Source of the DNA: Geomonas paludis
GTDB lineage: Bacteria > Desulfobacterota > Desulfuromonadia > Geobacterales > Geobacteraceae
Direction of reading: 5' to 3'
NCBI RefSeq assembly: GCF_014193585.1
Contig: NZ_BLXY01000005.1
Location: 124,001 to 188,000, forward strand
DNA: 64,000 nucleotides
Shown here: piece by piece, positions 1-64,000 of the stretch
Position numbering within the stretch: position 1 is the stretch's first letter
Layout: each line of letters begins with the position of its first letter
Made by a program: the position numbers and the translations under genes
Notes under the pieces: generated by a model
Seen by the model: only the letters and a program-made list of their open reading frames with translations
The model's database searches: none
What the model was told of the DNA's origin: nothing

Positions 1-285
1 CGAGACGCTGCCGGCCGGGAGCACCATCACCTTGCCGTGCACGGGATCGATGCCGTAAGGGGCGCCGCGGTTGGCCAGGAAGCGCTCCAGCTGCTGGTAC
101 CCCTTGGTCTGCAGCCTGCCCATGCCGCGGTAGAAGGCGGGGCGGAACAGGTCCCGGTTGGCGATCAGCTCCTCCAGGGGAACGAACTCCTGCTCCGGGG
201 CCGAAGGCCTGGCACTCCTGTTTTCCGCGTTATTTACCACGAGCCTGAGGTGTGACCTCTTGCGCTCGTCCTTGTCCTTGCTCAC
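1..285 (-). CDS. Hypothetical protein, N-terminal part only (runs off the window)
   Basis: An open minus-strand frame starts at a GTG at 285 and runs off the left edge, giving 95 residues. A TAA lies in the same frame two codons upstream of the GTG, so the frame cannot extend further, and AGGGGG sits at ribosome-binding distance. The N-terminus is charged (VSKDKDERKR) and is followed by a segment rich in Glu, Leu and Arg. No signal peptide or membrane segment is visible. I do not recognise the family and assign no function. Plus-strand frames over the same bases look like shadows. Confidence 0.6.
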   Translation of the reverse strand, partial: MSKDKDERKRSHLRLVVNNAENRSARPSAPEQEFVPLEELIANRDLFRPAFYRGMGRLQTKGYQQLERFLANRGAPYGIDPVHGKVMVLPAGSVS

Positions 286-413
286 GTGTTACCCCCTGAT
301 GCTGCCTGCCCTTCTGTAATACACCGCCGGCAAGACGGGTGTCAACCAGCAAAACCCGGCGCCGGGCGACGGCTGGCGCGACGGCCGCCTGCCGGTGCGG
401 GTAAGGGGGCACG

Positions 414-453
414 AAAAAAACGCCGGTCGCGCGTCCTGGCGCGTACCGGCGTC
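414..453 (-). terminator. Rho-independent terminator of the DUF2318 gene
   Basis: Read on the minus strand, a GC-rich hairpin with outer arms ACGCCGGT/ACCGGCGT and further GCGC pairing inside is followed directly by seven T residues. It lies about 40 bases past the stop of the DUF2318 gene and would end that transcript. Confidence 0.85.
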
Positions 454-492
454 TGTGCGGCTGGTGATGGTTGCGCTCCCAACGGCGCCTGG

Positions 493-966
493 CTAGAAGA
501 AGCGGGCCCCGGCCTTGAGATCGTTGACCGAGATGGTCACCTTGCCGCCGTCAACCCTGGCGGGAAGGTAGGAGGGGTTGCAGCCGCCGGCCGAGGCCGC
601 CCCGATCTTGTTGATGGCGAACTTCTGGTTGCAGTTGAGGCAGTTCATCTTCTCCCCCTGCTGCTCATACCCCTTCTTCTCGCGGTAGCAGACGTCGCAG
701 GCGTCGAAGGCGACGTGCAACTGGCCGTCGCTCCCCTTGACCACGAAGAAGTTGATCTCCTTGCCCGCGTCGGCGAACTTGTAAAAGTGGGCCTTGCCGT
801 CGCTCACCTTGGCTGTGGGGATGGTGACGCTGCCGGCGACGGCCTTCACCTTCTCGAACTTGCCCATCCCGGGCAGGCTGAAGGCGAAGGCGACGCTGGC
901 CATGGCGGCCACGACGATGGCGATGAGAAGGAGGGTCCGGAATCCTTTTTTGCTCGACTGAACCAT
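493..966 (-). CDS. DUF2318-type cysteine-rich membrane-anchored protein
   Basis: This 157-residue protein has one N-terminal hydrophobic helix (about residues 11-29) that would anchor or export it, leaving the rest outside the cytoplasm. The exported part carries paired cysteines, CDVC (90-93) and CLNC (109-112), plus Cys129. These match the DUF2318/FtrD-like family, which is linked to iron or copper handling and is predicted to bind a metal or Fe-S cluster. AAGGAG sits six bases before the ATG. The HMA-domain gene lies 69 bases upstream on the same strand, so the two probably form a metal-handling pair. The family call rests on the cysteine pattern; the metal is inferred. Confidence 0.75.
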   Translation of the reverse strand: MVQSSKKGFRTLLLIAIVVAAMASVAFAFSLPGMGKFEKVKAVAGSVTIPTAKVSDGKAHFYKFADAGKEINFFVVKGSDGQLHVAFDACDVCYREKKGYEQQGEKMNCLNCNQKFAINKIGAASAGGCNPSYLPARVDGGKVTISVNDLKAGARFF

Positions 967-1035
967 GTGTTGCTCCTTTTGGGGCCTGACGGGCAGGCTC
1001 TTTGCTGAGTCGCGCCGCGGGGGCGCGAAAACCTT

Positions 1036-1446
1036 CTATTGGGCGCCGCCGCAGCCGCGCTGGCCGCAGCACCCGCCGGGGACGGCCTTCCCCCCGACGT
1101 CCCGGCCGACCACGCTGCGGAACTGCTGCGGGGTGATCACCTGGGCCACCTGGGACTGGAAACCGCTCTTGCGCACAGCCTGGGCGAGTTGGTCCGGCGC
1201 GGTCTGCTTCGAGTCGTATCCGGCAACCACCAGCCCCGACTCCAGGTCCACTTCCGCCGCCGCCACCCCCCTTTGGGACTGCAGCGCGTCGGTGATCTTC
1301 TTGACGCAGCTGCCGCAGGTCATTCCCGAGGTGCGCAGCAGCACCACCTGGTCGGCCGTCGCACCGACCCGCACGTAGAAAGCGAAAACGGCCAGCACGG
1401 CGACTACGACGATGACGAGGGAGATGTTCAGGATCTTGTTTTTCAT
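1036..1446 (-). CDS. Membrane-anchored heavy-metal-associated (HMA) domain protein
   Basis: A 136-residue protein with an N-terminal membrane helix (residues 5-24) followed by a ferredoxin-like HMA domain. Its metal-binding loop is GMTCGSC (Cys44 and Cys47), the classic soft-metal motif of copper chaperones and MerP. The C-terminus is short, glycine- and cysteine-rich (GGCCGQRGCGG), and may be a second metal site. The protein looks extracytoplasmic, which suggests metal capture or hand-over to the DUF2318 protein encoded just downstream. GGGAGC precedes the ATG. Copper or mercury specificity cannot be read from the sequence. Confidence 0.75.
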   Translation of the reverse strand: MKNKILNISLVIVVVAVLAVFAFYVRVGATADQVVLLRTSGMTCGSCVKKITDALQSQRGVAAAEVDLESGLVVAGYDSKQTAPDQLAQAVRKSGFQSQVAQVITPQQFRSVVGRDVGGKAVPGGCCGQRGCGGAQ

Positions 1447-1600
1447 GGGCTGCTCCCGATCGGGCGCGACAGGCGCGGGATGCGCCCGGCTGGCCGGACG
1501 CTGCTCGTTTTACAAGGAGCGTGCCACAGCGCCCAAGGGAGCTAACTGCCAGGTATCACTGTGCCGGCCGCGCTGGAGCCCACGGGGCGGACACGCCCCC

Positions 1601-1637
1601 TGTGGAATATCCTGCAGGGAGCGTAGGATTTTCCACA
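1601..1637. repeat. Inverted repeat downstream of the histidine-kinase gene
   Basis: Two 13-base arms (TGTGGAATATCCT at 1601 and AGGATTTTCCACA ending at 1637) pair with one mismatch around an 11-base loop. A second GC-rich dyad (GGGCG/CGCCC) lies just to the left. No T-run follows on either strand, so this is a plausible transcript-end or mRNA-stabilising hairpin for the minus-strand kinase gene rather than a classic terminator. Confidence 0.5.
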
Positions 1638-1640
1638 ACC

Positions 1641-2750
1641 TCACCCCTTGACCGGGAGCAGCACCTTGAAGGTCGCCCCCCTGCCCGGCTCACTCGCCAC
1701 GGTCACGCTGCCGCCGTGCCCCTCCACGATCTTCTTGGTGATCGGGAGTCCCAACCCGGTGCCGCTTCCCTTGGTGGTGAAGAAGGGCTCGAAGATGTGG
1801 GCGACGGCGTCGGCGGCAATCCCGCCCCCCTGGTCGGTGAAGCGGATCTCGACCACCCCCGCCTCCAGGTTGCAGGAAGTCGCCACCCGGACCGTCCCCC
1901 CTTCCGGCGAGGCCTGGATGGCGTTCAGCATGATGTTCAAAAAGGCCTGGCGCAGCTTCTCCGGATCCGCCACCAGCCGCGGCAGGCTGCCGCGGGAAAG
2001 GTCCAGGCTCACCCCGCAGCTGCTGGCCTGGGCCGAGAGCAGGGTGACCATGTTGGCCAGCTCCTCGTTGATGTCACATTCCCTTTTGTCCGCCGGTTCC
2101 GGACGCGCCATGCGCAGGAAGTCCTCCACCACCCGGTTGAGCCGGTCCGACTCCTTGACCAGGATCTCCAGGAACTCGCCGCGCCGCTCGGCGGGGACCC
2201 CCTGCTCCATCAGGATCTCGGCGGTGCCGCGGATGGAGGCGAGCGGGTTCCTGATCTCGTGGGCCAGGATGGCGGAGAGCTCGCCCAGAGCGGACAGGCG
2301 CTCGGCGCGCCGCAACTGCTCCTCGATCCTGATGATCAGTTCCGACTGGCTCTTCAGCTGCCGGAAGGAATCCTCCAGCCCCTGGGCGGTCTGCTCCAGT
2401 TCCTCGCGCCGGCAGCGCTCCTGCTGCGACAGAAAGCCGGTGATCCCCCCCACCACGTTGTAGAGGATTACCTCCAGGTACTTCTCCATCTCCATGGCGA
2501 TGTGCCCTCCCCACTGGAACAGGATGTGCGGGGCGTAGGCCACGGTCACCAGGATGGCGCAGCCGATGCCGCCGCGAAAACCGAACCAGTAGGCAGCCAG
2601 AATGATGGGGATGTAGTACAGGCGCTGGAAGATGTCGTGCAGCATCCCCAGCCTAAGCGGCGTCAGGTAGTGCAACAGGCTGATCGCCACCACGCAGGCG
2701 AACAGCGCGCCCCCTTTGATGAGGCCGGCGGGCCTCCCCACGCGTGCCAC
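1641..2750 (-). CDS. Membrane-bound sensor histidine kinase
   Basis: A 369-residue kinase. The first 110 residues hold several hydrophobic segments resembling the short membrane bundle of KdpD/DUF4118-type sensors, followed by a helical linker. The dimerisation/phosphoacceptor box is ILAHEIRNPL with the phospho-accepting His at 164. The ATPase domain shows an N box (NIMLNAIQAS), G1 (DQGGGI), F box (EPFFTTK) and G2 (GTGLGLPI), so catalysis should be intact. Translation begins at a GTG directly after the ferredoxin stop codon, which implies coupling to the ferredoxin. No response regulator is adjacent, so the partner is unknown. A redox link through the ferredoxin is speculation. Confidence 0.88.
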   Translation of the reverse strand: MARVGRPAGLIKGGALFACVVAISLLHYLTPLRLGMLHDIFQRLYYIPIILAAYWFGFRGGIGCAILVTVAYAPHILFQWGGHIAMEMEKYLEVILYNVVGGITGFLSQQERCRREELEQTAQGLEDSFRQLKSQSELIIRIEEQLRRAERLSALGELSAILAHEIRNPLASIRGTAEILMEQGVPAERRGEFLEILVKESDRLNRVVEDFLRMARPEPADKRECDINEELANMVTLLSAQASSCGVSLDLSRGSLPRLVADPEKLRQAFLNIMLNAIQASPEGGTVRVATSCNLEAGVVEIRFTDQGGGIAADAVAHIFEPFFTTKGSGTGLGLPITKKIVEGHGGSVTVASEPGRGATFKVLLPVKG

Positions 2751-2948
2751 CTATTGCTCCTCCCAGCCGATGCACGACACCGGGCAGAGCTCGACCGCCT
2801 GCGCCTGGATCACTTCCTGCGCAGCGCCGGCGGGGTCGTAACACTCCGACTTGCCGTGACTGTCGAAGCGGAACACCTGCGGGCAGTTGGCGATGCAGAT
2901 GCCGCAGCTGATGCATTGTTCCTTGTCCACCCATGGTCTTCTTGCCAC
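2751..2948 (-). CDS. Small [4Fe-4S] ferredoxin
   Basis: From the GTG at 2948 this encodes 65 residues with Cys12, Cys15, Cys18 and Cys59 in the single-cluster ferredoxin pattern (CISCGIC, then CPVSC at the C-terminus). Cys22 and Cys55 could form the usual disulfide. The same frame is open to a TTG at 3026, but that extension has no family character and its TTG lacks a good ribosome site, while the 2948 GTG follows AAGGGGGAG. The histidine kinase starts immediately at the stop codon. Function: low-potential electron carrier, partner unknown. Confidence 0.85.
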   Translation of the reverse strand: MARRPWVDKEQCISCGICIANCPQVFRFDSHGKSECYDPAGAAQEVIQAQAVELCPVSCIGWEEQ

Positions 2949-3120
2949 CGGCTCCCCCTTCTCCTCCTCGAGGTCCGCCCGGCCGGAGCCGGGACCATTG
3001 GCCACTATAGCGCAGATGACCGCCAACTTCCCAATGAAAAATGGGGCAAGGGAGTCTTGACAATCGCACCGGCCACCGGAGAATCGTTAGATTGTTTTAA
3101 AGGTTCGCAAGGGGGACGAC

Positions 3121-4017
3121 ATGGGCGGGTGGGGAGACATGACCGGCAAGATCTGCCTGGTGACCGGTGCCAGTTCCGGGATCGGCAGAGCCACCGCCCT
3201 CGCGCTGGCCCGGGAGGGGGCGACGCTGATCGGGGTGGGACGGGACCGGGAGCGCTGCGCGCGTAGCGCCGAAGCGATCGTGCGGGCAAGCGGCAACTAC
3301 CACGTCGAGTTCTGGCAGGCGGACCTCTCCAGCCAGGAGGAGGTCCGCGCCGTCGCCCGCCGCTTGAACGCGGTGTACCCGCGCCTGGACCTGCTGGTGA
3401 ACAACGCCGGGGGGAGGTTCGACCGGCGCGTCACCAGCGCCGAAGGGGTGGAGATGACCTTCGCCCTGAACCACCTGGGTTACTTCCTGCTGACCATGCT
3501 GCTCATGGAGCGGCTGCGCGTGGCGGGGCGGGCCCGGGTGGTCAACGTGGCCTCGGCGGCGCACCGGGCCTGCCCGGGGATGGACTTCGACGACCTGAAC
3601 CTGGAACGGGAGTACGACGGCAGGAGAGCGTATGCCCAGTCCAAGCTGGCCAACCTGCTCTTCACCTACGAACTGGCCCGGCGCCTGGCAGGGAGCGGGG
3701 TCACGGCCAACGCGGCGGCGCCGGGCAACGTGCTGACCCGCTTCGCGCTCAACAACGGCCTGGGGAGCTGGCTGTCCCACATCGCGGGCTCGCTGCGAAG
3801 CGGCAGGCTGGTCGGGGCGCGCCGCGCCGCGCGCACCGTGCTCTACCTGGCCTGTGCCGGCGAGGTGGCCGGCAAAAGCGGCGGCTACTACTGCGAAGAA
3901 AAAGAAGCCGCATCCTCACCCGCATCCTACGACGAAGCCGCAGCAGGACGCCTGTGGCGGGCGAGCCTGGCACTGACCGGGCTCGCGGACCAGGCGCGGC
4001 AAGGGAGGCTGCCGTGA
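3121..4017 (+). CDS. Short-chain dehydrogenase/reductase (SDR)
   Basis: This 298-residue protein has a complete classical SDR signature: TGASSGIG nucleotide-binding loop (15-22), NNAG (94-97), catalytic Ser145, and the YxxxK pair Tyr171/Lys175. The length and the segment after the catalytic Tyr resemble the retinol-dehydrogenase-like SDR branch. A second start at 3139 (MTGK) also has a ribosome site and would remove six residues. The C-terminal tail past residue 270 is alanine-rich. The stop overlaps the GTG start of the next gene, so the two are co-translated. Substrate unknown. Confidence 0.88.
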   Translation: MGGWGDMTGKICLVTGASSGIGRATALALAREGATLIGVGRDRERCARSAEAIVRASGNYHVEFWQADLSSQEEVRAVARRLNAVYPRLDLLVNNAGGRFDRRVTSAEGVEMTFALNHLGYFLLTMLLMERLRVAGRARVVNVASAAHRACPGMDFDDLNLEREYDGRRAYAQSKLANLLFTYELARRLAGSGVTANAAAPGNVLTRFALNNGLGSWLSHIAGSLRSGRLVGARRAARTVLYLACAGEVAGKSGGYYCEEKEAASSPASYDEAAAGRLWRASLALTGLADQARQGRLP

Positions 4018-4514
4018 AAAACGCATGCATGGTGCTGCTGGCGCTGACCGCCGTGGCGGGGAGCGCACGCGCTGACGGAACCTACTACCCGTACCAGTTC
4101 TACGACGAGTACTACCGGCAGCAGGAGCAAGCTCCCCCCGCCGCCGCGCCGGAGGAGGGGGAGCGCCAGCGGCGTCCACCGCCTGCTGCGCAGCGGGCGC
4201 CGCTGTTTCTGTTTCCCGCGGAGCTCGGGTTCGGGGTGGCGGCCGGTCGCGGCGAGGACCTCTTCTACCTCGCCCCGACCTACTTCAAGGCCAGCGGCGG
4301 GGTCTGGTACCGTGCCAAGTCCTGGCGCGGCCCCTGGCTGCGGGTGCCGCGCGGCAAGCTTCCTGCCGAGCTCGGCAGGCGCACCATCGCCCAGATGCGC
4401 GTGCTGCGCAACCGGGAGTTCCGCCAGTTCTGGGAGCAAAAGGGGAGCTACCGGGGACGGGTGTTCCGCCCCGAAGCGGAGCCGGCGCAGCCGGCAGGAA
4501 AGCGGCCTAACTAG
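4014..4514 (+). CDS. Small secreted protein of unknown function
   Basis: Starts at a GTG overlapping the SDR stop and preceded by AAGGGAGG; 166 residues. The first 20 residues form a signal peptide ending SARA, followed by a Tyr-rich stretch (YYPYQFYDEYYRQQ), a proline/glutamine linker and a compact domain containing WYRAKSWRGPW and many Arg/Trp residues. I do not recognise the family. It ends at a TAG inside the palindrome CTAG at 4511-4514, which also supplies the TAG of the convergent arsS. Its last 23 bases are therefore shared with the arsS 3' end and its hairpin. Confidence 0.65.
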   Translation: MKNACMVLLALTAVAGSARADGTYYPYQFYDEYYRQQEQAPPAAAPEEGERQRRPPPAAQRAPLFLFPAELGFGVAAGRGEDLFYLAPTYFKASGGVWYRAKSWRGPWLRVPRGKLPAELGRRTIAQMRVLRNREFRQFWEQKGSYRGRVFRPEAEPAQPAGKRPN

Positions 4515-4534
4515 GCCACGATGCTGCCGCCTCA
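4492..4534 (-). promoter_or_regulatory. SECIS-like hairpin immediately after the arsS TGA
   Basis: Two bases past the TGA, arm CGGCAG (4529-4524) pairs perfectly with CTGCCG (4497-4492). Inside it, after a symmetric four-by-four internal loop, GTGGCC (4519-4514) pairs with GGCCGC (4507-4502), closing a six-base loop UAGUUA about 18 nt from the TGA. Bacterial SECIS elements sit directly 3' of the Sec codon with an apical loop at about this distance, usually with a G early in the loop; here the G is third. The real stop TAG lies in the loop. Confidence 0.6.
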
Positions 4535-5488
4535 GGTGAACCCCGAGCCCACCGTGCAGGCGTAGCAGTGATCGGCGGCGGCAATGGGGGTGCCGCAAGG
4601 GGGGAGTTCGGAGAGGGCGGAGATGAAGCGTTCTGCTCCGCCGTGGAAGAGCCCCTGGGCCAGGTGGAAATCGCAGTCGAAGAGCCGACCGCGCCAGTCC
4701 ACGGAAAGCTGGCTGCGGCACATGAGCCCGGCCACGGCGCAGGGGTTGAACCCCGCCGACAGCGTTTCCAGGTAGCCGTCCAGGTTCCCCGAGCGCTCCA
4801 AAAAGCTCCGGAACCGCCCCAGGGGAACGTTGGCGAAGGTGTAGAGGTTGTGGAAACTGACGCCGTGTTTGCGGGCAAGGTCGCGCCGGAACTTCTCCTG
4901 GGCCTGGAGCTGCGGTGGCGGCAGGAAGGCCCCGGAGGGGTTGCTGACCAGGTCGAGCTCGAGCGGGCTGCCCGGCAGGCCGTAGCCCAGCTCGTTGAGC
5001 CGCTTCAGCGCCCGGATGCTCCTGTCCCACACCCCGGCGCCGCGCTGGGCCTCGGTCTGGGCCTGGTTGCCGGCGGGAAGCGAGGCCACCAGCACCACCT
5101 GCAACTCGCGGTACAGCCGCAACAGTTCCTCCCCCCGCTCCCCTTCCAGCGAGACCAGGTTGGTGCGCACGATCAGCCTCGGTGTCTCCGGCGCCAGCCC
5201 CCGCACCAGGTAGGGGAGCTCCGGTACCAGTTCGGGGGCGCCACCGGTCAGGTCGATGCTGGCAAACCTGAAGCGGCGGGCACAGGCGATCACCTCCGCC
5301 ATTACCTCCGGCTGCATCATCTCGTCCCGCGCCGGCCCCGCCTCGAGGTGGCAGTGGCCGCAGGCGAGGTCGCAGGCAAGCCCCACGTTCACCTGCAGCG
5401 CCGTGGTCCGTTCCCGGGTCAGCGCGAGCCCGTGCCGCGCCAGCCGCTCCCCGAAGCTCTCCCCCTGCCTTTGTCTTGCCTGGTCCAT
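4511..5488 (-). CDS. arsS: ArsS-type radical SAM protein with a probable selenocysteine near the C-terminus
   Basis: The radical SAM motif CDLACGHC (Cys39, Cys43, Cys46), the TGGAPEL segment and the Cys-rich C-terminal part (NPCAVAGLMC, LFDCDFH, HCYACTVG) match ArsS, a radical SAM enzyme of arsenosugar biosynthesis. The ATG at 5488 follows TAGGAG. The frame meets TGA at 4534-4532, but reading through gives Sec-Gly-Gly-Ser-Ile-Val-Ala and then TAG. This restores the family's C-terminal pattern in which a Cys or Sec is followed by Gly-Gly. With TGA read as Sec319 the product is 325 residues; read as stop, it is 318 and lacks that residue. A hairpin follows the TGA (separate entry). An AhpD-like gene lies directly upstream; no arsM is in the window. 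The Sec reading is inference. Confidence 0.82.
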
Positions 5489-5496
5489 CCCGTCTC

Positions 5497-5829
5497 CTAA
5501 AGCGAGAGCTTCTCGGCAATCTTGCGCATCTGCACGCCGTGCACCAGGGAGGCCCCGCCGCGGATCGCAGTCACCACGTGCAGCGCTTCGGTCATCTCGC
5601 CCAGGTGCGACCCTTTTTCCAGGCAGGCCCTGGTGTAGGCGTCGATGCAGTAGGGGCATTGTACGGTGTGGGCGACGGCAAGTGCGATCAGCGCCTTTTC
5701 CCGCTCGGTGAGTTCCCCCTCGGCAAAGACCTCCTTGTAGTAGTCGAAAAATTTCCCCGCCAGTTCCGGCGCATCCTTGCCGATCTCGGCGAAGCTCCCC
5801 AGGTCCCTGGGATCGTAGTAGGTCTCCAT
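5497..5829 (-). CDS. AhpD/carboxymuconolactone-decarboxylase-like protein associated with ArsS
   Basis: A 110-residue protein that matches the AhpD-like fold: an alpha-helical domain with a redox CPYC (Cys58, Cys61) and downstream conserved Gly-rich helix. The usual His of AhpD's CxxCxxxH is replaced by Tyr65. Small proteins of this kind are found next to ArsS and are annotated as arsenosugar-biosynthesis-associated peroxidase-like proteins. The gap to arsS is 8 bases and its start has AAAGGAG, so the two form one operon. Role: probably thiol redox or reductant supply for the arsenosugar pathway; not directly shown. Confidence 0.8.
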   Translation of the reverse strand: METYYDPRDLGSFAEIGKDAPELAGKFFDYYKEVFAEGELTEREKALIALAVAHTVQCPYCIDAYTRACLEKGSHLGEMTEALHVVTAIRGGASLVHGVQMRKIAEKLSL

Positions 5830-5867
5830 CTTGTTCTCCTTTGATGAGGCATTGGGGGCAGTGCGCC

Positions 5868-5897
5868 AGCATACCGGAAAAGGGCGTCGGGGGTAAA
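5868..5897 (-). promoter_or_regulatory. Putative sigma-70-type promoter for the arsS operon
   Basis: On the minus strand TTTACC (5897-5892) and TATGCT (5873-5868) are spaced by 18 bases. Transcription would start about 30 bases before the AhpD-like ATG. No other good match lies in this gap. Confidence 0.4.
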
Positions 5898-6028
5898 GAG
5901 GGAAACGGCAGAGTCCTCATTAGATTCGGTGGGGACGCGGCGAGCGCAGTGGCCCGTGCCGCGATGATGGCGGGGGGGGCGGCCCGCACGTGAATGCTGG
6001 CACCACCTCAGCTTCATGAAAAATCCGC

Positions 6029-6056
6029 TTGAAATGGTGCAAGCTGTCATTATACT
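6029..6056 (+). promoter_or_regulatory. Sigma-70-type promoter for the Rieske/cytochrome operon
   Basis: TTGAAA (6029-6034) and TATACT (6051-6056) are separated by 16 bases, giving a start near 6064 and a leader of about 28 bases before the Rieske ATG. Confidence 0.6.
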
Positions 6057-6091
6057 TGAGCCGAATCGACAGACAACGGCAGGGAGGATGC

Positions 6092-6511
6092 ATGGAGAAC
6101 GAAGGGAGGAGGAGGTTTCTCGGGGTCTGTGTGGCCGGGGCCACGGCCGCCGCTGCGGTCGCCGCGGGTTACCCGGTGTTCCGCTACCTGGCGCCCAGGT
6201 CTGGCCAGGGGGGGGGTGCCAAGCTGGTGATACCGGCGGGAGAGCTCAAGGAAGGAGACGCCAAGTTTTTCGAGTTCGCCGGTTCCTCGGCGGTCCTGAT
6301 CAAGACCAAGAGCGGCGAGTTGGTCGCCCTCTCCGCGGTCTGCACCCACCTGGGCTGCATCGTGCAGTGGGTCAAGGAGAAGCAGCAGTTCCTGTGTCCC
6401 TGCCACGGCGGCCAGTTCTCCACCGACGGTACCGTGCTGGGGGGTCCCCCGCCGCGTCCGCTCGCCAAGATCCCGCTCACCGTCACCGAAGGCAACATCA
6501 CCATCGGTTAA
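6092..6511 (+). CDS. Rieske [2Fe-2S] iron-sulfur protein
   Basis: From the ATG at 6092, preceded by AGGGAGG, the product is 139 residues. A twin-arginine-like start (RRRFLG at 6-11) and a hydrophobic helix indicate Tat export and membrane anchoring. The cluster boxes are complete: CTHLGC (Cys84, His86, Cys89) and CPCHGG (Cys102, Cys104, His105). Together with the cytochrome b and multiheme cytochrome c that follow, it forms a quinol-oxidising bc-type complex with the Rieske head on the outer face. A G9 tract at 6208-6216 lies inside the coding sequence. Confidence 0.95.
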   Translation: MENEGRRRFLGVCVAGATAAAAVAAGYPVFRYLAPRSGQGGGAKLVIPAGELKEGDAKFFEFAGSSAVLIKTKSGELVALSAVCTHLGCIVQWVKEKQQFLCPCHGGQFSTDGTVLGGPPPRPLAKIPLTVTEGNITIG

Positions 6512-6533
6512 CCGTCCAGGGAGGCAAACGCCC

Positions 6534-7631
6534 ATGCTAAAGAGGCTGTACCGCTGGCTCGACCTGCGCATCGGGGTCGGCGAGATCGTGGAGAAGGAGC
6601 TGACCGGCTACCTGCTGCCGCGCAACATCAACGAGTGGTATTCACTGGGGAGCGTGCTCCTGGTCATCTTCGCCCTGCAGGTGGTCACCGGGATGCTGCT
6701 CATGATCTACTACGTTCCCGATGCCGACAAGGCCTTCAAGAGCGTCACCTTCATCATGAACGAGGTCCCGTTCGGATGGCTGATCCGCCTGTGCCACGCG
6801 GTGGGATCCAACATGATGGTGGCGGTGCTCATCCTGCACATGCTCTCCACCCTGCTCATGGGGAGCTACAAGGCGCCGCGCGAGTTGAACTGGGTCACCG
6901 GCTTCACCCTGCTCGCCCTGGTGCAGGGGATCTCGCTCACCGGTTACCTGGCCCCCTGGAGCCAGCTCTCCTTCTGGGCCACCACGGTCGCCACCAACAG
7001 CGCCAGCGCCGTTCCGGTTCTGGGTCCCTACCTGGTGGAGTTCCTGCGCGGCGGCAAGCTGGTCGGCCCGCCCACGCTGGGGCGCTTCTTCGCCCTGCAC
7101 GCGGCGGTGCTCCCGGTGGTGATTGCCGCCTTGATCGGCGCGCACCTGTTCCTTTTGAAACGTACCGGGATCTCGGCGCCCCCCTTCGGCAGGGAGGGGA
7201 CCGCCAACCCCTTCGAGGCGCAGCAGTACCACTACCAGGGGCATCCGGGCGGGATCCCCTTCTTCCCCAACTACGTGCTGCAGGACCTGACCTCGATCTC
7301 GGTCTACTTCGCCATCTTCCTGGCGGTGGTCTTCTTCTGGCCGGGCATGCCCTTCACCCCGGATGCCTTCGTCCCGGCCGACCCCTTCAAGACGCCGGCG
7401 CACATCAAGCCGGAGTGGTACTTCCTGGCCAACTACCAGACCCTGAAGATCTTCCCGAGCGAGCTTTTGGGGCTCTCCGTTCAGGCGGCGGCGATGACCT
7501 TCCTGGCGCTGCTCCCGTTCATCGACCGTTCCCCGGAGCGGCATCCGCTGAAGCGGCCGATATTCCTGACCCTGGTGATAGCGGGCATCCTGCTCTGGAT
7601 CGCTCTTAGCGTATGGGGGCACCTGTCATGA
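6534..7631 (+). CDS. Cytochrome b subunit of a bc-type quinol oxidoreductase
   Basis: A 365-residue polytopic membrane protein. Two histidine pairs, one in the CHAVGSNMMVAVLILH segment and one spanning LHAAVLPVV to GAHLF, are the expected ligands of hemes bL and bH. PEWYF near residue 290 is the quinol-site motif. Length and architecture fit a cytochrome b fused from b6-like and subunit-IV-like halves. GGGAGG precedes the ATG, and the 3' end overlaps the cytochrome c start as ATGA. It would oxidise menaquinol and pass electrons to the Rieske protein and the cytochrome c. Confidence 0.95.
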   Translation: MLKRLYRWLDLRIGVGEIVEKELTGYLLPRNINEWYSLGSVLLVIFALQVVTGMLLMIYYVPDADKAFKSVTFIMNEVPFGWLIRLCHAVGSNMMVAVLILHMLSTLLMGSYKAPRELNWVTGFTLLALVQGISLTGYLAPWSQLSFWATTVATNSASAVPVLGPYLVEFLRGGKLVGPPTLGRFFALHAAVLPVVIAALIGAHLFLLKRTGISAPPFGREGTANPFEAQQYHYQGHPGGIPFFPNYVLQDLTSISVYFAIFLAVVFFWPGMPFTPDAFVPADPFKTPAHIKPEWYFLANYQTLKIFPSELLGLSVQAAAMTFLALLPFIDRSPERHPLKRPIFLTLVIAGILLWIALSVWGHLS

Positions 7632-8428
7632 TCTGCAAAAACACCCTGGCCATCCTGCTCCTTGCCTTGCTCGCCTTCCTGCAGCCGGCCCAGGCCGCCC
7701 CGGTGGAGCAACCGGAGACGGTCTGCATCCAGTGCCACGGTTCGCTGCCAGACCGGCTCGGGGCGCCGGTGAAATTGTGGCGCAGTAGCATCCACGCCGA
7801 AAACGGCATCTCCTGCAACGGCTGCCATGGCGGCGACCCCAAGGACGCGGCCAACGCCATGACCCCGCAACGAGGCTTTCTGGGTGCTCCCAAGGAGAAG
7901 GATATCCCCGCCTTCTGCGGGCGCTGCCACCCCGGGGTCTACAAGGATTACCTCTCCAGCGCCCACGGCAGGGCGCTTGGCGCCGGCGGTCCCACCTGCG
8001 TGACCTGCCACGGCAACCACCAGGTGGTGAAGGCGTCACTGGCGCTCATCAACGAAAAGAGCTGCACCCGCTGCCACAGCTTCGACAGGGCGCGCGCCAT
8101 CAGGGACGCGATGCAGCAGACCGAGGCATATATCGACAACATCTCGCGCAGGATTGCCGCCTTCCAGGTGAGCGGAGTGGACACCGAGAAGATGGGCAAG
8201 TCGCTGTTCGCGGTGAGAAACCGATTTCACACCCTGTTCCACGACGTGGACGTGGCCCGGGTCAAGGGGGAGTCGGCGGCCATCAACCAGGAGTTGGGGA
8301 AACTGGATGCGGCCCTCAAGGAGATCGAGCGGTCGCACGAGAAAAGGCGCCTTGCGGGGGGGATCGCGGTCGGGTTCATGCTCCTGCTCGCGGTCCTGTT
8401 TCACCTGATGAAGAAGAGCTACGACTAG
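7628..8428 (+). CDS. Pentaheme c-type cytochrome of the bc complex
   Basis: The ATG at 7628 overlaps the cytochrome b stop (ATGA). The 266-residue product has a signal peptide, five CXXCH heme motifs (CIQCH, CNGCH, CGRCH, CVTCH, CTRCH) in the first half, a helical region, and one C-terminal membrane helix (about 243-260) with a basic cytoplasmic tail. It takes the place of cytochrome c1 and would carry electrons from the Rieske centre to periplasmic cytochromes. The gene ends in CTAG shared with the convergent acyltransferase stop. Confidence 0.93.
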   Translation: MICKNTLAILLLALLAFLQPAQAAPVEQPETVCIQCHGSLPDRLGAPVKLWRSSIHAENGISCNGCHGGDPKDAANAMTPQRGFLGAPKEKDIPAFCGRCHPGVYKDYLSSAHGRALGAGGPTCVTCHGNHQVVKASLALINEKSCTRCHSFDRARAIRDAMQQTEAYIDNISRRIAAFQVSGVDTEKMGKSLFAVRNRFHTLFHDVDVARVKGESAAINQELGKLDAALKEIERSHEKRRLAGGIAVGFMLLLAVLFHLMKKSYD

Positions 8429-8922
8429 AGTTTCTTGAGTCCGAAGAGGAACTTCTGGTACTGGACTTGGCCGTTTTCCGTGAGGGGGTGGGTGATCCGG
8501 GCCAGGGGTTCCGCGGCCGGGGGGCCGTAGAGGACGGCGGGGGGGACGTTGCGGGTGACTACGCTCCCCGCCACCACCACGGCCCCTTCGCCGATGGTAA
8601 CGCCGTGCAGGATGGTGCAGTTGGGGCCGATGAAGGCATCCTTCTCGACCACCACCCCTCCCTTCACCTCCTGGGGAGCGCGGTCGCCCAGGTAGAAATG
8701 GGCGAAGATGATGCACCGCAGCCCGATGGTGACGTTGTCCCCGATCTCGATCTTCTCCGGGTGCTGCTCGTCGATGTAGACCATCTGGCTGATCCAGACG
8801 TTCCTGCCGATCCGGACCCCGCGCATCCGGTGCAGCCACGGGCGCAACGTGTACCCCCCCGGGGCGACCATGGCGAGCCTCCCCAGCACCCTCTGCAGGA
8901 TCCTGAGTCGCATCACCGCCAC
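8425..8922 (-). CDS. Left-handed beta-helix (hexapeptide-repeat) acyltransferase
   Basis: A 165-residue protein with repeated [LIV]Gxxxx hexapeptides (VRIGRNVWI, IEIGDNVTI, AFIGPNCTI, VTIGEGAVV), the hallmark of trimeric left-handed beta-helix acetyl/acyltransferases. It starts at a GTG directly after the acyl-carrier-protein stop; an ATG three codons later is also possible. As the last gene of the module with an ACP and an AMP-forming ligase, it plausibly transfers an acyl group from the ACP or CoA onto a sugar amine or hydroxyl. The acyl donor and acceptor are inferred from context only. Confidence 0.82.
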   Translation of the reverse strand: MAVMRLRILQRVLGRLAMVAPGGYTLRPWLHRMRGVRIGRNVWISQMVYIDEQHPEKIEIGDNVTIGLRCIIFAHFYLGDRAPQEVKGGVVVEKDAFIGPNCTILHGVTIGEGAVVVAGSVVTRNVPPAVLYGPPAAEPLARITHPLTENGQVQYQKFLFGLKKL

Positions 8923-9192
8923 CTACCCTTCGCTGTCGGCGCAGGGGACCCCACTGCGCTTTCCTTCCACGAAGGCCGCCACCCGCTGCACCGAGTCGAG
9001 GTTCTCCGGGATCAGCTCCTCGTCCGTCACGGCCACCTGGTAATGTTCCTGGAGGTAGGCCACCAGTTGCAGGATCCCCGTTGAATCGACGATCCCCTCC
9101 CTGATGAAGGAGCTGTCGTCGGTAAGCTCACCGGCGTCGCCGAAGAGAAAGTTTTCCACCACGAAACTCCTGATCTCATCCTTTACGTTCAT
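8923..9192 (-). CDS. Acyl carrier protein
   Basis: An acidic 89-residue protein with the four-helix ACP pattern and the phosphopantetheine attachment site GIVDST, Ser37. It differs from housekeeping ACP (usual motif DSL) and lacks fatty-acid-synthesis neighbours. Instead it lies between the NadE-like gene (24 bases upstream) and the hexapeptide acyltransferase (no gap). It is probably the dedicated carrier for the acid activated by the AMP-forming ligase of the same module. Confidence 0.88.
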   Translation of the reverse strand: MNVKDEIRSFVVENFLFGDAGELTDDSSFIREGIVDSTGILQLVAYLQEHYQVAVTDEELIPENLDSVQRVAAFVEGKRSGVPCADSEG

Positions 9193-9216
9193 CTGTCGCC
9201 TCCTTTGCCGGTACGG

Positions 9217-10206
9217 TCATTCCCACTCCACCTCTTCCACCAAAAGCGGCGGAAGGTGCAGATAGCGCGTGGTCTTTCGCTTGGTATCGATGTCCCGGAA
9301 CACCATCCGCACCTGTTGCGGCTCGAGCCCCAGGACGGCGGCAGTGCTTTCCGCCGTGACGTTGTTGTTTCGGGCGTAGAGACAGAGGTCCATCATCTGG
9401 TAGGGGAGCGAGAAGTAGAACTCGTCCTGTCCCTGGGCCAGCGAGTAGGTGTCGGTGGTCGGTTTCCGGCTGCGGATCTCCTCGGGGATACCCAGGAATT
9501 CCGCAAGCTGGTACACCTGGGACTTGTACAGGTGGGCGATTGGCTTGATGTCGGCGGCGCCGTCGCCGAGCTTCACGAAGAAGCCCTGATCGTATTCCAG
9601 GCGATTGGGGGTGCCGGCAACGGCGTAGTTGAGCCGGTCGGCATGGTAGTACTCCAGCATCTTCCTGATGCGCTGCTTGAAGTTGGTGGCGGCCACGATC
9701 TCCAGGTAGGGCTGCAGCGGGAGACGCACGGTCGACTGTACCTGCTGGGCGTTCTGGGTGACCAGGTAAAAGGACGTGAAGCGGGGCTGGCTCGCCACCC
9801 CGGAGATGACGATCTTGGAGGCCCAGCCGTCACCGTACTCCGGCACCACCATCCTCACCGCGTTGTCGTACTTCTCGTAGAACCCCACGGACTGCAGAAT
9901 GCCGGAGATGTCCTCGACGATGGTCGCGATGCCGAGCGCCCCGGCGACCTTGCCGCTCAAGGCCAGCGTCTCCCGCGCCGAATGCCGTTCCGGCATTTCC
10001 AGGGCGATCACCCGCTCCCGGCCCAGCGCCCGCACCGACAGTGCGGCAGTGACGCTGCTGTCGATCCCGCCGGAAAGGGCCACGACCACCCCTCCCCTTT
10101 TCACCTGGTTGCGCATCAACTCCCTGATCCTGGCGCAGATCCGGTCGGCCTCGCATTGCGGGTCGAGCCGGAGCACCTCGGGGGAAAATCCTTTGGTCGT
10201 TGTCAT
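9217..10206 (-). CDS. NadE-like ammonia-dependent ATP pyrophosphatase (NAD synthase family)
   Basis: 329 residues from the ATG at 10206 (AAGAAGG upstream). The N-type pyrophosphatase loop SGGIDSS (45-51) and the segment GFFVKLGDGAADIKPI closely follow the ammonia-dependent NAD synthetases. The protein is longer than the usual 250-280 residues, with an insertion and a C-terminal tail rich in Leu and Glu. It could be the housekeeping NAD synthase. Its position between an AMP-forming ligase and an ACP suggests instead an amide-forming enzyme that adenylates a carboxylate of a pathway intermediate. Family sure, substrate unsure. Confidence 0.8.
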   Translation of the reverse strand: MTTTKGFSPEVLRLDPQCEADRICARIRELMRNQVKRGGVVVALSGGIDSSVTAALSVRALGRERVIALEMPERHSARETLALSGKVAGALGIATIVEDISGILQSVGFYEKYDNAVRMVVPEYGDGWASKIVISGVASQPRFTSFYLVTQNAQQVQSTVRLPLQPYLEIVAATNFKQRIRKMLEYYHADRLNYAVAGTPNRLEYDQGFFVKLGDGAADIKPIAHLYKSQVYQLAEFLGIPEEIRSRKPTTDTYSLAQGQDEFYFSLPYQMMDLCLYARNNNVTAESTAAVLGLEPQQVRMVFRDIDTKRKTTRYLHLPPLLVEEVEWE

Positions 10207-10292
10207 AAGGCACCTTCTTTCACGCCCCTGCGCCACGGGTCGTGCAGCATGAGTTGAAGTTGTATCGGGGTGGTGTGCCTCTAAACCCTGCC

Positions 10293-11837
10293 TCAACCGC
10301 ACAGGGCCAGGCAGGAGGCACGGTCGATCTTGCCGCTTGGGTACTTGGGGAGCGCCGCGACCAGCCTGATCTCCCCCGGGATCTTGTGCCTGGGCAACCG
10401 GGCATGGCAAAAAGAAAGCAGAGTCCGGTCGCTGGGGTTCCCTCCCAGGGGAACCGCCAGTGCCACCAGCTTCTTGCCCAACAGCGGGTCATCCAGGCCG
10501 AGCACTACCACCTCCAGCAGCGTCCCGCTGGACATGAGCACCTCCTCGATCTCCTGCGGATCGATCCGGTGCCCCCCCACCTTGAGCAGGTGGTCCTTCC
10601 TGCCGGTCACGTAGAGATAGCCGTCGGCGTCGCGGTAGCCGAGGTCGCCGGTATGGTAGCCGTTGCCGTCCAGCACGCGGGCGGTCGCCTCGGGGTCGTT
10701 CCAGTAGCCGACCATGATATTGGGCCCTGACGCCACCAGTTCGCCGCATGCACCGTCGGGAAGCTCCTCCCCCTGCGCATCCAGCACCCGCACGGTCACA
10801 CCCGGGATGGCCCTGCCGATGGAGCCGAGCTTTTCCGGAAGCCGCTCCGGCTCGACGTAGGTGAGCCGCGCCGCCGCCTCTGTGGCGCCGTACATGATGA
10901 AAAGCTTGGTGTGCGGAGGGAGTACCTGCAGCAGCCGCTCCTTGATTTCGCGCGGCATGTGGCCGCCGGCCTGGGTGCAATAGCGCAGGCTGGGGAGCCG
11001 GTCCCGGAACGAGGCCAGCGGCGAGCGGTGCAAAAGGTAGGCGTAGGTCGAGGGCACCCCTGAGAACCCCGTCACGCCCTCTTCGGCCATCTGCCTGATC
11101 ACCGACGCGGTGTAGGCGAAGTTGTTGTTGATCACCACCGTCCCCCCCACCGCAATGTGGGTGTTGAGCAGCGATTTACCCATGACGTAAAAAAACGGGA
11201 GCACCACCATCTGGATGTCGTTCTCGGTAAGGCGCAGGTACTGCGTGATGGAGCGGGTGTTGCTTACGATGTTGCGGTGGGACAACATCACCCCCTTGGG
11301 CTGTCCGGTGGACCCCGAGGTGTAAATGATGCTGGCCAGGGCCTCAGGGGAAACCTTGCCTGCGCCTTCGGGAAGCTCCTCCGCCATGAGCGCCTCGTCC
11401 CACCCCCATACCAGGCGCGGCTCGTCACCGGGGACGGAGGTGTCGATGGCGACCAGGAAGCGGACCGATGGGGGGACCAGGTGGAACTGCTGCAACAGGT
11501 GGCCGCCCCCCTGCTCCACGATGATGCCCGCCGGTTGCAGTTCATCCAGCAGTCGGCCCAGCGTTTCCTGCCCGGTCTCCACATTCAGCGGCACGGCCAC
11601 CGCTCCGGCCTTCAGCACGCCGTAGTAGCTCGCCGCGTACTTCACGCCGTTGCTCAACAAGATCACGATCCTGTCTCCGGGCAGCACTCCCCGCTGCAGC
11701 AGGAACCCGGCCAGCCGGCTCGCCGACCGGTTCAACTGCCGGTAGCTGACCCGCTCCCCGTCGTGGACCAGTGCGACCTTGTCCGGGCGCGCCGCCGCGC
11801 TCGATTCCAGGAAACTATGCACCATCTGCAGTTCCAT
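10293..11837 (-). CDS. AMP-forming acyl/aryl-acid ligase
   Basis: A 514-residue adenylate-forming enzyme. Present are the P-loop YTSGSTGQPKG (about 172-182), the YGATEAA motif, YHTGDLGYRD, and the C-terminal lysine motif PSGKIDRA. The ATG at 11837 follows GGGAG and lies 23 bases inside the upstream asparagine-synthase gene, so translation is coupled. No carrier domain is fused, consistent with loading the separate ACP two genes on. The substrate is not deducible from the motifs; short hydroxy- or amino-acids are plausible given a comparable ligase/ACP/acyltransferase set that makes the tetronate side chain of Vibrio cholerae O1 antigen. Confidence 0.88.
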   Translation of the reverse strand: MELQMVHSFLESSAAARPDKVALVHDGERVSYRQLNRSASRLAGFLLQRGVLPGDRIVILLSNGVKYAASYYGVLKAGAVAVPLNVETGQETLGRLLDELQPAGIIVEQGGGHLLQQFHLVPPSVRFLVAIDTSVPGDEPRLVWGWDEALMAEELPEGAGKVSPEALASIIYTSGSTGQPKGVMLSHRNIVSNTRSITQYLRLTENDIQMVVLPFFYVMGKSLLNTHIAVGGTVVINNNFAYTASVIRQMAEEGVTGFSGVPSTYAYLLHRSPLASFRDRLPSLRYCTQAGGHMPREIKERLLQVLPPHTKLFIMYGATEAAARLTYVEPERLPEKLGSIGRAIPGVTVRVLDAQGEELPDGACGELVASGPNIMVGYWNDPEATARVLDGNGYHTGDLGYRDADGYLYVTGRKDHLLKVGGHRIDPQEIEEVLMSSGTLLEVVVLGLDDPLLGKKLVALAVPLGGNPSDRTLLSFCHARLPRHKIPGEIRLVAALPKYPSGKIDRASCLALCG

Positions 11838-13872
11838 GGTCTCTCCCGTCAGTGGGGGGTGACTCCGCTGTCCAATCCCGCCCCTCTGCCCTTCGCTCAG
11901 CACCGTAGCGCACCAGGTCCGGGCTCACCCTGCGCACCCCCCTGTAGGAGGCGGAGACCAGGAACTGCCGGTGCAGGATCTCGGTGGAGAGCACCCCCAT
12001 GAGCGCCATGTTGGCGAACTCCCCGACCGTCCCCGGCGGGGCCTCCAGTACCCGTTGGTAGAGGCGCGCCACCTTGCCTGGGTCGAAGTACCCGCTCGAC
12101 TTGAGGCTCGGCCCGGACAGCAGTTCGTCGACATAGTCCGCAGGCGCGGTCGCCGTGAACAGTGCGCTCACCGGCGCCCGGTACGGGTGTTTCGGCCGGT
12201 CGGCGATCCGCTGCGGCAGCAGATGGCGGCACGCCCTGCGCAGTAAATACTTCTCCTGCAGTCCCCTCATCTTCCACTTAGCCGGGAGCCGGAAGGCGAA
12301 ATCGATGACCCGGTAGTCCAGAAATGGGTGACGCATCTCCACCGAGTGAGCCATGGCGACCCGGTCCCCCTGCGAAGAGAGGAGAAAACCGGCCAGAAAG
12401 AGCTCGATTTCCAGCACCTGCGCGCGAGAAAAGAGATCCCGGTCGGCGAAGCCCTCCGGTAGCCAGCGGGCCACTTCCTCGCGGTGATCGTAGCCGGACA
12501 GACAGCTGCGATACTCAGGAGACAGGAAGGCGAGGTTGCGGATCCCTCCCCCCCAGCGCACGGCATGGGAGAAGAAGGGATCCTGCAGCTGCTCCGGCTT
12601 GGCGGCGAAGAACTCCTGCAGGAACGAGCGCCCGCGCGAGGGATTGTTGAAGATGTAGGGATAGAGCCGCTCCAAAAGCCGCGGCCGCCGTGCGGAATCG
12701 GGGCGCCTCCCCCAGTAGTCCCTGACCTTGGCCTCTTTGAAGATGTGGTACCCGCCCAGCATCTCGTCCGCCCCCTCTCCCGAGAGGACCACCTTGTACC
12801 CCTCCGAATGTACCAGTTGCGACAGCAGGAACATGGGGACCGGCGAACTGCGCAGGGTCGCCTGCTCACAGTGCCACACCGTTTCCGGCAGCAGGCGCCT
12901 GATCTGCTGGTCTTCCACCAGCACGCGCCGGTGGTCGGTCCCCAGGTGGCGCACCATTTCCTCCTGCGCCAGGCTTTCGTCGAAGGCCGCATCGGCAAAC
13001 CCCAGCGAGAAAGTTTTCAGGCGGCTTTTGCAGTGGCGCGCGATCAGCGTGGCGATGATGGAGGAGTCGAGCCCCCCGCTCAGGTAGGCCCCGACGGGGA
13101 CGTCGGCGCGCAGCCGCAGTCGTACCGCGTCTTCCAAAAGCTCGGCAAAACGCTCGGTAGCCTCGGGGAGCTCGAGCTTGCAGTGCTCTTCCGGTTGGGG
13201 GGGCGGGATGCGCCAATAGGCCCTGGGACGGCAGGGTTGACCTTTGACCTGCAGGTAGTGCCCCGGCGGCAGCGCCTCGATCCCCGCAAAGAAGGTCCTG
13301 CCGGGGAGGGTGCTCCAGAAAACGAACAGCTGCCCGACCGCCTCCGGGTCGAGTTCCCTCCGACCGGTCACGGCGAGGATGGCCTTGATCTCGGAAGCGA
13401 ACAGCAGTTGGCCGCCACTCCAGGTGTAGTACAGCGGCCGCACGCCGACGCGGTCCCTGGCCAGGAAGAGCTCCCCCTTGGTGCTGTCCCAGATCGCGAA
13501 GGCAAACTGGCCGTTGATCCTGTCCAGGCAGGCAGGGCCGTACTCCTCATACAGGTGCAGCAGCACCTCGGTGTCGGTCTGGGTGCTGAACCGGTGCCCG
13601 CGGGCAAGCAACTCCTGTTTCAACTCGAGGTAGTTGTAGGCCTCGCCGTTGTACACGATCCACAGTTCCCCGGTCTCGTTGCAGATGGGCTGGATGCCGC
13701 CGTCGATGCCGATAATGCTCAAGCGCAGATGCCCCAGGGCGACCCGGTGGTCGAGGTAGACGCCGGACTGGTCCGGCCCCCGGTAACGCAGCGGCGAGAT
13801 CATGGCCACCATCTGCTCCAGGCTGGGGGGGGGCTGCTCCGTTATGTTAATAATCCCTGCAATACCGCACAC
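11815..13872 (-). CDS. asnB: Asparagine synthase (glutamine-hydrolysing) homologue
   Basis: The GTG at 13872 puts Cys at position 2 (VCGIAGI), which must become the N-terminal nucleophile of the class II glutaminase domain; GGGAGGAG precedes it. RYRGPDQSG and YNGEAYN complete the glutaminase. The synthase domain shows SGGLDSS (265-271) and later ATP-site motifs. At 685 residues it is longer than housekeeping AsnB but typical of AsnB homologues in polysaccharide and natural-product loci, where they amidate uronic or other acids. It heads the five-gene module. A G9 tract lies at 13825-13833. True asparagine synthesis cannot be excluded. Confidence 0.88.
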   Translation of the reverse strand: MCGIAGIINITEQPPPSLEQMVAMISPLRYRGPDQSGVYLDHRVALGHLRLSIIGIDGGIQPICNETGELWIVYNGEAYNYLELKQELLARGHRFSTQTDTEVLLHLYEEYGPACLDRINGQFAFAIWDSTKGELFLARDRVGVRPLYYTWSGGQLLFASEIKAILAVTGRRELDPEAVGQLFVFWSTLPGRTFFAGIEALPPGHYLQVKGQPCRPRAYWRIPPPQPEEHCKLELPEATERFAELLEDAVRLRLRADVPVGAYLSGGLDSSIIATLIARHCKSRLKTFSLGFADAAFDESLAQEEMVRHLGTDHRRVLVEDQQIRRLLPETVWHCEQATLRSSPVPMFLLSQLVHSEGYKVVLSGEGADEMLGGYHIFKEAKVRDYWGRRPDSARRPRLLERLYPYIFNNPSRGRSFLQEFFAAKPEQLQDPFFSHAVRWGGGIRNLAFLSPEYRSCLSGYDHREEVARWLPEGFADRDLFSRAQVLEIELFLAGFLLSSQGDRVAMAHSVEMRHPFLDYRVIDFAFRLPAKWKMRGLQEKYLLRRACRHLLPQRIADRPKHPYRAPVSALFTATAPADYVDELLSGPSLKSSGYFDPGKVARLYQRVLEAPPGTVGEFANMALMGVLSTEILHRQFLVSASYRGVRRVSPDLVRYGAERRAEGRDWTAESPPTDGRDHGTADGA

Positions 13873-13926
13873 TTTACTCCTCCCGGTGCGCCGTCTCCCG
13901 CTCTCCGGCCGACGCAAAACCATTAA

Positions 13927-13954
13927 ACTATACCAATGTAACTTTTGGAAGCAA
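13927..13954 (-). promoter_or_regulatory. Putative promoter of the asnB module
   Basis: On the minus strand TTGCTT (13954-13949) and TATAGT (13932-13927) are separated by 16 bases, about 55 bases before the asnB GTG. It lies back-to-back with the Crp-type operator of the divergent plus-strand transcript. Confidence 0.45.
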
Positions 13955-14021
13955 CGCGCAGCGCCTTTTTTGGCGGGAGGCGGCGGAAGGTTAAAGAAGG
14001 AAGGGCTTGATCTTTCATTAG

Positions 14022-14064
14022 TGTGACAAGCGTCACAAGCGTTCGGCCGGCGAACTGCTACTGT
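14022..14064 (+). promoter_or_regulatory. Crp-family operator with class-II promoter geometry
   Basis: TGTGACAAGCGTCACA (14022-14037) is a perfect TGTGA-N6-TCACA dyad, the consensus of Crp and several Crp-like regulators. A -10-like TACTGT lies at 14059-14064. If that is the -10, the start would be near 14071 and the dyad centre (14029.5) falls exactly at -41.5, the class II activation position. No good -35 is present, as expected for an activator-dependent promoter. The resulting transcript would contain the whole riboswitch. Confidence 0.7.
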
Positions 14065-14090
14065 CTCGTTCAAACAAACAGCTGCAGGCA

Positions 14091-14173
14091 GATATCGATA
14101 ATACTAAAACTTCCGCGAGGAAGTGACGGAAAGCCTAAGGGTCTCACGCAGACAGCCGGGTTGCCGAAATATC
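14091..14173 (+). promoter_or_regulatory. GEMM-I riboswitch, probably GEMM-Ib (3',3'-cGAMP type)
   Basis: Core elements appear in order: a 5' strand GATAT with an AATACTAAA segment; a hairpin ACTTCC/GGAAGT capped by the GNRA tetraloop GCGA; the conserved GACGGAAAGCC; a second helix, GTCT paired with AGAC; and the closing strand GCCGGGTTGCCG followed by ATATC, which pairs with the 5' GATAT. This is the GEMM-I cyclic-dinucleotide aptamer. The AATACTAAA segment and overall wording recall the Geobacter metallireducens GEMM-Ib aptamer that selects cGAMP. Its 3' strand doubles as the left arm of the terminator. Confidence 0.88.
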
Positions 14174-14203
14174 CACTGGATACCATAGGCACCGGCTTTT
14201 TTT
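14154..14203 (+). terminator. Riboswitch-controlled intrinsic terminator
   Basis: AGCCGG plus TGCC (14154-14165, two-base bulge) pairs with GGCACCGGCT (14188-14197), with an inner TATCC/GGATA helix, followed by a run of seven T. The left arm overlaps the aptamer's 3' strand. Ligand binding should therefore hold it in the aptamer and prevent termination: an ON switch. Confidence 0.85.
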
Positions 14204-14250
14204 GCGTCCGGATTCCTCTGCAGCTAAAGACCAAAGGGAAAGGAGGCTAG

Positions 14251-14379
14251 ATGAGCACCCCAACCACGGCGGCCAGAAGCAAAGCAGGGCGCCAGCCAGG
14301 ACCCCCGGGGGGGGGCAGCAAGCACCCCCGGGAATACCGCCTGCCGAACCGGCACAAAAAACAGGAGGAAGCAGCCTAA
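14251..14379 (+). CDS. 42-residue leader ORF between riboswitch and adhesin-like gene
   Basis: An ATG at 14251 has a near-perfect ribosome site (AAAGGAGG, 4 bases before). It opens a 42-codon frame ending at TAA 14377-14379, whose last A is the first base of the next ATG (TAATG). The peptide is basic and rich in Pro, Gly and Arg, without a membrane segment. A G9 tract (14307-14315) lies mid-frame. The next gene's frame is open across this region, so adding one G would fuse the leader to the next protein. It may be a translational coupler rather than a functional peptide. Confidence 0.5.
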   Translation: MSTPTTAARSKAGRQPGPPGGGSKHPREYRLPNRHKKQEEAA

Positions 14380-16160
14380 TGTCCAAGAGCAGTACACGAA
14401 AAAGCCTTGCCGCCCTTACCAGGATGGCCTTCATCGCCATCATGGCTTTTACCGCAATGGCAACAACGACGCTGACGGCGACACCGGCGGCGGCAGCTCA
14501 GGCCAGCATTGCCTGGAGCGCACCGACCGACAGCACCGGGGTTACCGGTTACAAGGTCCACATCGGCGGCAGCAGCGGCAGCTACTCGCAGCACATCGAC
14601 GTCGGCAGCACCACGAGCTACTCGAGCAGCAGCCTGAGCGACGGGAGCACCTACTACTTCGCCGTCACCGCTTACAACGCGGCGGGGGCCGAGAGCGCCT
14701 ACTCCAACGAGATCAGCAGGAGCTTCCCGGCACTTCCCACCACGTACACCATCACCGCGACGGCCGGTGCCGGCGGCACCGTCACCGCCTTGAGCAACAC
14801 CAAGGTGAGCACGGCGACCAGCGGCAGCTCCACCATCACCAGCGTGACCGTCACCTCCGGTGCGAGCCAGTCCTTCAGCATCACCCCCGCCAGCGGCTAC
14901 AAGGTGGCTGGGGTCACTGTGGACGGCGTCGCTAAAGGTGCCGTCACCTCCTACACCTTCAGCAACGTGACCGCCAACCACACCATCTCGGCCAGCTTCA
15001 CCCTCAACAGCTACAGCATCACCGCCAGCGCCGGCACCGGCGGCAGCATCACCCCGTCCGGGACCGCCACCGTCGCCGCCAACGGGAGCCAGAGCTACAC
15101 CATCACCCCCGCCACCGGCTACAAGATCGCCGCGGTCACCGTCGACGGCGCATCGGTGGGCTCAGTGGGCAGCTACACCTTCAACCTGGTCAGCGCCAAC
15201 CACACCATCGCCGCGAGCTTCGCGCTCAACAGCTACACCATAACGGCAACGGCCGGCACCGGCGGCAGCATCACCCCCTCGGGGACCGCCACGGTCACGA
15301 GCGGCGGCAGCAAGAGCTACACCATCGCGGCGGCCAGCGGCTACAAGATCGCCGACGTCAAGGTGGACGGTGTCTCCAAGGGAGCCATCGCCAGCTACAG
15401 CTTCAGCAGCGTCACCGCCAACCACACCATCGCGGCGAGCTTCGTTGCAAACACAACCACATACACCATCACGGCTAGCGTCGGCACCGGGGGCAGCATC
15501 TCGCCGGCCGGGAGCGTATCGGTGGCAAAGGGTTCAAGCCAGACCTTCACCATAACCCCCAGCGCCGGGTACAGCATCAAGTCCCTGCAGGTTGACGGGC
15601 AATGGATCAGAGCTGCCTCTACCTATACCTTCTCCAACGTGACCGCTAACCACTCAATCCTCGCTGCCTTCAGCGCAACGGCAACTGCAGCAACCAGCAC
15701 CACGGCCGGCAAAGTTGTCTTCGCCACCAATGCCGGGGGCGCGGCCTTCACCGGCGCCGATGGGACCGCCTACAAGGCCGACAGCTACTATTCCGGCGGG
15801 ACTGCCAAGACCATCACCGCGACCATCGCCGGCACCTCCGACGACGTGCTCTATCAAAGCTACCGCTACGGCAGCACCACGGCCGGGAGCGTCATGTCCT
15901 ACAACATCCCGGTTGCCAACGGCAACTACTCCGTGATGCTCAAATTCGCGGACAACGTGGGGACGGGCCAGAGGGTTTTCGACGTCAAAATGGAAGGGAC
16001 CACTGTTCTATCCAGCTTTGACATCTATGCCAAGGCTGGCAATAATACTGCTTACGATGTGACGATACCTGTCAGCGTGGCTGACGGCGTGCTGAACATA
16101 GGGTTTGTGACCAAGATCAGCAGCCCGAAGATCAACGGCATCGTTGTGAAAACCAGGTAG
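14379..16160 (+). CDS. Secreted repeat protein with fibronectin-III-like and malectin-like domains
   Basis: 593 residues from the ATG at 14379 (AGGAGG upstream). A long signal peptide ends near residue 42. Then comes a fibronectin-III-like domain (about 44-115). Four InlB-B/Flg_new-type repeats follow, each with TYTITATAGTGG, SGYKI, VDG and SANHTIAASF cores (about 118-432). The C-terminal domain has the malectin pattern (NAGG, YKADSYYSGG, YNIPVANGNYSV, FDVKMEG, FDIYAKAG, INGIVV; about 440-593). Malectin domains bind carbohydrate, so this is probably a matrix or surface polysaccharide-binding protein. It is controlled by the upstream riboswitch and Crp-type operator and sits beside the exopolysaccharide locus. 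Confidence 0.85.
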   Translation: MSKSSTRKSLAALTRMAFIAIMAFTAMATTTLTATPAAAAQASIAWSAPTDSTGVTGYKVHIGGSSGSYSQHIDVGSTTSYSSSSLSDGSTYYFAVTAYNAAGAESAYSNEISRSFPALPTTYTITATAGAGGTVTALSNTKVSTATSGSSTITSVTVTSGASQSFSITPASGYKVAGVTVDGVAKGAVTSYTFSNVTANHTISASFTLNSYSITASAGTGGSITPSGTATVAANGSQSYTITPATGYKIAAVTVDGASVGSVGSYTFNLVSANHTIAASFALNSYTITATAGTGGSITPSGTATVTSGGSKSYTIAAASGYKIADVKVDGVSKGAIASYSFSSVTANHTIAASFVANTTTYTITASVGTGGSISPAGSVSVAKGSSQTFTITPSAGYSIKSLQVDGQWIRAASTYTFSNVTANHSILAAFSATATAATSTTAGKVVFATNAGGAAFTGADGTAYKADSYYSGGTAKTITATIAGTSDDVLYQSYRYGSTTAGSVMSYNIPVANGNYSVMLKFADNVGTGQRVFDVKMEGTTVLSSFDIYAKAGNNTAYDVTIPVSVADGVLNIGFVTKISSPKINGIVVKTR

Positions 16161-16180
16161 AAAAACACAAAGGAAGGTAT

Positions 16181-17788
16181 ATGACGTCAAAAGTAACGTT
16201 ATTCGGTAAGAAGATAGCAGTAGCGGCAGCAGTGATTCTTTGTCTGAGCGCCACCGTGGCCTCCGCGGCAACCTACTATGTCGACTCCTCTGCGGGCTCA
16301 GACAGCAATTCCGGCAGCAGCACCGCTCCCTGGAAGACGGTCACCAAGGTGAACAGCATGTCCTTCTACCCCGGGGACCAGATCCTCTTCAAACGGGGGG
16401 GGAGTTGGGACACCCTGCTGAAACCCTCTTCCGGCACCAGCGCGTCTCCGGTCAGCTACGGTGCCTACGGCACCGGCAACAAGCCGGTCATCCGCGGCTT
16501 CTACGCCTCGAGCAAGTCGTACGTGACTGCCCAGGACATAGCGTTTCGCAACGGCAGCTCTGACAGCCCTGCCACCATCCTGACCTCGCACCACATCGCT
16601 CTCAGGAACTGCGACATCATCGCCGACACCAGCAACTCCACCTGGGCGGCACTGTACATGCTGCTCAACTCGCACCATAACGAGATCAGCGACTGCAACA
16701 TCGCGCACCTGAGCATCAGCAGGCAGTCCGACGCGGTGAACCTGAGAAGGAACGCCAACTACAACATCATCAGGAACAACAAGATCGGTGCGGCCACCCA
16801 CTACGCGCTCTCCCTGGAAGGGTTCGACACCACCTACCCGACCTACAGCTGCAACTACAACCTGATCCAGGGCAACACCATCAACAACCCGCAGGGCGCC
16901 ACGATGGGCTTGCAATCCGGGTCGAGCAACAACGTCGTGGAGAAAAACATCATCTACGGCGGCAAGAGCACGAGCTACGACGCCAACCTCCCCCGCACCT
17001 TCAAGGCGGTGTCGCAGAACAACATCATCCGCTACAACATCCTGCGGGACAACACGACCAGCACCTCCAGCGGTCTGGGCATGGAGGTCTACGCCTACAA
17101 CACCGACCCTCCCAACGTCGCCATCGGCAACAGGGTCTACAACAACACGATCACCAACATAACCAAGTACCCCATCGTCATCGCGACCAACGGCGACAGC
17201 GGGGCGACCGCCTACAACAACTACTTCAAGAACAACGCGGTCTACAACAACCTGGACAGCTACCAGCTCTGGATCCAGAAGAACAGCGTCATCTACGACA
17301 ACTTCTTCTCCAACAACCTGTTCTTCAAGACCGGCACCAGCTCCATCATGAACGTGCAGGGGAAGTACGGGACGGTGGCCGACATCCAGGCGGCCGACCC
17401 CACCCACTTCAAGGGTAATCTTCAGACCGCACCGATGCTCGACTCGACCTACAAACCGCAGATCGGCTCTCCCTGCATCGATGCCGGCGACTTCCTGACC
17501 AAGGTGACCAGCGCCAGCGGCACCGGTTCCGTGATCACCGTCGCCGATGACGGCTACTTCTCCGACGGCATGGGGCTCACCGCAGGCGACACCATCATGG
17601 TGGGGGGCTACACCGCCACCATCACGGCGATCAACCGCTCCACCAACCAGATCACCCTGAACCAGAGCGTGACCTTCAAGACGGGCGACCCGGTCAGCAT
17701 GCCCTACAAAGGGAGCAAGCCGGATATCGGCGCCATCGAGTACCAGCAGGTCGTGGCCCAGCCGCTCAACCTGCAGTTCACCAACTAG
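16181..17788 (+). CDS. Secreted right-handed parallel beta-helix protein
   Basis: 535 residues with a signal peptide (1-29, ending ATVASA). The body shows repeated Asn-rich turns typical of pectate-lyase-like beta-helices (NYNIIRNNKI, YNLIQGNTI, NNVVEKNII, NNIIRYNIL, GNRVYNNTI). The N-terminus (TYYVDSSAGSDSNSG) and C-terminus (KPDIGAIEY) are standard caps of such proteins. The family includes polysaccharide lyases and epimerases, but I cannot identify catalytic residues. GGAAGG precedes the ATG, 20 bases after the malectin gene, so they share one transcript. Likely role: binding or modifying extracellular polysaccharide. Confidence 0.83.
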   Translation: MTSKVTLFGKKIAVAAAVILCLSATVASAATYYVDSSAGSDSNSGSSTAPWKTVTKVNSMSFYPGDQILFKRGGSWDTLLKPSSGTSASPVSYGAYGTGNKPVIRGFYASSKSYVTAQDIAFRNGSSDSPATILTSHHIALRNCDIIADTSNSTWAALYMLLNSHHNEISDCNIAHLSISRQSDAVNLRRNANYNIIRNNKIGAATHYALSLEGFDTTYPTYSCNYNLIQGNTINNPQGATMGLQSGSSNNVVEKNIIYGGKSTSYDANLPRTFKAVSQNNIIRYNILRDNTTSTSSGLGMEVYAYNTDPPNVAIGNRVYNNTITNITKYPIVIATNGDSGATAYNNYFKNNAVYNNLDSYQLWIQKNSVIYDNFFSNNLFFKTGTSSIMNVQGKYGTVADIQAADPTHFKGNLQTAPMLDSTYKPQIGSPCIDAGDFLTKVTSASGTGSVITVADDGYFSDGMGLTAGDTIMVGGYTATITAINRSTNQITLNQSVTFKTGDPVSMPYKGSKPDIGAIEYQQVVAQPLNLQFTN

Positions 17789-17820
17789 CGGCAACGGCTC
17801 CAGCCGAAACCGCCACAGCA

Positions 17821-17856
17821 AAGGGGGCAGCGGTCGACACCGCTGCCCCCTTATTT
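17821..17856. terminator. Bidirectional terminator between convergent transcripts
   Basis: A perfect 13-base-pair stem (AAGGGGGCAGCGG with its complement) around the loop TCGACA, flanked by AA on one side and TTATTT on the other. It separates the riboswitch operon from the minus-strand polysaccharide operon and could stop both. Confidence 0.85.
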
Positions 17857-17874
17857 CGTCGCGTGCACCCCGAC

Positions 17875-19023
17875 CTAGGCGGTCAGTTGAGACAGGGCGC
17901 AGAACATCCAGGCCTGCGACCAGCGGATGTAGGGGATCTTGTTGGTGAAGGCACGGTACTTCTGGTAGTAGAAGTAACCCGTCTCGTCCTGCATGTGCTC
18001 CACGGCCCAGCGCGCGATCTGCTCGGCCAGAGGTAGGCTCTCTTCGCAGTACCCGGCAAGTTCCAGGCAGGTGAGGATGCCCTGGGCGGAGCAGTGGATG
18101 TCAATGGGATAAAGGGAGTCATGGTAATACTTCGGGCAACCGTCGTGCAGCCAGAAGTGGTCGAGGTAGTATTGATAGCCCTTGCGCAGTTCCTTTTCCC
18201 AGGTCTGTTCTTCGGCAAACTGCATCCACCTTTTCAGCGAGACCAGATTGAAGCCGGTGTGAAAACTGTCGATGAACTGCTGAAAGGGACTTTCTCCGTA
18301 GGCCCAGGAGTAGTCGGGGCGCATGGCCTTCACCGAGTAGCGCATCGCCTTGCGTGACTTCTCCAGATAACCACGATTCCCGGTCAGGCGCGCGACCCGC
18401 GCCAGCAGCGCGGCGGAGAGCATGTTAACGTTGTGCACCCGCGTGGTGTTGCCGGGCATGTACCCAAAGCACATGGTGGTGCCGTCCTCGAAGAGAACCA
18501 AGTGGTCGAGCAGAAACCGGCACCCTCCCAAAGCAGCATCGAGCGCGCTCTCCGCGCCGGTGGCAGCATGAAAATCGAGCATGGCGTTGGACACGAACAC
18601 GGTGGTCACCGCGTTGGGCGTCCCCACCGGGGTAAGAAAATTGCGCGACTGCCAGTCAAAGTTGTACCCCCAGGAGATCCCGGAATAACCGGAGCAATGC
18701 ATCCCCAGCAGCAGCCGCACCAGTTGTCCGGCCTCGTCGAGCTTACCCTTGGCGACCAGGCCGGTCACGAAAAGGGCCACCCCCTTGGGGTTGTAGCCTT
18801 TGGGAACCCCCGTCACCCCCCGAAAGTTGACGGGACTTCTCTTGAAGAACTGAGTCCACGCCAGCCGCAGCAACGGCGACCGGTAGAGCGGGGAGTTGCG
18901 AAACAGTGCCGAGTTGAGCCCGTCGAAGTTGTCCCACCCCTGGTAGCCACAGGCACGACAATAGTCGTAGAGCCTGTCAAAGGCATGACCGAAAGTTATG
19001 GCGGCAGCATCCTCGCGTTTCAT
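17875..19023 (-). CDS. Alpha/alpha-toroid protein, possible glycan-active enzyme, in polysaccharide locus
   Basis: 382 residues from the ATG at 19023 (GGGGGAGG upstream), overlapping the preceding glycosyltransferase stop as ATGA. The sequence is helical with repeated Trp/Tyr/His segments (GYSGISWGYNFDW, FIDSFHTGFNLVSLKRW, DIHCSAQGILTCLELAGY) spaced like the helix pairs of (alpha/alpha)6 toroids used by many glycosidases and lyases. No signal peptide is visible, so it should act in the cytoplasm. It is the last gene of the exopolysaccharide operon. Related proteins are often misnamed after delta-aminolevulinate dehydratase. Precise function unknown. Confidence 0.7.
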   Translation of the reverse strand: MKREDAAAITFGHAFDRLYDYCRACGYQGWDNFDGLNSALFRNSPLYRSPLLRLAWTQFFKRSPVNFRGVTGVPKGYNPKGVALFVTGLVAKGKLDEAGQLVRLLLGMHCSGYSGISWGYNFDWQSRNFLTPVGTPNAVTTVFVSNAMLDFHAATGAESALDAALGGCRFLLDHLVLFEDGTTMCFGYMPGNTTRVHNVNMLSAALLARVARLTGNRGYLEKSRKAMRYSVKAMRPDYSWAYGESPFQQFIDSFHTGFNLVSLKRWMQFAEEQTWEKELRKGYQYYLDHFWLHDGCPKYYHDSLYPIDIHCSAQGILTCLELAGYCEESLPLAEQIARWAVEHMQDETGYFYYQKYRAFTNKIPYIRWSQAWMFCALSQLTA

Positions 19024-20111
19024 ACCTCCCCCCTTTCCTGGCGCAGCAGGTCGAGGTAGAGCGCTTCCAGCCTCGCGACCACGCTGGTTATGGAGAACCG
19101 CTCGCGCCCGACCCGCCTGTTGCGCTGCGACATCTCCTGCCAAAGCTCCCCGTCTTCAAGCAGACGTGCGACCCGATCGGCAAAATCCGCCGGATCAAGT
19201 GAAGGGACCAGGAAGCCGTTCTCGCCATCGACTATGATGTCGGCGATACCCGCCACGGGCCGGCTCACAATGGGGATACCCATCCCCATCCCCTCCACCA
19301 GGGCGTTAGGCATTCCCTCCCCGTAGTCCGTGGGAAAGAGCATGATGCCGCACCGGGCCAGCAACCGGTATTTCTCCTCACCCGCCAGCCAGCCTGTGAA
19401 TGACACCTGTGCCATCAGTCCCCGACGTTGCACATACGCAACCAGTTCCTGGCGCAACTCGCCGTCCCCCACCATGTAAAGTTGCAAGTCGGGAAAACGG
19501 GGGAGCAGCATTTCCACCGCCTGGATCGCGGTGAGGCACCCCTTGCCCCGGGCAAACCTGGAGAGGTAGACGATGCGGCGTGGATCGTTGGCAGGCACGC
19601 ATTCGTGATGCTCGTAGGTTGTGGTCTCCTGCACGATGGCCTGAGATGGAAAGCCCCATCGGGTCAACCTCTCCCCGAAACGGCTGCAGAGGACCACCAG
19701 CCGGTCTGCGGCGAACACCCGCCTGAACACCCCCCGTGCGTACCGGTCGATGACCCCTTCCCACGTGGGCGACCACCCCCGGAAGAAGACGATGGTTCTT
19801 CTTCCCGTGAGCCTCGCCGCCAGATGGTAGACGCCGTCGCGGATCAGGGACTTGGGATCAAGAGACGGGTTCAGCACCACGAGGTCATGCTGCGGCAACG
19901 TTCGCCGCAGGGCGGCGAGGTCGACCAGCGGCTGCAAGGGCCGCCCCCCGCCGCTGGCGGCGGACCGGCTACCGGTGTAGAAGAAAGACAGTTGCAGCGC
20001 CTCGGAGCGGAAGTGCTTGCTGACGAGGGAGTAGTAGTTGGCGACACCGCCGTTTTGCTCCGGCGGCGGACACATGACGAGAACTTGAGGCTTGCGGCTT
20101 GTTGTGGTCAT
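19020..20111 (-). CDS. GT4-type glycosyltransferase
   Basis: 363 residues. The N-terminal GT-B half has the glycine-rich NGGVANYYSLVSKHF acceptor-side segment. The C-terminal half carries the nucleotide-sugar signature YLSRFARGKG and FPTDYGEGMPNALVEGMGMGIP, with the acidic E-x7-E motif of family 4 glycosyltransferases. It overlaps both neighbours by four bases (ATGA). It probably adds one sugar of the repeat unit on the cytoplasmic face of the membrane; donor and acceptor unknown. Confidence 0.88.
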   Translation of the reverse strand: MTTTSRKPQVLVMCPPPEQNGGVANYYSLVSKHFRSEALQLSFFYTGSRSAASGGGRPLQPLVDLAALRRTLPQHDLVVLNPSLDPKSLIRDGVYHLAARLTGRRTIVFFRGWSPTWEGVIDRYARGVFRRVFAADRLVVLCSRFGERLTRWGFPSQAIVQETTTYEHHECVPANDPRRIVYLSRFARGKGCLTAIQAVEMLLPRFPDLQLYMVGDGELRQELVAYVQRRGLMAQVSFTGWLAGEEKYRLLARCGIMLFPTDYGEGMPNALVEGMGMGIPIVSRPVAGIADIIVDGENGFLVPSLDPADFADRVARLLEDGELWQEMSQRNRRVGRERFSITSVVARLEALYLDLLRQERGEV

Positions 20112-21250
20112 AACACACCTGCCCGATCCTTTTGTTGCAGCGAGTCCAGGACGCACAGAACACGCTGGTTGTATAGATAGTTGCCGCAGAAGTCGCCGGG
20201 CTCGAACCTCCAGCCGTCCGGCGGTTCATGAAGCATCCGCCCGGCAATCCCGTCGACCATGCACATCTCGTGGTTGTTTAAAATTCCGAAGTAGGTATGC
20301 AGTTCGTTGACCAGAAATCTGCCGTCTTCAGTGATGAAGACATCCAGGCTCAGACTGGTGAAACCACCGGCATCGAACACGGCGCGGGCAAAATCCAGCA
20401 GCCCTGCCGGCGGCATGCCATAGGTGCGCAGGTGCGAGCCACTGTGAAAACGGCCCGAGCGGACCTTTTCGAAAGCGAAATAGGACGGGCCGATGCGGAC
20501 CACGCGCCACTCCCTGAGGTTCGGGAGATATTCCTGAAACAGCACGCTGCCGACCTCACGATCGTTGGGCCCGCGCCTCTCATTTGTGTACCCCTTGCAG
20601 AAGCAGCGGGAAATGTGCCTGCGGAGTTGGCTGCGCCGCTCGAAGATGATGACCCCGGAGGCTCCCGAGCCCATGTTGCTCTTGAAGACCACGGGTAGGT
20701 CGGTACGGGCGGCAAACTGCAATGCCTGGCTGCGGTCGTAGAAAACCCAGGTCCTGGGGTGGCTGATGCCATTGGCCTTGAGCCAGTAAAAGGTGCGCCT
20801 TTTGCTTTCCCACATCCACAAGGCGGAATAGGACGGAAAGATCGGCATGCCCAGGTCCTCGGCAATGACCCGCACCCGCTCGTCGTACATCTGCTTCCAG
20901 TTGCTGAAGGTAACGGAAGGCAGCACGAGGTAGACGTCGCAACCTGACTGCTGCATTTCCTCCTGCCAGTCCGGCCCCGTAATATCGAGCACCTGGTAGC
21001 GCACCCTCAGATCGTGGCACGCTTTTACGTAGTGCCTGTGGCCGTGCCAGAACTCCTTGAGGATGCCCAGGGTGTACGGGTACGCCGGCTCGTAATCACA
21101 GCTGGGGCATTCTTCCTCCTGCACCAGTAGAATTCTGTTGCTGGTCCTTAACTCCACCAGGTTCAGATGCTTCTGGATGTAACGGCGCAAGGGCCCGAGC
21201 ATCCGGTTTTGTTTCAAGAAAGTCAGAGCACGGAGGCAGAGCCGATTCAT
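20108..21250 (-). CDS. ATP-grasp family ligase
   Basis: 380 residues with an ATP-grasp pattern: YWLKANGISHPRTWVF, then the ATP-binding loop VVFKSNMGSGASGVIIF, a QEYLPN segment, and the metal-binding SLDVFITEDGRFLVNEL near the end. ATP-grasp enzymes join a carboxylate to an amine or thiol with ATP. Next to CapA and a glycosyltransferase, it may attach an amino acid to a uronic acid of the polymer. An N-terminal Cys pair (CPSC) is an extra feature. The gene overlaps the glycosyltransferase (ATGA) and starts 3 bases after capA. Substrate is inferred. Confidence 0.82.
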   Translation of the reverse strand: MNRLCLRALTFLKQNRMLGPLRRYIQKHLNLVELRTSNRILLVQEEECPSCDYEPAYPYTLGILKEFWHGHRHYVKACHDLRVRYQVLDITGPDWQEEMQQSGCDVYLVLPSVTFSNWKQMYDERVRVIAEDLGMPIFPSYSALWMWESKRRTFYWLKANGISHPRTWVFYDRSQALQFAARTDLPVVFKSNMGSGASGVIIFERRSQLRRHISRCFCKGYTNERRGPNDREVGSVLFQEYLPNLREWRVVRIGPSYFAFEKVRSGRFHSGSHLRTYGMPPAGLLDFARAVFDAGGFTSLSLDVFITEDGRFLVNELHTYFGILNNHEMCMVDGIAGRMLHEPPDGWRFEPGDFCGNYLYNQRVLCVLDSLQQKDRAGVL

Positions 21251-21253
21251 CTT

Positions 21254-22393
21254 TCACCTCTTGACCTCGAGGTCGATTGCCAGAATAGTCTCCAGCGCCT
21301 CTCTATGGGACTCGCAGGAGATCAGATGATGCAGGTTCAACAACCTGTGCTTGTCAAAGCACCAGTCGCTGAAACGCAACCTGCGGTTGAGAAACCTGGC
21401 GAGCCTGCCGTGGCCATTCAGTGTGCTGTACAAGTCGTACTTTTTTCTCTGGCACAACTGGTGCCATTGCTTGCGCACAAACTCCGCATCCGCAACCAGG
21501 GCGCTTTTCTCCCGTACCGCGGTCAGAAACCGTTCTGCCTGAGACGCCCCCATCCTCCTCGCCCCGGGCAGATGGTCGGACTGGTGGTACGGCACCAGTT
21601 CCACCCTTGCGGGAAGGCCTGGTTCAAGCAGCACCCGCACCAAAAATCCATGGTAGAAACTGTCAGTGCGTTGCGGGTAGCGGTCGAAAAGCAGGTTGCC
21701 CTGACCGTAGACGATGTGCCCGTTTTGGTACTTCTCCACCGCTCCCGGGCAGTGGGAGTGCTGGCAGACCACAACATCGGCCCCCTCCTCCACCATGAAG
21801 TGACAGGTGTCCTGCAGCATAGGGCTCGGGTAAGGGTAATGCTGGACCCCGGCATGAAGCAACACGATCAGGTAGTCGAAAAAACCGCGGCAAAGGCGCA
21901 ACGACCTTACGTACTGTGCAAGATTCAACACGCTGACCCCGCCCTTTGCCACGCCGGCGACAGCCTCACTTTCGGCATAGGCCAGCAGCCCGACTTTGAC
22001 ACCTCGGAACCCGCGAATGATCGGCCGCCTGGCCTCGCTATCATCTGCACCGGCTCCGACAACCGCAATCCCAGCGCTGGCACAGGTTGATCTGGTGCTC
22101 AGCAACCCGGTGGCACCGTAGTCGAGGATGTGGTTGTTGGCGAGATTGACAAGATCTATATGCGCTCTACTCAGGGAGACTATACCTGCCGGCTCCGCCC
22201 GTAACGCCGGGCCGACCTTGGCCACCGCCCGCCCCCCCTCGATCAAGGGACACTCAAGATTGACGACGACAAGATCGGCGCGCCGGAATTCGGTGAGGAG
22301 GTCGCTGAAAAGGCCGGAGGCATCGCCGCCATGAAACATACGAGCATTGCGATTGATGGGGCAGACATCACCGCCGATTACGATCTCGACCAT
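21254..22393 (-). CDS. CapA-family metallophosphatase-like capsule protein
   Basis: 379 residues with CapA family blocks: GGDVCP at the N-terminus, NLECPL, NLANNHILDYG, HAGVQHYPYP and CQHSHCPGAVEKY. The Asp/Asn/His positions form the dinuclear metal site of the calcineurin-like fold. CapA proteins act in poly-gamma-glutamate and other capsule synthesis and have been linked to anchoring or transport. The usual N-terminal signal is missing, so it could be cytoplasmic. GGAGGG precedes the ATG; a 33-base gap separates it from the polymerase gene. Confidence 0.85.
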   Translation of the reverse strand: MVEIVIGGDVCPINRNARMFHGGDASGLFSDLLTEFRRADLVVVNLECPLIEGGRAVAKVGPALRAEPAGIVSLSRAHIDLVNLANNHILDYGATGLLSTRSTCASAGIAVVGAGADDSEARRPIIRGFRGVKVGLLAYAESEAVAGVAKGGVSVLNLAQYVRSLRLCRGFFDYLIVLLHAGVQHYPYPSPMLQDTCHFMVEEGADVVVCQHSHCPGAVEKYQNGHIVYGQGNLLFDRYPQRTDSFYHGFLVRVLLEPGLPARVELVPYHQSDHLPGARRMGASQAERFLTAVREKSALVADAEFVRKQWHQLCQRKKYDLYSTLNGHGRLARFLNRRLRFSDWCFDKHRLLNLHHLISCESHREALETILAIDLEVKR

Positions 22394-22426
22394 GTCGATG
22401 CCCTCCGTACCCCGGCTGGCTGCCTC

Positions 22427-23707
22427 TTAGGAGGTGTTGGCATGGGGATTGTCGCGTCGCTCTGCCAGAAAGCCCAGACAACGGCCGGACAGAAGGCACA
22501 ACAGGTAGGAATAAGGAGTAAGTGAAGGGTTGGAATAGGTGCTGAACCCGATACAGGCAAGCCCCCACAGGAGCAACAGGACCGCCGCGGCATTGATCTC
22601 GAGCGCTTCTGATCCAAGACACCTCAGCCCCGGCAAAATTATCAGTGCGAGGTAGGACAGAGCCGTCGGCACCCCACCGATAAAGGCCATCCACAACACC
22701 GCATTGTCAAAGTATTGGTAATCTTTGCCGTTCCAGTCCCAGGTCCCGTTAGGCCCCCTACCGAGCACCAGATCCGAGAGCGGCACGTCCGCGAAGAAGT
22801 CGACGTACTGCCCGGACCGGGTGTCCTGGAGAGCCCGGTCCTGAAAATCCGTGAAGGCACCGAGCAGCAGATCCTGGAGGAAAAATCCCAGTATGGAGAG
22901 GGCGACGAGCAAAACGAGCAGGGACTTCAGACGGTGGGCTAAGAAGCTCCTCGCTTTGCCTGCGGCCGGTTTGTTCAGCCAAAAGAAGGACATCAGGAGG
23001 AAGAAGGACATCAGAAACCAGGACCTGGTCTTGGTGAAGACTGCCAGGCAGATGAATACGACGTAAGGGATGAAGCGCCAGAAGTGGTTTAACTTTTGAT
23101 GTCGTGTAAAGCTGAACAGCGTCCAGCCACCGTACCACATCAACAGCACCATGTAGTAGACCGGCGTAGAAAGCCAGCGCTGAGTTATGTCACGGTGAGT
23201 GGTGGCTATTGATACTGTTGCCAGGCAGGCACTGATCATTGAGGCTCCAAAGACCACCTTATCGACAATGGGCCAGACTCTCCTATCCATACCGGCAAAT
23301 ACCAAGACGGTGGAGAACCAGACAAAGGGTCCTGTGGCACCAAAGGCCTTGAAACTGGTGTAGTCGGCAAGACCGTAGGATGCCAGCGCCCAGAGCAAGG
23401 CTGTGAGTTGCAAGATCCAGAAGGCGTACCTCGTAGTGGGATCGAGCCTGCGGTACTGCCCGTTAACGGCAGCAATAGTTCCAGCGGCAAGGGCGCAGAG
23501 AAGTCCGAGTCCGTGGGCAAGGTAATATAGTGCAGATTTTTCCCCAGGACCGACCACCCCCTCGCCAGCAGTCGTTCCGATGGATTGGGCGGTCACGACC
23601 CAAGCACCCCACGCCCCCAGCAACCCGGCGGCGCTTAACAACGGGACGAGGGTGCCGGCCGAACCGGATCTCTTTTGACGCCCTTGCTCAACGGCTCTGG
23701 CAAGCAT
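22427..23707 (-). CDS. Polytopic membrane protein, probable Wzy/O-antigen-ligase-type polymerase
   Basis: 426 residues with about ten to twelve hydrophobic segments and one larger hydrophilic loop (around 280-330, containing FADVPLSDLVLGRGPNGTWDW), the layout of Wzy polymerases and WaaL-type ligases. The YxDNAVLW segment after the loop is also typical of such proteins. It lies between the flippase and capA. It would polymerise lipid-linked repeat units in the periplasm. Sequence conservation in this class is low, so the call rests on topology and context. Confidence 0.75.
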   Translation of the reverse strand: MLARAVEQGRQKRSGSAGTLVPLLSAAGLLGAWGAWVVTAQSIGTTAGEGVVGPGEKSALYYLAHGLGLLCALAAGTIAAVNGQYRRLDPTTRYAFWILQLTALLWALASYGLADYTSFKAFGATGPFVWFSTVLVFAGMDRRVWPIVDKVVFGASMISACLATVSIATTHRDITQRWLSTPVYYMVLLMWYGGWTLFSFTRHQKLNHFWRFIPYVVFICLAVFTKTRSWFLMSFFLLMSFFWLNKPAAGKARSFLAHRLKSLLVLLVALSILGFFLQDLLLGAFTDFQDRALQDTRSGQYVDFFADVPLSDLVLGRGPNGTWDWNGKDYQYFDNAVLWMAFIGGVPTALSYLALIILPGLRCLGSEALEINAAAVLLLLWGLACIGFSTYSNPSLTPYSYLLCLLSGRCLGFLAERRDNPHANTS

Positions 23708-23716
23708 GGTATCCTC

Positions 23717-25069
23717 TCAAAGGTCAGCCTTGACAGTCGCCTGGTCCGCCGACCTGGGTTGCCGCAGATAACGGTACAACACCCAGACAAGCAGGATTGC
23801 GCAGGTGGAATAACTGATCAGGTGAGCCACGGCCAGTCCCCGTGCAGTGGTGGCGATCCCTGTCAGGCATAAAAGTACGAGGATGCTTCCTCGTAACAGA
23901 TCAAGGCCAAGCATCTGCCTGGACTGTTCGGCCGCCCATAGCCCTGCACTTGCTACCGTCCAGACCGAAGTCGCGACACACAGCACCGCGATGACCCCCA
24001 GCACATCGCCTCCGGTTCCAAACCCTTTGCCGTACCAGGACATCAGGATGTCGGGAAACAACATGAGAACCGACGCACCCGCAGCAGTGACCAGCACGCT
24101 TATCGCGCCCAAGCCGACCAATGCCTTGGTGAAGCCGTGCCGGTTGCCTTCCGCCTGGAGGTTGGCCAAAACAGGCAGAGATACATGAAAGATACGTGTT
24201 GGTAGAAAAGCCAGTACGTTCTGATATCTGCTGGCGGCATTGAAGATGGCATATTCCGCCAGCCCATCGGGGCGCCGGGCAAGGAGGATGCCCACAGCCC
24301 AGTTGGTGGCGTTCATAGCGATCTCGCTAAGCCAGACCATGGTCGACATTCTAAGGATCGACCGCTCACCCCACACCTTGCGGTACGTTATCGGGATCCC
24401 CAGCCGCCGGCATTCCTTCTGGAGCATGACCTGACCGATCAGACAGCCCATAATGCTTACAGCAGAATAGCCAAGCACGGCCCCGGTGACTCCGTTGTAA
24501 TGGGAGGTTACCCAAACAATCGGCAAGAGGGCTCCCTGGCAGGAGGTTATCGTAGCGCAACTTCGAAAACACTCGAGCCCAGCAAGCATGCGAAACTGGA
24601 TCAGACTTATAATCTCGAACATCATCCAGACTGAGCTCAGACTGAAATCACGTGCAAGGTTGTGCCCAGGAAGCAACTTCTCGGCAAGAAGGTGTGAGCA
24701 ACTGACGACAAGCAAGCCTATGACTGCAGAAACGACGCCCACAAAAGAAAGTGTGAAGCCGATAATACGTCCTGTTCGTTGCGGATTGGACACTCTGTTG
24801 CTGGCGATATACTTAGCAGTAGAAAGACCTATCCCGGCCTGCCCAAAACTCGAAATCATCAACACAGTGCTTTGAATGACGGCCAGTCTGCCGAAATCCG
24901 ACATCCCGATGACCCGTGCCACAAAGATGACAGCCAGGAAGTTGCTGATTTGCCTGAAAAGAGATCCTGCGGTTACCCAAGACATGCCGACGGCCAGCCT
25001 CTTTTTCAGCGACTGTGCCGGCAGATACTTGTCGGAAATCTGGGAGAGGCGTTCTGGTAGTTGCCACAT
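23717..25069 (-). CDS. Wzx-type oligosaccharide flippase
   Basis: 450 residues with about 12-14 membrane helices, beginning with an amphipathic segment and ASWVTAGSLFRQISNFLAVIF-like first helix typical of the MOP superfamily polysaccharide transporters. It would flip undecaprenyl-linked repeat units to the periplasmic side. Nine bases separate its stop from the Wzy-like start, consistent with one operon. The codon and base composition shift to lower GC begins around this gene. Confidence 0.85.
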   Translation of the reverse strand: MWQLPERLSQISDKYLPAQSLKKRLAVGMSWVTAGSLFRQISNFLAVIFVARVIGMSDFGRLAVIQSTVLMISSFGQAGIGLSTAKYIASNRVSNPQRTGRIIGFTLSFVGVVSAVIGLLVVSCSHLLAEKLLPGHNLARDFSLSSVWMMFEIISLIQFRMLAGLECFRSCATITSCQGALLPIVWVTSHYNGVTGAVLGYSAVSIMGCLIGQVMLQKECRRLGIPITYRKVWGERSILRMSTMVWLSEIAMNATNWAVGILLARRPDGLAEYAIFNAASRYQNVLAFLPTRIFHVSLPVLANLQAEGNRHGFTKALVGLGAISVLVTAAGASVLMLFPDILMSWYGKGFGTGGDVLGVIAVLCVATSVWTVASAGLWAAEQSRQMLGLDLLRGSILVLLCLTGIATTARGLAVAHLISYSTCAILLVWVLYRYLRQPRSADQATVKADL

Positions 25070-25194
25070 GTCCGACCTCTATCTGAGTTGCTGCCTTTGA
25101 GGTAGAAGAATAGATACAACTGAGCATGACCCCGATGGACGAAGTACTGCAAAGCTTGCGTGAGACGGGGCGACAAAGACAGCAGGCCGGAGTG

Positions 25195-26244
25195 TTAGCG
25201 GTGTTCCATGATGCTGACCAGTTCATCAATGATGGTTCCGAGGGCCTCGGGGCTATCGCTGCCAGGGTGTGCGGGGCGGTTCCATTTGCAGATATGCAAC
25301 TTGTTTTCGATGTCCTCGATGCTTTGTAGCAGCACCAGACGTCCGCAATTTGCAAGATATTCATCAACGGTACCCATCTGACCGCGGAAAATGCTATAAA
25401 CTGGAACTCCCAGTGCCGCGGCTTCCCTGTTCATTGTTCCGCCACCGCTTATCACAAGGTCGGAGTGCCAGATTAGATTTAGGCCATCGATCACTTTTGG
25501 AGGAATGATAATCTTACCCGTGTCAATTAAGCTGCTCCATGCGGCTCGCACTGTCGCCTCCTGATCTCCGTTTCGCGGCAGCACGATAAGGCGGGTGTCG
25601 GACAACGCCGTGAGGCGCTGCATCACTGCAGAAAAAAGCTCGTCGCTTTGGGGCCGATGATAATGTGCCTCTGTTGCTGGCGGCCGAATAGTTACTACGA
25701 CCTCCTCAGTGGTAATCCCCAATTCGGACAAGATCCCGTTCAACGGCTTGAACCGCGGGACGTACACGTCCTCTTTTATCCCGGGATACCTACCAATACG
25801 ACTGAACCTTTGTTTAATAGCATCATCGGGTATCACCTCTGGCACAATTACGGTGTCAGGATACGCAAAAGGAAGCCACTGCGCATGCTCATAGTCGAAA
25901 ATCAACGTGGAGGGGACGCCAAGCAAACGGGCGATGATCAACTGCGAACGCGAACCGTGGGACAGGGCCAACGCGGGTTTCTCGCTGAGCACTGTTGGGG
26001 CGAGCTGGAGGGCTCTGATTGCCAAGCCGATAACCTTCATGACCCTGTTCTTCCCATAGTGTCTACCAATCCTGTTGTAGGGCAGTCGCAGCAGATCTGC
26101 GAGACCACAGACTTGGAAGCAGTCCCTAGCAGTAATAGTAAAGCTGTAACCCCTTTTTTCGAGTTCTTCTATTATCGGCTTGAAAAAGGGGACATGGGGC
26201 GAATTGTCTAGGTCAATCCAGATCTTCTTCTTATGAGTTTTCAT
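25195..26244 (-). CDS. DUF354-family GT-B-like protein
   Basis: 349 residues beginning KKIWIDLDNSPHVPFFKPII, the hallmark of the DUF354 family, which has a GT-B-like fold (compare UDP-GlcNAc 2-epimerases and MurG). Further motifs are SHGSRSQLIIARLLGVPS, RPPATEAHYH, LPRNGDQEATVR and the C-terminal SGGGTMNREAAALGVP that would bind a nucleotide-sugar. Such proteins occur in surface polysaccharide and archaeal glycan clusters. It is probably a glycosyltransferase or sugar-nucleotide-binding enzyme. The 125-base gap downstream to the flippase start shows nothing distinctive. Confidence 0.8.
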   Translation of the reverse strand: MKTHKKKIWIDLDNSPHVPFFKPIIEELEKRGYSFTITARDCFQVCGLADLLRLPYNRIGRHYGKNRVMKVIGLAIRALQLAPTVLSEKPALALSHGSRSQLIIARLLGVPSTLIFDYEHAQWLPFAYPDTVIVPEVIPDDAIKQRFSRIGRYPGIKEDVYVPRFKPLNGILSELGITTEEVVVTIRPPATEAHYHRPQSDELFSAVMQRLTALSDTRLIVLPRNGDQEATVRAAWSSLIDTGKIIIPPKVIDGLNLIWHSDLVISGGGTMNREAAALGVPVYSIFRGQMGTVDEYLANCGRLVLLQSIEDIENKLHICKWNRPAHPGSDSPEALGTIIDELVSIMEHR

Positions 26245-26277
26245 CCTCGTCCCTTGCGCTTAGAGTTTGTCTTAAAC

Positions 26278-27006
26278 CTAATGCAGTTTTGCATAAAGCC
26301 TATCAGGAATATGGAAGCACCGCTTATTCAAAACCACTCCAACAAAGGCATCTGAATTATGCGTTATTTTTTCTTTCAATGATTGCAGTGCAAATAATTT
26401 TGTTTTTTCACTTTCTAGAATTATGACTACTATATCTGCATAGCGAGTAAGTTCCACGCCGTGAGGCTGAGCAGCAACAGACGGCATGTCAAATATGATT
26501 ATGTCATACATACTTTTAGTCTTGCTTAGCACATTTGGGTCCTCCTTCAGTTGTTTGGAGCAAAGATCGAAGAGGACACATACTTCTGTGACCCCCCCCC
26601 TTTTTTGAACCGAAAAATCAGAACCTTGATTATCCGAAAGAACCTCCTGCCACTTCAACTGTGCAGGAAGGTTGTTATCTGTTGCAACGACACATTCAAG
26701 AAGTTTGACAAGCAACACCTTTTTGTCGAGCAACGTTGAGGACACCGACGCGAACCTCTGTGCAACGGAAGAAACCCCCTCCCCTAGGTGAGAAGAGATC
26801 AACTGCATGACCAACCCAGGCCCCTTTAGTTGTTCCTCAAAACGCACGAACATCTCTGCTATCTCAGCATCTATTGTGCTAGCCGAGACAGAGTCGGCAA
26901 TATTGGAATTGTTGTTGCGGCCCCCTCCAACTACGTCAGGAGACGGTGGATCATCCTTGTGCCGCTCACGTCGTGCTTGCTCAAGAGCATCGAATATGTT
27001 GCTCAT
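26278..27006 (-). CDS. Degenerate CpsD/CapB-type tyrosine-kinase homologue
   Basis: 242 residues from the ATG at 27006 (AAGGAG upstream). It starts SNIFDALEQARRE like BY-kinases of exopolysaccharide loci and keeps the overall P-loop ATPase fold (YDIIIFDMPSV as Walker B). The Walker A loop, however, reads GEGVSS (75-80) where GEGKST is expected, so the catalytic Lys is missing. The Walker A' strand reads VLLVKLL instead of VLLVDAD. No C-terminal tyrosine cluster is present. Kinase activity is therefore unlikely; a scaffold for the chain-length protein is more plausible. An A6G9 tract (26592-26606) lies in the coding sequence. Confidence 0.8.
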   Translation of the reverse strand: MSNIFDALEQARRERHKDDPPSPDVVGGGRNNNSNIADSVSASTIDAEIAEMFVRFEEQLKGPGLVMQLISSHLGEGVSSVAQRFASVSSTLLDKKVLLVKLLECVVATDNNLPAQLKWQEVLSDNQGSDFSVQKRGGVTEVCVLFDLCSKQLKEDPNVLSKTKSMYDIIIFDMPSVAAQPHGVELTRYADIVVIILESEKTKLFALQSLKEKITHNSDAFVGVVLNKRCFHIPDRLYAKLH

Positions 27007-27039
27007 GTGAGTCTCCTTGATGTGCCAGACCAATTCGAG

Positions 27040-28197
27040 TTAAGGCCCCACTACTTTTGGAAACCTCAGGCGCCCCCCTTCCACTATAACGTTCTCATCA
27101 GTGATTGACGGGTTCGCTTTCTTCACCAGCAGCATCGTCCCCTTATCTGCTCGCCCGTAGACCTGTGTTACAAGCTTGGCCAAGGTGTCTCCCCTCTGAA
27201 CCACTCTTTCGATATAAGCCTGCGGTACAGGCGGCCGAACCGGTTTCTCTGCAACGACAACTTTAGTCACAGGAGCGGTTGAAAAACGAGAAGGTTCGAT
27301 AGAGTGTGGAAATTGGTAGAAAGAAAGCCCGCAAACAGCAAACAGCGCTACTACGGCAGCAGCTATAGCCAACCCGAAAGATTGGCAGCCCTTAATGCCA
27401 AATTCTCTTGCAACGCTTCTCACCATGGCCGCGCTGACGACTTTCTCGCCGCACCCATAGGCATTGATCAGGCAGTTGTCGCATAAAATGTTTATTATTC
27501 TTGGAATACCTTGGGCTATACGGACAATATCTTTCAACGCAGCCGCTGTGAATGGCACCGAATCCACAACCGCAGCTTTAGTGAGCCGGGAACGGATATA
27601 AGCAACACCAGAAGCAGGGTCCAATGGTGATATAACCGCCTTAACAGAAACCCGTTGCTTAAGCTGCTTAAGTTCATGAAGATTCAGAGTCTTTTCAAAC
27701 TCGGGTTGTGCACTAAAGACAATCTGTATCAGTTTTTCCTTCGACGTCTCTATATTCGACAGCATCCTCAGGTTCTCAAGCGTGTCAACAGGCATGTTTT
27801 GAGCTTCGTCAATGATTATAACGACATTCCGTCCTCCCCTGAACTCGTTGACTAGGTAGCGATGCAGTTCGTCAAGCATCTCAAAACTGCTCCTCGAATG
27901 CGAGGACAGGCCAATCTCCCGACATATTTGCTTCAGCAAATTTCCAAAAGAAAGCATCGGGTTCAATATGTACACAGAGGTTAGTTTGGATGTATCTACC
28001 TGATTCAAATATGAACGGACGATGGTGGTCTTTCCGACTCCGATTTCGCCAACAACAAGAATGAATCCCTTTCTTTGCTCTACTCCATAGATGATTGAGG
28101 CAAGCGCTTCCTTATGAGCAGCGCTCAAGAAAAGAAAATCGGGGTCGGGAGTTATATTGAAGGGTTCCCTATGGAATTGAAAATATTTCAAGTACAT
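27040..28197 (-). CDS. ExeA-like AAA ATPase with C-terminal LysM-like domain
   Basis: 385 residues. The start YFQFHREPFNITPDPDFLF is typical of ExeA/general-secretion ATPases found in Wzx/Wzy exopolysaccharide loci. Walker A GEIGVGKTT (50-58) and Walker B VVIIIDEAQNM are intact. A membrane helix follows at about 274-294, then a proline-rich linker and a LysM-type peptidoglycan-binding module (YIERVVQRGDTLAKLV to the end). The protein thus couples a cytoplasmic ATPase to the periplasmic wall. It likely organises the export machinery encoded by its neighbours. Confidence 0.88.
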   Translation of the reverse strand: MYLKYFQFHREPFNITPDPDFLFLSAAHKEALASIIYGVEQRKGFILVVGEIGVGKTTIVRSYLNQVDTSKLTSVYILNPMLSFGNLLKQICREIGLSSHSRSSFEMLDELHRYLVNEFRGGRNVVIIIDEAQNMPVDTLENLRMLSNIETSKEKLIQIVFSAQPEFEKTLNLHELKQLKQRVSVKAVISPLDPASGVAYIRSRLTKAAVVDSVPFTAAALKDIVRIAQGIPRIINILCDNCLINAYGCGEKVVSAAMVRSVAREFGIKGCQSFGLAIAAAVVALFAVCGLSFYQFPHSIEPSRFSTAPVTKVVVAEKPVRPPVPQAYIERVVQRGDTLAKLVTQVYGRADKGTMLLVKKANPSITDENVIVEGGRLRFPKVVGP

Positions 28198-28206
28198 ACC
28201 TTGCCC

Positions 28207-29664
28207 CTATTTATAAGGTATTGATACCAACACTGGCAATCCCGAGACTACCTCAACCTTCTCAGGCGTTGAGAACGTCTGATCCGACTTCTCCTTCAGG
28301 AACGCTGCGCCGATGGCTACAAAGACCCCCGACACAAAGCCGAACGCCACTATTTTTACTCTGCTGGTTGTAGACGGAACGACTGGAACAGCTGCTGTTT
28401 GGATGACGCTGATGTTGGCGAGCTTCTGCCGGTTCATCTCTTCCAGCATCCGGGACTCCTCTACACGATCCAAATAGTTCTGGTAGTTTTTCTCGTTCAT
28501 CAATTTTTCTCTCTTAAGATTTTCAAGTTGTTGCTCTCCTCTATTGATGCTTGCTAAGCTGTTCTTGATCTCTTGCAGTTGGGCTCTAACACTCGTAACT
28601 TTCGCCACTAAAGCTTGAAGGCTTGCACTTGACGTCAAGAAATCCTTATATAAATCAAGGTAAACTTGGTTACCAGTTTTAGCCTTATTATTAGCATCTG
28701 TCTCAAGATCATTGATATATCTTTTAACAATTTCAATTTCGTTTTTGGAATTTATGATCAGTTTGTTAGATGGGGTATATTTCTTTGCCAGACGCTGCTC
28801 TTCAAGCAACAGACCCAACAGCTTCGCTTTTGCGTCCTGGATATCGAAACTTCTTTCAGGTGGAACATATGAATCACGGCTCTTGTAAACGGTTTGTAAT
28901 TGCCCTTTAAGAACAATCACTTTTTTTTGCAGCTCTCGTACTTGATTATCAGTTGCTTTCAATTCAGCGTCGAGTTCCTGTTTCTGTTGAAGTAAAAGGG
29001 TCCTTTGTTCTCCTAACGAGTAGACATCGTTCTCCTGTTTAAAAACCTCTAACTCCCGTTCGGAGGCCCTTAGTTTCTCCGTGTACATCTCAAGCTGTTG
29101 CTGCAAGAAGGTTGATTGAGGCTCACGGAAAACCTGCAGATGTTTATCTCTGAAGTAATCTACGAATGAGTTAACGACCCTTGCAGCAATTTCAGGGTCC
29201 GGGTGCTCATAGCCGATCTCGATAACATTTGAATTTTTTACCTTGTTTAATTTCAGAGTCTTTTCAAGTCGAGTTTCCGCAAGGTCTTCAACATTTACGT
29301 CCGTCATTGCCACCAAATCAGGGAAAAGCTTGTAAGCTGTGATTTCTTTAACCACTTTATCTCTAAGCTCTTTGCTTGAAAGAATTTGGAGCTCAGAACT
29401 GATCAAACCGTCTTGGTTGATTGCCATTGTCGGGGCGGAGATTCTTTCTCCAATTTCTGGCCTTGCAAGATACTCCCGGCCCATCTTTATGAGAACGGTA
29501 GACTTGGCCTCGTAAAGTGGTTGACTCAGTAGTGCCACAAACACTGCAAGCAGGACAACAACCACAAAAGAGGTCGCCATTATCCTCTTATTTTTGAAGA
29601 TGATGCTTACATAGTGAACCGCTACCTTCGTATTGACTAGTACCTGACCGTTATCCGTTTCCAT
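28207..29664 (-). CDS. Chain-length determinant (Wzz/GNVR family)
   Basis: 485 residues with the Wzz layout: an N-terminal membrane helix (about 29-48), a large periplasmic region, and a C-terminal membrane helix (about 448-465). The periplasmic part includes long coiled coils (about 195-265 and 335-415, rich in Glu/Lys/Gln). The Pro-rich region before TM2 (AAVPVVPSTTSRVK) is typical. It has no kinase domain, so it is of the split type that pairs with a separate cytoplasmic ATPase, here the degenerate kinase homologue. It would set polymer length together with the Wza-like export protein. Confidence 0.9.
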   Translation of the reverse strand: METDNGQVLVNTKVAVHYVSIIFKNKRIMATSFVVVVLLAVFVALLSQPLYEAKSTVLIKMGREYLARPEIGERISAPTMAINQDGLISSELQILSSKELRDKVVKEITAYKLFPDLVAMTDVNVEDLAETRLEKTLKLNKVKNSNVIEIGYEHPDPEIAARVVNSFVDYFRDKHLQVFREPQSTFLQQQLEMYTEKLRASERELEVFKQENDVYSLGEQRTLLLQQKQELDAELKATDNQVRELQKKVIVLKGQLQTVYKSRDSYVPPERSFDIQDAKAKLLGLLLEEQRLAKKYTPSNKLIINSKNEIEIVKRYINDLETDANNKAKTGNQVYLDLYKDFLTSSASLQALVAKVTSVRAQLQEIKNSLASINRGEQQLENLKREKLMNEKNYQNYLDRVEESRMLEEMNRQKLANISVIQTAAVPVVPSTTSRVKIVAFGFVSGVFVAIGAAFLKEKSDQTFSTPEKVEVVSGLPVLVSIPYK

Positions 29665-29705
29665 GGCTATCCATCCTCTTATCCCCTTCCACCGTTTGGC
29701 GAAAT

Positions 29706-30392
29706 CTACCTGATGCTGTAACCTAAGCCGATTGGCAACGGTACGTTTTTTCTTATGTACAAGTCTATCCAGGTGTTGATATCAGAGATGGAAGACCTCG
29801 GAACGTAAACGATGTCGTTAGGTTGCAGCACCACGTCACCCTCGCCCTTTTTTCTGATTTCTTCTACATTCAAGTGTATCGTGCTTATCTCATTATCAGA
29901 GCCTCGTCGTATAACCACTACCGTCTTAGGATTCGCGCTTTCTTTCATGCCACCGGCCTGTGCAATTGACTGTACCGCCGTGATAGTTCCGCTGATAGTC
30001 ACCATGCCTGCTCTATTAACCTCTCCATCCACATACACTTTATCAGCCACGGGCGTTCGAACTATGACTGTAATCTTAGGTTCTAATATCTCCTTGGCAT
30101 ACGCCGTGCTGAGTCTCTGCGTCAGTTCTGTGGGAGTGAGTCCGCCTGCTGTTACTTCAGTGATAAGTTGGAGTGATATTTTCCCATCCGACCGTACCAC
30201 TACTTGCTCATTAAGTTCAGGGTTGTAGAAAAATTTGACGTCTAACAGATCACCAGGCTGGATCCTGTAGATGCTTTCAACTTCTGCACCAGCGGGGGCA
30301 GGCGGCAAAGGCTGCCTTCTATTGGCGGCAGTCGATGTGCACCCCCAGATAACAAACATAACCAGCACCATTGTACCCTTTAATAATTTCAT
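29706..30392 (-). CDS. Wza-like polysaccharide export lipoprotein (Poly_export/SLBB)
   Basis: 228 residues from the ATG at 30392. A lipoprotein-like signal ends VIWGC (Cys17), followed by the polysaccharide-export domain (YRIQPGDLLDVKFFYNPELNEQVVVRSDG) and one SLBB domain (VYVDGEVNRAGMVTISG to DIVYVPRS). The single SLBB domain and short length place it with outer-membrane export proteins of exopolysaccharide systems rather than full Wza. It works with the Wzz-like protein encoded next in the operon to bring polymer out of the cell. Confidence 0.9.
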   Translation of the reverse strand: MKLLKGTMVLVMFVIWGCTSTAANRRQPLPPAPAGAEVESIYRIQPGDLLDVKFFYNPELNEQVVVRSDGKISLQLITEVTAGGLTPTELTQRLSTAYAKEILEPKITVIVRTPVADKVYVDGEVNRAGMVTISGTITAVQSIAQAGGMKESANPKTVVVIRRGSDNEISTIHLNVEEIRKKGEGDVVLQPNDIVYVPRSSISDINTWIDLYIRKNVPLPIGLGYSIR

Positions 30393-30414
30393 AAAGAGCC
30401 TCGTCCTCTCCCAA

Positions 30415-31464
30415 TCATCCCATATGCCTATACCCCAGAGTCCCCACAATCCTTAACAACGTGATAGGCAGTTTCTTGAAAAGCTTCTCGTAGCCATGAA
30501 ACCTGACGCCCAGAGGGAGGAAAGTGTCCGTGCTAAAGTCATAACGGTAGTAGTTTAGCTCAGACCTCTCCCCTCCCCACCCGTCTTTAAAAATCAACAA
30601 CCCATCGTTATCTCGGTCTGTACGACCGAAACTCAGGCTAGTAAAACCATCATTTGCGCACTTCTTTATCATTTCCCAAAACAACAGATTGTTAGCTCGA
30701 AGACTCTGAAACTGCTCGTCAGAAGCTCCGTACTTATAAATTGCCTTATTTCCAAAATGAAGGCAAATAAGGCCTGCTACAGTGTTTTCTCCATGCCGTG
30801 CTAGGGCTGTAAATCCAAATCCTTTGGAAATTAGATGTTTGTGTAGGTGTATGAAATACTTCTTTGCTTGGGGTGGCTGCCCTTGACGTCTCCTAGTAAT
30901 GCAGTGCAATCGGTAGAAAGATAGAACCTCATTCACACCATCGCTAACCTCGACCCGCACACCCTCCTTAAGCGCTTTTTGAATGCTTCGTGCTGCACTT
31001 TTTCGCAACCTACAGTGCAAGGTAGCTTCATCTTTTTCGAGCGGCAGAGTGTGCTGTACGAACCTCTGGTAGGCAACCTCATGACTGAGCATGGCCTCGC
31101 CCCGGAATTCTACATACCGCCATCGTCTTGACCGGCCGTAGTCCAACACGCTCTGAAACAGCAAATTGAAGTCCTTTTCGTCAGCAACCACTGAGTGGCA
31201 GTGGTCTGAAAAACTGACGGATACTCCCCGCTTCCCAGTGATGACGCTATCCACTTCGATGATCGGCAGACATCCTCTGATCTGCCCGCCTTGGTTCAAG
31301 GTAAAGTATCTAGGGCGATAGCGGTAGGATTCCTTCAGAAGCATCGCCCATTGCACAGAATGGAAGATCGTGCTTTCCCGAGATCTGCCAATCCACTCGG
31401 CATAACCAGGGTGGTGACATGGATCTATCATTTCTACCAAGCAGCTACGCTTTGTCCCGCACAT
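30415..31464 (-). CDS. FemAB-like GNAT acyltransferase
   Basis: 349 residues with a GNAT fold of the FemAB/BioF2-like class found in exopolysaccharide clusters: FHSVQWAMLLKESYRYRPRYF near the N-terminus, central LRKSAARSIQKALKEGVRVE, and the acceptor-side KYGASDEQFQSLRANNLLFWEMI. These enzymes attach amino acids or acetyl groups to sugars or glycan precursors. The start at 31464 overlaps the aminotransferase by 20 bases; an ATG at 31431 (MIDPCHH) is an alternative with a comparably weak ribosome site. Substrate unknown. Confidence 0.82.
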   Translation of the reverse strand: MCGTKRSCLVEMIDPCHHPGYAEWIGRSRESTIFHSVQWAMLLKESYRYRPRYFTLNQGGQIRGCLPIIEVDSVITGKRGVSVSFSDHCHSVVADEKDFNLLFQSVLDYGRSRRWRYVEFRGEAMLSHEVAYQRFVQHTLPLEKDEATLHCRLRKSAARSIQKALKEGVRVEVSDGVNEVLSFYRLHCITRRRQGQPPQAKKYFIHLHKHLISKGFGFTALARHGENTVAGLICLHFGNKAIYKYGASDEQFQSLRANNLLFWEMIKKCANDGFTSLSFGRTDRDNDGLLIFKDGWGGERSELNYYRYDFSTDTFLPLGVRFHGYEKLFKKLPITLLRIVGTLGYRHMG

Positions 31465-32563
31465 TTGAGTGACGCTCTACTTCCTGGCAGATGTAATCGA
31501 CCTCTTTTCCGGTCAACTCCGGGAACATCGGGAGCGAAAGCAGTTCCCGGGCGCACAACTCAGCCACAGGAAACTTTCCTGCCTGCTCTTCCCGGCTGGC
31601 ATAAGCCTCCTGCAGATGTATTGGTACTGGGTAGTGTACGCCGCAGTCGATTCCGCTCTGTTGGAGAGAGCTTCTCATCATTTCCCGGCGTTGTGAACGA
31701 ACAGCGAAAACATGATAGACGTGACGGGCATATTCCATCTCTTTTGGAACCTTGAGTCCAGCCACACCGGCTAGTTTCTCTCTGTAAAGCATCGCGTTGG
31801 CGCGACGTTGTTTGTTCCAAGAGTCCAGGTACTTTAGTTTCACACTCAGAACGGCGCCTTGTATGCCATCCATACGCCCATTGATCCCGATGACGTCATG
31901 ATAATACTTCCGAGACTGGCCATGGTCCCGTAGCATCTTTATTTTGTTGGCCAACTCTTCGTCTTTGGTGACGACGCAACCAGCTTCACCATAGGCCCCT
32001 AAATTCTTGCCAGGGTAAAAACTAAAGCATGCGGCATGGCCAAGCCCCCCTGCTCGTCGCCCCTTATACTCGGCCCCATGCGCCTGGCATGCATCCTCAA
32101 GAACAGCAATCCCGTGTCGTTCAGCTATAGAGAGGATCGGATCCATATCCGCGGTTTGGCCATAGAGATGGACGGGTATGATAACCTTCGTCCGCTTGGT
32201 GATGGCCTGCGGTAACAGCTCAGGGTCCATGGTAAAGCTGTCTTCTTTGACATCCACAAAAACAGGCCGAGCTCCACAAAGGGAAATAGCCTCCGCGGTC
32301 GCAATGAAGCTATTGGGGACCGTTATGACCTCGTCGCCAGGTTGCACTCCCAACCCCAGGAGGGCCAGCCAGAGGGCGTCCGTACCACTGCCCACGCCTG
32401 CGGCAAATTTGCTTCCACAAAAGACGGCGAACTCCTCTTCGAATGCTTCAACGTAGGGCCCGCCAGAAAATGCGCACTTGGACAGCACCTCCGCTATCGA
32501 GCGTTGCACCTCTTCTGCAATTACATCATATTGTGCTTTGAGATTGAGAAATGGCACCTTCAT
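31445..32563 (-). CDS. DegT/DnrJ/EryC1/StrS sugar aminotransferase (WbpE-like)
   Basis: 372 residues. N-terminal VPFLNLKAQY, GSGTDALWLAL, VPNSFIATAEAI, EDACQAHGA and the PLP-lysine segment FSFYPGKNLGAYGEAG (Lys186) are canonical for the family. With the neighbouring Gfo/Idh/MocA dehydrogenase and hexapeptide N-acetyltransferase it matches the WbpB-WbpE-WbpD trio. That trio makes the 3-acetamido group of UDP-2,3-diacetamido-2,3-dideoxy-glucuronate. It would use PLP and glutamate to aminate the 3-keto sugar. Its 5' end overlaps the upstream acetyltransferase gene by 38 bases. Confidence 0.9.
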   Translation of the reverse strand: MKVPFLNLKAQYDVIAEEVQRSIAEVLSKCAFSGGPYVEAFEEEFAVFCGSKFAAGVGSGTDALWLALLGLGVQPGDEVITVPNSFIATAEAISLCGARPVFVDVKEDSFTMDPELLPQAITKRTKVIIPVHLYGQTADMDPILSIAERHGIAVLEDACQAHGAEYKGRRAGGLGHAACFSFYPGKNLGAYGEAGCVVTKDEELANKIKMLRDHGQSRKYYHDVIGINGRMDGIQGAVLSVKLKYLDSWNKQRRANAMLYREKLAGVAGLKVPKEMEYARHVYHVFAVRSQRREMMRSSLQQSGIDCGVHYPVPIHLQEAYASREEQAGKFPVAELCARELLSLPMFPELTGKEVDYICQEVERHSNVRDKA

Positions 32564-33053
32564 CGCTTGTCTCCTTTTGGATAACCCGTAATACCCTCGC
32601 CGGATTACCGGCTACTACGCTGTGGGGTGCAACGTCCTTTGTGACAACGCTGCCGGCACCTACGATGGCATTTTCGCCAACGGTGACCCCACACAGCAAG
32701 GTGACACTAGACCCAATGGACGCGTTCTTCTTGATGGTCGTCCTGATACATGTCCAGTCGGCTTCTACCTGCAACTCTCCGGAGGCATTGGTCGCTTTGG
32801 GATATAGGTCATTGATGAAAGTAACGTTGTGGCCTATGAAGACGTTGTCCTCAATATCCACCCCTTCACAGATAAAGGTGTGGCTGGATATCTTGCAGTT
32901 TTTACCAACGTTTGCATTCTTCTGAATTTCTACGAAAGCGCCTATTTTAGTGTTGTCTCCAATAGTACATCCGTAGAGGTTGATGAACTTTCCAAGCTTC
33001 ACTTGCTGGCCTAATTTGACATCCGGTGAAACTGCTACGAAGTCTTCAGCCAT
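32526..33053 (-). CDS. Hexapeptide-repeat sugar N-acetyltransferase (WbpD-like)
   Basis: 175 residues from the ATG at 33053 (AAGGAGAG upstream). Continuous hexapeptide repeats (CTIGDNTKIGAFVEI, VGKNCKISSHTFI, VFIGHNVTFIND, ASIGSSVTLLCGVTVGENAIVGAGSVV) form the left-handed beta-helix. The FINDLYPKA segment is typical of WbpD and related UDP-sugar 3-N-acetyltransferases, and the tail SVVAGNPARVLRVI is standard. It would acetylate the amine introduced by the adjacent aminotransferase. Confidence 0.9.
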   Translation of the reverse strand: MAEDFVAVSPDVKLGQQVKLGKFINLYGCTIGDNTKIGAFVEIQKNANVGKNCKISSHTFICEGVDIEDNVFIGHNVTFINDLYPKATNASGELQVEADWTCIRTTIKKNASIGSSVTLLCGVTVGENAIVGAGSVVTKDVAPHSVVAGNPARVLRVIQKETSDEGAISQSQSTI

Positions 33054-33100
33054 CCGTTCTCTCCTTTTCCGGGTGCAGTTCGTCTCTGCAGCCACGTCAG

Positions 33101-34126
33101 TTAGTCTAAGCGGACCAGTGCACCGCCCCCGCTCAACGACTTTTTAATTGCTTCCAGCATCCGGACCACCCTCAAACCGGCATACCCGTCGTTTTTGGGG
33201 GTGATGTTGTTATTGATGCAATCGATGAAGTAGGAAGCCTCTCCCTGCAAGGCCTCGACCTGGGTCACCCTTGGCGCCCACATGTCTCCGCTACGGTAGC
33301 TAAGGCGCAGACCGTAGGCCTTTTCCTTCGACTCCATCTCCAGACTGTCCAATCCCTCGACGCCTTTGTCATAAACCCGTATCTTTTCGTCGCTCACCAG
33401 ATCGTTCCAAACCAGCATCTTCTTCTGGCCGCCTATAAGAGTCGTCCTGATTTTGACCGGAGAAAGCCAATTTACGTTAAGATGAGCTATCACATTGCCA
33501 GGGAAGTATATTGTTATATAAGCTACATCCTCGAGTTGGTTTCTAAAATGTGCGACTCCGGTTGCTGTAACAGCAACTGGATCCATGTGGAGAATGTGAT
33601 CCATGATAGACAAGTCGTGTGGGGCGAGATCCCATACCACATTTACATCTTTTTGGAATAGACCCAAGTTAACCCTGATTGAGTCAAAATAGTACAAGTC
33701 ACCTAGTATTCCGTCATCTATCAATTCTTTTATCTTTTTTACTGCACCCGTAAAAAGGAACGTATGGTCAACCATTATTTTCACTTTATGTGTCTCTGCA
33801 ATCTCAATTAACTTTTCGGCTTCTGCTACCGAAGCAGTGAAAGGTTTTTCTATGAAGATGTGTTTCCCATTCTCGAGTGCTTTTTTTGCGATACTAAAAT
33901 GAGATGAAACAGGCGTAACTATCGCTACAACATCGATATCTTTGGCTGTCAGGATCGATTCACAATCTTTTTCCATCCTTGCACCGGGATAACTGACAGC
34001 TGCTCTCTGCAAAGACTTGTCATCCGCATCGCTAATGGCAACTACTTTAGCTCCGGGGGTAATACTGAAATTCCTGGCAACGTTGGGCCCCCAGTAACCG
34101 AACCCTACTATTCCGACGTTGATCAT
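33101..34126 (-). CDS. Gfo/Idh/MocA oxidoreductase (WbpB-like sugar dehydrogenase)
   Basis: 341 residues from the ATG at 34126. The Rossmann start is INVGIVGFGYWGPNVARNF, followed by the family motif EKPF at about 95 and the substrate-domain segment WDLAPHDLSIMDHIL. WbpB-type enzymes oxidise C3 of UDP-N-acetylglucosaminuronate to prepare for transamination; the two genes that follow supply the aminotransferase and N-acetyltransferase. The required 6-dehydrogenase (WbpA) is not in this window. The coding region is noticeably AT-richer than the flanking sequence. Confidence 0.88.
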   Translation of the reverse strand: MINVGIVGFGYWGPNVARNFSITPGAKVVAISDADDKSLQRAAVSYPGARMEKDCESILTAKDIDVVAIVTPVSSHFSIAKKALENGKHIFIEKPFTASVAEAEKLIEIAETHKVKIMVDHTFLFTGAVKKIKELIDDGILGDLYYFDSIRVNLGLFQKDVNVVWDLAPHDLSIMDHILHMDPVAVTATGVAHFRNQLEDVAYITIYFPGNVIAHLNVNWLSPVKIRTTLIGGQKKMLVWNDLVSDEKIRVYDKGVEGLDSLEMESKEKAYGLRLSYRSGDMWAPRVTQVEALQGEASYFIDCINNNITPKNDGYAGLRVVRMLEAIKKSLSGGGALVRLD

Positions 34127-34152
34127 AGGCTCCACCCTAGTTTTGCTGAACC

Positions 34153-35286
34153 TTAGTAGGCCCCCCTGCACCTCAGTACCACGAAAGGTGTGAGGAGGAT
34201 GATTTTCACGTCCAACATGACGCTCCAGCTCCGGAGGTAGTGCAGGTCAAGCCTCACCATCTCGTCAAAGGTCGTCGAACTTCTACCACTCACCTGCCAA
34301 GCCCCCGTGATACCGGGCCTTTTGCCGATGAGCCTGTTTCTCTGCCAGCCGCTGTAATTTTCAACCTCGTAATGGATCGGCGGCCTTGGCCCGACCAGGG
34401 ACATCTCCCCTTTGAGCACATTAAACAGCTGCGGCAACTCATCGAGGCTGTAGGCCCTGAGCAGCTTCCCTACTGCGGTAACACGAGGGTCGCTGGTGAT
34501 CTTGTAGACCGTATCTTCACCTTCGTCTATGGATCCATCGATCAGCTGCTTCACGAATTGCCTATGTATCAGATCATCGTTATTGACGAACATGCTTCTG
34601 AACTTGAACAGTCTGAACTTGACGCCGTTCAAACCATATCGTTCCTGAATGAAGAAGATGGGCCCCTTGGAAGTGAACTTTATAGCCAAAGGAACAATCA
34701 CGAATATGGGGGCCAGCAGCAGTAGTGACATCACGGCACCGGCAAGGTCAATGACTCGTTTGACCACCATCCCTGTGGACTTGCCGATGCTGTCAGAGGT
34801 GATATCGGGATAGAAGATCATGTCAAAGGCGTCGTCATCACCACCGGTTTCCGGGTATATCCTAAACGCAATGGCCACACGCCCTGCCAATGCCTCACCA
34901 TACTTTGCCTCCAGCATCTCCCTCACTTTCGTCGCGACAACACGCTTGGCATCAGGGATTTTTTCAGCGGCGACTTCGGTTAAAATGACCCCTATCCCTT
35001 CCTCGCCCAAGGCTCCGGCGATATCCGTCTCCCTCAAGCAGCCGCGCAGCATGTTCGCCAGGGAAGGGAGAAAAAGCTGGCCTTCATCCTTTGCCACACT
35101 GCCTGCCGCAATAACCATGACCAGAAGCGGTTTTCCGGCCCTGTCAGCACGTCTCCGTTCCTGCACCAGTTTTTGCTGAAATTTCGCCTCAGCGCAGAAC
35201 CCATGAGCGAAGCTGTCAGCGATGTCCTGCTTCCTCTGGGTGATGCAGCGCCACCACGATTTGTTGTTCCAACGCACATCACCCAT
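34153..35286 (-). CDS. Polyprenyl-phosphate sugar-1-phosphate transferase with N-terminal degenerate GGDEF-like domain
   Basis: 377 residues from the ATG at 35286 (GGAG upstream). The C-terminal half (about 190-377) is the bacterial sugar-transferase domain: membrane hairpin MSLLLLAPIFVIVPLAIKF, then FKFRSM, SLDELPQLFNVLKGEMSLVGPRP, and a tail ending RCRGAY. It would transfer a sugar-1-phosphate to undecaprenyl phosphate, the first step of repeat-unit synthesis. The N-terminal 180 residues are soluble and resemble a degenerate GGDEF-type domain (GALGEEGIGVIL where GGEEF-like residues would lie). That could bind a nucleotide or serve as a regulatory input. This is the first gene of the locus. 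Confidence 0.85.
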   Translation of the reverse strand: MGDVRWNNKSWWRCITQRKQDIADSFAHGFCAEAKFQQKLVQERRRADRAGKPLLVMVIAAGSVAKDEGQLFLPSLANMLRGCLRETDIAGALGEEGIGVILTEVAAEKIPDAKRVVATKVREMLEAKYGEALAGRVAIAFRIYPETGGDDDAFDMIFYPDITSDSIGKSTGMVVKRVIDLAGAVMSLLLLAPIFVIVPLAIKFTSKGPIFFIQERYGLNGVKFRLFKFRSMFVNNDDLIHRQFVKQLIDGSIDEGEDTVYKITSDPRVTAVGKLLRAYSLDELPQLFNVLKGEMSLVGPRPPIHYEVENYSGWQRNRLIGKRPGITGAWQVSGRSSTTFDEMVRLDLHYLRSWSVMLDVKIILLTPFVVLRCRGAY

Positions 35287-35363
35287 GGTCCCACTCCGCT
35301 CCAGTACTCTCGGCCGGGCCTTTACAAGGGCCGACCAAATTATTAAATTTTTCCAACCACGAA

Positions 35364-35391
35364 AGTATAGTGAGGGGGGCGGCCATGTCAA
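35364..35391 (-). promoter_or_regulatory. Near-consensus sigma-70 promoter of the exopolysaccharide operon
   Basis: On the minus strand TTGACA (35391-35386) and TATACT (35369-35364) are spaced by 16 bases. Transcription from about 35357 would leave a 70-base leader before the sugar-transferase ATG. Confidence 0.7.
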
Positions 35392-35425
35392 GGCGCAGGC
35401 TGCGCTCTACACGGTCAACGCCGAC

Positions 35426-36139
35426 CTACAGGAACTGCATCTTATGTTTGAACCTAGGCTTCAGCAGAATGGTCCTGTTTTGCAGCATCTCCAGATCACC
35501 CTCTTGAACCAGCCGGTGCAACAACCTAGTCACCGTCTCCCGGGATACAGAGGTGTACCCCGCCAGCTCCTTGTGGGTCAGCCTGAGCGCGATGACAGTA
35601 CCACGAGCATCATTCACCCCGTGCAGTAGGCTCAAATGGTTGAGGATCGATCGCAACCGTTGCTCTGCATCGGGCAAGGTAATTGCCTTGAGCACCAATT
35701 GGGCCTCCCGCAACCGCTGGCACAAAATCGCCACCAACTGTGCGAGAACCTTCTGGTTTTGTAAAAAAAAGGTGTCAAAGGTCTCCTTCGAGAGCAGGCC
35801 TATTTCGGTATCTTCCATGGCAATCACGGTCGCGGGAGCGGTCTTGGCATCGAGAAGAGCCATTTCACCGAAGATGTCACCGCGTTTGTGCACCGCCAGT
35901 ATCCTTTCCGTCCCCTCAGCGCCAAGGTGAACAACACGAACCTTGCCGCTGAAAACTATGTACATGTACCTTGCCGTCTCCTCCTCAAGCAAAACGATCT
36001 GGTTCTTCTGAAATTTCTTCTCTACAATCCGGCGCAGCACCTCGTTGAACTCCGCGTCGTCGAGATGCGAGAACAGCGGTATGTTACGCAACACGCGGAT
36101 GTGACCTGAAGCATCTGTCTCTTTTCCGGTCTTGACCAA
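35426..36139 (-). CDS. Crp/Fnr-family transcriptional regulator
   Basis: 237 residues if started at the TTG at 36139, which follows GGAGG by six bases; upstream codons lack family character. The cyclic-nucleotide-binding-like domain is at about 12-130 (FSGKVRVV, GDIFGEMALLDAKTAPATVIA). The C-terminal winged helix contains the recognition helix SVSRETVTRLLHRL. There is no N-terminal cysteine cluster, so it is not a classic Fnr. The phosphate-cassette Arg-Ser of Crp is replaced (AKTAPAT), so cAMP binding is doubtful. It lies between the exopolysaccharide and pilus genes and could control either; it is one candidate for the dyads at 14022 and 38930. Confidence 0.86.
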   Translation of the reverse strand: MVKTGKETDASGHIRVLRNIPLFSHLDDAEFNEVLRRIVEKKFQKNQIVLLEEETARYMYIVFSGKVRVVHLGAEGTERILAVHKRGDIFGEMALLDAKTAPATVIAMEDTEIGLLSKETFDTFFLQNQKVLAQLVAILCQRLREAQLVLKAITLPDAEQRLRSILNHLSLLHGVNDARGTVIALRLTHKELAGYTSVSRETVTRLLHRLVQEGDLEMLQNRTILLKPRFKHKMQFL

Positions 36140-36246
36140 AGCACACCTCCGCAGCCGTTCGTCTCGATAAGCCCGTCCTGTTCCAGGGGCGCAACAAGTT
36201 CTTGGCACGAGAAAGAAGGCCTGTCCGAATCCCGCTGACGGCCACG

Positions 36247-37566
36247 TCACTTCGACAGCCGCAATATGTCCCGGTAAATGCTGTCGAAAGCGGCATCCAG
36301 TTCCGTTGCCTTCGCCGCATATGCAAAGATGCCGGCGGGCTGATCCGGCTTGTAGGTATCCACCCCTTTCACGTTGGCAAACCGTTTCATTATGTTCACC
36401 CCGAGTTCACTGCTGCCGTAGCCACAGTCGACCTCGTGGGTGGTCAACCGGGTGCCAAGGCCTATGGTGTAGATGACTATGGGCGTCCCGAGGGCGCCTG
36501 ACTCGGCACGAGCGGCGTTGGCGATGTTTTCCGCCATGTTGCGCGCCGCCCGGTTTATGTTGCATAGGGTGTAGGGGATCTGCGAGGCGTCGGATGGGAC
36601 GAAATTGCGCGTTCCGTCGGGGTTATAGGCGCTCACGCTGCCGGTGTAATCCCAACCCGGCAGGTACGTCATGCCGTAGGTCCCGATCAGGTGGTTGCGG
36701 CGATCAATAGCGAAGAGCTGCCCAATGTCCGTCGACTCGGATGACACGGAGCCGCGCACAGTGGTCCCGGCATCCGTCACAAAGTCACCGGCTACACCGT
36801 TGGGCGCTCCATCGGAAAAGAGGACGATGATCCTCAACCGGGACTGCTGACCGGGCGGTACGGTGTCCAGTTGGCGTTTTGCCAGCCGCAGCGCTTCCTC
36901 GACGTTGGTGTAACCGCCTACAGTTATGGCGTCTATGGCGTCGCTCACCTTGCCTTTGTTGAACCCTCTGCTGGCCGTTATGGAGGCGTCCTCCTCCGCA
37001 CCCATGGCGAAATGGATCAAGCCGATCCTGTCGTTTCTTTCATCGAATTTATTGATGAAGTATTTGGCGGCCGACTTGAGCAGGGCCGCTGTTCCGGGGG
37101 GACTGGTAGGGGGATTCAGGGAACTGGTACTGTCCAGGACCAGGATCAGGTCGAGGGAGGCGATAGTCGTTGTCCCCGTAGCCCCGACGGTGAAGCTGTT
37201 CCTGCCCAGGACCTTGGCGAAGTAGGCCGGGGCCGTGGCGGTCGTGCTCACAGTGACCTCCCACGACTTCGCGTTGTGGTCGTAGTTAAAGGAGGTGGAA
37301 GGAGGGGCAACCGCTGCCCCCAGAAGCCCGTTGGGATAGTTGACGGCGAAGAACTTGGCCGCCTCAGCACTCGCGGCCCCCTCCCCCTGAGCGATTGCCC
37401 TTCCCGCCGCCAATGCCGCGGCATCGACCGCGGCGCTCAGCTTGGTCTTCACCAGGTAGGCCATGCCCAGGTCGATGGCGAGCCCGATCATGGCCAGCAA
37501 GAAGACCGCCGCAGCGGCGAAGCCGACTACGACCTGACCGTTGTCTCCACGTGGACGGCATCTCAT
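36247..37566 (-). CDS. TadG-like pilus protein with von Willebrand A domain
   Basis: 439 residues. The N-terminus has a basic segment and a single membrane helix (about 12-32, GFAAAAVFLLAMIGLAIDLGM) followed by AAVDAAALAAGRA, the Tad-like (TadE/TadG) pattern. From about residue 135 a vWA domain follows (LILVLDSTSSLN as the metal-ion site, IVLFSDGAPN). TadG proteins assist Flp pilus assembly on the periplasmic side. It is the last gene of a three-gene minus-strand operon divergent from flp. Confidence 0.85.
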   Translation of the reverse strand: MRCRPRGDNGQVVVGFAAAAVFLLAMIGLAIDLGMAYLVKTKLSAAVDAAALAAGRAIAQGEGAASAEAAKFFAVNYPNGLLGAAVAPPSTSFNYDHNAKSWEVTVSTTATAPAYFAKVLGRNSFTVGATGTTTIASLDLILVLDSTSSLNPPTSPPGTAALLKSAAKYFINKFDERNDRIGLIHFAMGAEEDASITASRGFNKGKVSDAIDAITVGGYTNVEEALRLAKRQLDTVPPGQQSRLRIIVLFSDGAPNGVAGDFVTDAGTTVRGSVSSESTDIGQLFAIDRRNHLIGTYGMTYLPGWDYTGSVSAYNPDGTRNFVPSDASQIPYTLCNINRAARNMAENIANAARAESGALGTPIVIYTIGLGTRLTTHEVDCGYGSSELGVNIMKRFANVKGVDTYKPDQPAGIFAYAAKATELDAAFDSIYRDILRLSK

Positions 37567-37588
37567 ACCTTCCCTCCCCGTCGCGCTG

Positions 37589-38113
37589 TTAGAAGACGGT
37601 CCTCGAGTAAAACTGCTTCCCGACGGCTATGGCGCTGTTGGAAAACAGGCTCCGGTAGTTGTAGAAAACCTCGACCACGTACGCCGTCTGTTCCGGTTTC
37701 AGGTCGAGGGAAGCCAGGTCGTTGGCGACAGGATTAGGTTCGGCCGACGTGGGGGTCCCGATCCTGCTATTTATGTCGCTTTGCGGGGTGCCCTTCGCCC
37801 AGCGGTCCTGGGCCTGGATCCGTTTCCCCTGCACAACCGTGATGAACATCATCCCCCTCTCCGTCATGTCCAGCGGTTGTGCGGTCGCTGCCAGTACGTC
37901 CATGACGGCCTGGGGATTGTTCTGCAGCCCCGGCGCCGGGCGCGACGCAAGGTTGGCCCCCTCGCGGCTCATGTTGGAGATGGTGTTGCTGGCCCTGATG
38001 GCGCACGCGAAGTCGTAGAGCGCGAGCATAAGCAGAGCGAACACGAGCAGGAGCAGGGAGAATTCCACCAGAGCCTGCCCCCTGCCGTTATGCGAGCGGC
38101 CCGCAAGTTTCAT
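37589..38113 (-). CDS. TadE-like pseudopilin
   Basis: 174 residues: short basic leader, then GQALVEFSLLLLVFALLMLALYDFA, the TadE signature with Glu at position +5 after the predicted prepilin cleavage site (Gly-Gln-Ala). The periplasmic part has no recognised domain. It overlaps the preceding tadE-like gene by four bases (ATGA). Likely processed by a prepilin peptidase and used in Flp pilus assembly. Confidence 0.85.
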   Translation of the reverse strand: MKLAGRSHNGRGQALVEFSLLLLVFALLMLALYDFACAIRASNTISNMSREGANLASRPAPGLQNNPQAVMDVLAATAQPLDMTERGMMFITVVQGKRIQAQDRWAKGTPQSDINSRIGTPTSAEPNPVANDLASLDLKPEQTAYVVEVFYNYRSLFSNSAIAVGKQFYSRTVF

Positions 38114-38601
38114 GGTCCACCCTTCTCGGGAAAGTTTTCGTTTGCCATCGCCGACCTCACCGTGAAGGTGTAGGCTCCGCCGGTAAGGATCGGCTTCAGG
38201 ACGGGCGTCAAAAGCGGACAGGTGTAGGTCAGGCTGACCACGATGATCTGGTTCTTCTCCCCCGGCTCATTCTGCGTCGGTGTTCCGGTATAGTTGGCAA
38301 AGTTCACCTGGGTCGGGTCCACTACGCTAATGCGCGGCTCCTTGGGGACGTGAAGGTTGCGGTCGTAGAGCCCCACAGACTGCTCCCGAATCCTTTCGAT
38401 CAACGACTCCCTCCGCCCCATACCCGGCTGGGTCTGGCCAGTTATCGCATATCGGGTCCCCTCCCGGACTGCATGCTGCATGGTCAGGTTGACAAAGAAC
38501 ATCCAGGCCAGGTCGCAGACCGCGAAACCTAGAAAGGCCACCACTGCGAGCAGTAGCGCGAACTCCACCAGCGCCTGACCCTTCCTGTTCCGCATAGCCA
38601 T
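38110..38601 (-). CDS. TadE-like pseudopilin (second copy)
   Basis: 163 residues from the ATG at 38601 (GAGGGTGGGG upstream). It has the leader RNRKGQALVEFALLLAVVAFLGF, then a periplasmic domain. It differs clearly from the neighbouring TadE in the rest of the sequence, so this is an old duplication or two functional subunits. It is the first gene of the three-gene tadE-tadE-tadG operon. Confidence 0.85.
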   Translation of the reverse strand: MAMRNRKGQALVEFALLLAVVAFLGFAVCDLAWMFFVNLTMQHAVREGTRYAITGQTQPGMGRRESLIERIREQSVGLYDRNLHVPKEPRISVVDPTQVNFANYTGTPTQNEPGEKNQIIVVSLTYTCPLLTPVLKPILTGGAYTFTVRSAMANENFPEKGGP

Positions 38602-38929
38602 GTCCCCACCCTCTAACACCCCTGGCGGCCCCTTTGCCCCTGGCAATTGCGGGGGGGCGGTCCAAAACGCACCCCAGTATAAATTAGAAGACACCAATTT
38701 CAAGGCACCGGCTTCAGATGCCGGCTGCGCCTTTCCAGAACCCGTTGCGTATGACGCTCCTTTTACAGGAGGACCCCGCTCCTCCCCATCCGGGCAACCA
38801 CCTCGCCGACTCCCTTTCCGAAAAAAATCGCTTGCAGTTTTTTTCCGGCGTCGTACTATTTTTAAATATTTTTAATTTTTAACACTTTTATAAAGTAAAG
38901 CAAAAAATTACTGAACTAAAATTTCATAT

Positions 38930-38947
38930 TTACATCACGACATGTAA
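38930..38947. promoter_or_regulatory. TTACAT-N6-ATGTAA dyad upstream of flp
   Basis: TTACATCACGACATGTAA is a perfect 6+6 dyad with a six-base spacer, the size of a Crp/Fnr-family operator though not the Crp consensus. It lies about 170 bases before the flp start. The Crp/Fnr-family gene nearby (35.4 kb) is a candidate binder; this is inference. Confidence 0.4.
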
Positions 38948-39025
38948 GATTTTCCAAATTTTACCTACCATAACCGATACAAATATGACAGTTACACCAG
39001 CTATAACATCAAACTTTTCAGCCTT

Positions 39026-39040
39026 TAACAGTAGCTGTTA
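39026..39040. promoter_or_regulatory. TAACAG-TAG-CTGTTA dyad upstream of flp
   Basis: A perfect six-base inverted repeat with a three-base spacer, about 80 bases before the flp ATG, in the likely 5' leader or promoter. It could be an operator or a small mRNA hairpin. Confidence 0.35.
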
Positions 39041-39117
39041 CAGCAAATCCAGAAGGAGACTCGTGGTTGCCGATTCACAAAGGTCGTACAACTCAGCCCA
39101 ACAAAGGAGGTGTCATC

Positions 39118-39309
39118 ATGTTCGAAAAATTGAAGAAAACAGGAAGGAAAATGAAGGACGCCCTGAAAAGCAACAGGGGGCAAGGGTTGGTCGAGTACGC
39201 GCTGATACTGGTGCTTATCGCGATCGTCGTAATCCTCGCAGTGAGAACTCTGGGAACAACCACAAGGAACATTTTCCAGAACGTGAACACGGAACTGACG
39301 AAGCCTTGA
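39118..39309 (+). CDS. flp: Flp/Fap-type major pilin
   Basis: 63 residues from the ATG at 39118 with a very strong ribosome site (AAAGGAGG). A basic leader is followed by RGQGLVEYALILVLIAIVVI. The Gly-X4-Glu-Tyr pattern is the class IVb Flp prepilin cleavage/processing site, and the hydrophobic stretch is the pilin assembly helix. The short hydrophilic tail is typical of Flp. It is followed by a hairpin and then by the tad secretion genes. No TadV prepilin peptidase is encoded in the window, so processing must use an enzyme from elsewhere. Confidence 0.93.
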   Translation: MFEKLKKTGRKMKDALKSNRGQGLVEYALILVLIAIVVILAVRTLGTTTRNIFQNVNTELTKP

Positions 39310-39327
39310 CGAAGTAACCGCTATCTT

Positions 39328-39366
39328 GCCACCTGTGGGGAGGATGCAGCGCTCCCCTCAGGTGGC
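39328..39366 (+). terminator. Hairpin after flp, possible attenuator
   Basis: GCCACCTG (39328-39335) pairs with CAGGTGGC (39359-39366), with further GGGAG/CTCCC pairing inside; only TTT follows. It would give partial termination or protect the 3' end, so that flp is expressed above the downstream machinery genes. Confidence 0.55.
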
Positions 39367-39593
39367 TTTGGCGCATTCAGGAGGGGAGCAGGTGCCTCCG
39401 CGGGTGGAAAAATCGCCTACCCCAGCACCTGCTACCGCAGCAATCGCCACGTCCTCACCGAACAGCAATCCCTGGGCGGACCCCCCCGGGGATTCAGATA
39501 TTCACGCTTTGGCTGGTCCCTTATCACCGGGCACGAGGCCTTTGCTACGGCCTGCCGTCCGGTTCCGGTCGAGCAAAAGAGGAGGAACGGACT

Positions 39594-40460
39594 ATGACCC
39601 GCCCCAACGCAGTCGCAGTAGTCTCGGTCTTCTCACTGCTATTCGCCGTGGCTGCCGGCTGGCTCACCTACGGTTACCTGCAGAGGGAGATGGACAGCGT
39701 CAAGGCCGTCCAGCCGCAGAGAATCGTAGTTGCCGCAGCGGACATCCCTATCGGCTCAGCGATCAAGCCATCGCAAGTGAAGATCACCTCCTGGCCCAAG
39801 GACAGCATCCCGCCCGGCAGCGCCAATGATGCCGAGACCGTGGTCAGCAGGGTGGCCATTCGTCCCATCACCAAGGGGGATGCCATCACCGAGCCCAAGC
39901 TCAAGCCGAAGACCGGGGCGACGGGAAGCGGTTTCATGACCTATGTCGTGCCCCAGGGGCACCGTGCCGTGACGGTCGCAGTCAACGAAGTGGCGGGGGT
40001 GGCAGGTTTTCTCACCCCAAGCGACCGCGTCGACGTCATCGTGACCACCCCTCTTCCCGGCAACGAGAAGGAGAGCATCAGCAAGATCGTGCTGGAGAAC
40101 GTGCCGGTGCTGGCCACCGGGCAGATCACCGACCAGAAGGAAGGCAAGCCGGTCGTGGTACCGACAGTGACCCTCGACCTGGTCCCCGAGGACGCGGAAA
40201 AGCTGGTGCTGTCGGCAAGCAAAGGTTCCCTGCAGCTTTTGCTGAGGAACATCTCGGACACCTCTCATGTCGAGTCCCGGGGGGCGACCATCGGTAAGGT
40301 GCTGGGGGGCTTCGAGCCGGTCCGGGTAAAGACCGTGGAGCGCCGCGTGGCGACACCTCCCCCCGCCCCCAGACCGGTTGCCGTGGTCAAGGCGCCCCCC
40401 TCGCACACCCTGGAGATCGTCAGGGGAACCGAGAAAACGTCGAGGCAATACCCGGAATGA
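39594..40460 (+). CDS. cpaB: RcpC/CpaB pilus assembly protein
   Basis: 288 residues with an N-terminal membrane helix (about 5-25), an SAF domain (IVVAAADIPIGSAIKPSQVKI, then ITKGDAITEPKL) and a CpaB/RcpC-type C-terminal domain (GHRAVTVAVNEVAGVAGFLTPSDRVDVIVT). CpaB works with the secretin in the outer part of the Tad apparatus. A clear GAGGAGG precedes the ATG. The 284 bases between flp and this gene hold the flp hairpin and no supported ORF. Confidence 0.9.
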   Translation: MTRPNAVAVVSVFSLLFAVAAGWLTYGYLQREMDSVKAVQPQRIVVAAADIPIGSAIKPSQVKITSWPKDSIPPGSANDAETVVSRVAIRPITKGDAITEPKLKPKTGATGSGFMTYVVPQGHRAVTVAVNEVAGVAGFLTPSDRVDVIVTTPLPGNEKESISKIVLENVPVLATGQITDQKEGKPVVVPTVTLDLVPEDAEKLVLSASKGSLQLLLRNISDTSHVESRGATIGKVLGGFEPVRVKTVERRVATPPPAPRPVAVVKAPPSHTLEIVRGTEKTSRQYPE

Positions 40461-40500
40461 CCATGGCCGTTAAATACATCAAGTAAGGACGAGGTGGCCT

Positions 40501-41850
40501 ATGAATCTCCTCCCCTCCAAGAGAGGCTTCATGCTGGTTGCGCTGCTGGTCATGCTCGGGGCCAATTGCGCCTGGGCAGGCGTGCCGACCACGGTGGTCG
40601 TCAACAAGGGCGTGGTGTTGAGCCTTAAACATCCGGCCCGCTACGTGACCGTCACGGACAAGAACATCGTCGACCTCCCCGACCCGCCCAGGCGCAACCA
40701 GCTCTTGATCAACGGCAGGAAGATCGGGACCACCAACGTGATCGTGTGGGAGGAGAACAGCGACCAGCCCATCTTCTTCGACGTGCGCGTGGTAGGGGAC
40801 CGGGAGACCGTGGAGTCGCAACTGCGCGACTTCGCCCCCGACGACAACATCAGCGTCGACTACGCCGACGACACCCTTGTCCTCTCGGGGACGGTCGGCT
40901 GCGAGAGCACGGGGAAAAGGGCGGAGGAAATCGCCAAGGCCTACGCCCCCAAGGTGCTGAACCACATCACGGTGGACCAGCCGCTCCAGGTCTTGCTGCA
41001 GGTCAAGGTGGCGCAGGTGGACCGGACCTCGCTCAAGAAACTGGGCGTGAGCGCCCTGGTAACCGGCAGTAGCGGCGAAGGTTTCTACAACCTCATCGGC
41101 GCCCCCAACGGCAGTTCGACGGTCACGAGTTCCGACGGTGTCAGGAGCAGCTCCACCCACGCCACGGGTATCGCCGGCAGTATACCCGGACTCGGCAGCT
41201 TCAACCCCCTGGACAGCTTCACCGCCGGGGTCTCCTACTTCCCGGCCGGCATCGGTGTGGTGCTCCAGGCGCTGAGCAACAAGGGGCTCGCCAAGATCCT
41301 CGCGGAACCGAACCTCCTGGTGAAAAGCGGCTCGGAAGGGAATTTCCTGGCGGGGAGCGAGATCCCCTACAGCGTGATCACCAGCCTCGGCGCGGCGGCC
41401 ACCACCACCATCGTCTACAAGACGGTGGGCGTGAAGCTCAAGTTCAACCCCGAGGTACGCCCCAGCGGCATGATCAGCCTCAAGATCGACCCCGCCGAGG
41501 TGAGCAGCGTCGCGGGCACCCTTCCGGTGAACGGCTACCCCATCATAGACAGCCGCAACGTCAGCACCAGCGTCGAGCTGCGCGAAGGGGAAAGCCTGGT
41601 CCTGGCCGGCCTGCTGCAGGAAGAGCAGATCAAGAACATGTCCAAGATCCCGATCCTGGGGGACATCCCGATCCTCGGTGCGCTGTTCCGGGCCACGGAC
41701 AAGGAGATCCGGGAGAGGGACCTGGTCTTCTTCATCACCCCGAAGATCGTGAAACCCGCCGCGCCGGGAGCCACCACCCCGCTGCCGACCGATCGGAAAG
41801 ACCCCCGCGAGGAGAGACAGTTCGACTGGATTCCCAAGCTTCCCAGATGA
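40501..41850 (+). CDS. cpaC: RcpA/CpaC Tad secretin
   Basis: 449 residues. A signal peptide (1-26) is followed by a pilus-assembly N-terminal domain (VVVNKGVVLSLKHPARYVTVTD), a BON-like domain, and the secretin core with VEFREGESLVLAGLL-type C-terminal motif (here VELREGESLVLAGLL) and IPILGDIPILGALF. It forms the outer-membrane pore for the Flp pilus. Forty bases separate it from cpaB. Confidence 0.92.
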   Translation: MNLLPSKRGFMLVALLVMLGANCAWAGVPTTVVVNKGVVLSLKHPARYVTVTDKNIVDLPDPPRRNQLLINGRKIGTTNVIVWEENSDQPIFFDVRVVGDRETVESQLRDFAPDDNISVDYADDTLVLSGTVGCESTGKRAEEIAKAYAPKVLNHITVDQPLQVLLQVKVAQVDRTSLKKLGVSALVTGSSGEGFYNLIGAPNGSSTVTSSDGVRSSSTHATGIAGSIPGLGSFNPLDSFTAGVSYFPAGIGVVLQALSNKGLAKILAEPNLLVKSGSEGNFLAGSEIPYSVITSLGAAATTTIVYKTVGVKLKFNPEVRPSGMISLKIDPAEVSSVAGTLPVNGYPIIDSRNVSTSVELREGESLVLAGLLQEEQIKNMSKIPILGDIPILGALFRATDKEIRERDLVFFITPKIVKPAAPGATTPLPTDRKDPREERQFDWIPKLPR

Positions 41851-41916
41851 GAGCGGACGGAGCCGTTTGCCGTCCAGCGTGACACCGGGCAAACCTCCGG
41901 TAAAGGGGCTCGTGAG

Positions 41917-43041
41917 ATGACTTCCCAGTTTTCCATCGCCATCATAGACGAGGACAAGCTCTCCAGGGATGCTCTGCTCTCCTCCCTGAAGCCTTACGCG
42001 GACTCCATCACCCTGGCCGGGTCCATCGAACATGTCAGCCACCCCTCGTCGCTGCAGAAAGGGGCTCCCAACGTGGTGTTCCTCGGGGTCGCCCGCGTCG
42101 AACAGGGGATCAAGGACATCCGGACCATCACCGCCCAGTTCCCAAGGGCGTCGGTGATCGCCTGCTCCTCGGAGAAGAACGTCGAGGGATTCCTGGCCCT
42201 CATGCGCGCAGGTGCCGTGGAATACCTGCTGCGCCCCATCGGGCCGGAGGAGCTCAACCTTTCCCTGCAGAAGGTGAGCCGGCTGATCTTCGCCGCAACA
42301 GCCGAAGAACCGGCGCCGTCCGGGAAGATCCTGGCGGTGTACAACCCGGTCGGCGGCATGGGCACCACCACGGTCGCCGTCAACCTCGCCGCCGCGCTGG
42401 CGGCCGAAGGGGCCAAGGTGGCCCTGGTGGACCTGAACCTCGAGGCGGGGGACGTGAACACCTTCCTCAACCTGAACCCCGCCTACACCCTGAGCAGCGT
42501 GACCACCAACATCGACCGGCTCGATGCGGACTTCCTGATGAGCGTGATGACGCGCCACGCCTCCGGCCCCTACATCCTGACCGAACCGCTGGAAGTGGAC
42601 GAGGCGGTCTCCATCACGCCGGACCAGATCCAGCGCATGCTCGAGCTGCTCAAGAAGATGTTCACCTACGTGGTGGTGGACTGCGCCGGGCTGCTGGCCG
42701 GTTGCAACCTGACCATCCTGGACAGCGCGGACCTCATCCTTTTCAACACCACGCTCAGCCTCCCCGGTCTCAAGAACACCAAGCGCTACCTGCTGGCCCT
42801 GGCCAACCGGGGGCATGACCGGGACCGGGTGAAACTGGTCATCAACAGGTACCTGCCCAAGTCCGACATCCAGCTCAAGGACGCGGAAAAGGTGCTGGGG
42901 GTTCCGGTGTACCAGGCCATCCCCAACAACTACGCCGACGTGGTGTCGTCGGTCAACAAGGGGATGCCGGTGGTGCATCTGCTCCCGAAATCCCCGGTGA
43001 CCAAGGCCATCCTGGGGCTTGCGGAGCGGGTCAAACGGTAA
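41917..43041 (+). CDS. tadZ: TadZ/CpaE-like ParA-family localisation ATPase
   Basis: 374 residues. The N-terminal 120 residues look like a receiver fold without the phosphorylatable Asp (VVFLGVA in its place). The C-terminal ParA/MinD-like domain has PVGGMGTTTVAVNLAAAL as the P-loop, where both lysines of the usual KGGxGKT are replaced, and DLNLEAGDV as Walker A'. CpaE/TadZ proteins place the Tad machine at the pole and often carry atypical Walker A motifs. ATP hydrolysis is doubtful here. Confidence 0.88.
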   Translation: MTSQFSIAIIDEDKLSRDALLSSLKPYADSITLAGSIEHVSHPSSLQKGAPNVVFLGVARVEQGIKDIRTITAQFPRASVIACSSEKNVEGFLALMRAGAVEYLLRPIGPEELNLSLQKVSRLIFAATAEEPAPSGKILAVYNPVGGMGTTTVAVNLAAALAAEGAKVALVDLNLEAGDVNTFLNLNPAYTLSSVTTNIDRLDADFLMSVMTRHASGPYILTEPLEVDEAVSITPDQIQRMLELLKKMFTYVVVDCAGLLAGCNLTILDSADLILFNTTLSLPGLKNTKRYLLALANRGHDRDRVKLVINRYLPKSDIQLKDAEKVLGVPVYQAIPNNYADVVSSVNKGMPVVHLLPKSPVTKAILGLAERVKR

Positions 43042-43097
43042 CCGGAGCGCCGCGCCCCGGCCGCAGCGTCGCGCGGGGTGCCCGCGAGGGGGGAGCC

Positions 43098-44402
43098 ATG
43101 TTGCTTGAGGACGGATTGAAACCAGCGGTCCCGACGGCCGACGACGACCAGTTGCGGGACATGAAGACGCGCATCCACCGGCGCCTGATCGACACCATCG
43201 ACCTGGCCAAGATGGACCTGATGAGAAACAGCGAGGTGGTCTCGGAAATCAGGAGCGTGATCGAAAGCCTGATCGTGGGGGAGGGGATCCCCCTGAACCA
43301 GAAAGAGCGGGACCGGCTGGTGGTGGAAATACAGCACGAGACCTTCGGCCTGGGCCCCCTCGAACCGCTCCTCTCCGATGACCAGGTCTCGGACATCCTG
43401 GTCAACAACTGCAACAACGTCTACGTCGAGCGCCAGGGGAAACTGGTCAAGACCGAGGTCCGCTTCCGCGACAACGCGCACCTGATGCGGATCATCGAAC
43501 GGATCGTCTCCAAGGTCGGGCGCCGCATCGACGAGTCCGCCCCCTACGTCGACGCCAGGCTTCCCGACGGTTCCCGCGTCAACGCCATCATCCCGCCGCT
43601 GGCCCTGGACGGCCCGGTGCTCTCCATCCGGCGCTTCGGCCGCGACCCGCTCAGCATGAGAGACCTGATCCAACTGGAGACCCTCGACGAGCGGATGGCG
43701 GAGCTTTTGGAGGGGGCGGTGCAAACCAGGCTGAACATCCTGATCTCCGGCGGGACCGGCACCGGCAAGACCACCCTTTTGAACGTCCTCTCCGCCTTCA
43801 TCCCCTCCGACGAGCGCCTGGTGACCATCGAGGACTCGGCGGAGCTGCACCTGAATCAGGACCACGTGGTGCGCCTGGAAACCAGGCTCCCCAACCTGGA
43901 GGGGAGGGGCGAGGTGACCTCGCGCGACCTGCTGCGCAACGCGCTCAGGATGAGGCCGGACCGCATCATCATCGGCGAGGTGCGCGGCGCCGAGGCGCTG
44001 GACCTTTTGCAGGCCATGAACACCGGCCACGACGGCTCCCTCTCCACGGTCCACGCCAACACCACCCGCGACGCCCTGTCCCGCCTGGAGACCATGGTGC
44101 TCATGGCGGGGGTGGACCTTCCGGAGCGGGCGGTCAAGGAGCAGCTGGCCTCGGCGCTCAACATCGTGCTGCAGCTGGTGAGGTTCTCCGACGGCACCCG
44201 CAAGGTGGTCAAGCTCTCCGAGATCACCGGCATGGAGGGAGGCACCATCGTCATGCACGACATCATGGTCTTCCAGCAAAGGGGAATCGACCCCGAAGGG
44301 CGGGTGATCGGGTCGTTCCGCGCCACCGGGGTGAGGCCGCTCTTCGCCGAGCGTTTCAGACTCTTCGGGCACGAGCTCCCGGAGATGATGTTCCGGAATT
44401 AG
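43098..44402 (+). CDS. tadA: TadA/CpaF secretion ATPase
   Basis: 434 residues with all GspE-type elements of the TadA clade: N-terminal domain, [24 protein letters not shown] (Walker A), Asp box [11 protein letters not shown], Walker [13 protein letters not shown], and the [11 protein letters not shown] His box. It powers pilus assembly from the cytoplasm. GAGGGGGGAG precedes the ATG; the tadB gene starts 10 bases after its stop. Confidence 0.95.
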
Positions 44403-44411
44403 GAGCCGAGC

Positions 44412-45374
44412 ATGCTTGTTCCTATCGTGGCATTGGTGTTTCTCACCGTCCTGTGCGCCAGCAGCGCCATCTGCCTGTATATCCTGCACCGCAGCGCCTC
44501 GGCCAGGACCGAACTGAGAAGGAGGCTGCAGCAGATGGCGCGCGGGGGGAGCGGCGAGGCCCAACCCGAACTGCGCGAGGCGCTGAACAGGAAGGCGCGC
44601 CAGGCGGGCGAGCTCATGACCCGTCTGCCGCAGACACGCGAGATGGGGAAAAGGCTGGAGCAGGCCGGCATCGAGACCCCGCCGGCGCTGCTGCTCGGGG
44701 TCGTCCTGACCGCGGCGCTCCTGCTTGCCGCCTTTACCGCGCTACAGACCCGCTCCTTGATTGCGGCCCTCCCCGCCGCCCTCCTGCCGCTGCTGTCGGC
44801 CGAGGCGGTGATCAGGGTCAAGACTGCGCGCAGGATCACCAGGTTCACCGAGCTGTTCCCGGACGCCCTGAGCATGATCGCCCGCTCCCTCAGGGCCGGG
44901 CAGTCGTTGACCACGGCCATCCAACTGGTGGGGGAGGAGGTACCGGAGCCGACCGGGACGCTGTTCAGGATCGCCTACGAGCAGCAGCAACTCGGTCTGC
45001 GACTGGTGGACGCCGTCGCCACCATGAACCAGAGGATAGAGAGCATGGACCTCAGGTTCTTCACCACGGTCATCGCCATCAACTCCGACATCGGCGGCAA
45101 CCTCTCCGAGCTCTTGGACAAGCTCGCGCTCACCATCAAGGAAAGGCTTAAAATCCGCCGCCAGGTACGGGTCTACACGGCCCAGGGGCGCTTGTCCGGT
45201 TACGTGCTGGGTGCGCTGCCGGTGGTCGCTTTCGGCGCCTTCACCCTGCTCAGCCCCGAATACGAGACGGAACTGCTCAGGGAGCCCCTCGGGCTGTACA
45301 TCCTCGCTTGCGCAGTACTGCTGCAGCTTGCCGGCCTGATCATCATCAGGAAGATCATCAGAATCCAGATCTGA
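44412..45374 (+). CDS. tadB: TadB inner-membrane platform protein (GspF family)
   Basis: 320 residues: membrane helix at the N-terminus, two central helices, then the T2SSF domain (FPDALSMIARSLRAGQSLTTAIQLVGEEVPEP) and two C-terminal helices. TadB with TadC forms the inner-membrane platform driven by TadA. The spacing to tadC is 8 bases. Confidence 0.93.
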   Translation: MLVPIVALVFLTVLCASSAICLYILHRSASARTELRRRLQQMARGGSGEAQPELREALNRKARQAGELMTRLPQTREMGKRLEQAGIETPPALLLGVVLTAALLLAAFTALQTRSLIAALPAALLPLLSAEAVIRVKTARRITRFTELFPDALSMIARSLRAGQSLTTAIQLVGEEVPEPTGTLFRIAYEQQQLGLRLVDAVATMNQRIESMDLRFFTTVIAINSDIGGNLSELLDKLALTIKERLKIRRQVRVYTAQGRLSGYVLGALPVVAFGAFTLLSPEYETELLREPLGLYILACAVLLQLAGLIIIRKIIRIQI

Positions 45375-45382
45375 GGTGCGCC

Positions 45383-46294
45383 ATGCTCTACCTGATCGCT
45401 TTCACGGTATTTTGCTCCGTGCTGTTGCTGTCGGTGGCCCTGTCCCGGGTGCTGCTGTCGAGGAGGAACCCGGTGGCGCAGCGTCTGGCCGCCTTTTTCC
45501 CCACCGACAAGGCCGTGCACCTGATGCCGGAAGTCGAGTCGGGGACCTGGGCCTACAAGCTGCGGCGCATCGGCGAGAGGATGAAGCTCCCGAAACAGGA
45601 GCAGTCACGCTACACAAAAGCGCTGGTGGCGGGGGGGTTCCACCGCGACAGCGTGCATGTCTTCCTCGGCAGCAAGCTCCTCCTTGCCGTCGCGCTGCCG
45701 CTTCCCTACCTGCTGTTCGTCGTCGCACCCAAACATGCCTATTTCGACAGCGTCAACCTGGCCGTCCTGCTCGCCTGCGCCATCGTCGGCTACCTGCTGC
45801 CGAGTTACTGGCTCGCCAACAAGGTCAAGAGCCGCCAACTGGTGATCTTCCACACCCTGCCCGACGTGCTGGACCTGGTGACCCTCTGCGTCGAGGCGGG
45901 GCTCAGCATGGACGCGGCCCTCCTGCGCGCCTCGGAGGTCCCCCAGTTGGACCGGAACCCGCTGGCCCTGGAGATCCGCCAGGTGACCATGGAAATCAGG
46001 GCCGGCAAGCCGCGTGTCGATGCGCTCAAGGACATGGCGGAGCGCACCATGGTGGACGACATGCGCTCCTTCACCACCATGCTCGCCCAGACCGAGCGCT
46101 TCGGCACCAGCCTGAGCCAGGCCCTGCGTTCCTTCTCCGACGACCTCAGGACCAAAAGGAGGCAGGCCGCCGAGGAGGCCGCCGCCAAGACCACGGTTAA
46201 GCTCATCTTCCCGCTGGTGTTCGCTATCTTCCCCGCCCTGCTGGTGGTGGTCCTGGGCCCGGCGGTGGTCCAGATCGCAAGGGTATTCAAGTAA
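45383..46294 (+). CDS. tadC: TadC inner-membrane platform protein (GspF family)
   Basis: 303 residues from the ATG at 45383 (GAGGTG upstream). Four hydrophobic segments flank the T2SSF domain (LPDVLDLVTLCVEAGLSMDAALLRASE); the C-terminal helix is LVFAIFPALLVVVLGPAVVQI. It pairs with TadB. A 51-base gap then leads to a miniprotein gene. Confidence 0.93.
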   Translation: MLYLIAFTVFCSVLLLSVALSRVLLSRRNPVAQRLAAFFPTDKAVHLMPEVESGTWAYKLRRIGERMKLPKQEQSRYTKALVAGGFHRDSVHVFLGSKLLLAVALPLPYLLFVVAPKHAYFDSVNLAVLLACAIVGYLLPSYWLANKVKSRQLVIFHTLPDVLDLVTLCVEAGLSMDAALLRASEVPQLDRNPLALEIRQVTMEIRAGKPRVDALKDMAERTMVDDMRSFTTMLAQTERFGTSLSQALRSFSDDLRTKRRQAAEEAAAKTTVKLIFPLVFAIFPALLVVVLGPAVVQIARVFK

Positions 46295-46345
46295 TCCGCT
46301 TCGGGCAGCACCACGGAGGCAATCCACGTCCAAGGAGGTGATCCC

Positions 46346-46429
46346 ATGAAAGTCGACTTCAACACGTTCATCCTGCTGGTAATCTCCGTACAACTGGCCC
46401 TGAGCTATGTGCGACAGGCCAAGAAGTAG
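46346..46429 (+). CDS. 27-residue single-pass membrane miniprotein
   Basis: A 28-codon frame with a perfect ribosome site (AAGGAGGTGATCCC) directly before ATG. Residues 7-21 (TFILLVISVQLALSY) form one hydrophobic helix, flanked by an acidic start (MKVDF) and a basic end (RQAKK), so the N-terminus would be outside and the C-terminus inside. It lies in line between tadC and the polytopic membrane protein. The match to the anti-SD and the clean topology make it a likely real small protein, perhaps an accessory of the Tad platform. Function unknown. Confidence 0.65.
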   Translation: MKVDFNTFILLVISVQLALSYVRQAKK

Positions 46430-46558
46430 CCCCCCCTCCCCTTGCCGGCCCGTCCGGCGCCGGCAAGGGTCTCCACCCACTCGCGTCCCCCCGGTTCAGC
46501 CTGCCGCGGCCGCGGTCCGGACCCCGCTTCGGCCCGGTGCGCCGGCCACCAGACCCGC

Positions 46559-48061
46559 ATGAGCCTCAAGCGCCACCTGACCCCATACCTGGTCCCCTCC
46601 ATCGCCGATCTGCTCCAGGCGGCGCTGCTCTGCGCGCTGTTCTTCACCACCCCTTCGCAGCTGCTGCAAGACGGCGACACCGGCTACCACATCCGCGCCG
46701 GCGAGGTGATCCTCAGGACCGGCACCGTGCCACTGTACGACTTGTTCTCGCAGCACGCCCCGCCCCTGCCCTGGACGGCGCACGAATGGCTCGCGGAGGT
46801 GATCATGGCCCTGGTGCACCAGGCAGCGGGGATGAGCGGGGTGGTCGCGCTGTACGCGCTGCTGTTGGCGCTCACCTTCCGGCTGCTGTTCAAGGCCCTG
46901 CTCAGCTACGGCAACGGCGTCCTCCCGGCGGCGGCGGTCACCCTGACCACCCTGATCTGCTCCAAGATGCACTGGCTGGCGCGCCCGCACCTCTTCAGTT
47001 TCCTGTTCCTGGTCCTTTTTCACTACCTGCTCGAGAGTTGGCGCAGCAAGGGCGGGGGGCGGCTGTGGCTTTTGCCGCCGCTGATGCTTTTGTGGGCCAA
47101 CCTGCACGGCGGGTTCGCGGCGGGGTTCCTGCTGCTGGGCGCCTACCTGGCCGGCACGGCCGCCGGGATGATCGGCGCCGCAGCCGGGGAGTCCGCCATG
47201 GTGCGGGGCAGAATCCGGCAGCTTCTGGGCGTGCTCCTGGCCTGCCTGGCCGCAACCGTGGTCAACCCGTACGGCTGGCGCCTCTTGCTGTTCCCGCTCA
47301 GGCTGGTCTCGGACCGCTACCTCATGGACCACGTGGCGGAGTTTCTTCCCCCCGCCGTCCACGGCTGGCCCCCCTTCACCTGGCTGTTGCTGGTCCTGAT
47401 CACCCTCTTCGCCCGCTCCCCCAGAAAGGCCGAGCCGACCGAACTGCTGCTGGTGCTCGGCTTTGGCTACATGGCCCTCACCTCGGTGCGCTACATCCCC
47501 CTGTTCGGCCTGGTCACGGCGCCCGCACTGGCGGCCCGGCTCGACGACCTGCTGCAGGGGAGCGGAAGGTGGGGCTGCCGGCTGCGGGAGGTTTCGGCCC
47601 GTCTCGCCCTCCTGGAGCAGCGCGCCCGTCCCCCGGTATGGGGAGCCGTGGCCGTAGCGGTGGTAACGGCAGCCGCTGCCGCAGGCCTCGTGCGCCACGC
47701 CTTCGACCGGCACCTGATGCCGGTGGACGCCTACCAGTTCGTGCTGCGCCAGGGGATCAAGGGGAAGGTGTTCAACAGCGACGAGTTCGGGGACTACCTC
47801 ATCTACCGCGGCTATCCCGATTGCCGGGTCTTCATCGACGGCCGGCTGGACATGTACGGCGCGCAACGGCTGCGGGAATACAACGAGGTGATCGAATTCC
47901 GGCCGGGATGGGACCAGGTGCTGCAACGCTACGGCATCAGGTGGGTCATCTTCGAAGCCGACTCACGCTTCGCCAGGTTCCTGGAGCAAAGAAGTGAATG
48001 GCAGCTGGTCTACCGGGACAAGGTGGCCAAGGTCTTCCTGAAAAAGCAGGTTCCCCGTTAA
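46559..48061 (+). CDS. Polytopic membrane protein at the end of the tad locus
   Basis: 500 residues from the ATG at 46559. About ten to twelve hydrophobic helices; a first loop with DGDTGYHIRAGEVIL and PWTAHEWLAEVI resembles the first extracytoplasmic loop of GT-C glycosyltransferases, where acidic residues are catalytic. A C-terminal soluble domain (about 400-500, FNSDEFGDYLIYRGYPDCRVFIDGR) is typical of a group of uncharacterised proteins in tad loci. A role in pilin glycosylation is possible but unproven. The upstream 130 bases have no supported gene. Confidence 0.75.
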   Translation: MSLKRHLTPYLVPSIADLLQAALLCALFFTTPSQLLQDGDTGYHIRAGEVILRTGTVPLYDLFSQHAPPLPWTAHEWLAEVIMALVHQAAGMSGVVALYALLLALTFRLLFKALLSYGNGVLPAAAVTLTTLICSKMHWLARPHLFSFLFLVLFHYLLESWRSKGGGRLWLLPPLMLLWANLHGGFAAGFLLLGAYLAGTAAGMIGAAAGESAMVRGRIRQLLGVLLACLAATVVNPYGWRLLLFPLRLVSDRYLMDHVAEFLPPAVHGWPPFTWLLLVLITLFARSPRKAEPTELLLVLGFGYMALTSVRYIPLFGLVTAPALAARLDDLLQGSGRWGCRLREVSARLALLEQRARPPVWGAVAVAVVTAAAAAGLVRHAFDRHLMPVDAYQFVLRQGIKGKVFNSDEFGDYLIYRGYPDCRVFIDGRLDMYGAQRLREYNEVIEFRPGWDQVLQRYGIRWVIFEADSRFARFLEQRSEWQLVYRDKVAKVFLKKQVPR

Positions 48062-48067
48062 CCGCTT

Positions 48068-48099
48068 CATCCGTCCATCCGTCCATCCGTTCATCCGTT
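48068..48099 (+). repeat. Four tandem copies of an 8-base unit
   Basis: CATCCGTC, CATCCGTC, CATCCGTT and CATCCGTT follow one another immediately after the stop of the membrane-protein gene. It is a simple-sequence repeat between the tad and che operons; no function is evident. Confidence 0.8.
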
Positions 48100-48231
48100 C
48101 CATCCCATCCTCCGCGTCCCCGGTACCAACAGCAGCACGCCCCGCCCCCCGTCCCCCCTCGTTTCAAGTCAATATCGCTACATCAGAAAATACCCTACCG
48201 CCCCACAAAACATCTAAAGTACGCCCCCCCC

Positions 48232-48259
48232 TTGCCGATACGGGCAGTACGCGTATAAC
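48232..48259 (+). promoter_or_regulatory. Putative promoter of the chemotaxis operon
   Basis: TTGCCG (48232-48237) and TATAAC (48254-48259) are spaced by 16 bases, about 65 bases before the STAS gene start. The -35 match is moderate. Confidence 0.4.
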
Positions 48260-48324
48260 ACTGGTTGTAAAACTCCCACGAGAGATTTGACGCAAAATCA
48301 AACTCCCTGAAAGGGCGGCAAAAA

Positions 48325-48639
48325 GTGGGTAAAAAAGTTTTTGTTAATAAAGCAAACATTACGCTTGAAGGGCCGCTCACGGTAGAGCGCGCCAAGGAAC
48401 TGCACCTGTTGCTCGTGGAGCGTTTGGACGGGATGCCGGAGCAGGCCGGGGGGGCCGCCATCGACCTCTGCCGCGTCGATGACATCGATGCCTGTGGCTG
48501 CCAATTGCTGGCGCTATTCCTGGAGAACCTGAAACGCCGGGGCGCCGCCCCGATGCTCACCGCAGCGCCGGCCGCCGTGAGGGAGCGGATCGTCACCCTC
48601 GGGTTTGGCGAACTCCTGGCGCTGCAGCCCGAACCGTGA
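48325..48639 (+). CDS. STAS-domain protein at the head of the che operon
   Basis: 104 residues, GTG start (AAAGGG about nine bases before). The fold matches STAS anti-sigma-antagonist proteins: beta strand, acidic helix, and the central loop VDDIDACGCQLLALFLENLKRRG. The position of the phosphorylatable Ser (DSSG in SpoIIAA) reads DACG, so phosphoregulation by an anti-sigma kinase is unlikely. It sits 31 bases before cheA. Such genes are found with alternative Che systems; it may be a scaffold or adaptor. Confidence 0.8.
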   Translation: MGKKVFVNKANITLEGPLTVERAKELHLLLVERLDGMPEQAGGAAIDLCRVDDIDACGCQLLALFLENLKRRGAAPMLTAAPAAVRERIVTLGFGELLALQPEP

Positions 48640-48670
48640 CCCGGGCGACGACGCAGAAAAAGGAACTGGC

Positions 48671-50725
48671 ATGACCACTCCCAGAGGGGAAAACGAAACC
48701 GTCGACCTGAACCGCTTCAACCAGGTCTTCTTCGAGGAATGCGCCGAAAACCTGGCCGAGATGGAGCAGATCCTGATCTCGCTCGGTGACCGGGAGCCGG
48801 ACCCGGAGCAGATGAACGCCATCTTCCGAGCGGCCCACTCCATCAAGGGGGGCGCCGGGATCTTCGGCTTCAACGACATGACCGTGGTGACCCACGTCAT
48901 GGAGTCCCTGCTGGACCGGCTCAGAAACCAGGAGATCCCCTTTGCCCCGGGCATGATCGACCTCTTCCTCGAGGCCGGGGACGCCATCGCCATGCAGCTC
49001 GCCGGGCACCGCGAGGGAAAGGCGGTGGACCAGGAGGTGATCGACGGGGTGCGGGCGAGGCTGCAGCAGGCGATCGACGCCGGTGCCGGCGCCCCTGCTC
49101 CCGGGCTCCCCGCGGACCAGGAAGAAGGCCCCCCCCAGCAGGAGGCCGAACAGCTGCCGCGCCGCTGCCGGCTCGCCTTCACCCCCGATCCCGAGATCTT
49201 CACCCGGGGCATCCGCATGGAGAGCATCGTCGCCGAACTGGCGGAGCTTGCCGAGCCGGGCGAATTCCACTGCAACGCCCAGCTCATGGAGCTCCCCGAG
49301 CTGGCCGAAGCCGACCCGGAGCGCTGCCTCACCCGCTGGGAATTCACCCTGCTCACCCGGGCGAGCCTGGAGCAGATCCTGGACGTCTTCATGTTCGTGG
49401 CTGACGAGGAGCAGCTCCAGATCGAGGAGGATGAGCCCGTGGACCGGCGCACGCCGGAGGGCGAACCGGCGCCCGAGCAGGGCATCGTTCCTGCCGCCGG
49501 CAGACGCGTCTACGACAGCAACGAAACCGCTCCCGGCGCCTTCGGCAGGCGCGGCAACGAGACGGAAGCGTCGTTCCGGGTCAACGTCACCAAAGTGGAC
49601 CAGCTGGTGAACCAGGTCGGCGAGCTCCTGATCACCCAGGCCATGCTGAGCCAGATCGCGGTGGGGCTCGACCCCATTCTGCACGAGACGCTGCAGCGCG
49701 GCCTGGTCCAGCTGGAGCGCAACACGCGCGACCTGCAGGGGAGCGTCATGTCGATCCGCCTGGTGCCGATCAGCATCGTCTTCAACCGCTTCCCGCGCCT
49801 GGTGCGCGACATCGCCGCCAAGCTCGGCAAGCAGGTGGAACTGAAGACCGCCGGCGACAGCACCGAACTGGACCGCGGCCTCATCGAAAAGATCGCCGAT
49901 CCGCTGGGACACCTGGTGCGCAACGCGCTGGACCACGGGCTGGAAACGCCGGAGACGCGGGCCGCCTGCGGCAAGAGCCCGACGGGAACCCTACAGCTTT
50001 CCGCGTCCCAGGTGGGGGGCAGGATCGTCATCGACGTGATCGACGACGGCGCCGGGCTGAACCGGGACAAGATCCTGGCCAAGGCACTTGAGTGCGGCAT
50101 CCCCTGTTCCGAGGCCATGACAGACGAGGAGGTCTGGCAGCTCATCTTCGCCCCCGGTTTCTCCACGGCAAGCGAGGTGACCGACCTCTCCGGCCGCGGC
50201 GTGGGAATGGACGTGGTAATGAAAAACGTTCAGGCCATCGGCGGGCGCGTGCAGATCGCCTCGGAGGCGGGCAAGGGGGCGCGCTTCACCATCAGCCTCC
50301 CGCTCACCCTGGCCATCCTGGAGGGGCTCTCAGTAGCGGTCGGGGAGGAGAAGTTCATCATCCCGCTCAACGTGGTGATCGAGTCGCTGCAGCCCAAGCC
50401 CGAGCAGCTGAAGAGCGTCAACGGCCGCGACGTGGTCCTGGTGCGCGGGGAATACCTCCCCATCCTCAAGCTGCACCGGATCTTCAACCTGGAGGCGGAG
50501 GTGACCGAGCCGCAGCGGGGGATCCTGGTGCTCACGGAGGCGGACGGGGAACGGGGGGCCATCCTGGTGGACGCCCTTTTGGACGAGCAGCAGGTGGTGG
50601 TGAAGAGCATCGAAACCAACTACCGCCGGGTCGACGGGAGCGCCGGGGCCACCATCCTGGGAGACGGGCGCGTGGCACTGATCCTCGATCTACCCGAGCT
50701 GTTCACGATGCACAAGAAGCTGTAG
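48671..50725 (+). CDS. cheA: Chemotaxis histidine kinase CheA
   Basis: 684 residues from the ATG at 48671. The order is Hpt domain (FRAAHSIKGGAGIF, phospho-accepting His near 57), an acidic linker with a middle domain, dimerisation domain (FRVNVTKVDQLVNQVGELLI), HATPase (HLVRNALDHGLE, DDGAGLN, GRGVGMDVV) and the C-terminal CheW-like domain. It is complete. It would phosphorylate CheY/CheB. The downstream genes cheW, mcp, cheR, cheD and cheB form one operon; the array may serve non-flagellar output, since no flagellar genes are present. Confidence 0.95.
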   Translation: MTTPRGENETVDLNRFNQVFFEECAENLAEMEQILISLGDREPDPEQMNAIFRAAHSIKGGAGIFGFNDMTVVTHVMESLLDRLRNQEIPFAPGMIDLFLEAGDAIAMQLAGHREGKAVDQEVIDGVRARLQQAIDAGAGAPAPGLPADQEEGPPQQEAEQLPRRCRLAFTPDPEIFTRGIRMESIVAELAELAEPGEFHCNAQLMELPELAEADPERCLTRWEFTLLTRASLEQILDVFMFVADEEQLQIEEDEPVDRRTPEGEPAPEQGIVPAAGRRVYDSNETAPGAFGRRGNETEASFRVNVTKVDQLVNQVGELLITQAMLSQIAVGLDPILHETLQRGLVQLERNTRDLQGSVMSIRLVPISIVFNRFPRLVRDIAAKLGKQVELKTAGDSTELDRGLIEKIADPLGHLVRNALDHGLETPETRAACGKSPTGTLQLSASQVGGRIVIDVIDDGAGLNRDKILAKALECGIPCSEAMTDEEVWQLIFAPGFSTASEVTDLSGRGVGMDVVMKNVQAIGGRVQIASEAGKGARFTISLPLTLAILEGLSVAVGEEKFIIPLNVVIESLQPKPEQLKSVNGRDVVLVRGEYLPILKLHRIFNLEAEVTEPQRGILVLTEADGERGAILVDALLDEQQVVVKSIETNYRRVDGSAGATILGDGRVALILDLPELFTMHKKL

Positions 50726-50745
50726 CAGAAAGGAGACCATAAACC

Positions 50746-51270
50746 ATGCAGACGGCACAGGGCAGTGCGGTAGAACAATTGACAGCGGACGGGGGGGCGG
50801 AATACCTCACCTTCACCCTGGGGAGCGAAAGCTACGGCATCGACATCCTCAAGGTCCAGGAGATCAGGGGGTACGACTGCGTCACGCGCATCGCCAACAC
50901 CCCCGCCTTCATCAAGGGGGTCATCAACCTGCGCGGGGTGATCGTCCCCATCGTCGACCTGCGCATCAAGTTCAACGTGGGTGAGGCGACCTACCACGAG
51001 TTCACCGTGGTGATCATCATCAACGTGCTGAACAAGGTGGTGGGGATCGTGGTGGACGGCGTTTCCGACGTGGTGGCGCTCCCGGCGCAGAGCATCAAGC
51101 CGGCCCCGGAGCTGGGGGCATCCCTGGACACCCGCTACATCACCGGGCTTGGCACCTTGAACGACGAGATGCTGATCCTGGTGGACATCGAAAAGCTGAT
51201 CGGCAGCGACGAACTGCAGATCGTTGACAGTACCGTGGACAATACCCAGAAAGAGGCGGTGAACCTATGA
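50746..51270 (+). CDS. cheW: Chemotaxis adaptor CheW
   Basis: 174 residues with the full CheW SH3-like fold ([51 protein letters not shown]). The ribosome site AAAGGAG precedes the ATG; the stop overlaps the MCP start (ATGA). It couples the MCP to CheA. Confidence 0.96.
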
Positions 51271-53006
51271 AAATTTCGCGATTCAAAGACTGGAAGATCC
51301 TGACCAAGATCCTGAGCATCTCGGTGGCCACCATCGTCATGATGGTGCTGGGCGTGATGTTCTACGTGCTCCCCTTCATGCAGAACAAGCTGATGGACGA
51401 GAAGATCCAGGCCACCAAGGCGGTGGTCGACGTGGCCTACGACGTCCTGGCCGCGAACCAGAACGCGGTGAAGGCAGGGACGAAAACCCTGCCGCAGGCC
51501 CAGGCCGACGCGCTCAAGCAGATCTCCGAGATGAGGTACCACGGCAACGAGTACTTCTGGGTCAACGACCTGGACACCAAGGTGCTCATGCACCCGATCA
51601 AGCCCGAGATGGTGGGCAAGACCCAGTACGAGAACAAGGACCCCAAGGGCAAGAGGCTCTACGTCGAGTTCGTCAACGTCTGCAAGGAGAAGGGCGAAGG
51701 TGTGGTGGACTACATGTGGGCCAAGCCCGGCTCCACCATCCCGGTCCCCAAGATCTCCTACGTCATGCTGATGAAGGAGTGGGGCTGGATCGTGGGTAGC
51801 GGCATCTACGTCGACAACGTGACCGCCGAGATGAACAAGATGAAGTACCAGATCATCGGCGGCACCGTGCTGCTCGCCGTGGTCATCTTCCTCTTCGCCT
51901 GGTTCACGGCGCGCAGGATCAAGGAGCCCCTGGACCAGGCCATCGCCGCCTCCAAGCGCATCGCCTCGGGGGACCTCACCGCCGAGATCGCCGTGGAGAG
52001 CAAGGACGAGACCGGCGAACTGCTCGCCTCGCTCAAGGAGATGAACGAGGGGCTGGCCCACATCGTGGGGGACGTGAGAACCGGCGCCGAGTCCATCGCC
52101 ACCGCCACCGAGGAGATCGCGGCGGGCAACGCCGACCTCTCCCAGCGCACCGAGGAGCAGGCCAGCGCCCTCGAGGAGACCGCCTCCAGCATGGAGGAAC
52201 TCACCTCGACAGTGAAGCAGAACGCCGACAACGCCCAGGCGGCCAACCAGCTTGCCATCAACGCCAGCGGCGTGGCGGTCAAGGGGGGCGAGGTGATCAC
52301 CCGGGTGGTGCGCACCATGGAGAGCATCACCGACAGCTCCAAGAAGATCTCCGACATCATCGGCGTCATCGACGGCATCGCCTTCCAGACCAACATCCTG
52401 GCCCTGAACGCCGCGGTGGAGGCGGCGCGCGCCGGCGAGCAGGGGAGAGGTTTCGCGGTGGTCGCGGCCGAGGTGAGGAGCCTCGCCCAGAGAAGCGCCG
52501 CAGCGGCCAAGGAGATCAAGGCCCTCATAGAGGACTCGGTCTCCAAGGTGCAGGACGGCAGCCGCCTGGTCGAAGAGGCGGGACGCACCACCCAGGACAT
52601 CGTCACCAGCATCAAGAGGGTGACCGACATCATGGCCGAGATCTCGGCGGCGTCCCTGGAACAGTCCAGCGGCATCGAGCAGGTCAACACGGCCATAACC
52701 CAGATGGACGACGTCACCCAGCAAAACGCCGCCCTGGTCGAAGAAGCGGCCGCCGCCGCGGAATCCCTCGAGGACCAGGCCCAGCAGCTGGTGGCGGTGG
52801 TGGCACGCTTCACCCTGGAGCAGGGCAACAAGAGCGCACCGCCGGCCGCGGCGGAGAAGCGCAAGCTCACCCACGCCGCGGCACGCCCCAAGGCCCCCGA
52901 GAAGAAGGCGAAACCCGTAGCGGTGGCAGCAGGGGTAAAAGCGCAGGAACGTCCCTCCCGGTCCTCCGAAGCGGCCGAGGCGGACGATGATTGGAAGGAG
53001 TTCTGA
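51267..53006 (+). CDS. Methyl-accepting chemotaxis protein with single Cache sensor domain
   Basis: 579 residues. TM1 (about 13-33) is followed by a periplasmic sCache_2-type domain ([23 protein letters not shown], then [11 protein letters not shown]). TM2 (about 192-211), a HAMP domain and the cytoplasmic signalling hairpin with the conserved tip [20 protein letters not shown] follow. The last five residues are DWKEF, matching the [ND]WxxF tether for CheR/CheB. This places it with the cheR and cheB encoded just downstream. The Cache domain usually binds small organic acids; the ligand is unknown. Confidence 0.94.
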
Positions 53007-53059
53007 GAACCGGGACGCGCACGGAGCCGGCGCGCCGCCTGACGGGGGGGGGAGACGCC

Positions 53060-53902
53060 GTGCCTCCCGGCGCCGCGGAACAGGGGTGGAACAACTTCCA
53101 GTACCGCTTCACCGCTGACGACTTCGCCCGGGTGCGCGGCTTCATCTACCGCAACGCGGGGATCTCCCTGGCACCGGGCAAGATGGACATGGTCTACAGC
53201 CGGCTGGCGCGCCGGCTGCGGGCCACCGGGGTGGAAAGCTTCGCGCAGTACCTGGACCTCGTGGAAAGCGGTGACCTCCAGGAGGTGGAGGCCTTCATCA
53301 ATGCCCTCACCACCAACATGACCTCCTTTTTCCGGGAGCCACACCACTTCCGGCTCCTTGCCGAGCGCCTGCGCCAGCACCCGGAGCGCAAGCAGGTCAA
53401 CATCTGGAGCTGCGCCTCCTCGACCGGCGAGGAACCCTATTCCATCGCCATGACCGCGCTGGACGCGCTGCCGGCCGGCGCGGGGGTCAGCATCCTGGCC
53501 ACCGACATCGACACCAACGTGCTCGGCAGGGGAAGCGAGGGGGTCTACCCGGTGGACCAGTTGCCCAAGATCCCGGAACCGTACCGCAAGCGCTTCTTCC
53601 TCAGGGGGGAAGGGAGCAACGAGGGGTTCATCAGGGTGAAGGAGGAACTGCGCCGCGTGGTGACCTTCAGGAGGCTGAACCTTTTGGACGAGCAGTGGCC
53701 CATGCGCGGGAAATTCGACTTCATCTTCTGCCGCAACGTGATGATCTATTTCGACAGGCCGACGCAGCTCGCCGTCCTGGAGCGGATTTCGCGGGTACTG
53801 CATCCGGACGGCCTTCTATTCGTCGGGCATTCCGAGAGCCTGCACCATGCCCAGGAACTGTTCCGGGTCTGCGGCAACACGACCTACGCCTTGAGGAGCT
53901 GA
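53060..53902 (+). CDS. cheR: Chemotaxis methyltransferase CheR
   Basis: 280 residues from a GTG at 53060, placed by a strong ribosome site inside a G9-containing stretch (GGGGGGGGGAGA). The same frame is open to a TTG at 52991 inside the MCP gene, but that start has no site. N-terminal helical domain (FYRNAGISLAPGKMDMVYSR), then the SAM-binding methyltransferase domain (WSCASSTGEEPYSIAM, FCRNVMIYFD). It methylates MCP glutamates. It would recognise the DWKEF tail of the MCP before it. Confidence 0.93.
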   Translation: MPPGAAEQGWNNFQYRFTADDFARVRGFIYRNAGISLAPGKMDMVYSRLARRLRATGVESFAQYLDLVESGDLQEVEAFINALTTNMTSFFREPHHFRLLAERLRQHPERKQVNIWSCASSTGEEPYSIAMTALDALPAGAGVSILATDIDTNVLGRGSEGVYPVDQLPKIPEPYRKRFFLRGEGSNEGFIRVKEELRRVVTFRRLNLLDEQWPMRGKFDFIFCRNVMIYFDRPTQLAVLERISRVLHPDGLLFVGHSESLHHAQELFRVCGNTTYALRS

Positions 53903-53904
53903 CG

Positions 53905-54489
53905 GTGCCGCACAGGGGGAAAACGGGGAGGAAACGGGCGAGACACCCGGGCCATGGACGGCTCAGCTACTTCGATCCGGAATTCAAAACCATGGCGGTC
54001 AAGATCGTGGCGGGAGAGTTCTACGCCACCGACGAGGCCGTGGCCATCACCACCGTGCTCGGCTCCTGCGTCTCGGTCTGCCTGTACGACGTGGAGCTGG
54101 GCATCGGCGGCATGAACCACTTCATGCTGCCGGAGTTGCAGCAGGGGGGCAGCGCCACCCCCTGCTCCGGGGTCTGCAACGACGACTCGCAAAGCTGCGC
54201 CCGCTACGGCAGCTGCGCCATGCGCCGCCTGCTGGAACAGCTCGAGCTGTTGGGCGCCAACCGCAAGCGCCTTGCTGCGAAGCTGTTCGGGGCCGGGCAC
54301 GTCATGGAGAGCAGCACCGACATCGGCGGCAACAACGCGGCTTTCGCCGTCGACTACTTGAAGAAACAGGGGATACCGATCGTCGCCTCGGACCTCGGGG
54401 AGTGCTGCCCCCGGAAGGTGATGTTCTTTCCCAAAACCGGCCGCGCCCTGGTGAAAAGGATCCGCGCCCTGCACGCAGGAAGAAACTAG
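53905..54489 (+). CDS. cheD: Chemoreceptor glutamine deamidase CheD
   Basis: 194 residues from the GTG at 53905 (GAGGAG upstream). The catalytic segment [14 protein letters not shown] (Cys55) and GGMNHFMLP (His72) are intact. CheD deamidates MCP glutamines and can interact with CheC or CheY-P, but no cheC is present here. The N-terminal 30 residues are basic and not conserved, so a start near MAVKIV (about residue 30) is possible. Confidence 0.9.
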
Positions 54490-54490
54490 A

Positions 54491-55576
54491 ATGCCCATCA
54501 AGGTGCTGATAATAGACGACTCGGCCCTGATCCGGTCCCTTTTGACCGAGATCATCAACAACGCCCCCGACCTCCAGGTGGTGGGGACCGCGCCGGACCC
54601 GCTGGCAGCCCGGCAACGCATCAAGGAACTGAACCCGGACGTGCTGACGCTTGACGTGGAGATGCCCAAGATGGACGGGCTCGCCTTCCTGGAAAAGCTG
54701 ATGCGGCTGCGCCCCATGCCGGTGGTGATGGTCTCCTCGCTCACCGAGAAGAGTTCTGCCGTGACGCTGAAGGCTCTGGAGTTGGGCGCCTTCGACTTCG
54801 TCACCAAGCCCAAGATCGATATCCGCAACGGTTTGCTGGAGTACTCCCAGGAGCTCACCGAGAAGATCCGTTGTGCCCATACCGCCTTCCACAGGAAGGG
54901 GGGCAAGGCCCCTCCCCTGCAGGTGGAGGCGAAGCTCTCCGCGGACGCGGTGCTCCCCAACAAGCACCAGCACTTCGCGACCACGGAAAAGGTGGTCGCG
55001 GTCGGCTCCTCGACCGGCGGCACCGAGGCCCTCAAGGTCTTTTTGAGCGCGCTCCCCGCCGACTGCCCGGCGATACTGGTCACCCAGCACATGCCCGAAA
55101 CCTTCACCCGGACCTTCGCGGCGCGACTGGACGGGCTGTGCGCCCTGGCGGTCAAGGAAGCGGAGCACGGCGAACGGGTGCTGCCGGGGCATGCCTACAT
55201 CGCGCCCGGCAACCGGCACATGATGCTGGCCCGCAGCGGCGCCAACTACACCATCGCCCTGGGCGACGGCCCGCCGGTGTCACGCCACCGCCCCTCGGTG
55301 GACGTTCTGTTCCGCTCGGCTGCCAACTGCGCCGCCGACAACAGCCTCGGCATCATCCTGACCGGGATGGGGGACGACGGCGCCGCCGGGATGCTGGAGA
55401 TGCACAACGCCGGCGCACGGACCCTGGCCCAGGACGAGGAAAGCTGCGTCGTGTTCGGCATGCCGCGCGAGGCGATCGCGCGGGGCGGGGTGGACGAGGT
55501 GGTCCCGCTCCCGGAGATGGCGGGGCGCCTCCTGGGGTGGCTCGCCTCGCACGGCAAGCGCAGCTTCAGGGTGTGA
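54491..55576 (+). CDS. cheB: Response regulator-methylesterase CheB
   Basis: 361 residues. Receiver domain with phospho-accepting Asp55 ([11 protein letters not shown]), linker, and methylesterase domain with catalytic Ser (GSSTGG), His (TQHMPE) and Asp (GMGDDGA). One base separates its ATG from the cheD stop. It removes methyl groups from MCP glutamates under CheA control. Confidence 0.95.
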
Positions 55577-55607
55577 AGACGGGAAAGACCACCGGCAGGA
55601 GAAGAAC

Positions 55608-57407
55608 GTGAAGTTCCTCGATGCGGCACGCGACAAGATATCGATCCCCCTGCTCATCAGCGCGGTCACCGTGGCAGTGGTGATGATGGTCGGCAACCAC
55701 CTCATGCTGGACCAGATCCACGAGGAGGCGGTGCGCCAGGCCAACCGCCAGCAGGAAAACAGCATGATGGCGTTCTGGGAGCTGATGAACCGTCGCGGGC
55801 GCAACTTCCACATCGAAAACGGCAGGATGATCCTGGGCGATTACTACGTCCTGAACGGCGCCAACGAACTGCCCGACAAGATCTTCTGCCTCACCGGGAG
55901 CAGGGCCACCATCTTCATGGGGGACACCCGGGTGGCCACCAACGTGCTCAAGCAAGACGGCAGCAGGGCGATCGGGACCAGGCTCTCCGGCCCCGCCTAC
56001 GACGCCGTCTTCCGGGAGGGGATCCAGTACCGCGGCGAGGCGAACATCCTGGGCGCCCCGTATTTCACCGCCTACGACCCCATCCGGGACCTGAACGGCA
56101 AGGTCATCGGCGCCCTGTTCGTGGGGGTGAAGCAGAGCGAGTACCTGGCGCGCTACGACCGGATCAACGTCAAGATCGGCGTCATTAACGGCGCGCTGGC
56201 GGCGATATTCGTACTGTGCGTCGTCATGCTGGGCCGGAACCGCAAGCGTGCCGAGGCCGAGATCAAGAGGCAGCTCAACTTCCAGCAACAGCTCATGGAC
56301 ACCATACCGAGCCCCATCTTCGCCAAGGATGCCCAGGGGCGCTACACCCTGTGCAACAAGGCCTTCCAGGGGTACGTCGGGCTCAGCAAGGAGCAACTGC
56401 TGGGGCACTCGGTCTTCGACCTGTGGGAGCCGGACCTGGCCCGGAAGTACCACCAGATGGACCAGGAGATCATGGAGGCGCCCGAGATCCAGGTCTACGA
56501 ATCCCAGGTCAGCCACGCCGACGGCAGCAAGCGCGACGTGATCTTCCACAAGGCCGCGGTCCGGGACGACGCCGGCGTGGCCCAGGGGCTGGTCGGGGTG
56601 CTCCTGGACATCACCGAACGCAAGGCGGTCGAGCAGCAGAGCCGCCGCATCGAGGCCCAGAAGCACCACTCGCGCATGATCGAGTCACTCATGATCCAGT
56701 TGAACCACGACCTGAACACCCCCCTTACCCCGCTGTTCGCCCTGATCCCCATGATCCGCGCCAAGGTGAGCGACCCGGGTGTGGAGAGGATGCTGGAGAT
56801 CTGCCAGCAGTGCGTGAACCAGATCCAGGGACTGGCCGGCAAGGCGTTCGACCTGGTGCGCATCTCGTCAAGCCAGCCCCGCCTGATCCCGGTGAGCCTG
56901 TGCGCGGCGGCCGAGAGCGCCCTCAACGAAATGGCGCAGCCCCTGGCGCAGCGCGGCGTGATCTGCTGCAACGCGATCCCTCCCGATCTCCAGGTGCTGG
57001 GATCGGCGGAGCAGCTCACGCTGCTGTTCAAGAACCTGCTCAGCAACGCCGCGCGCTACGCCGCGCAAAACGGCAAGGTGATCATCGACGCCGAGTTGAA
57101 GGGCGCAGAGGTCGAGGTGTCGGTCCAGGACGATGGCATCGGGCTGGACCAGGAGCAGCTGACCCGGGTCTTCGATGAGTTCTACAAGGCCGACACCGCC
57201 CGCCACGACCTCAACACGCAGGGGCTGGGGCTCGCCATCTGCCGCAGGATCGTGGCCAACCACGACGGGAGGCTCTGGGCGACCAGCCCCGGAGCCGGGC
57301 GCGGCACGACCATGCTCTTCACCCTGAAGCCGGTGGGGCAGCAACCGCCGGCCATCGACGAGGACGACCAGGCCCGGGAACCTGACCCAGAGAGCTACCA
57401 GATATGA
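55608..57407 (+). CDS. Sensor histidine kinase with extracytoplasmic Cache-like and PAS domains
   Basis: 599 residues with a GTG start. The layout is: TM1 (about 15-33); a periplasmic single-Cache-like domain (about 35-185); TM2 (about 187-206); a PAS domain (about 220-340); an atypical phosphoacceptor segment NHDLNTPLTPLF; and an HATPase domain (NLLSNAARYAA, DDGIGLD, GLGLAICRRI). The phospho-His is in the normal HDLNTPL context. It is the first of four genes after cheB, co-transcribed with the Che system. Its response-regulator partner is probably the single-domain regulator two genes on. Confidence 0.88.
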   Translation: MKFLDAARDKISIPLLISAVTVAVVMMVGNHLMLDQIHEEAVRQANRQQENSMMAFWELMNRRGRNFHIENGRMILGDYYVLNGANELPDKIFCLTGSRATIFMGDTRVATNVLKQDGSRAIGTRLSGPAYDAVFREGIQYRGEANILGAPYFTAYDPIRDLNGKVIGALFVGVKQSEYLARYDRINVKIGVINGALAAIFVLCVVMLGRNRKRAEAEIKRQLNFQQQLMDTIPSPIFAKDAQGRYTLCNKAFQGYVGLSKEQLLGHSVFDLWEPDLARKYHQMDQEIMEAPEIQVYESQVSHADGSKRDVIFHKAAVRDDAGVAQGLVGVLLDITERKAVEQQSRRIEAQKHHSRMIESLMIQLNHDLNTPLTPLFALIPMIRAKVSDPGVERMLEICQQCVNQIQGLAGKAFDLVRISSSQPRLIPVSLCAAAESALNEMAQPLAQRGVICCNAIPPDLQVLGSAEQLTLLFKNLLSNAARYAAQNGKVIIDAELKGAEVEVSVQDDGIGLDQEQLTRVFDEFYKADTARHDLNTQGLGLAICRRIVANHDGRLWATSPGAGRGTTMLFTLKPVGQQPPAIDEDDQAREPDPESYQI

Positions 57408-59437
57408 GACACTTCTCCGTTGCAGAGCTGAAAACGCGCATCGGCATCGCCGTCGCCATCACCATGGCCGCGGTGGTCGGCATCTTCGCCCTGGGCGAGA
57501 GCGCGACTTCGGCCGCGGAACCGCTGCAGCAGTCGGTGCTGATCCTCGTGCTCTGCGTGGTGATCGTGATCCTGACCCGCATCCTGTTCTCCCACCTGGA
57601 CCACTTGGAGGCCACGCAGCGCATCGTCCAGGGGCAGCAGACGGAGCTGGCCCTTGCCGAGCAGCGGGAGCGCAGCCGGCTAAAGGCCCTGGAGCGGATC
57701 GCCACCGACGCGGAACTGGAGGAACTGCTAAAGGACGTGGTCCAGTTCGTCGAGGATTGCCTGCCGGGGTCGCTCTGCTCCATACTCCTCGTGGACGACT
57801 CGGGGACCAGGCTGCGCCACGGCAGCGCGCCGTCCCTGCCGGCCGAGTACAACCAGGCGGTGGACGGGATCAGGATCGGCAAGGGGAAGGGATCGTGCGG
57901 CACCGCTGCCTTTTTGCGGCAGCGCGTCGTGGTCGAGGACCTGGAGCCGCACCCCTACTGGCACAACTTCCAGCCCGCCCGGGATGCCGGCCTCAGGTCC
58001 TGCTGGTCCGAGCCGGTCTTCGCCAGTAACGGCACGCTCCTGGGCACCCTGGCGGTGTACCACAGGGAACCGCGGGCACCCGGCAGCGAGGATCTCCATC
58101 TGCTGGAGTCGGCGGCCCATCTCGCCGGCATCGCCATCAGCCGGGTGCGAGCCGACGAGGGACGCCATGTCCTGGAAGAACAGCTGCGCCAGACCCAGAA
58201 GATCGAGGCGGTGGGACAGCTGGCCGCCGGCGTCGCCCATGACTTCAACAACCTGCTGACGCCGATCATCGTCTACGCCGACATGCTGCTCCGGGTCTCC
58301 CCCGAGGGGAGCCCGCAGACGCGCATGATCCAGTCGATGAGCTCGGCGGCCCACAAGGCGAGCGACCTGACCCAGAAGCTCCTCTCCTTCGGGCGCAAGC
58401 AGGTGCTGCACATGAACCTGCTGGACCTGAACGAGGTGATCACCTCCTTCAAGGAGATCATGCGCGCCACGGTCAGGGACAACATCGTGATCGACCTGCT
58501 GCTCTCCCCCGGCGCGGCCAAGGTACAGGCGGACCGGGGCCAGCTGGAACAGGTGCTGTTGAACCTGGTGCTGAACGCGCAGGACGCCATCGAGGGGAGC
58601 GGCTCCATCTGCATCGAGACCGGCCACCTGATCCTGGACGAGGAGTTCCACCGGCAGCATCCGGTCGCCAAGCCCGGCCACTACATCCTGCTCGCTTTCA
58701 GCGACGACGGCTGCGGCATGAGCGAGGATACGCTCCGGCACATGTACGAGCCGTTCTTCACCACCAAGGAGAGCGGCCGGGGCACCGGTCTCGGCCTGGC
58801 CACGGTCTACGGCGTCATCAAGCACCACGGCGGCTGCATCGACGTCAGGAGCCGCCCCGGGCAGGGCACCAGGTTTGCCATCTACCTCCCCGCCAGCGCC
58901 AGCGCCGCCGAGCCCCTCATGCGTGCACCCGCCAGCATCGCAGCGCCGGAAGAGGACAGCAGCGAGAGGACCATCCTGCTGGTAGAGGACAACCAGATGA
59001 TCCGCGAGGTCGCCGCCGACCTGCTCGCCTCCTTCGGATACCGCGTGCTGGTTGCCGAGACCCCGTCCCGGGCGCTGGAGTTGGCGCAGGCGGAGCAACA
59101 GGCAATCGACCTCCTGGCGACCGACGTGGTCATGCCGGAAATGACCGGGCCGGAACTGTACGAAAAGCTGCAGGAGCGCCACCCCGCGCTGCCGGTGCTC
59201 TACATATCCGGATATAGCAGCGGCCTCATCCCCCAGGATGCCGAGCTGCGCCAGGAGGCGATCTTCCTGGCCAAGCCCTTCACCCTGGAGCAATTCATGG
59301 CCAGGATCAACGAGATGCTGTACCATGTGAAGCCGCCCCAGGGGGAGCCCCCGCCGCTGGACCACCGCACCATGGCCCGGCTGCTCGAAACACAACAAGG
59401 CGCGCCCGCGCCGGAACACAAGGAACCACAGCCATGA
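57404..59437 (+). CDS. Hybrid sensor histidine kinase (GAF + HK + receiver)
   Basis: 677 residues overlapping the previous kinase by ATGA. Two membrane helices (about 12-28, 46-62), coiled coil, GAF domain (about 100-250), HisKA ([13 protein letters not shown]) and HATPase ([30 protein letters not shown]). A C-terminal receiver domain follows ([12 protein letters not shown], phospho-accepting Asp in [11 protein letters not shown]). The HDFNN box is typical of NtrB-like kinases. A proline-rich tail follows the receiver. The signal sensed by GAF is unknown. Confidence 0.9.
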
Positions 59438-59826
59438 ACAGACGGGTAATGATCGTAGACGACAACGAGTACGTCAGGGCATCGGTAGACATCATCTGCG
59501 AGTCCGCGCGACTGGAACTCGCCAGCGCGGCCAGCGGGCCCGAGTGCCTGGAGCAACTGGAGGCGGGATTCCGGGGGGTGATCCTGATGGACATCATGAT
59601 GCCCGAAATGGACGGCTGGGACACCATCAGGGAGATGGTGGATCGGGGGCTCTATCCCGGAAACATCATCGTCATGCTGACCGGTATGGGCGAGCCCGAT
59701 TCCAAGATGGAGGGGCTCCAGGAGTACGTGTCGGACTACATGACCAAGCCCTTCACTCCGGAAGAGCTCCTGGATTCCATCGAGTACTACCTCACCCTGC
59801 TCAACGCGCCGGTGGGCCATGACTAG
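59434..59826 (+). CDS. Single-domain response regulator (CheY-like)
   Basis: 130 residues: acidic pocket MIVDDNEYVR, phospho-accepting Asp53 (LMDIMMPEMDG), Thr at LTGMG and Lys at TKPF, so it is a functional receiver. It overlaps the hybrid kinase by four bases and the receiver-less CheB by eight. It may serve as the CheY of this system or as phosphate sink or partner for the neighbouring kinases. No output domain. Confidence 0.92.
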   Translation: MNRRVMIVDDNEYVRASVDIICESARLELASAASGPECLEQLEAGFRGVILMDIMMPEMDGWDTIREMVDRGLYPGNIIVMLTGMGEPDSKMEGLQEYVSDYMTKPFTPEELLDSIEYYLTLLNAPVGHD

Positions 59827-60385
59827 GAACCTGGTGGTCATAGGCGTCTCGACGGGGGGGCCGCTGACACTGAAGGCACTGTTCCGGGAGCTCCCGCCGC
59901 TGGACGCCGCCTTCCTCATCGTGCTGCACATAACGCCCCAGATGGACTACCGTATCGCCCAGGGACTGGACGCGGCCGCCTCGATGCCGGTGAAGCTGGC
60001 CGAGGACGGCGAGTACCTGAAAAGCGGCCATGTCTACATGGCGCCCGGCGGGCTCCACCTCCAGCTGACCGGCAACAACCGGGTGGTGCTGTGCGAGGGG
60101 CCCCGGGTCAATTACGTGCAGCCGGCCGCGGACGTCACCATGCTCTCGCTGAGCAAGCCGCTCAAGGGGAAGCTGATCGGCATCGTGCTCACCGGCATGG
60201 GACGCGACGGCGCCGACGGGATCAAGCACATCCACGACATCGGCGGCATCACCATCGCCCAGGACCAGCAGTCCTCCACCATCTACGGCATGCCCAAGGC
60301 CGCCGCCCAGACCGGCGCCGTCGACTACGTCCTCTCCCCGCAGAAGATCGCGGGAAAACTGATGGAACTGCTGAGACCGGTGTGA
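59819..60385 (+). CDS. CheB-type methylesterase domain without receiver
   Basis: 188 residues comprising only the CheB methylesterase domain: GVSTGG (Ser11), LHITPQ (His37) and GMGRDGADG (Asp130), so the catalytic triad is present. The regulatory receiver normally fused to CheB is missing; a stand-alone receiver is encoded just before and overlaps its start. This looks like a split CheB whose two halves are separate, translationally coupled genes. It is the second methylesterase of the operon. Its receptor target is unknown. Confidence 0.88.
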   Translation: MTRNLVVIGVSTGGPLTLKALFRELPPLDAAFLIVLHITPQMDYRIAQGLDAAASMPVKLAEDGEYLKSGHVYMAPGGLHLQLTGNNRVVLCEGPRVNYVQPAADVTMLSLSKPLKGKLIGIVLTGMGRDGADGIKHIHDIGGITIAQDQQSSTIYGMPKAAAQTGAVDYVLSPQKIAGKLMELLRPV

Positions 60386-60388
60386 CGG

Positions 60389-61294
60389 CTAGCCCGCCTC
60401 CCCGTCCCGCTCACCCGGGGCATGCTCCAGCAGGAAGTCGACGAAGGCGCGGTTGGCGAGAGACAGGTAGGTATCCTTCTTCCAGGCGATGAGCAGGTCG
60501 AGGTGTAGCGGCGGATCGAAGGAGACCGCGGCGAGATCGCTATCCTCGGCCACCACCATCTTCAGGAAGATGGAAATGCCGGTGCCGTTGCGTACCAGAG
60601 ACTTGACCAGGGAGAACAGGTTGGTCTCGAAGATGATCCTCGGCGCGCTGCCGACCCCCTTGAGCGCCTCCAGGAAGAACTCCCTGATGTAGTACCCCTC
60701 CTTGTAGAAGACCAGCGGCTCGCCGATGAACTCCGCGAGCGTCACCGCCTGACGGCCGGCAAAGGGATGGTCCAGCGGCACGCAGACGACGATCTCCTCG
60801 CGCAGGAAGCGGCGCACCTCCAGGGTCGGGGGGAAGGCCGCGCTCCCGCCGGCCGCCACCACCCCCATGTCCAGCTCCCCCTCCCCGATCATCTTCTGGA
60901 TCCGCCCCGAGCCCTCCCCGAGCACGGAGATGCTCAGCTGCGGATAGCTCCTCTTGAAGTCGCGGAAGATGTCCGGAAAGAAGTAGGCGCTGATCATCGG
61001 CGTGATGCCGATCCTCACCTCGCCCCGGGTGAGCCCCTTCAACTCGGCCATCTCCAGTTCCGCCCCGCGCAGGTCGTCCAGGATGCGCCGGGCGTGGCCC
61101 AGGAAAATCTCACCCTCCGCGGTAAGCGACACCTTCTTGTCCTGCCGGTTGAAAAGGACCAGGTCCAGTTCCTCCTCCAGCTTCTTCACCGCCATGCTCA
61201 CCGCGGGCTGCGCGATGCGCAGCGACTCCGCCGCCTTGGTGAAGTTGCTGAGCCGCGCCACCTCGAGGAAATACCTCAGCTGCCTGATGTCCAT
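60389..61294 (-). CDS. LysR-type transcriptional regulator
   Basis: 301 residues from the ATG at 61294. N-terminal winged helix (IRQLRYFLEVARLSNFTKAAESLRIAQPAVSMAVKKLEEEL) and a periplasmic-binding-protein-like effector domain. It is divergent from an MFS transporter gene, the classic arrangement for a LysR regulator controlling export or uptake. The dyad at 61519-61543 is its likely operator. Effector unknown. Confidence 0.92.
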   Translation of the reverse strand: MDIRQLRYFLEVARLSNFTKAAESLRIAQPAVSMAVKKLEEELDLVLFNRQDKKVSLTAEGEIFLGHARRILDDLRGAELEMAELKGLTRGEVRIGITPMISAYFFPDIFRDFKRSYPQLSISVLGEGSGRIQKMIGEGELDMGVVAAGGSAAFPPTLEVRRFLREEIVVCVPLDHPFAGRQAVTLAEFIGEPLVFYKEGYYIREFFLEALKGVGSAPRIIFETNLFSLVKSLVRNGTGISIFLKMVVAEDSDLAAVSFDPPLHLDLLIAWKKDTYLSLANRAFVDFLLEHAPGERDGEAG

Positions 61295-61352
61295 GCCACC
61301 CCCATTAATAAAGAACCTGGCTAGCGATGATCTTCCGCGAAGATACCCATCC

Positions 61353-61463
61353 CCCTCTCCCTCCGGGAGAGGGCTGGGGTGAGGGCGCTGCAATAGGCAA
61401 TGATTTCGCTTCGTGGCACCTCCCTCACCCGCCCTTCGGGCACCCTCTCCCGGAGGGAGAGGG
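61353..61463. repeat. REP-like inverted-repeat element between lysR and the MFS gene
   Basis: Two 21-base arms, 61353-61373 and 61443-61463, are exact reverse complements. Each is itself nearly palindromic (CCCTCTCCC...GGGAGAGGG). Inside them, GGGTGAGGG pairs with CCCTCACCC. This is the shape of REP/MITE-like dispersed elements seen in GC-rich proteobacteria. Only one copy lies in the window. It falls in the lysR 5' leader. Confidence 0.75.
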
Positions 61464-61518
61464 CATTAGCGGAAGAGTGTCGCCAATCAACAATAAGAAA
61501 TAAATATCAAAGCGATAA

Positions 61519-61543
61519 GCATTATATATTTTTCTTATAATGC
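61519..61543. promoter_or_regulatory. Probable LysR operator
   Basis: GCATTATA and TATAATGC form a perfect eight-base inverted repeat with a nine-base spacer, AT-rich in a GC-rich context, about 55 bases before the MFS ATG. It contains the T-N11-A type core expected for LysR binding. Confidence 0.55.
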
Positions 61544-61598
61544 AGCAACAGTTATAGTTGCTTGGAAACCGGGCGGTCAACAGCAGGAGAGAACAGCA

Positions 61599-62831
61599 AT
61601 GGGATCCATCAAGAGCGGCACCAAGAGATACCGGCAGATCAACTGGGCCTTTTTCTGCGCAGGCTTTGTCACCTTCATCACACTCTACGACGTGCAGCCG
61701 CTGTTGCCGGTCTTCACCCGCGAGTTCGGCGTCAGCGCCATGTTCGCCAGCCTGCCGCTTTCGGTCACCTCCTGCGCCCTCGCCATCTCCATGCTTTTCG
61801 CCGGCACCATCTCCGAGACGCTGGGGCGCAAGACGGTCATGGTAGCTTCACTGGTGACCACCTCCGTCCTTGCCTACCTGACCTCCCACACCCAGAGCCT
61901 GGAACAACTGGTCGCGGTGAGGTTCCTGCAGGGCATCGCGCTGGCCGGCCTTCCCGCCGTCGCCCTCGCCTATCTCAGCGAGGAAATCGCCCCGGCATCG
62001 CTCACCTCCGCCATCGGCCTCTACATCAGCGGCAACGCCATCGGCGGCATGACCGGCAGGATCTTCACGGCCACCATGGCCGAGGCCACCTCCTGGCGCA
62101 CGGCCCTGGCCATCATCGGCGCGGTCTGCTTGGTGCTGAGCCTTTATTTCGCCAAGAGCCTCCCCCCGTCCGAGAACTTCAAGAAACGCCCTTTCGCGGC
62201 CCGTTACCTGTTCAGCTCGCTGTACCGGCAGTTGCAGGACCCGGGGCTTATCAGCCTGTACGGGATCTCCTTCCTGATCATGGGGAGCTTCGTAACCCTT
62301 TACAACTACATCACCTTCAGGCTTCTGAGTGCGCCGTACCACCTCCCGGCCTCGCTGGTGAGTCTGATCTTCCTGGTCTACATGCTGGGATCCTTCAGTT
62401 CCTCCATGATCGGGGTGCAGGTGGAGCGCTTCGGGCGGGGCCGGATGCTCTTTCTCACCATAGGCACCATGGTGGTCGGGGCGCTCTTCACCGTGAGCCG
62501 TGATCTCGGAACCATCGTCACCGGGATCGCCATTTTTACCTGCGGCTTTTTCGGCGCCCACGCCATCGCCTCCAGCTGGGTGGGGAGTCGCGCCAAGACC
62601 GCCCGGGCGCAGGCCGCCTCCCTCTATCTCTTTTTCTACTATCTCGGTTCCAGCGTTTCCGGCACCGTCGGCGGCGTGTTCTGGACCTCCTTCGGGTGGC
62701 AGGGCGTGGTGCTCCTGATACTGGGGCTCCTGGGGGCCGGGCTGGTACTGTTGAAGTTCCTCACCAGTTGTGCCGAGAGCGACTGCCCCGCCCGCAGCGC
62801 CGTTGCCACCCTCGACGTCCTGCGCAGCTAA
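61599..62831 (+). CDS. MFS transporter (YnfM-like)
   Basis: 410 residues with twelve predicted helices. The first cytoplasmic loop shows the MFS motif variant GTISETLGRKTVM, and the second half starts at about residue 210. Opening residues (AFFCAGFVTFITLYDVQPLLPVF) resemble the YnfM/arabinose-efflux-like exporters that are usually divergent from a LysR gene. Substrate unknown. AGGAGA precedes the ATG. Confidence 0.88.
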   Translation: MGSIKSGTKRYRQINWAFFCAGFVTFITLYDVQPLLPVFTREFGVSAMFASLPLSVTSCALAISMLFAGTISETLGRKTVMVASLVTTSVLAYLTSHTQSLEQLVAVRFLQGIALAGLPAVALAYLSEEIAPASLTSAIGLYISGNAIGGMTGRIFTATMAEATSWRTALAIIGAVCLVLSLYFAKSLPPSENFKKRPFAARYLFSSLYRQLQDPGLISLYGISFLIMGSFVTLYNYITFRLLSAPYHLPASLVSLIFLVYMLGSFSSSMIGVQVERFGRGRMLFLTIGTMVVGALFTVSRDLGTIVTGIAIFTCGFFGAHAIASSWVGSRAKTARAQAASLYLFFYYLGSSVSGTVGGVFWTSFGWQGVVLLILGLLGAGLVLLKFLTSCAESDCPARSAVATLDVLRS

Positions 62832-62890
62832 CCTCTCAAGTTCCACGCGTGCCTGCCGATAAAAGCCTCAGTAGTCAGGAGGAAGACAGC

Positions 62891-63163
62891 ATGCAGGAAC
62901 TTATTCGAGTAGCGGACGGGGTAGCCATCCCCCTGGAAATGTTAGGGACCTGGGACAAGGTCTCCGAGTTGGCCTCCAAGTATGGTCGTGTTTTCGAGGC
63001 CGATCTGGGGCGGCTCGGGTTCAATTTGCGTCCCATTTATCATCTCAACAACTACATCGGCGGCGAGCAGGCGATAGCCTTTGGCACAGCCACCTCATCG
63101 AGGTTGCAGTTCGTGCTCCGTCCCGACATCTACAAAGCCATGGTAGGCAGCGTAGTCCACTGA
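62891..63163 (+). CDS. Small conserved-looking protein of unknown function
   Basis: 90 residues from the ATG at 62891 with a strong site (AGGAGGA). No signal peptide or membrane helix. Mixed alpha/beta composition with segments EMLGTWDKVSELASKYG and HLNNYIGGEQAIAFGT. I do not recognise the family. It lies 59 bases after the MFS gene and may be transcribed with it. A GC-rich hairpin (GCGGGGG/CCCCCGC type) follows its stop and could end the transcript. Confidence 0.6.
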   Translation: MQELIRVADGVAIPLEMLGTWDKVSELASKYGRVFEADLGRLGFNLRPIYHLNNYIGGEQAIAFGTATSSRLQFVLRPDIYKAMVGSVVH

Positions 63164-63573
63164 CCCTCGGCGGGCGGGGGTGCGTTTGCGCCCGCCCCCG
63201 CTTGCCCCGCTTGCAGCTCTCCCCGCTAGCCCCGCTGGCCCTCCCCCGCCAACGACACTGCTGTCCCCAATTGCCCATTCAGCCTTCCCATCATTCCTAT
63301 TACTCCCATCACTCCCATAATTCCCATCCGCCGCCCCCCTTTCCGACCAAAAAGATCCCCAAGCCCACAAACCCCGTTTTTATGACTTAGGTCAAGGTCG
63401 CCATCGACATTAGCCGTTAAAGTCACAACATCGAAGCGGCACACAGGAGCCGACGGCTGCCAGAGGGACCGCTTCAGCAGATCAAAGCTAAACCGGGAGA
63501 ATGGATGAAGACCTTTTTGAAGAACCTTTTCGGTATGGGAACCTCAACTCAAAACAACGCTCAGGAGGAAGTA
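63164..63573. other. Intergenic region upstream of hcp
   Basis: About 400 bases. The first part holds a GC-rich hairpin, then a pyrimidine-rich stretch with loosely repeated CTCCCAT units (63287-63330). The dyad TGACTTAGGTCA lies at 63383-63394, followed by the hcp leader. No convincing gene except a possible N-terminal extension of hcp from 63505. Confidence 0.6.
63383..63394. promoter_or_regulatory. TGAC-N4-GTCA dyad upstream of hcp
   Basis: TGACTTAGGTCA is a perfect four-base-arm inverted repeat in the hcp upstream region. Crp/Fnr-family nitrosative-stress regulators such as HcpR control hcp in related bacteria, so this is a candidate operator. I cannot confirm the exact consensus. Confidence 0.45.
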
Positions 63574-64000
63574 ATGGACAACATGTTTTGCTACCAGTGT
63601 GAACAAGCCGCCAACGGCGGTTGCTCCAAAGTCGGTGTCTGCGGCAAGAAGCCGGAAGTAGCGGCTCTGCAGGACCTGCTCATCTACAACCTGAAAGGGA
63701 TCGCCTTCTGGGCCAACCTGGCCCGCGAGAAAGGCGCCAAGGACGCAGCCATCGACCGCTTCATGCTGGACGGCCTCTTCACCACCGTAACCAACGTCGA
63801 CTTCGACGCCGAAGAAATCGCCAAGCTGGTACGTGAAGCAGCCACCCTGCGCAACCAGGCACAGGCTCTCTACGAGAAGGCCAACGGCGCCGCCTACACC
63901 GGCACCGTACCCGAGGCAGCGCAGGCGTTCCACGCCGGCACCACCTCCGAACTGGTCGCACTGGGCGCCAAGCACGGCGTCAAGAGCGAAGAGATCGACG
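63574..64000 (+). CDS. hcp: Hydroxylamine reductase / hybrid-cluster protein, N-terminal part
   Basis: The frame from the ATG at 63574 (AGGAGGAAG upstream) runs off the right edge after 142 codons. Cys6, Cys9, Cys17 and Cys23 (C-x2-C-x7-C-x5-C) are the N-terminal [4Fe-4S] cluster ligands of Hcp, and the following helical region fits the family. Hcp reduces nitric oxide or hydroxylamine in anaerobes. An in-frame ATG at 63505, with its own ribosome site (GGGAG), would add 23 residues (MKTFLKNLFGMG...). I prefer 63574 because family members usually start shortly before the first Cys. Confidence 0.92.
   Translation, partial: MDNMFCYQCEQAANGGCSKVGVCGKKPEVAALQDLLIYNLKGIAFWANLAREKGAKDAAIDRFMLDGLFTTVTNVDFDAEEIAKLVREAATLRNQAQALYEKANGAAYTGTVPEAAQAFHAGTTSELVALGAKHGVKSEEID

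Follow-up and report, generated by a model that had tools for sequence, protein, structure and literature searches.

The arsS frame of Geomonas paludis runs into an in-frame TGA six codons ahead of a TAG, and the question raised by this locus is whether the TGA terminates the protein or encodes selenocysteine (Sec). Within the window, that is, the whole 64,000-nucleotide stretch of DNA analysed here, the initial annotation had favoured Sec and had pointed to a SECIS-like hairpin just past the TGA. Our comparisons, made at the level of sequence, indicate that arsS in this window is almost certainly a genuine selenoprotein gene: the TGA aligns with Cys of relatives, the genome holds the Sec machinery, and the hairpin fits the published bSECIS model. 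The coordinates of the features discussed are collected in Table 1.

Table 1. Features at the arsS locus (coordinates are those of the window)
Feature	Coordinates	Strand	Basis
Short-chain dehydrogenase gene, 5' of the convergent gene	3121..4017	+	Profile match
Convergent gene; TAG 4512-4514, 2-base overlap with the arsS stop; last codons form the SECIS 3' arm	4014..4514	+	ORF, sequence
Whole two-tier predicted fold, with the UGA within the folded stretch; lower tier not conserved	4488..4534	-	Folding, relatives
Upper hairpin of the putative bacterial SECIS, conserved; 7-bp stem GTGGCCT/AGGCCGC, loop AGTT	4502..4519	-	Fold and comparison
arsS real stop TAG, within the SECIS hairpin at its loop and closing pair	4511..4513	-	Sequence
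UGA predicted as Sec319, aligned with Cys of relatives	4532..4534	-	Alignment and motif search
arsS with predicted Sec, 325 residues	4511..5488	-	ATG 5488-5486, stop TAG 4513-4511; frame translated with TGA as Sec
TIGR04169 arsenosugar biosynthesis-associated peroxidase-like (CMD/AhpD) gene, CPYC, directly 5' of arsS	5497..5829	-	Profile match

The arsS reading frame and its protein family

On the minus strand, CTVGSGFT is followed by the TGA, by GGC GGC AGC ATC GTG GCC (GGSIVA) and by the TAG, just as had been described initially. The ATG lies eight bases past the stop of the preceding CMD gene and has an AGGAG ribosome site just 5' of it; translation from this ATG confirms the product lengths first given, namely 325 residues with Sec as residue 319, and 318 without read-through. 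A gene call that takes the TGA as a stop loses the last seven residues, including the one aligned to a conserved Cys.

Against TIGR04167 ('arsenosugar biosynthesis radical SAM (seleno)protein ArsS'; curated cut-off 300 bits) the protein scores 357.2 bits without the Sec tail and 367.2 bits with it, Sec and the six residues 3' of it adding 10 bits. Pfam matches above cut-off are PF04055 (Radical_SAM) and, in the C-terminal part, PF12345 (DUF3641). In 12 aligned sequences C39, C43, C46, C257, C272, C308, C311 and the Sec/Cys at position 319 are invariant. The first three form the radical SAM CX3CX2C motif, while the remainder make up an equally invariant pattern of C257-x9-G267-x4-C272 and C308-x2-C311-x7-Sec319. 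The auxiliary cluster motif of SPASM/twitch proteins consists of CX9-15GX4C and further Cys ligands, and we take the C257-x9-G-x4-C272 stretch of ArsS to resemble this motif of the twitch/SPASM auxiliary iron-sulphur domain.

The best structure model of ArsS has a mean pLDDT of 82.4 and a pTM of 0.85, with pLDDT values below 50 at residues 42-48 and 315-325 (the Sec tail). Its top Foldseek matches are the SPASM/twitch radical SAM enzymes SkfB, SuiB, EpeE and BlsE (E 4e-10 to ~1e-7), but identity to these is only 13-16% and the TM score is ~0.5. These four are radical SAM enzymes, several with extra iron-sulphur clusters, and to our knowledge none of them is a selenoprotein. The motif and the fold suggest that ArsS may carry an auxiliary iron-sulphur cluster with Sec319 nearby, in a tail modelled at pLDDT below 50.

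Cys or TGA at the site in relatives

Motif searches that admit only Cys or TGA at the site, skipping TAA and TAG, gave 129 distinct aligned rows, with TGA in 60 (Sec rows) and TGC or TGT in 69 (Cys rows). The search behind these rows covered 142 loci, 137 of them with the motif (L064, L098, L145, L146 and L151 are without it), from which 8 duplicates were dropped and near-copies kept; it replaced a stricter first search that had returned 30 Sec and 39 Cys rows. As had been anticipated, homologues align with Cys or TGA exactly at this position. The residues 5' of the site are GFT (57), GST (two) or GFS (one) in the Sec rows, and GSS (61), GFT (four), GSG (three) or GFS (one) in the Cys rows. 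All 129 rows have Gly as the second residue past the site, and Gly-Gly follows the site in 55 of the 60 Sec rows and in 30 of the 69 Cys rows.

Across 48 genomes from the family, above-cut-off TIGR04167 matches that contain an internal stop come from 20, namely 18 of the 19 genomes of the same genus together with G006 and G038, and all of these stops are TGA; indeed, every internal stop among the above-cut-off matches listed, in the family and phylum samples alike, is TGA. In the 19th same-genus genome (G028), the match to the window protein ends at residue 287, and CTVGSGFT, stop, GGSIVA, stop and the hairpin are found in another frame. At this locus (L064, about 3864-3945) the frame is broken before the C-terminus, through either an error in sequencing or decay of the gene. 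Of the 11 named loci, six belong to Geomonas species, with identities of 76-92%. In a phylum sample of 395 genomes, family members at E<=1e-70 are present in 120; a TGA copy occurs in 38 of these, counting the genome of the window.

If the TGA were instead an ordinary stop at residue 318, GGSIVA and the hairpin would be incidental, with the latter perhaps serving both arsS and the convergent gene as a bidirectional terminator. We regard this as very improbable: Gly-Gly past the site in nearly all Sec rows, the 10 bits that the tail brings to the family match, and Cys at the site in the 69 other rows all argue against it. More improbable still is that the UGA is read through as Trp or another amino acid by near-cognate decoding and not as Sec. 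UGA readthrough does happen at a low level in bacteria, but Cys occupies the site in the three Cys rows aligned and in other Geobacteraceae copies (the motif search, which allows for Cys and TGA only, has no bearing here), and a full Sec machinery (see below) and a SECIS are present.

The SECIS hairpin in the window

The initial annotation had described a two-tier hairpin with arms of 6 bp and 6 bp. A hairpin is indeed found, the 4488-4534 stretch folding at -26.9 kcal/mol (z -3.66, with 0 of 200 shuffles as good) and, with two bases added at the 5' end, at a z of -3.14 (2 of 200 shuffles as good). The upper arm, however, has 7 bp and not 6, consisting of six G-C/G-U pairs and a U-A pair that closes the AGUU loop, and the lower tier is not kept in relatives. 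The loop starts at base 20 after the UGA. The accessible part of PMC13188914 (section 5) gives as bSECIS rules a loop of 3-9 nt, a stem of 4-16 bp, a G as first or second loop base, a spacing of 16-37 nt and an MFE <= -7.5 kcal/mol. Scored against this model, the window hairpin falls within every limit, with a 4-nt AGUU loop, a 7-bp stem, a UGA-loop spacing of 19 nt and -10.7 kcal/mol for the stem alone.

Stems that equal the one in the window (score 18) occur at 5.2% of the 18270 window positions sampled and follow four of 78 TGA-ended long frames; the hairpin alone is therefore weak evidence. These figures are in keeping with an ordinary stop, as is the position of the hairpin between convergent genes, in a near-palindrome around both stop codons, but only three T lie past the stem, which argues against a terminator. 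An Rfam scan of the window at gathering level returned one riboswitch only (c-di-GMP-I, 14093-14168, plus strand, 51 bits), such a scan being no test of SECIS.

The hairpin in relatives

Counted on the uninterrupted stem alone, the published rules are passed by 46 of 60 Sec rows, four of 69 Cys rows and 112 of 1824 (6.1%) window TGA triplets, the rows being related and not independent trials. The loop of the best hairpin starts at +19 to +22 in 58 Sec rows and 10 Cys rows; when the loop is held there, a stem score >=13 is reached in 55 Sec rows, two Cys rows and 5.1% of 25576 window positions. The first two loop bases include a G in 59 of the 60 Sec rows and in 37 of the 69 Cys rows. For the upper stem alone, fourteen Sec rows do not reach -7.5 kcal/mol, and in L103 a proper stem is missing from the usual place. 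The hairpin thus tracks TGA and not Cys, also where no relative of the convergent protein is found, contrary to what an ordinary stop would lead one to expect.

Base pairs were recounted with the loop length free in 19 of 22 distinct rows (L047, L060 and L062, with stems in another register, were dropped). Changes on both sides that keep the pair are C-G to U-A in two of the 19 rows and G-C to A-U in one; one-sided changes that keep it are U-G to C-G in three and to U-A in two. The 5' arm of the SECIS is coding and the 3' arm non-coding, and in L034, L052 and L048 the residues are changed (VV, VV and AT, respectively) with the stem kept. Shuffles of a model-fitted alignment gave a weak signal, with one both-sided pair change (26 of 500 shuffles as high) and a covariation score equalled in 14 of 500; this, we think, is due to misalignment of L034 and L052, whose loop is one base longer.

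The lower tier was also considered as a conserved element and was rejected, six of its nine pairs being broken in 6 to 13 of the 19 rows and the other three in 3 or 4. The conserved part of the hairpin is the upper stem only. Separately, in L089, a Cys-type ArsS (TGC), the SECIS place is occupied by a hairpin of 11 bp (score 26), which may be a terminator or due to chance.

Selenocysteine machinery

The genome of the window (5.11 Mb, completeness 99.99) has one above-cut-off match each for selA (603.8 bits), selB (394.6 bits), selD (364.8 bits) and tRNA-Sec (74.9 bits), the last reported by ARAGORN as tRNA-SeC with anticodon tca, so that the look-up of selA, selB, selC and selD recovered all four. 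The selD gene (L008, G000:C16) itself contains one in-frame TGA, between AG and AAKLGP, followed by a hairpin of 8 bp with its loop beginning at +18, and is likely to be a selenoprotein gene in its own right, judging from these features. Sec use in this organism is therefore independently supported by the machinery and by the in-frame TGA of selD.

A stop codon within the SECIS loop

The arsS stop and the TAG of the convergent gene both lie inside the palindrome GGCCTAGTTAGGCC. In 51 of the 60 Sec rows the stop codon falls at least partly within the apical loop or the pair that closes it, and in 48 there are exactly six codons between Sec and the stop. The stops used are TAG (34), TGA (22) and TAA (three), with one beyond the stretch read. 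A stop inside the SECIS loop makes for a compact element, in which recoding and termination of one gene would take place within ~30 nucleotides.

The convergent gene has no NCBIfam or Pfam match over 4032-4514, and its product has an N-terminus that, by eye, resembles a secretion signal. The earlier claim that the hairpin lies inside the 3' end of this gene, so that one stretch of DNA is doubly constrained, is borne out by its TAG and last codons (Table 1). In a neighbour search whose database was without the window itself, so that Sec counts are out of 59, a relative of the convergent protein was found near 13 of these 59 Sec rows, each from the genus of the window, and near none of the 69 Cys rows. 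Of 20 loci examined, 11 have an open frame on the opposite strand with its end at the same offset. The double constraint is therefore real but local, and the SECIS is wider than the overlap. On the other side of arsS, the TIGR04169 partner lies next to the gene in 53 of the same 59 Sec rows and in 15 of the 69 Cys rows, in flanks of differing length. A plasmid search with the 161-bp region gave no match.

Distribution of the Sec and Cys forms

In a quick likelihood tree, 58 Sec rows and six Cys rows (L033, L140, L141, L144, L147 and L149) form one branch with an SH-aLRT of 100, a grouping that the motif may help slightly, since the rows retained the residues flanking the site, which was itself set to X. 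Many inner forks of this branch are open, and therefore the number and direction of Sec/Cys changes are not fixed. With the loop at +19 to +22, the six Cys rows score 3-7. The published rules are passed in one of them, L033, by a hairpin at a different position (37 nt, -7.6 kcal/mol), and by no hairpin in the other five. Since these Cys rows inside the Sec branch are without a stem at the usual place, loss of Sec seems to accompany loss of the hairpin, and ArsS offers a natural test of SECIS function.

The two Sec rows that fall outside the main branch in this tree, L101 and L102, have GSTU at the site. A second origin of Sec is not claimed for them, because a selA match was found in neither genome. 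In the phylum sample, a selA match was not found in five of 37 Sec-ArsS genomes, whose completeness is 62, 73, 81, 82 and 90%. The use of selA as a discriminator of the two forms was tried and discarded, selA being matched in 32 of 37 genomes with a TGA copy, in five of five with a GFT/GFS Cys copy and in 32 of 38 others; this comparison, like that of ArsM below, covered 80 of the 120 phylum genomes with a match (37, 5 and 38, respectively), without G000.

ArsM and the substrate

Characterised ArsS adenosylates dimethylarsenite. Sec-ArsS occurs in genomes in which no ArsM is recognisable, and one may ask what its real substrate is. The protein could be a selenoprotein without being an arsenosugar enzyme here, acting on another substrate, or it could use methylated arsenic from other organisms. 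We consider this possible, though on the doubtful side. An ArsM-like gene at E<=1e-40 was not found in the window's genome (best match 72.1 bits), nor in 17 of the 18 other genomes of the genus. In the remaining one, G013, the neighbour of the ArsM-like gene, at ~3 kb, is a Cys-type ArsS distinct from the Sec copy, which lies on a different contig, and a relative of this ArsM was found in the available flanks of none of the 59 other Sec rows and of three of the 69 Cys rows. The single branch formed by the Sec rows, two excepted and six Cys rows included, points the same way. Against this, ArsM is present in 18 of 37 Sec genomes and in 18 of 38 others without a TGA copy in the phylum sample, and the TIGR04169 partner is found beside both forms.

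The absence of ArsM as a mark of the Sec form was likewise rejected on these counts, together with one of five for genomes with a GFT/GFS Cys copy. As for G013, it holds Sec-type and GSSC Cys-type ArsS on separate contigs (L152, C12:758016-772000, and L054, C14), its Cys copy (L033) being placed inside the Sec branch. Several below-cut-off ArsM-like matches, among those listed, hold one in-frame TGA; these may be arsenite methyltransferase selenoproteins (NCBIfam NF041537; described in the accessible part of PMC13188914).

Proposed mechanism

With the equivalence of UGA and Cys, a conserved hairpin with some paired changes and a complete Sec machinery all visible at the sequence level, Sec is probably inserted at residue 319. 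In the mechanism that we propose, SelB with Sec-tRNA would bind the hairpin just past the UGA, the ribosome would insert Sec at residue 319 and add GGSIVA, and termination would follow at the UAG, itself in the top of the hairpin. Sec319 may replace a catalytic, metal-binding or arsenic-binding Cys, and is plausibly a candidate catalytic residue. In our view, it probably lies near the putative auxiliary cluster and could hold or activate a trivalent arsenical, or serve in redox.

A broader reading would join these points: Sec-ArsS would form a separate branch with Sec as an extra ligand beside the auxiliary cluster, its arsenicals or other substrate would not come from an ArsM of its own, and a minimal SECIS topped by the gene's own stop would couple SelB binding, insertion and termination six codons on. 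That all of this holds together is, in our estimation, unlikely. The parts of it observed directly are the stop-in-loop geometry and the separate branch.

Comparison with known systems

A stop in the SECIS loop was not found in PMC10778597 or PMC13188914, as far as the accessible parts of these papers go, and the accessible parts of PMC13188914 and PMC9312934 contain, for TIGR04167, neither this arrangement nor the convergent-gene overlap. By title, no paper on Sec-ArsS was found beyond PMC9312934 and PMC13188914, in a literature whose coverage of subscription journals is thin.

In its dimensions, the window hairpin resembles the bSECIS model as laid out in the accessible part of PMC13188914, having a 4-nt loop with G second and then U, a UGA-loop distance of 19 nt and a 7-bp upper stem. 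The element of that model is, however, typically within the coding region, whereas the window frame ends in the loop and half of the element lies past the stop. Cys-type ArsS proteins of other Geobacteraceae and of the phylum belong to the same family, have the same Cys positions in the three Cys rows aligned and in some cases have the TIGR04169 neighbour; they differ in having mostly GSSC instead of GFTU, in their identity of 37-52% among Geobacteraceae copies, and in seldom having a hairpin at the place.

The closest known case is the 'Radical SAM domain protein, TIGR04167', AAR34688.1, which is listed as a selenoprotein with the motif GxxU in the accessible part of PMC13188914 and tabulated under 'Predicted' selenoproteins in that of PMC9312934. 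On the strength of these excerpts, it shares with the window protein the family match and Sec in a GxxU context (GFTU in the window), and nothing essential separates the two, AAR34688.1 being another species' copy. Since TIGR04167 is already catalogued with Sec members, the ArsS of the window is to be regarded as a further, predicted member of a known selenoprotein family.
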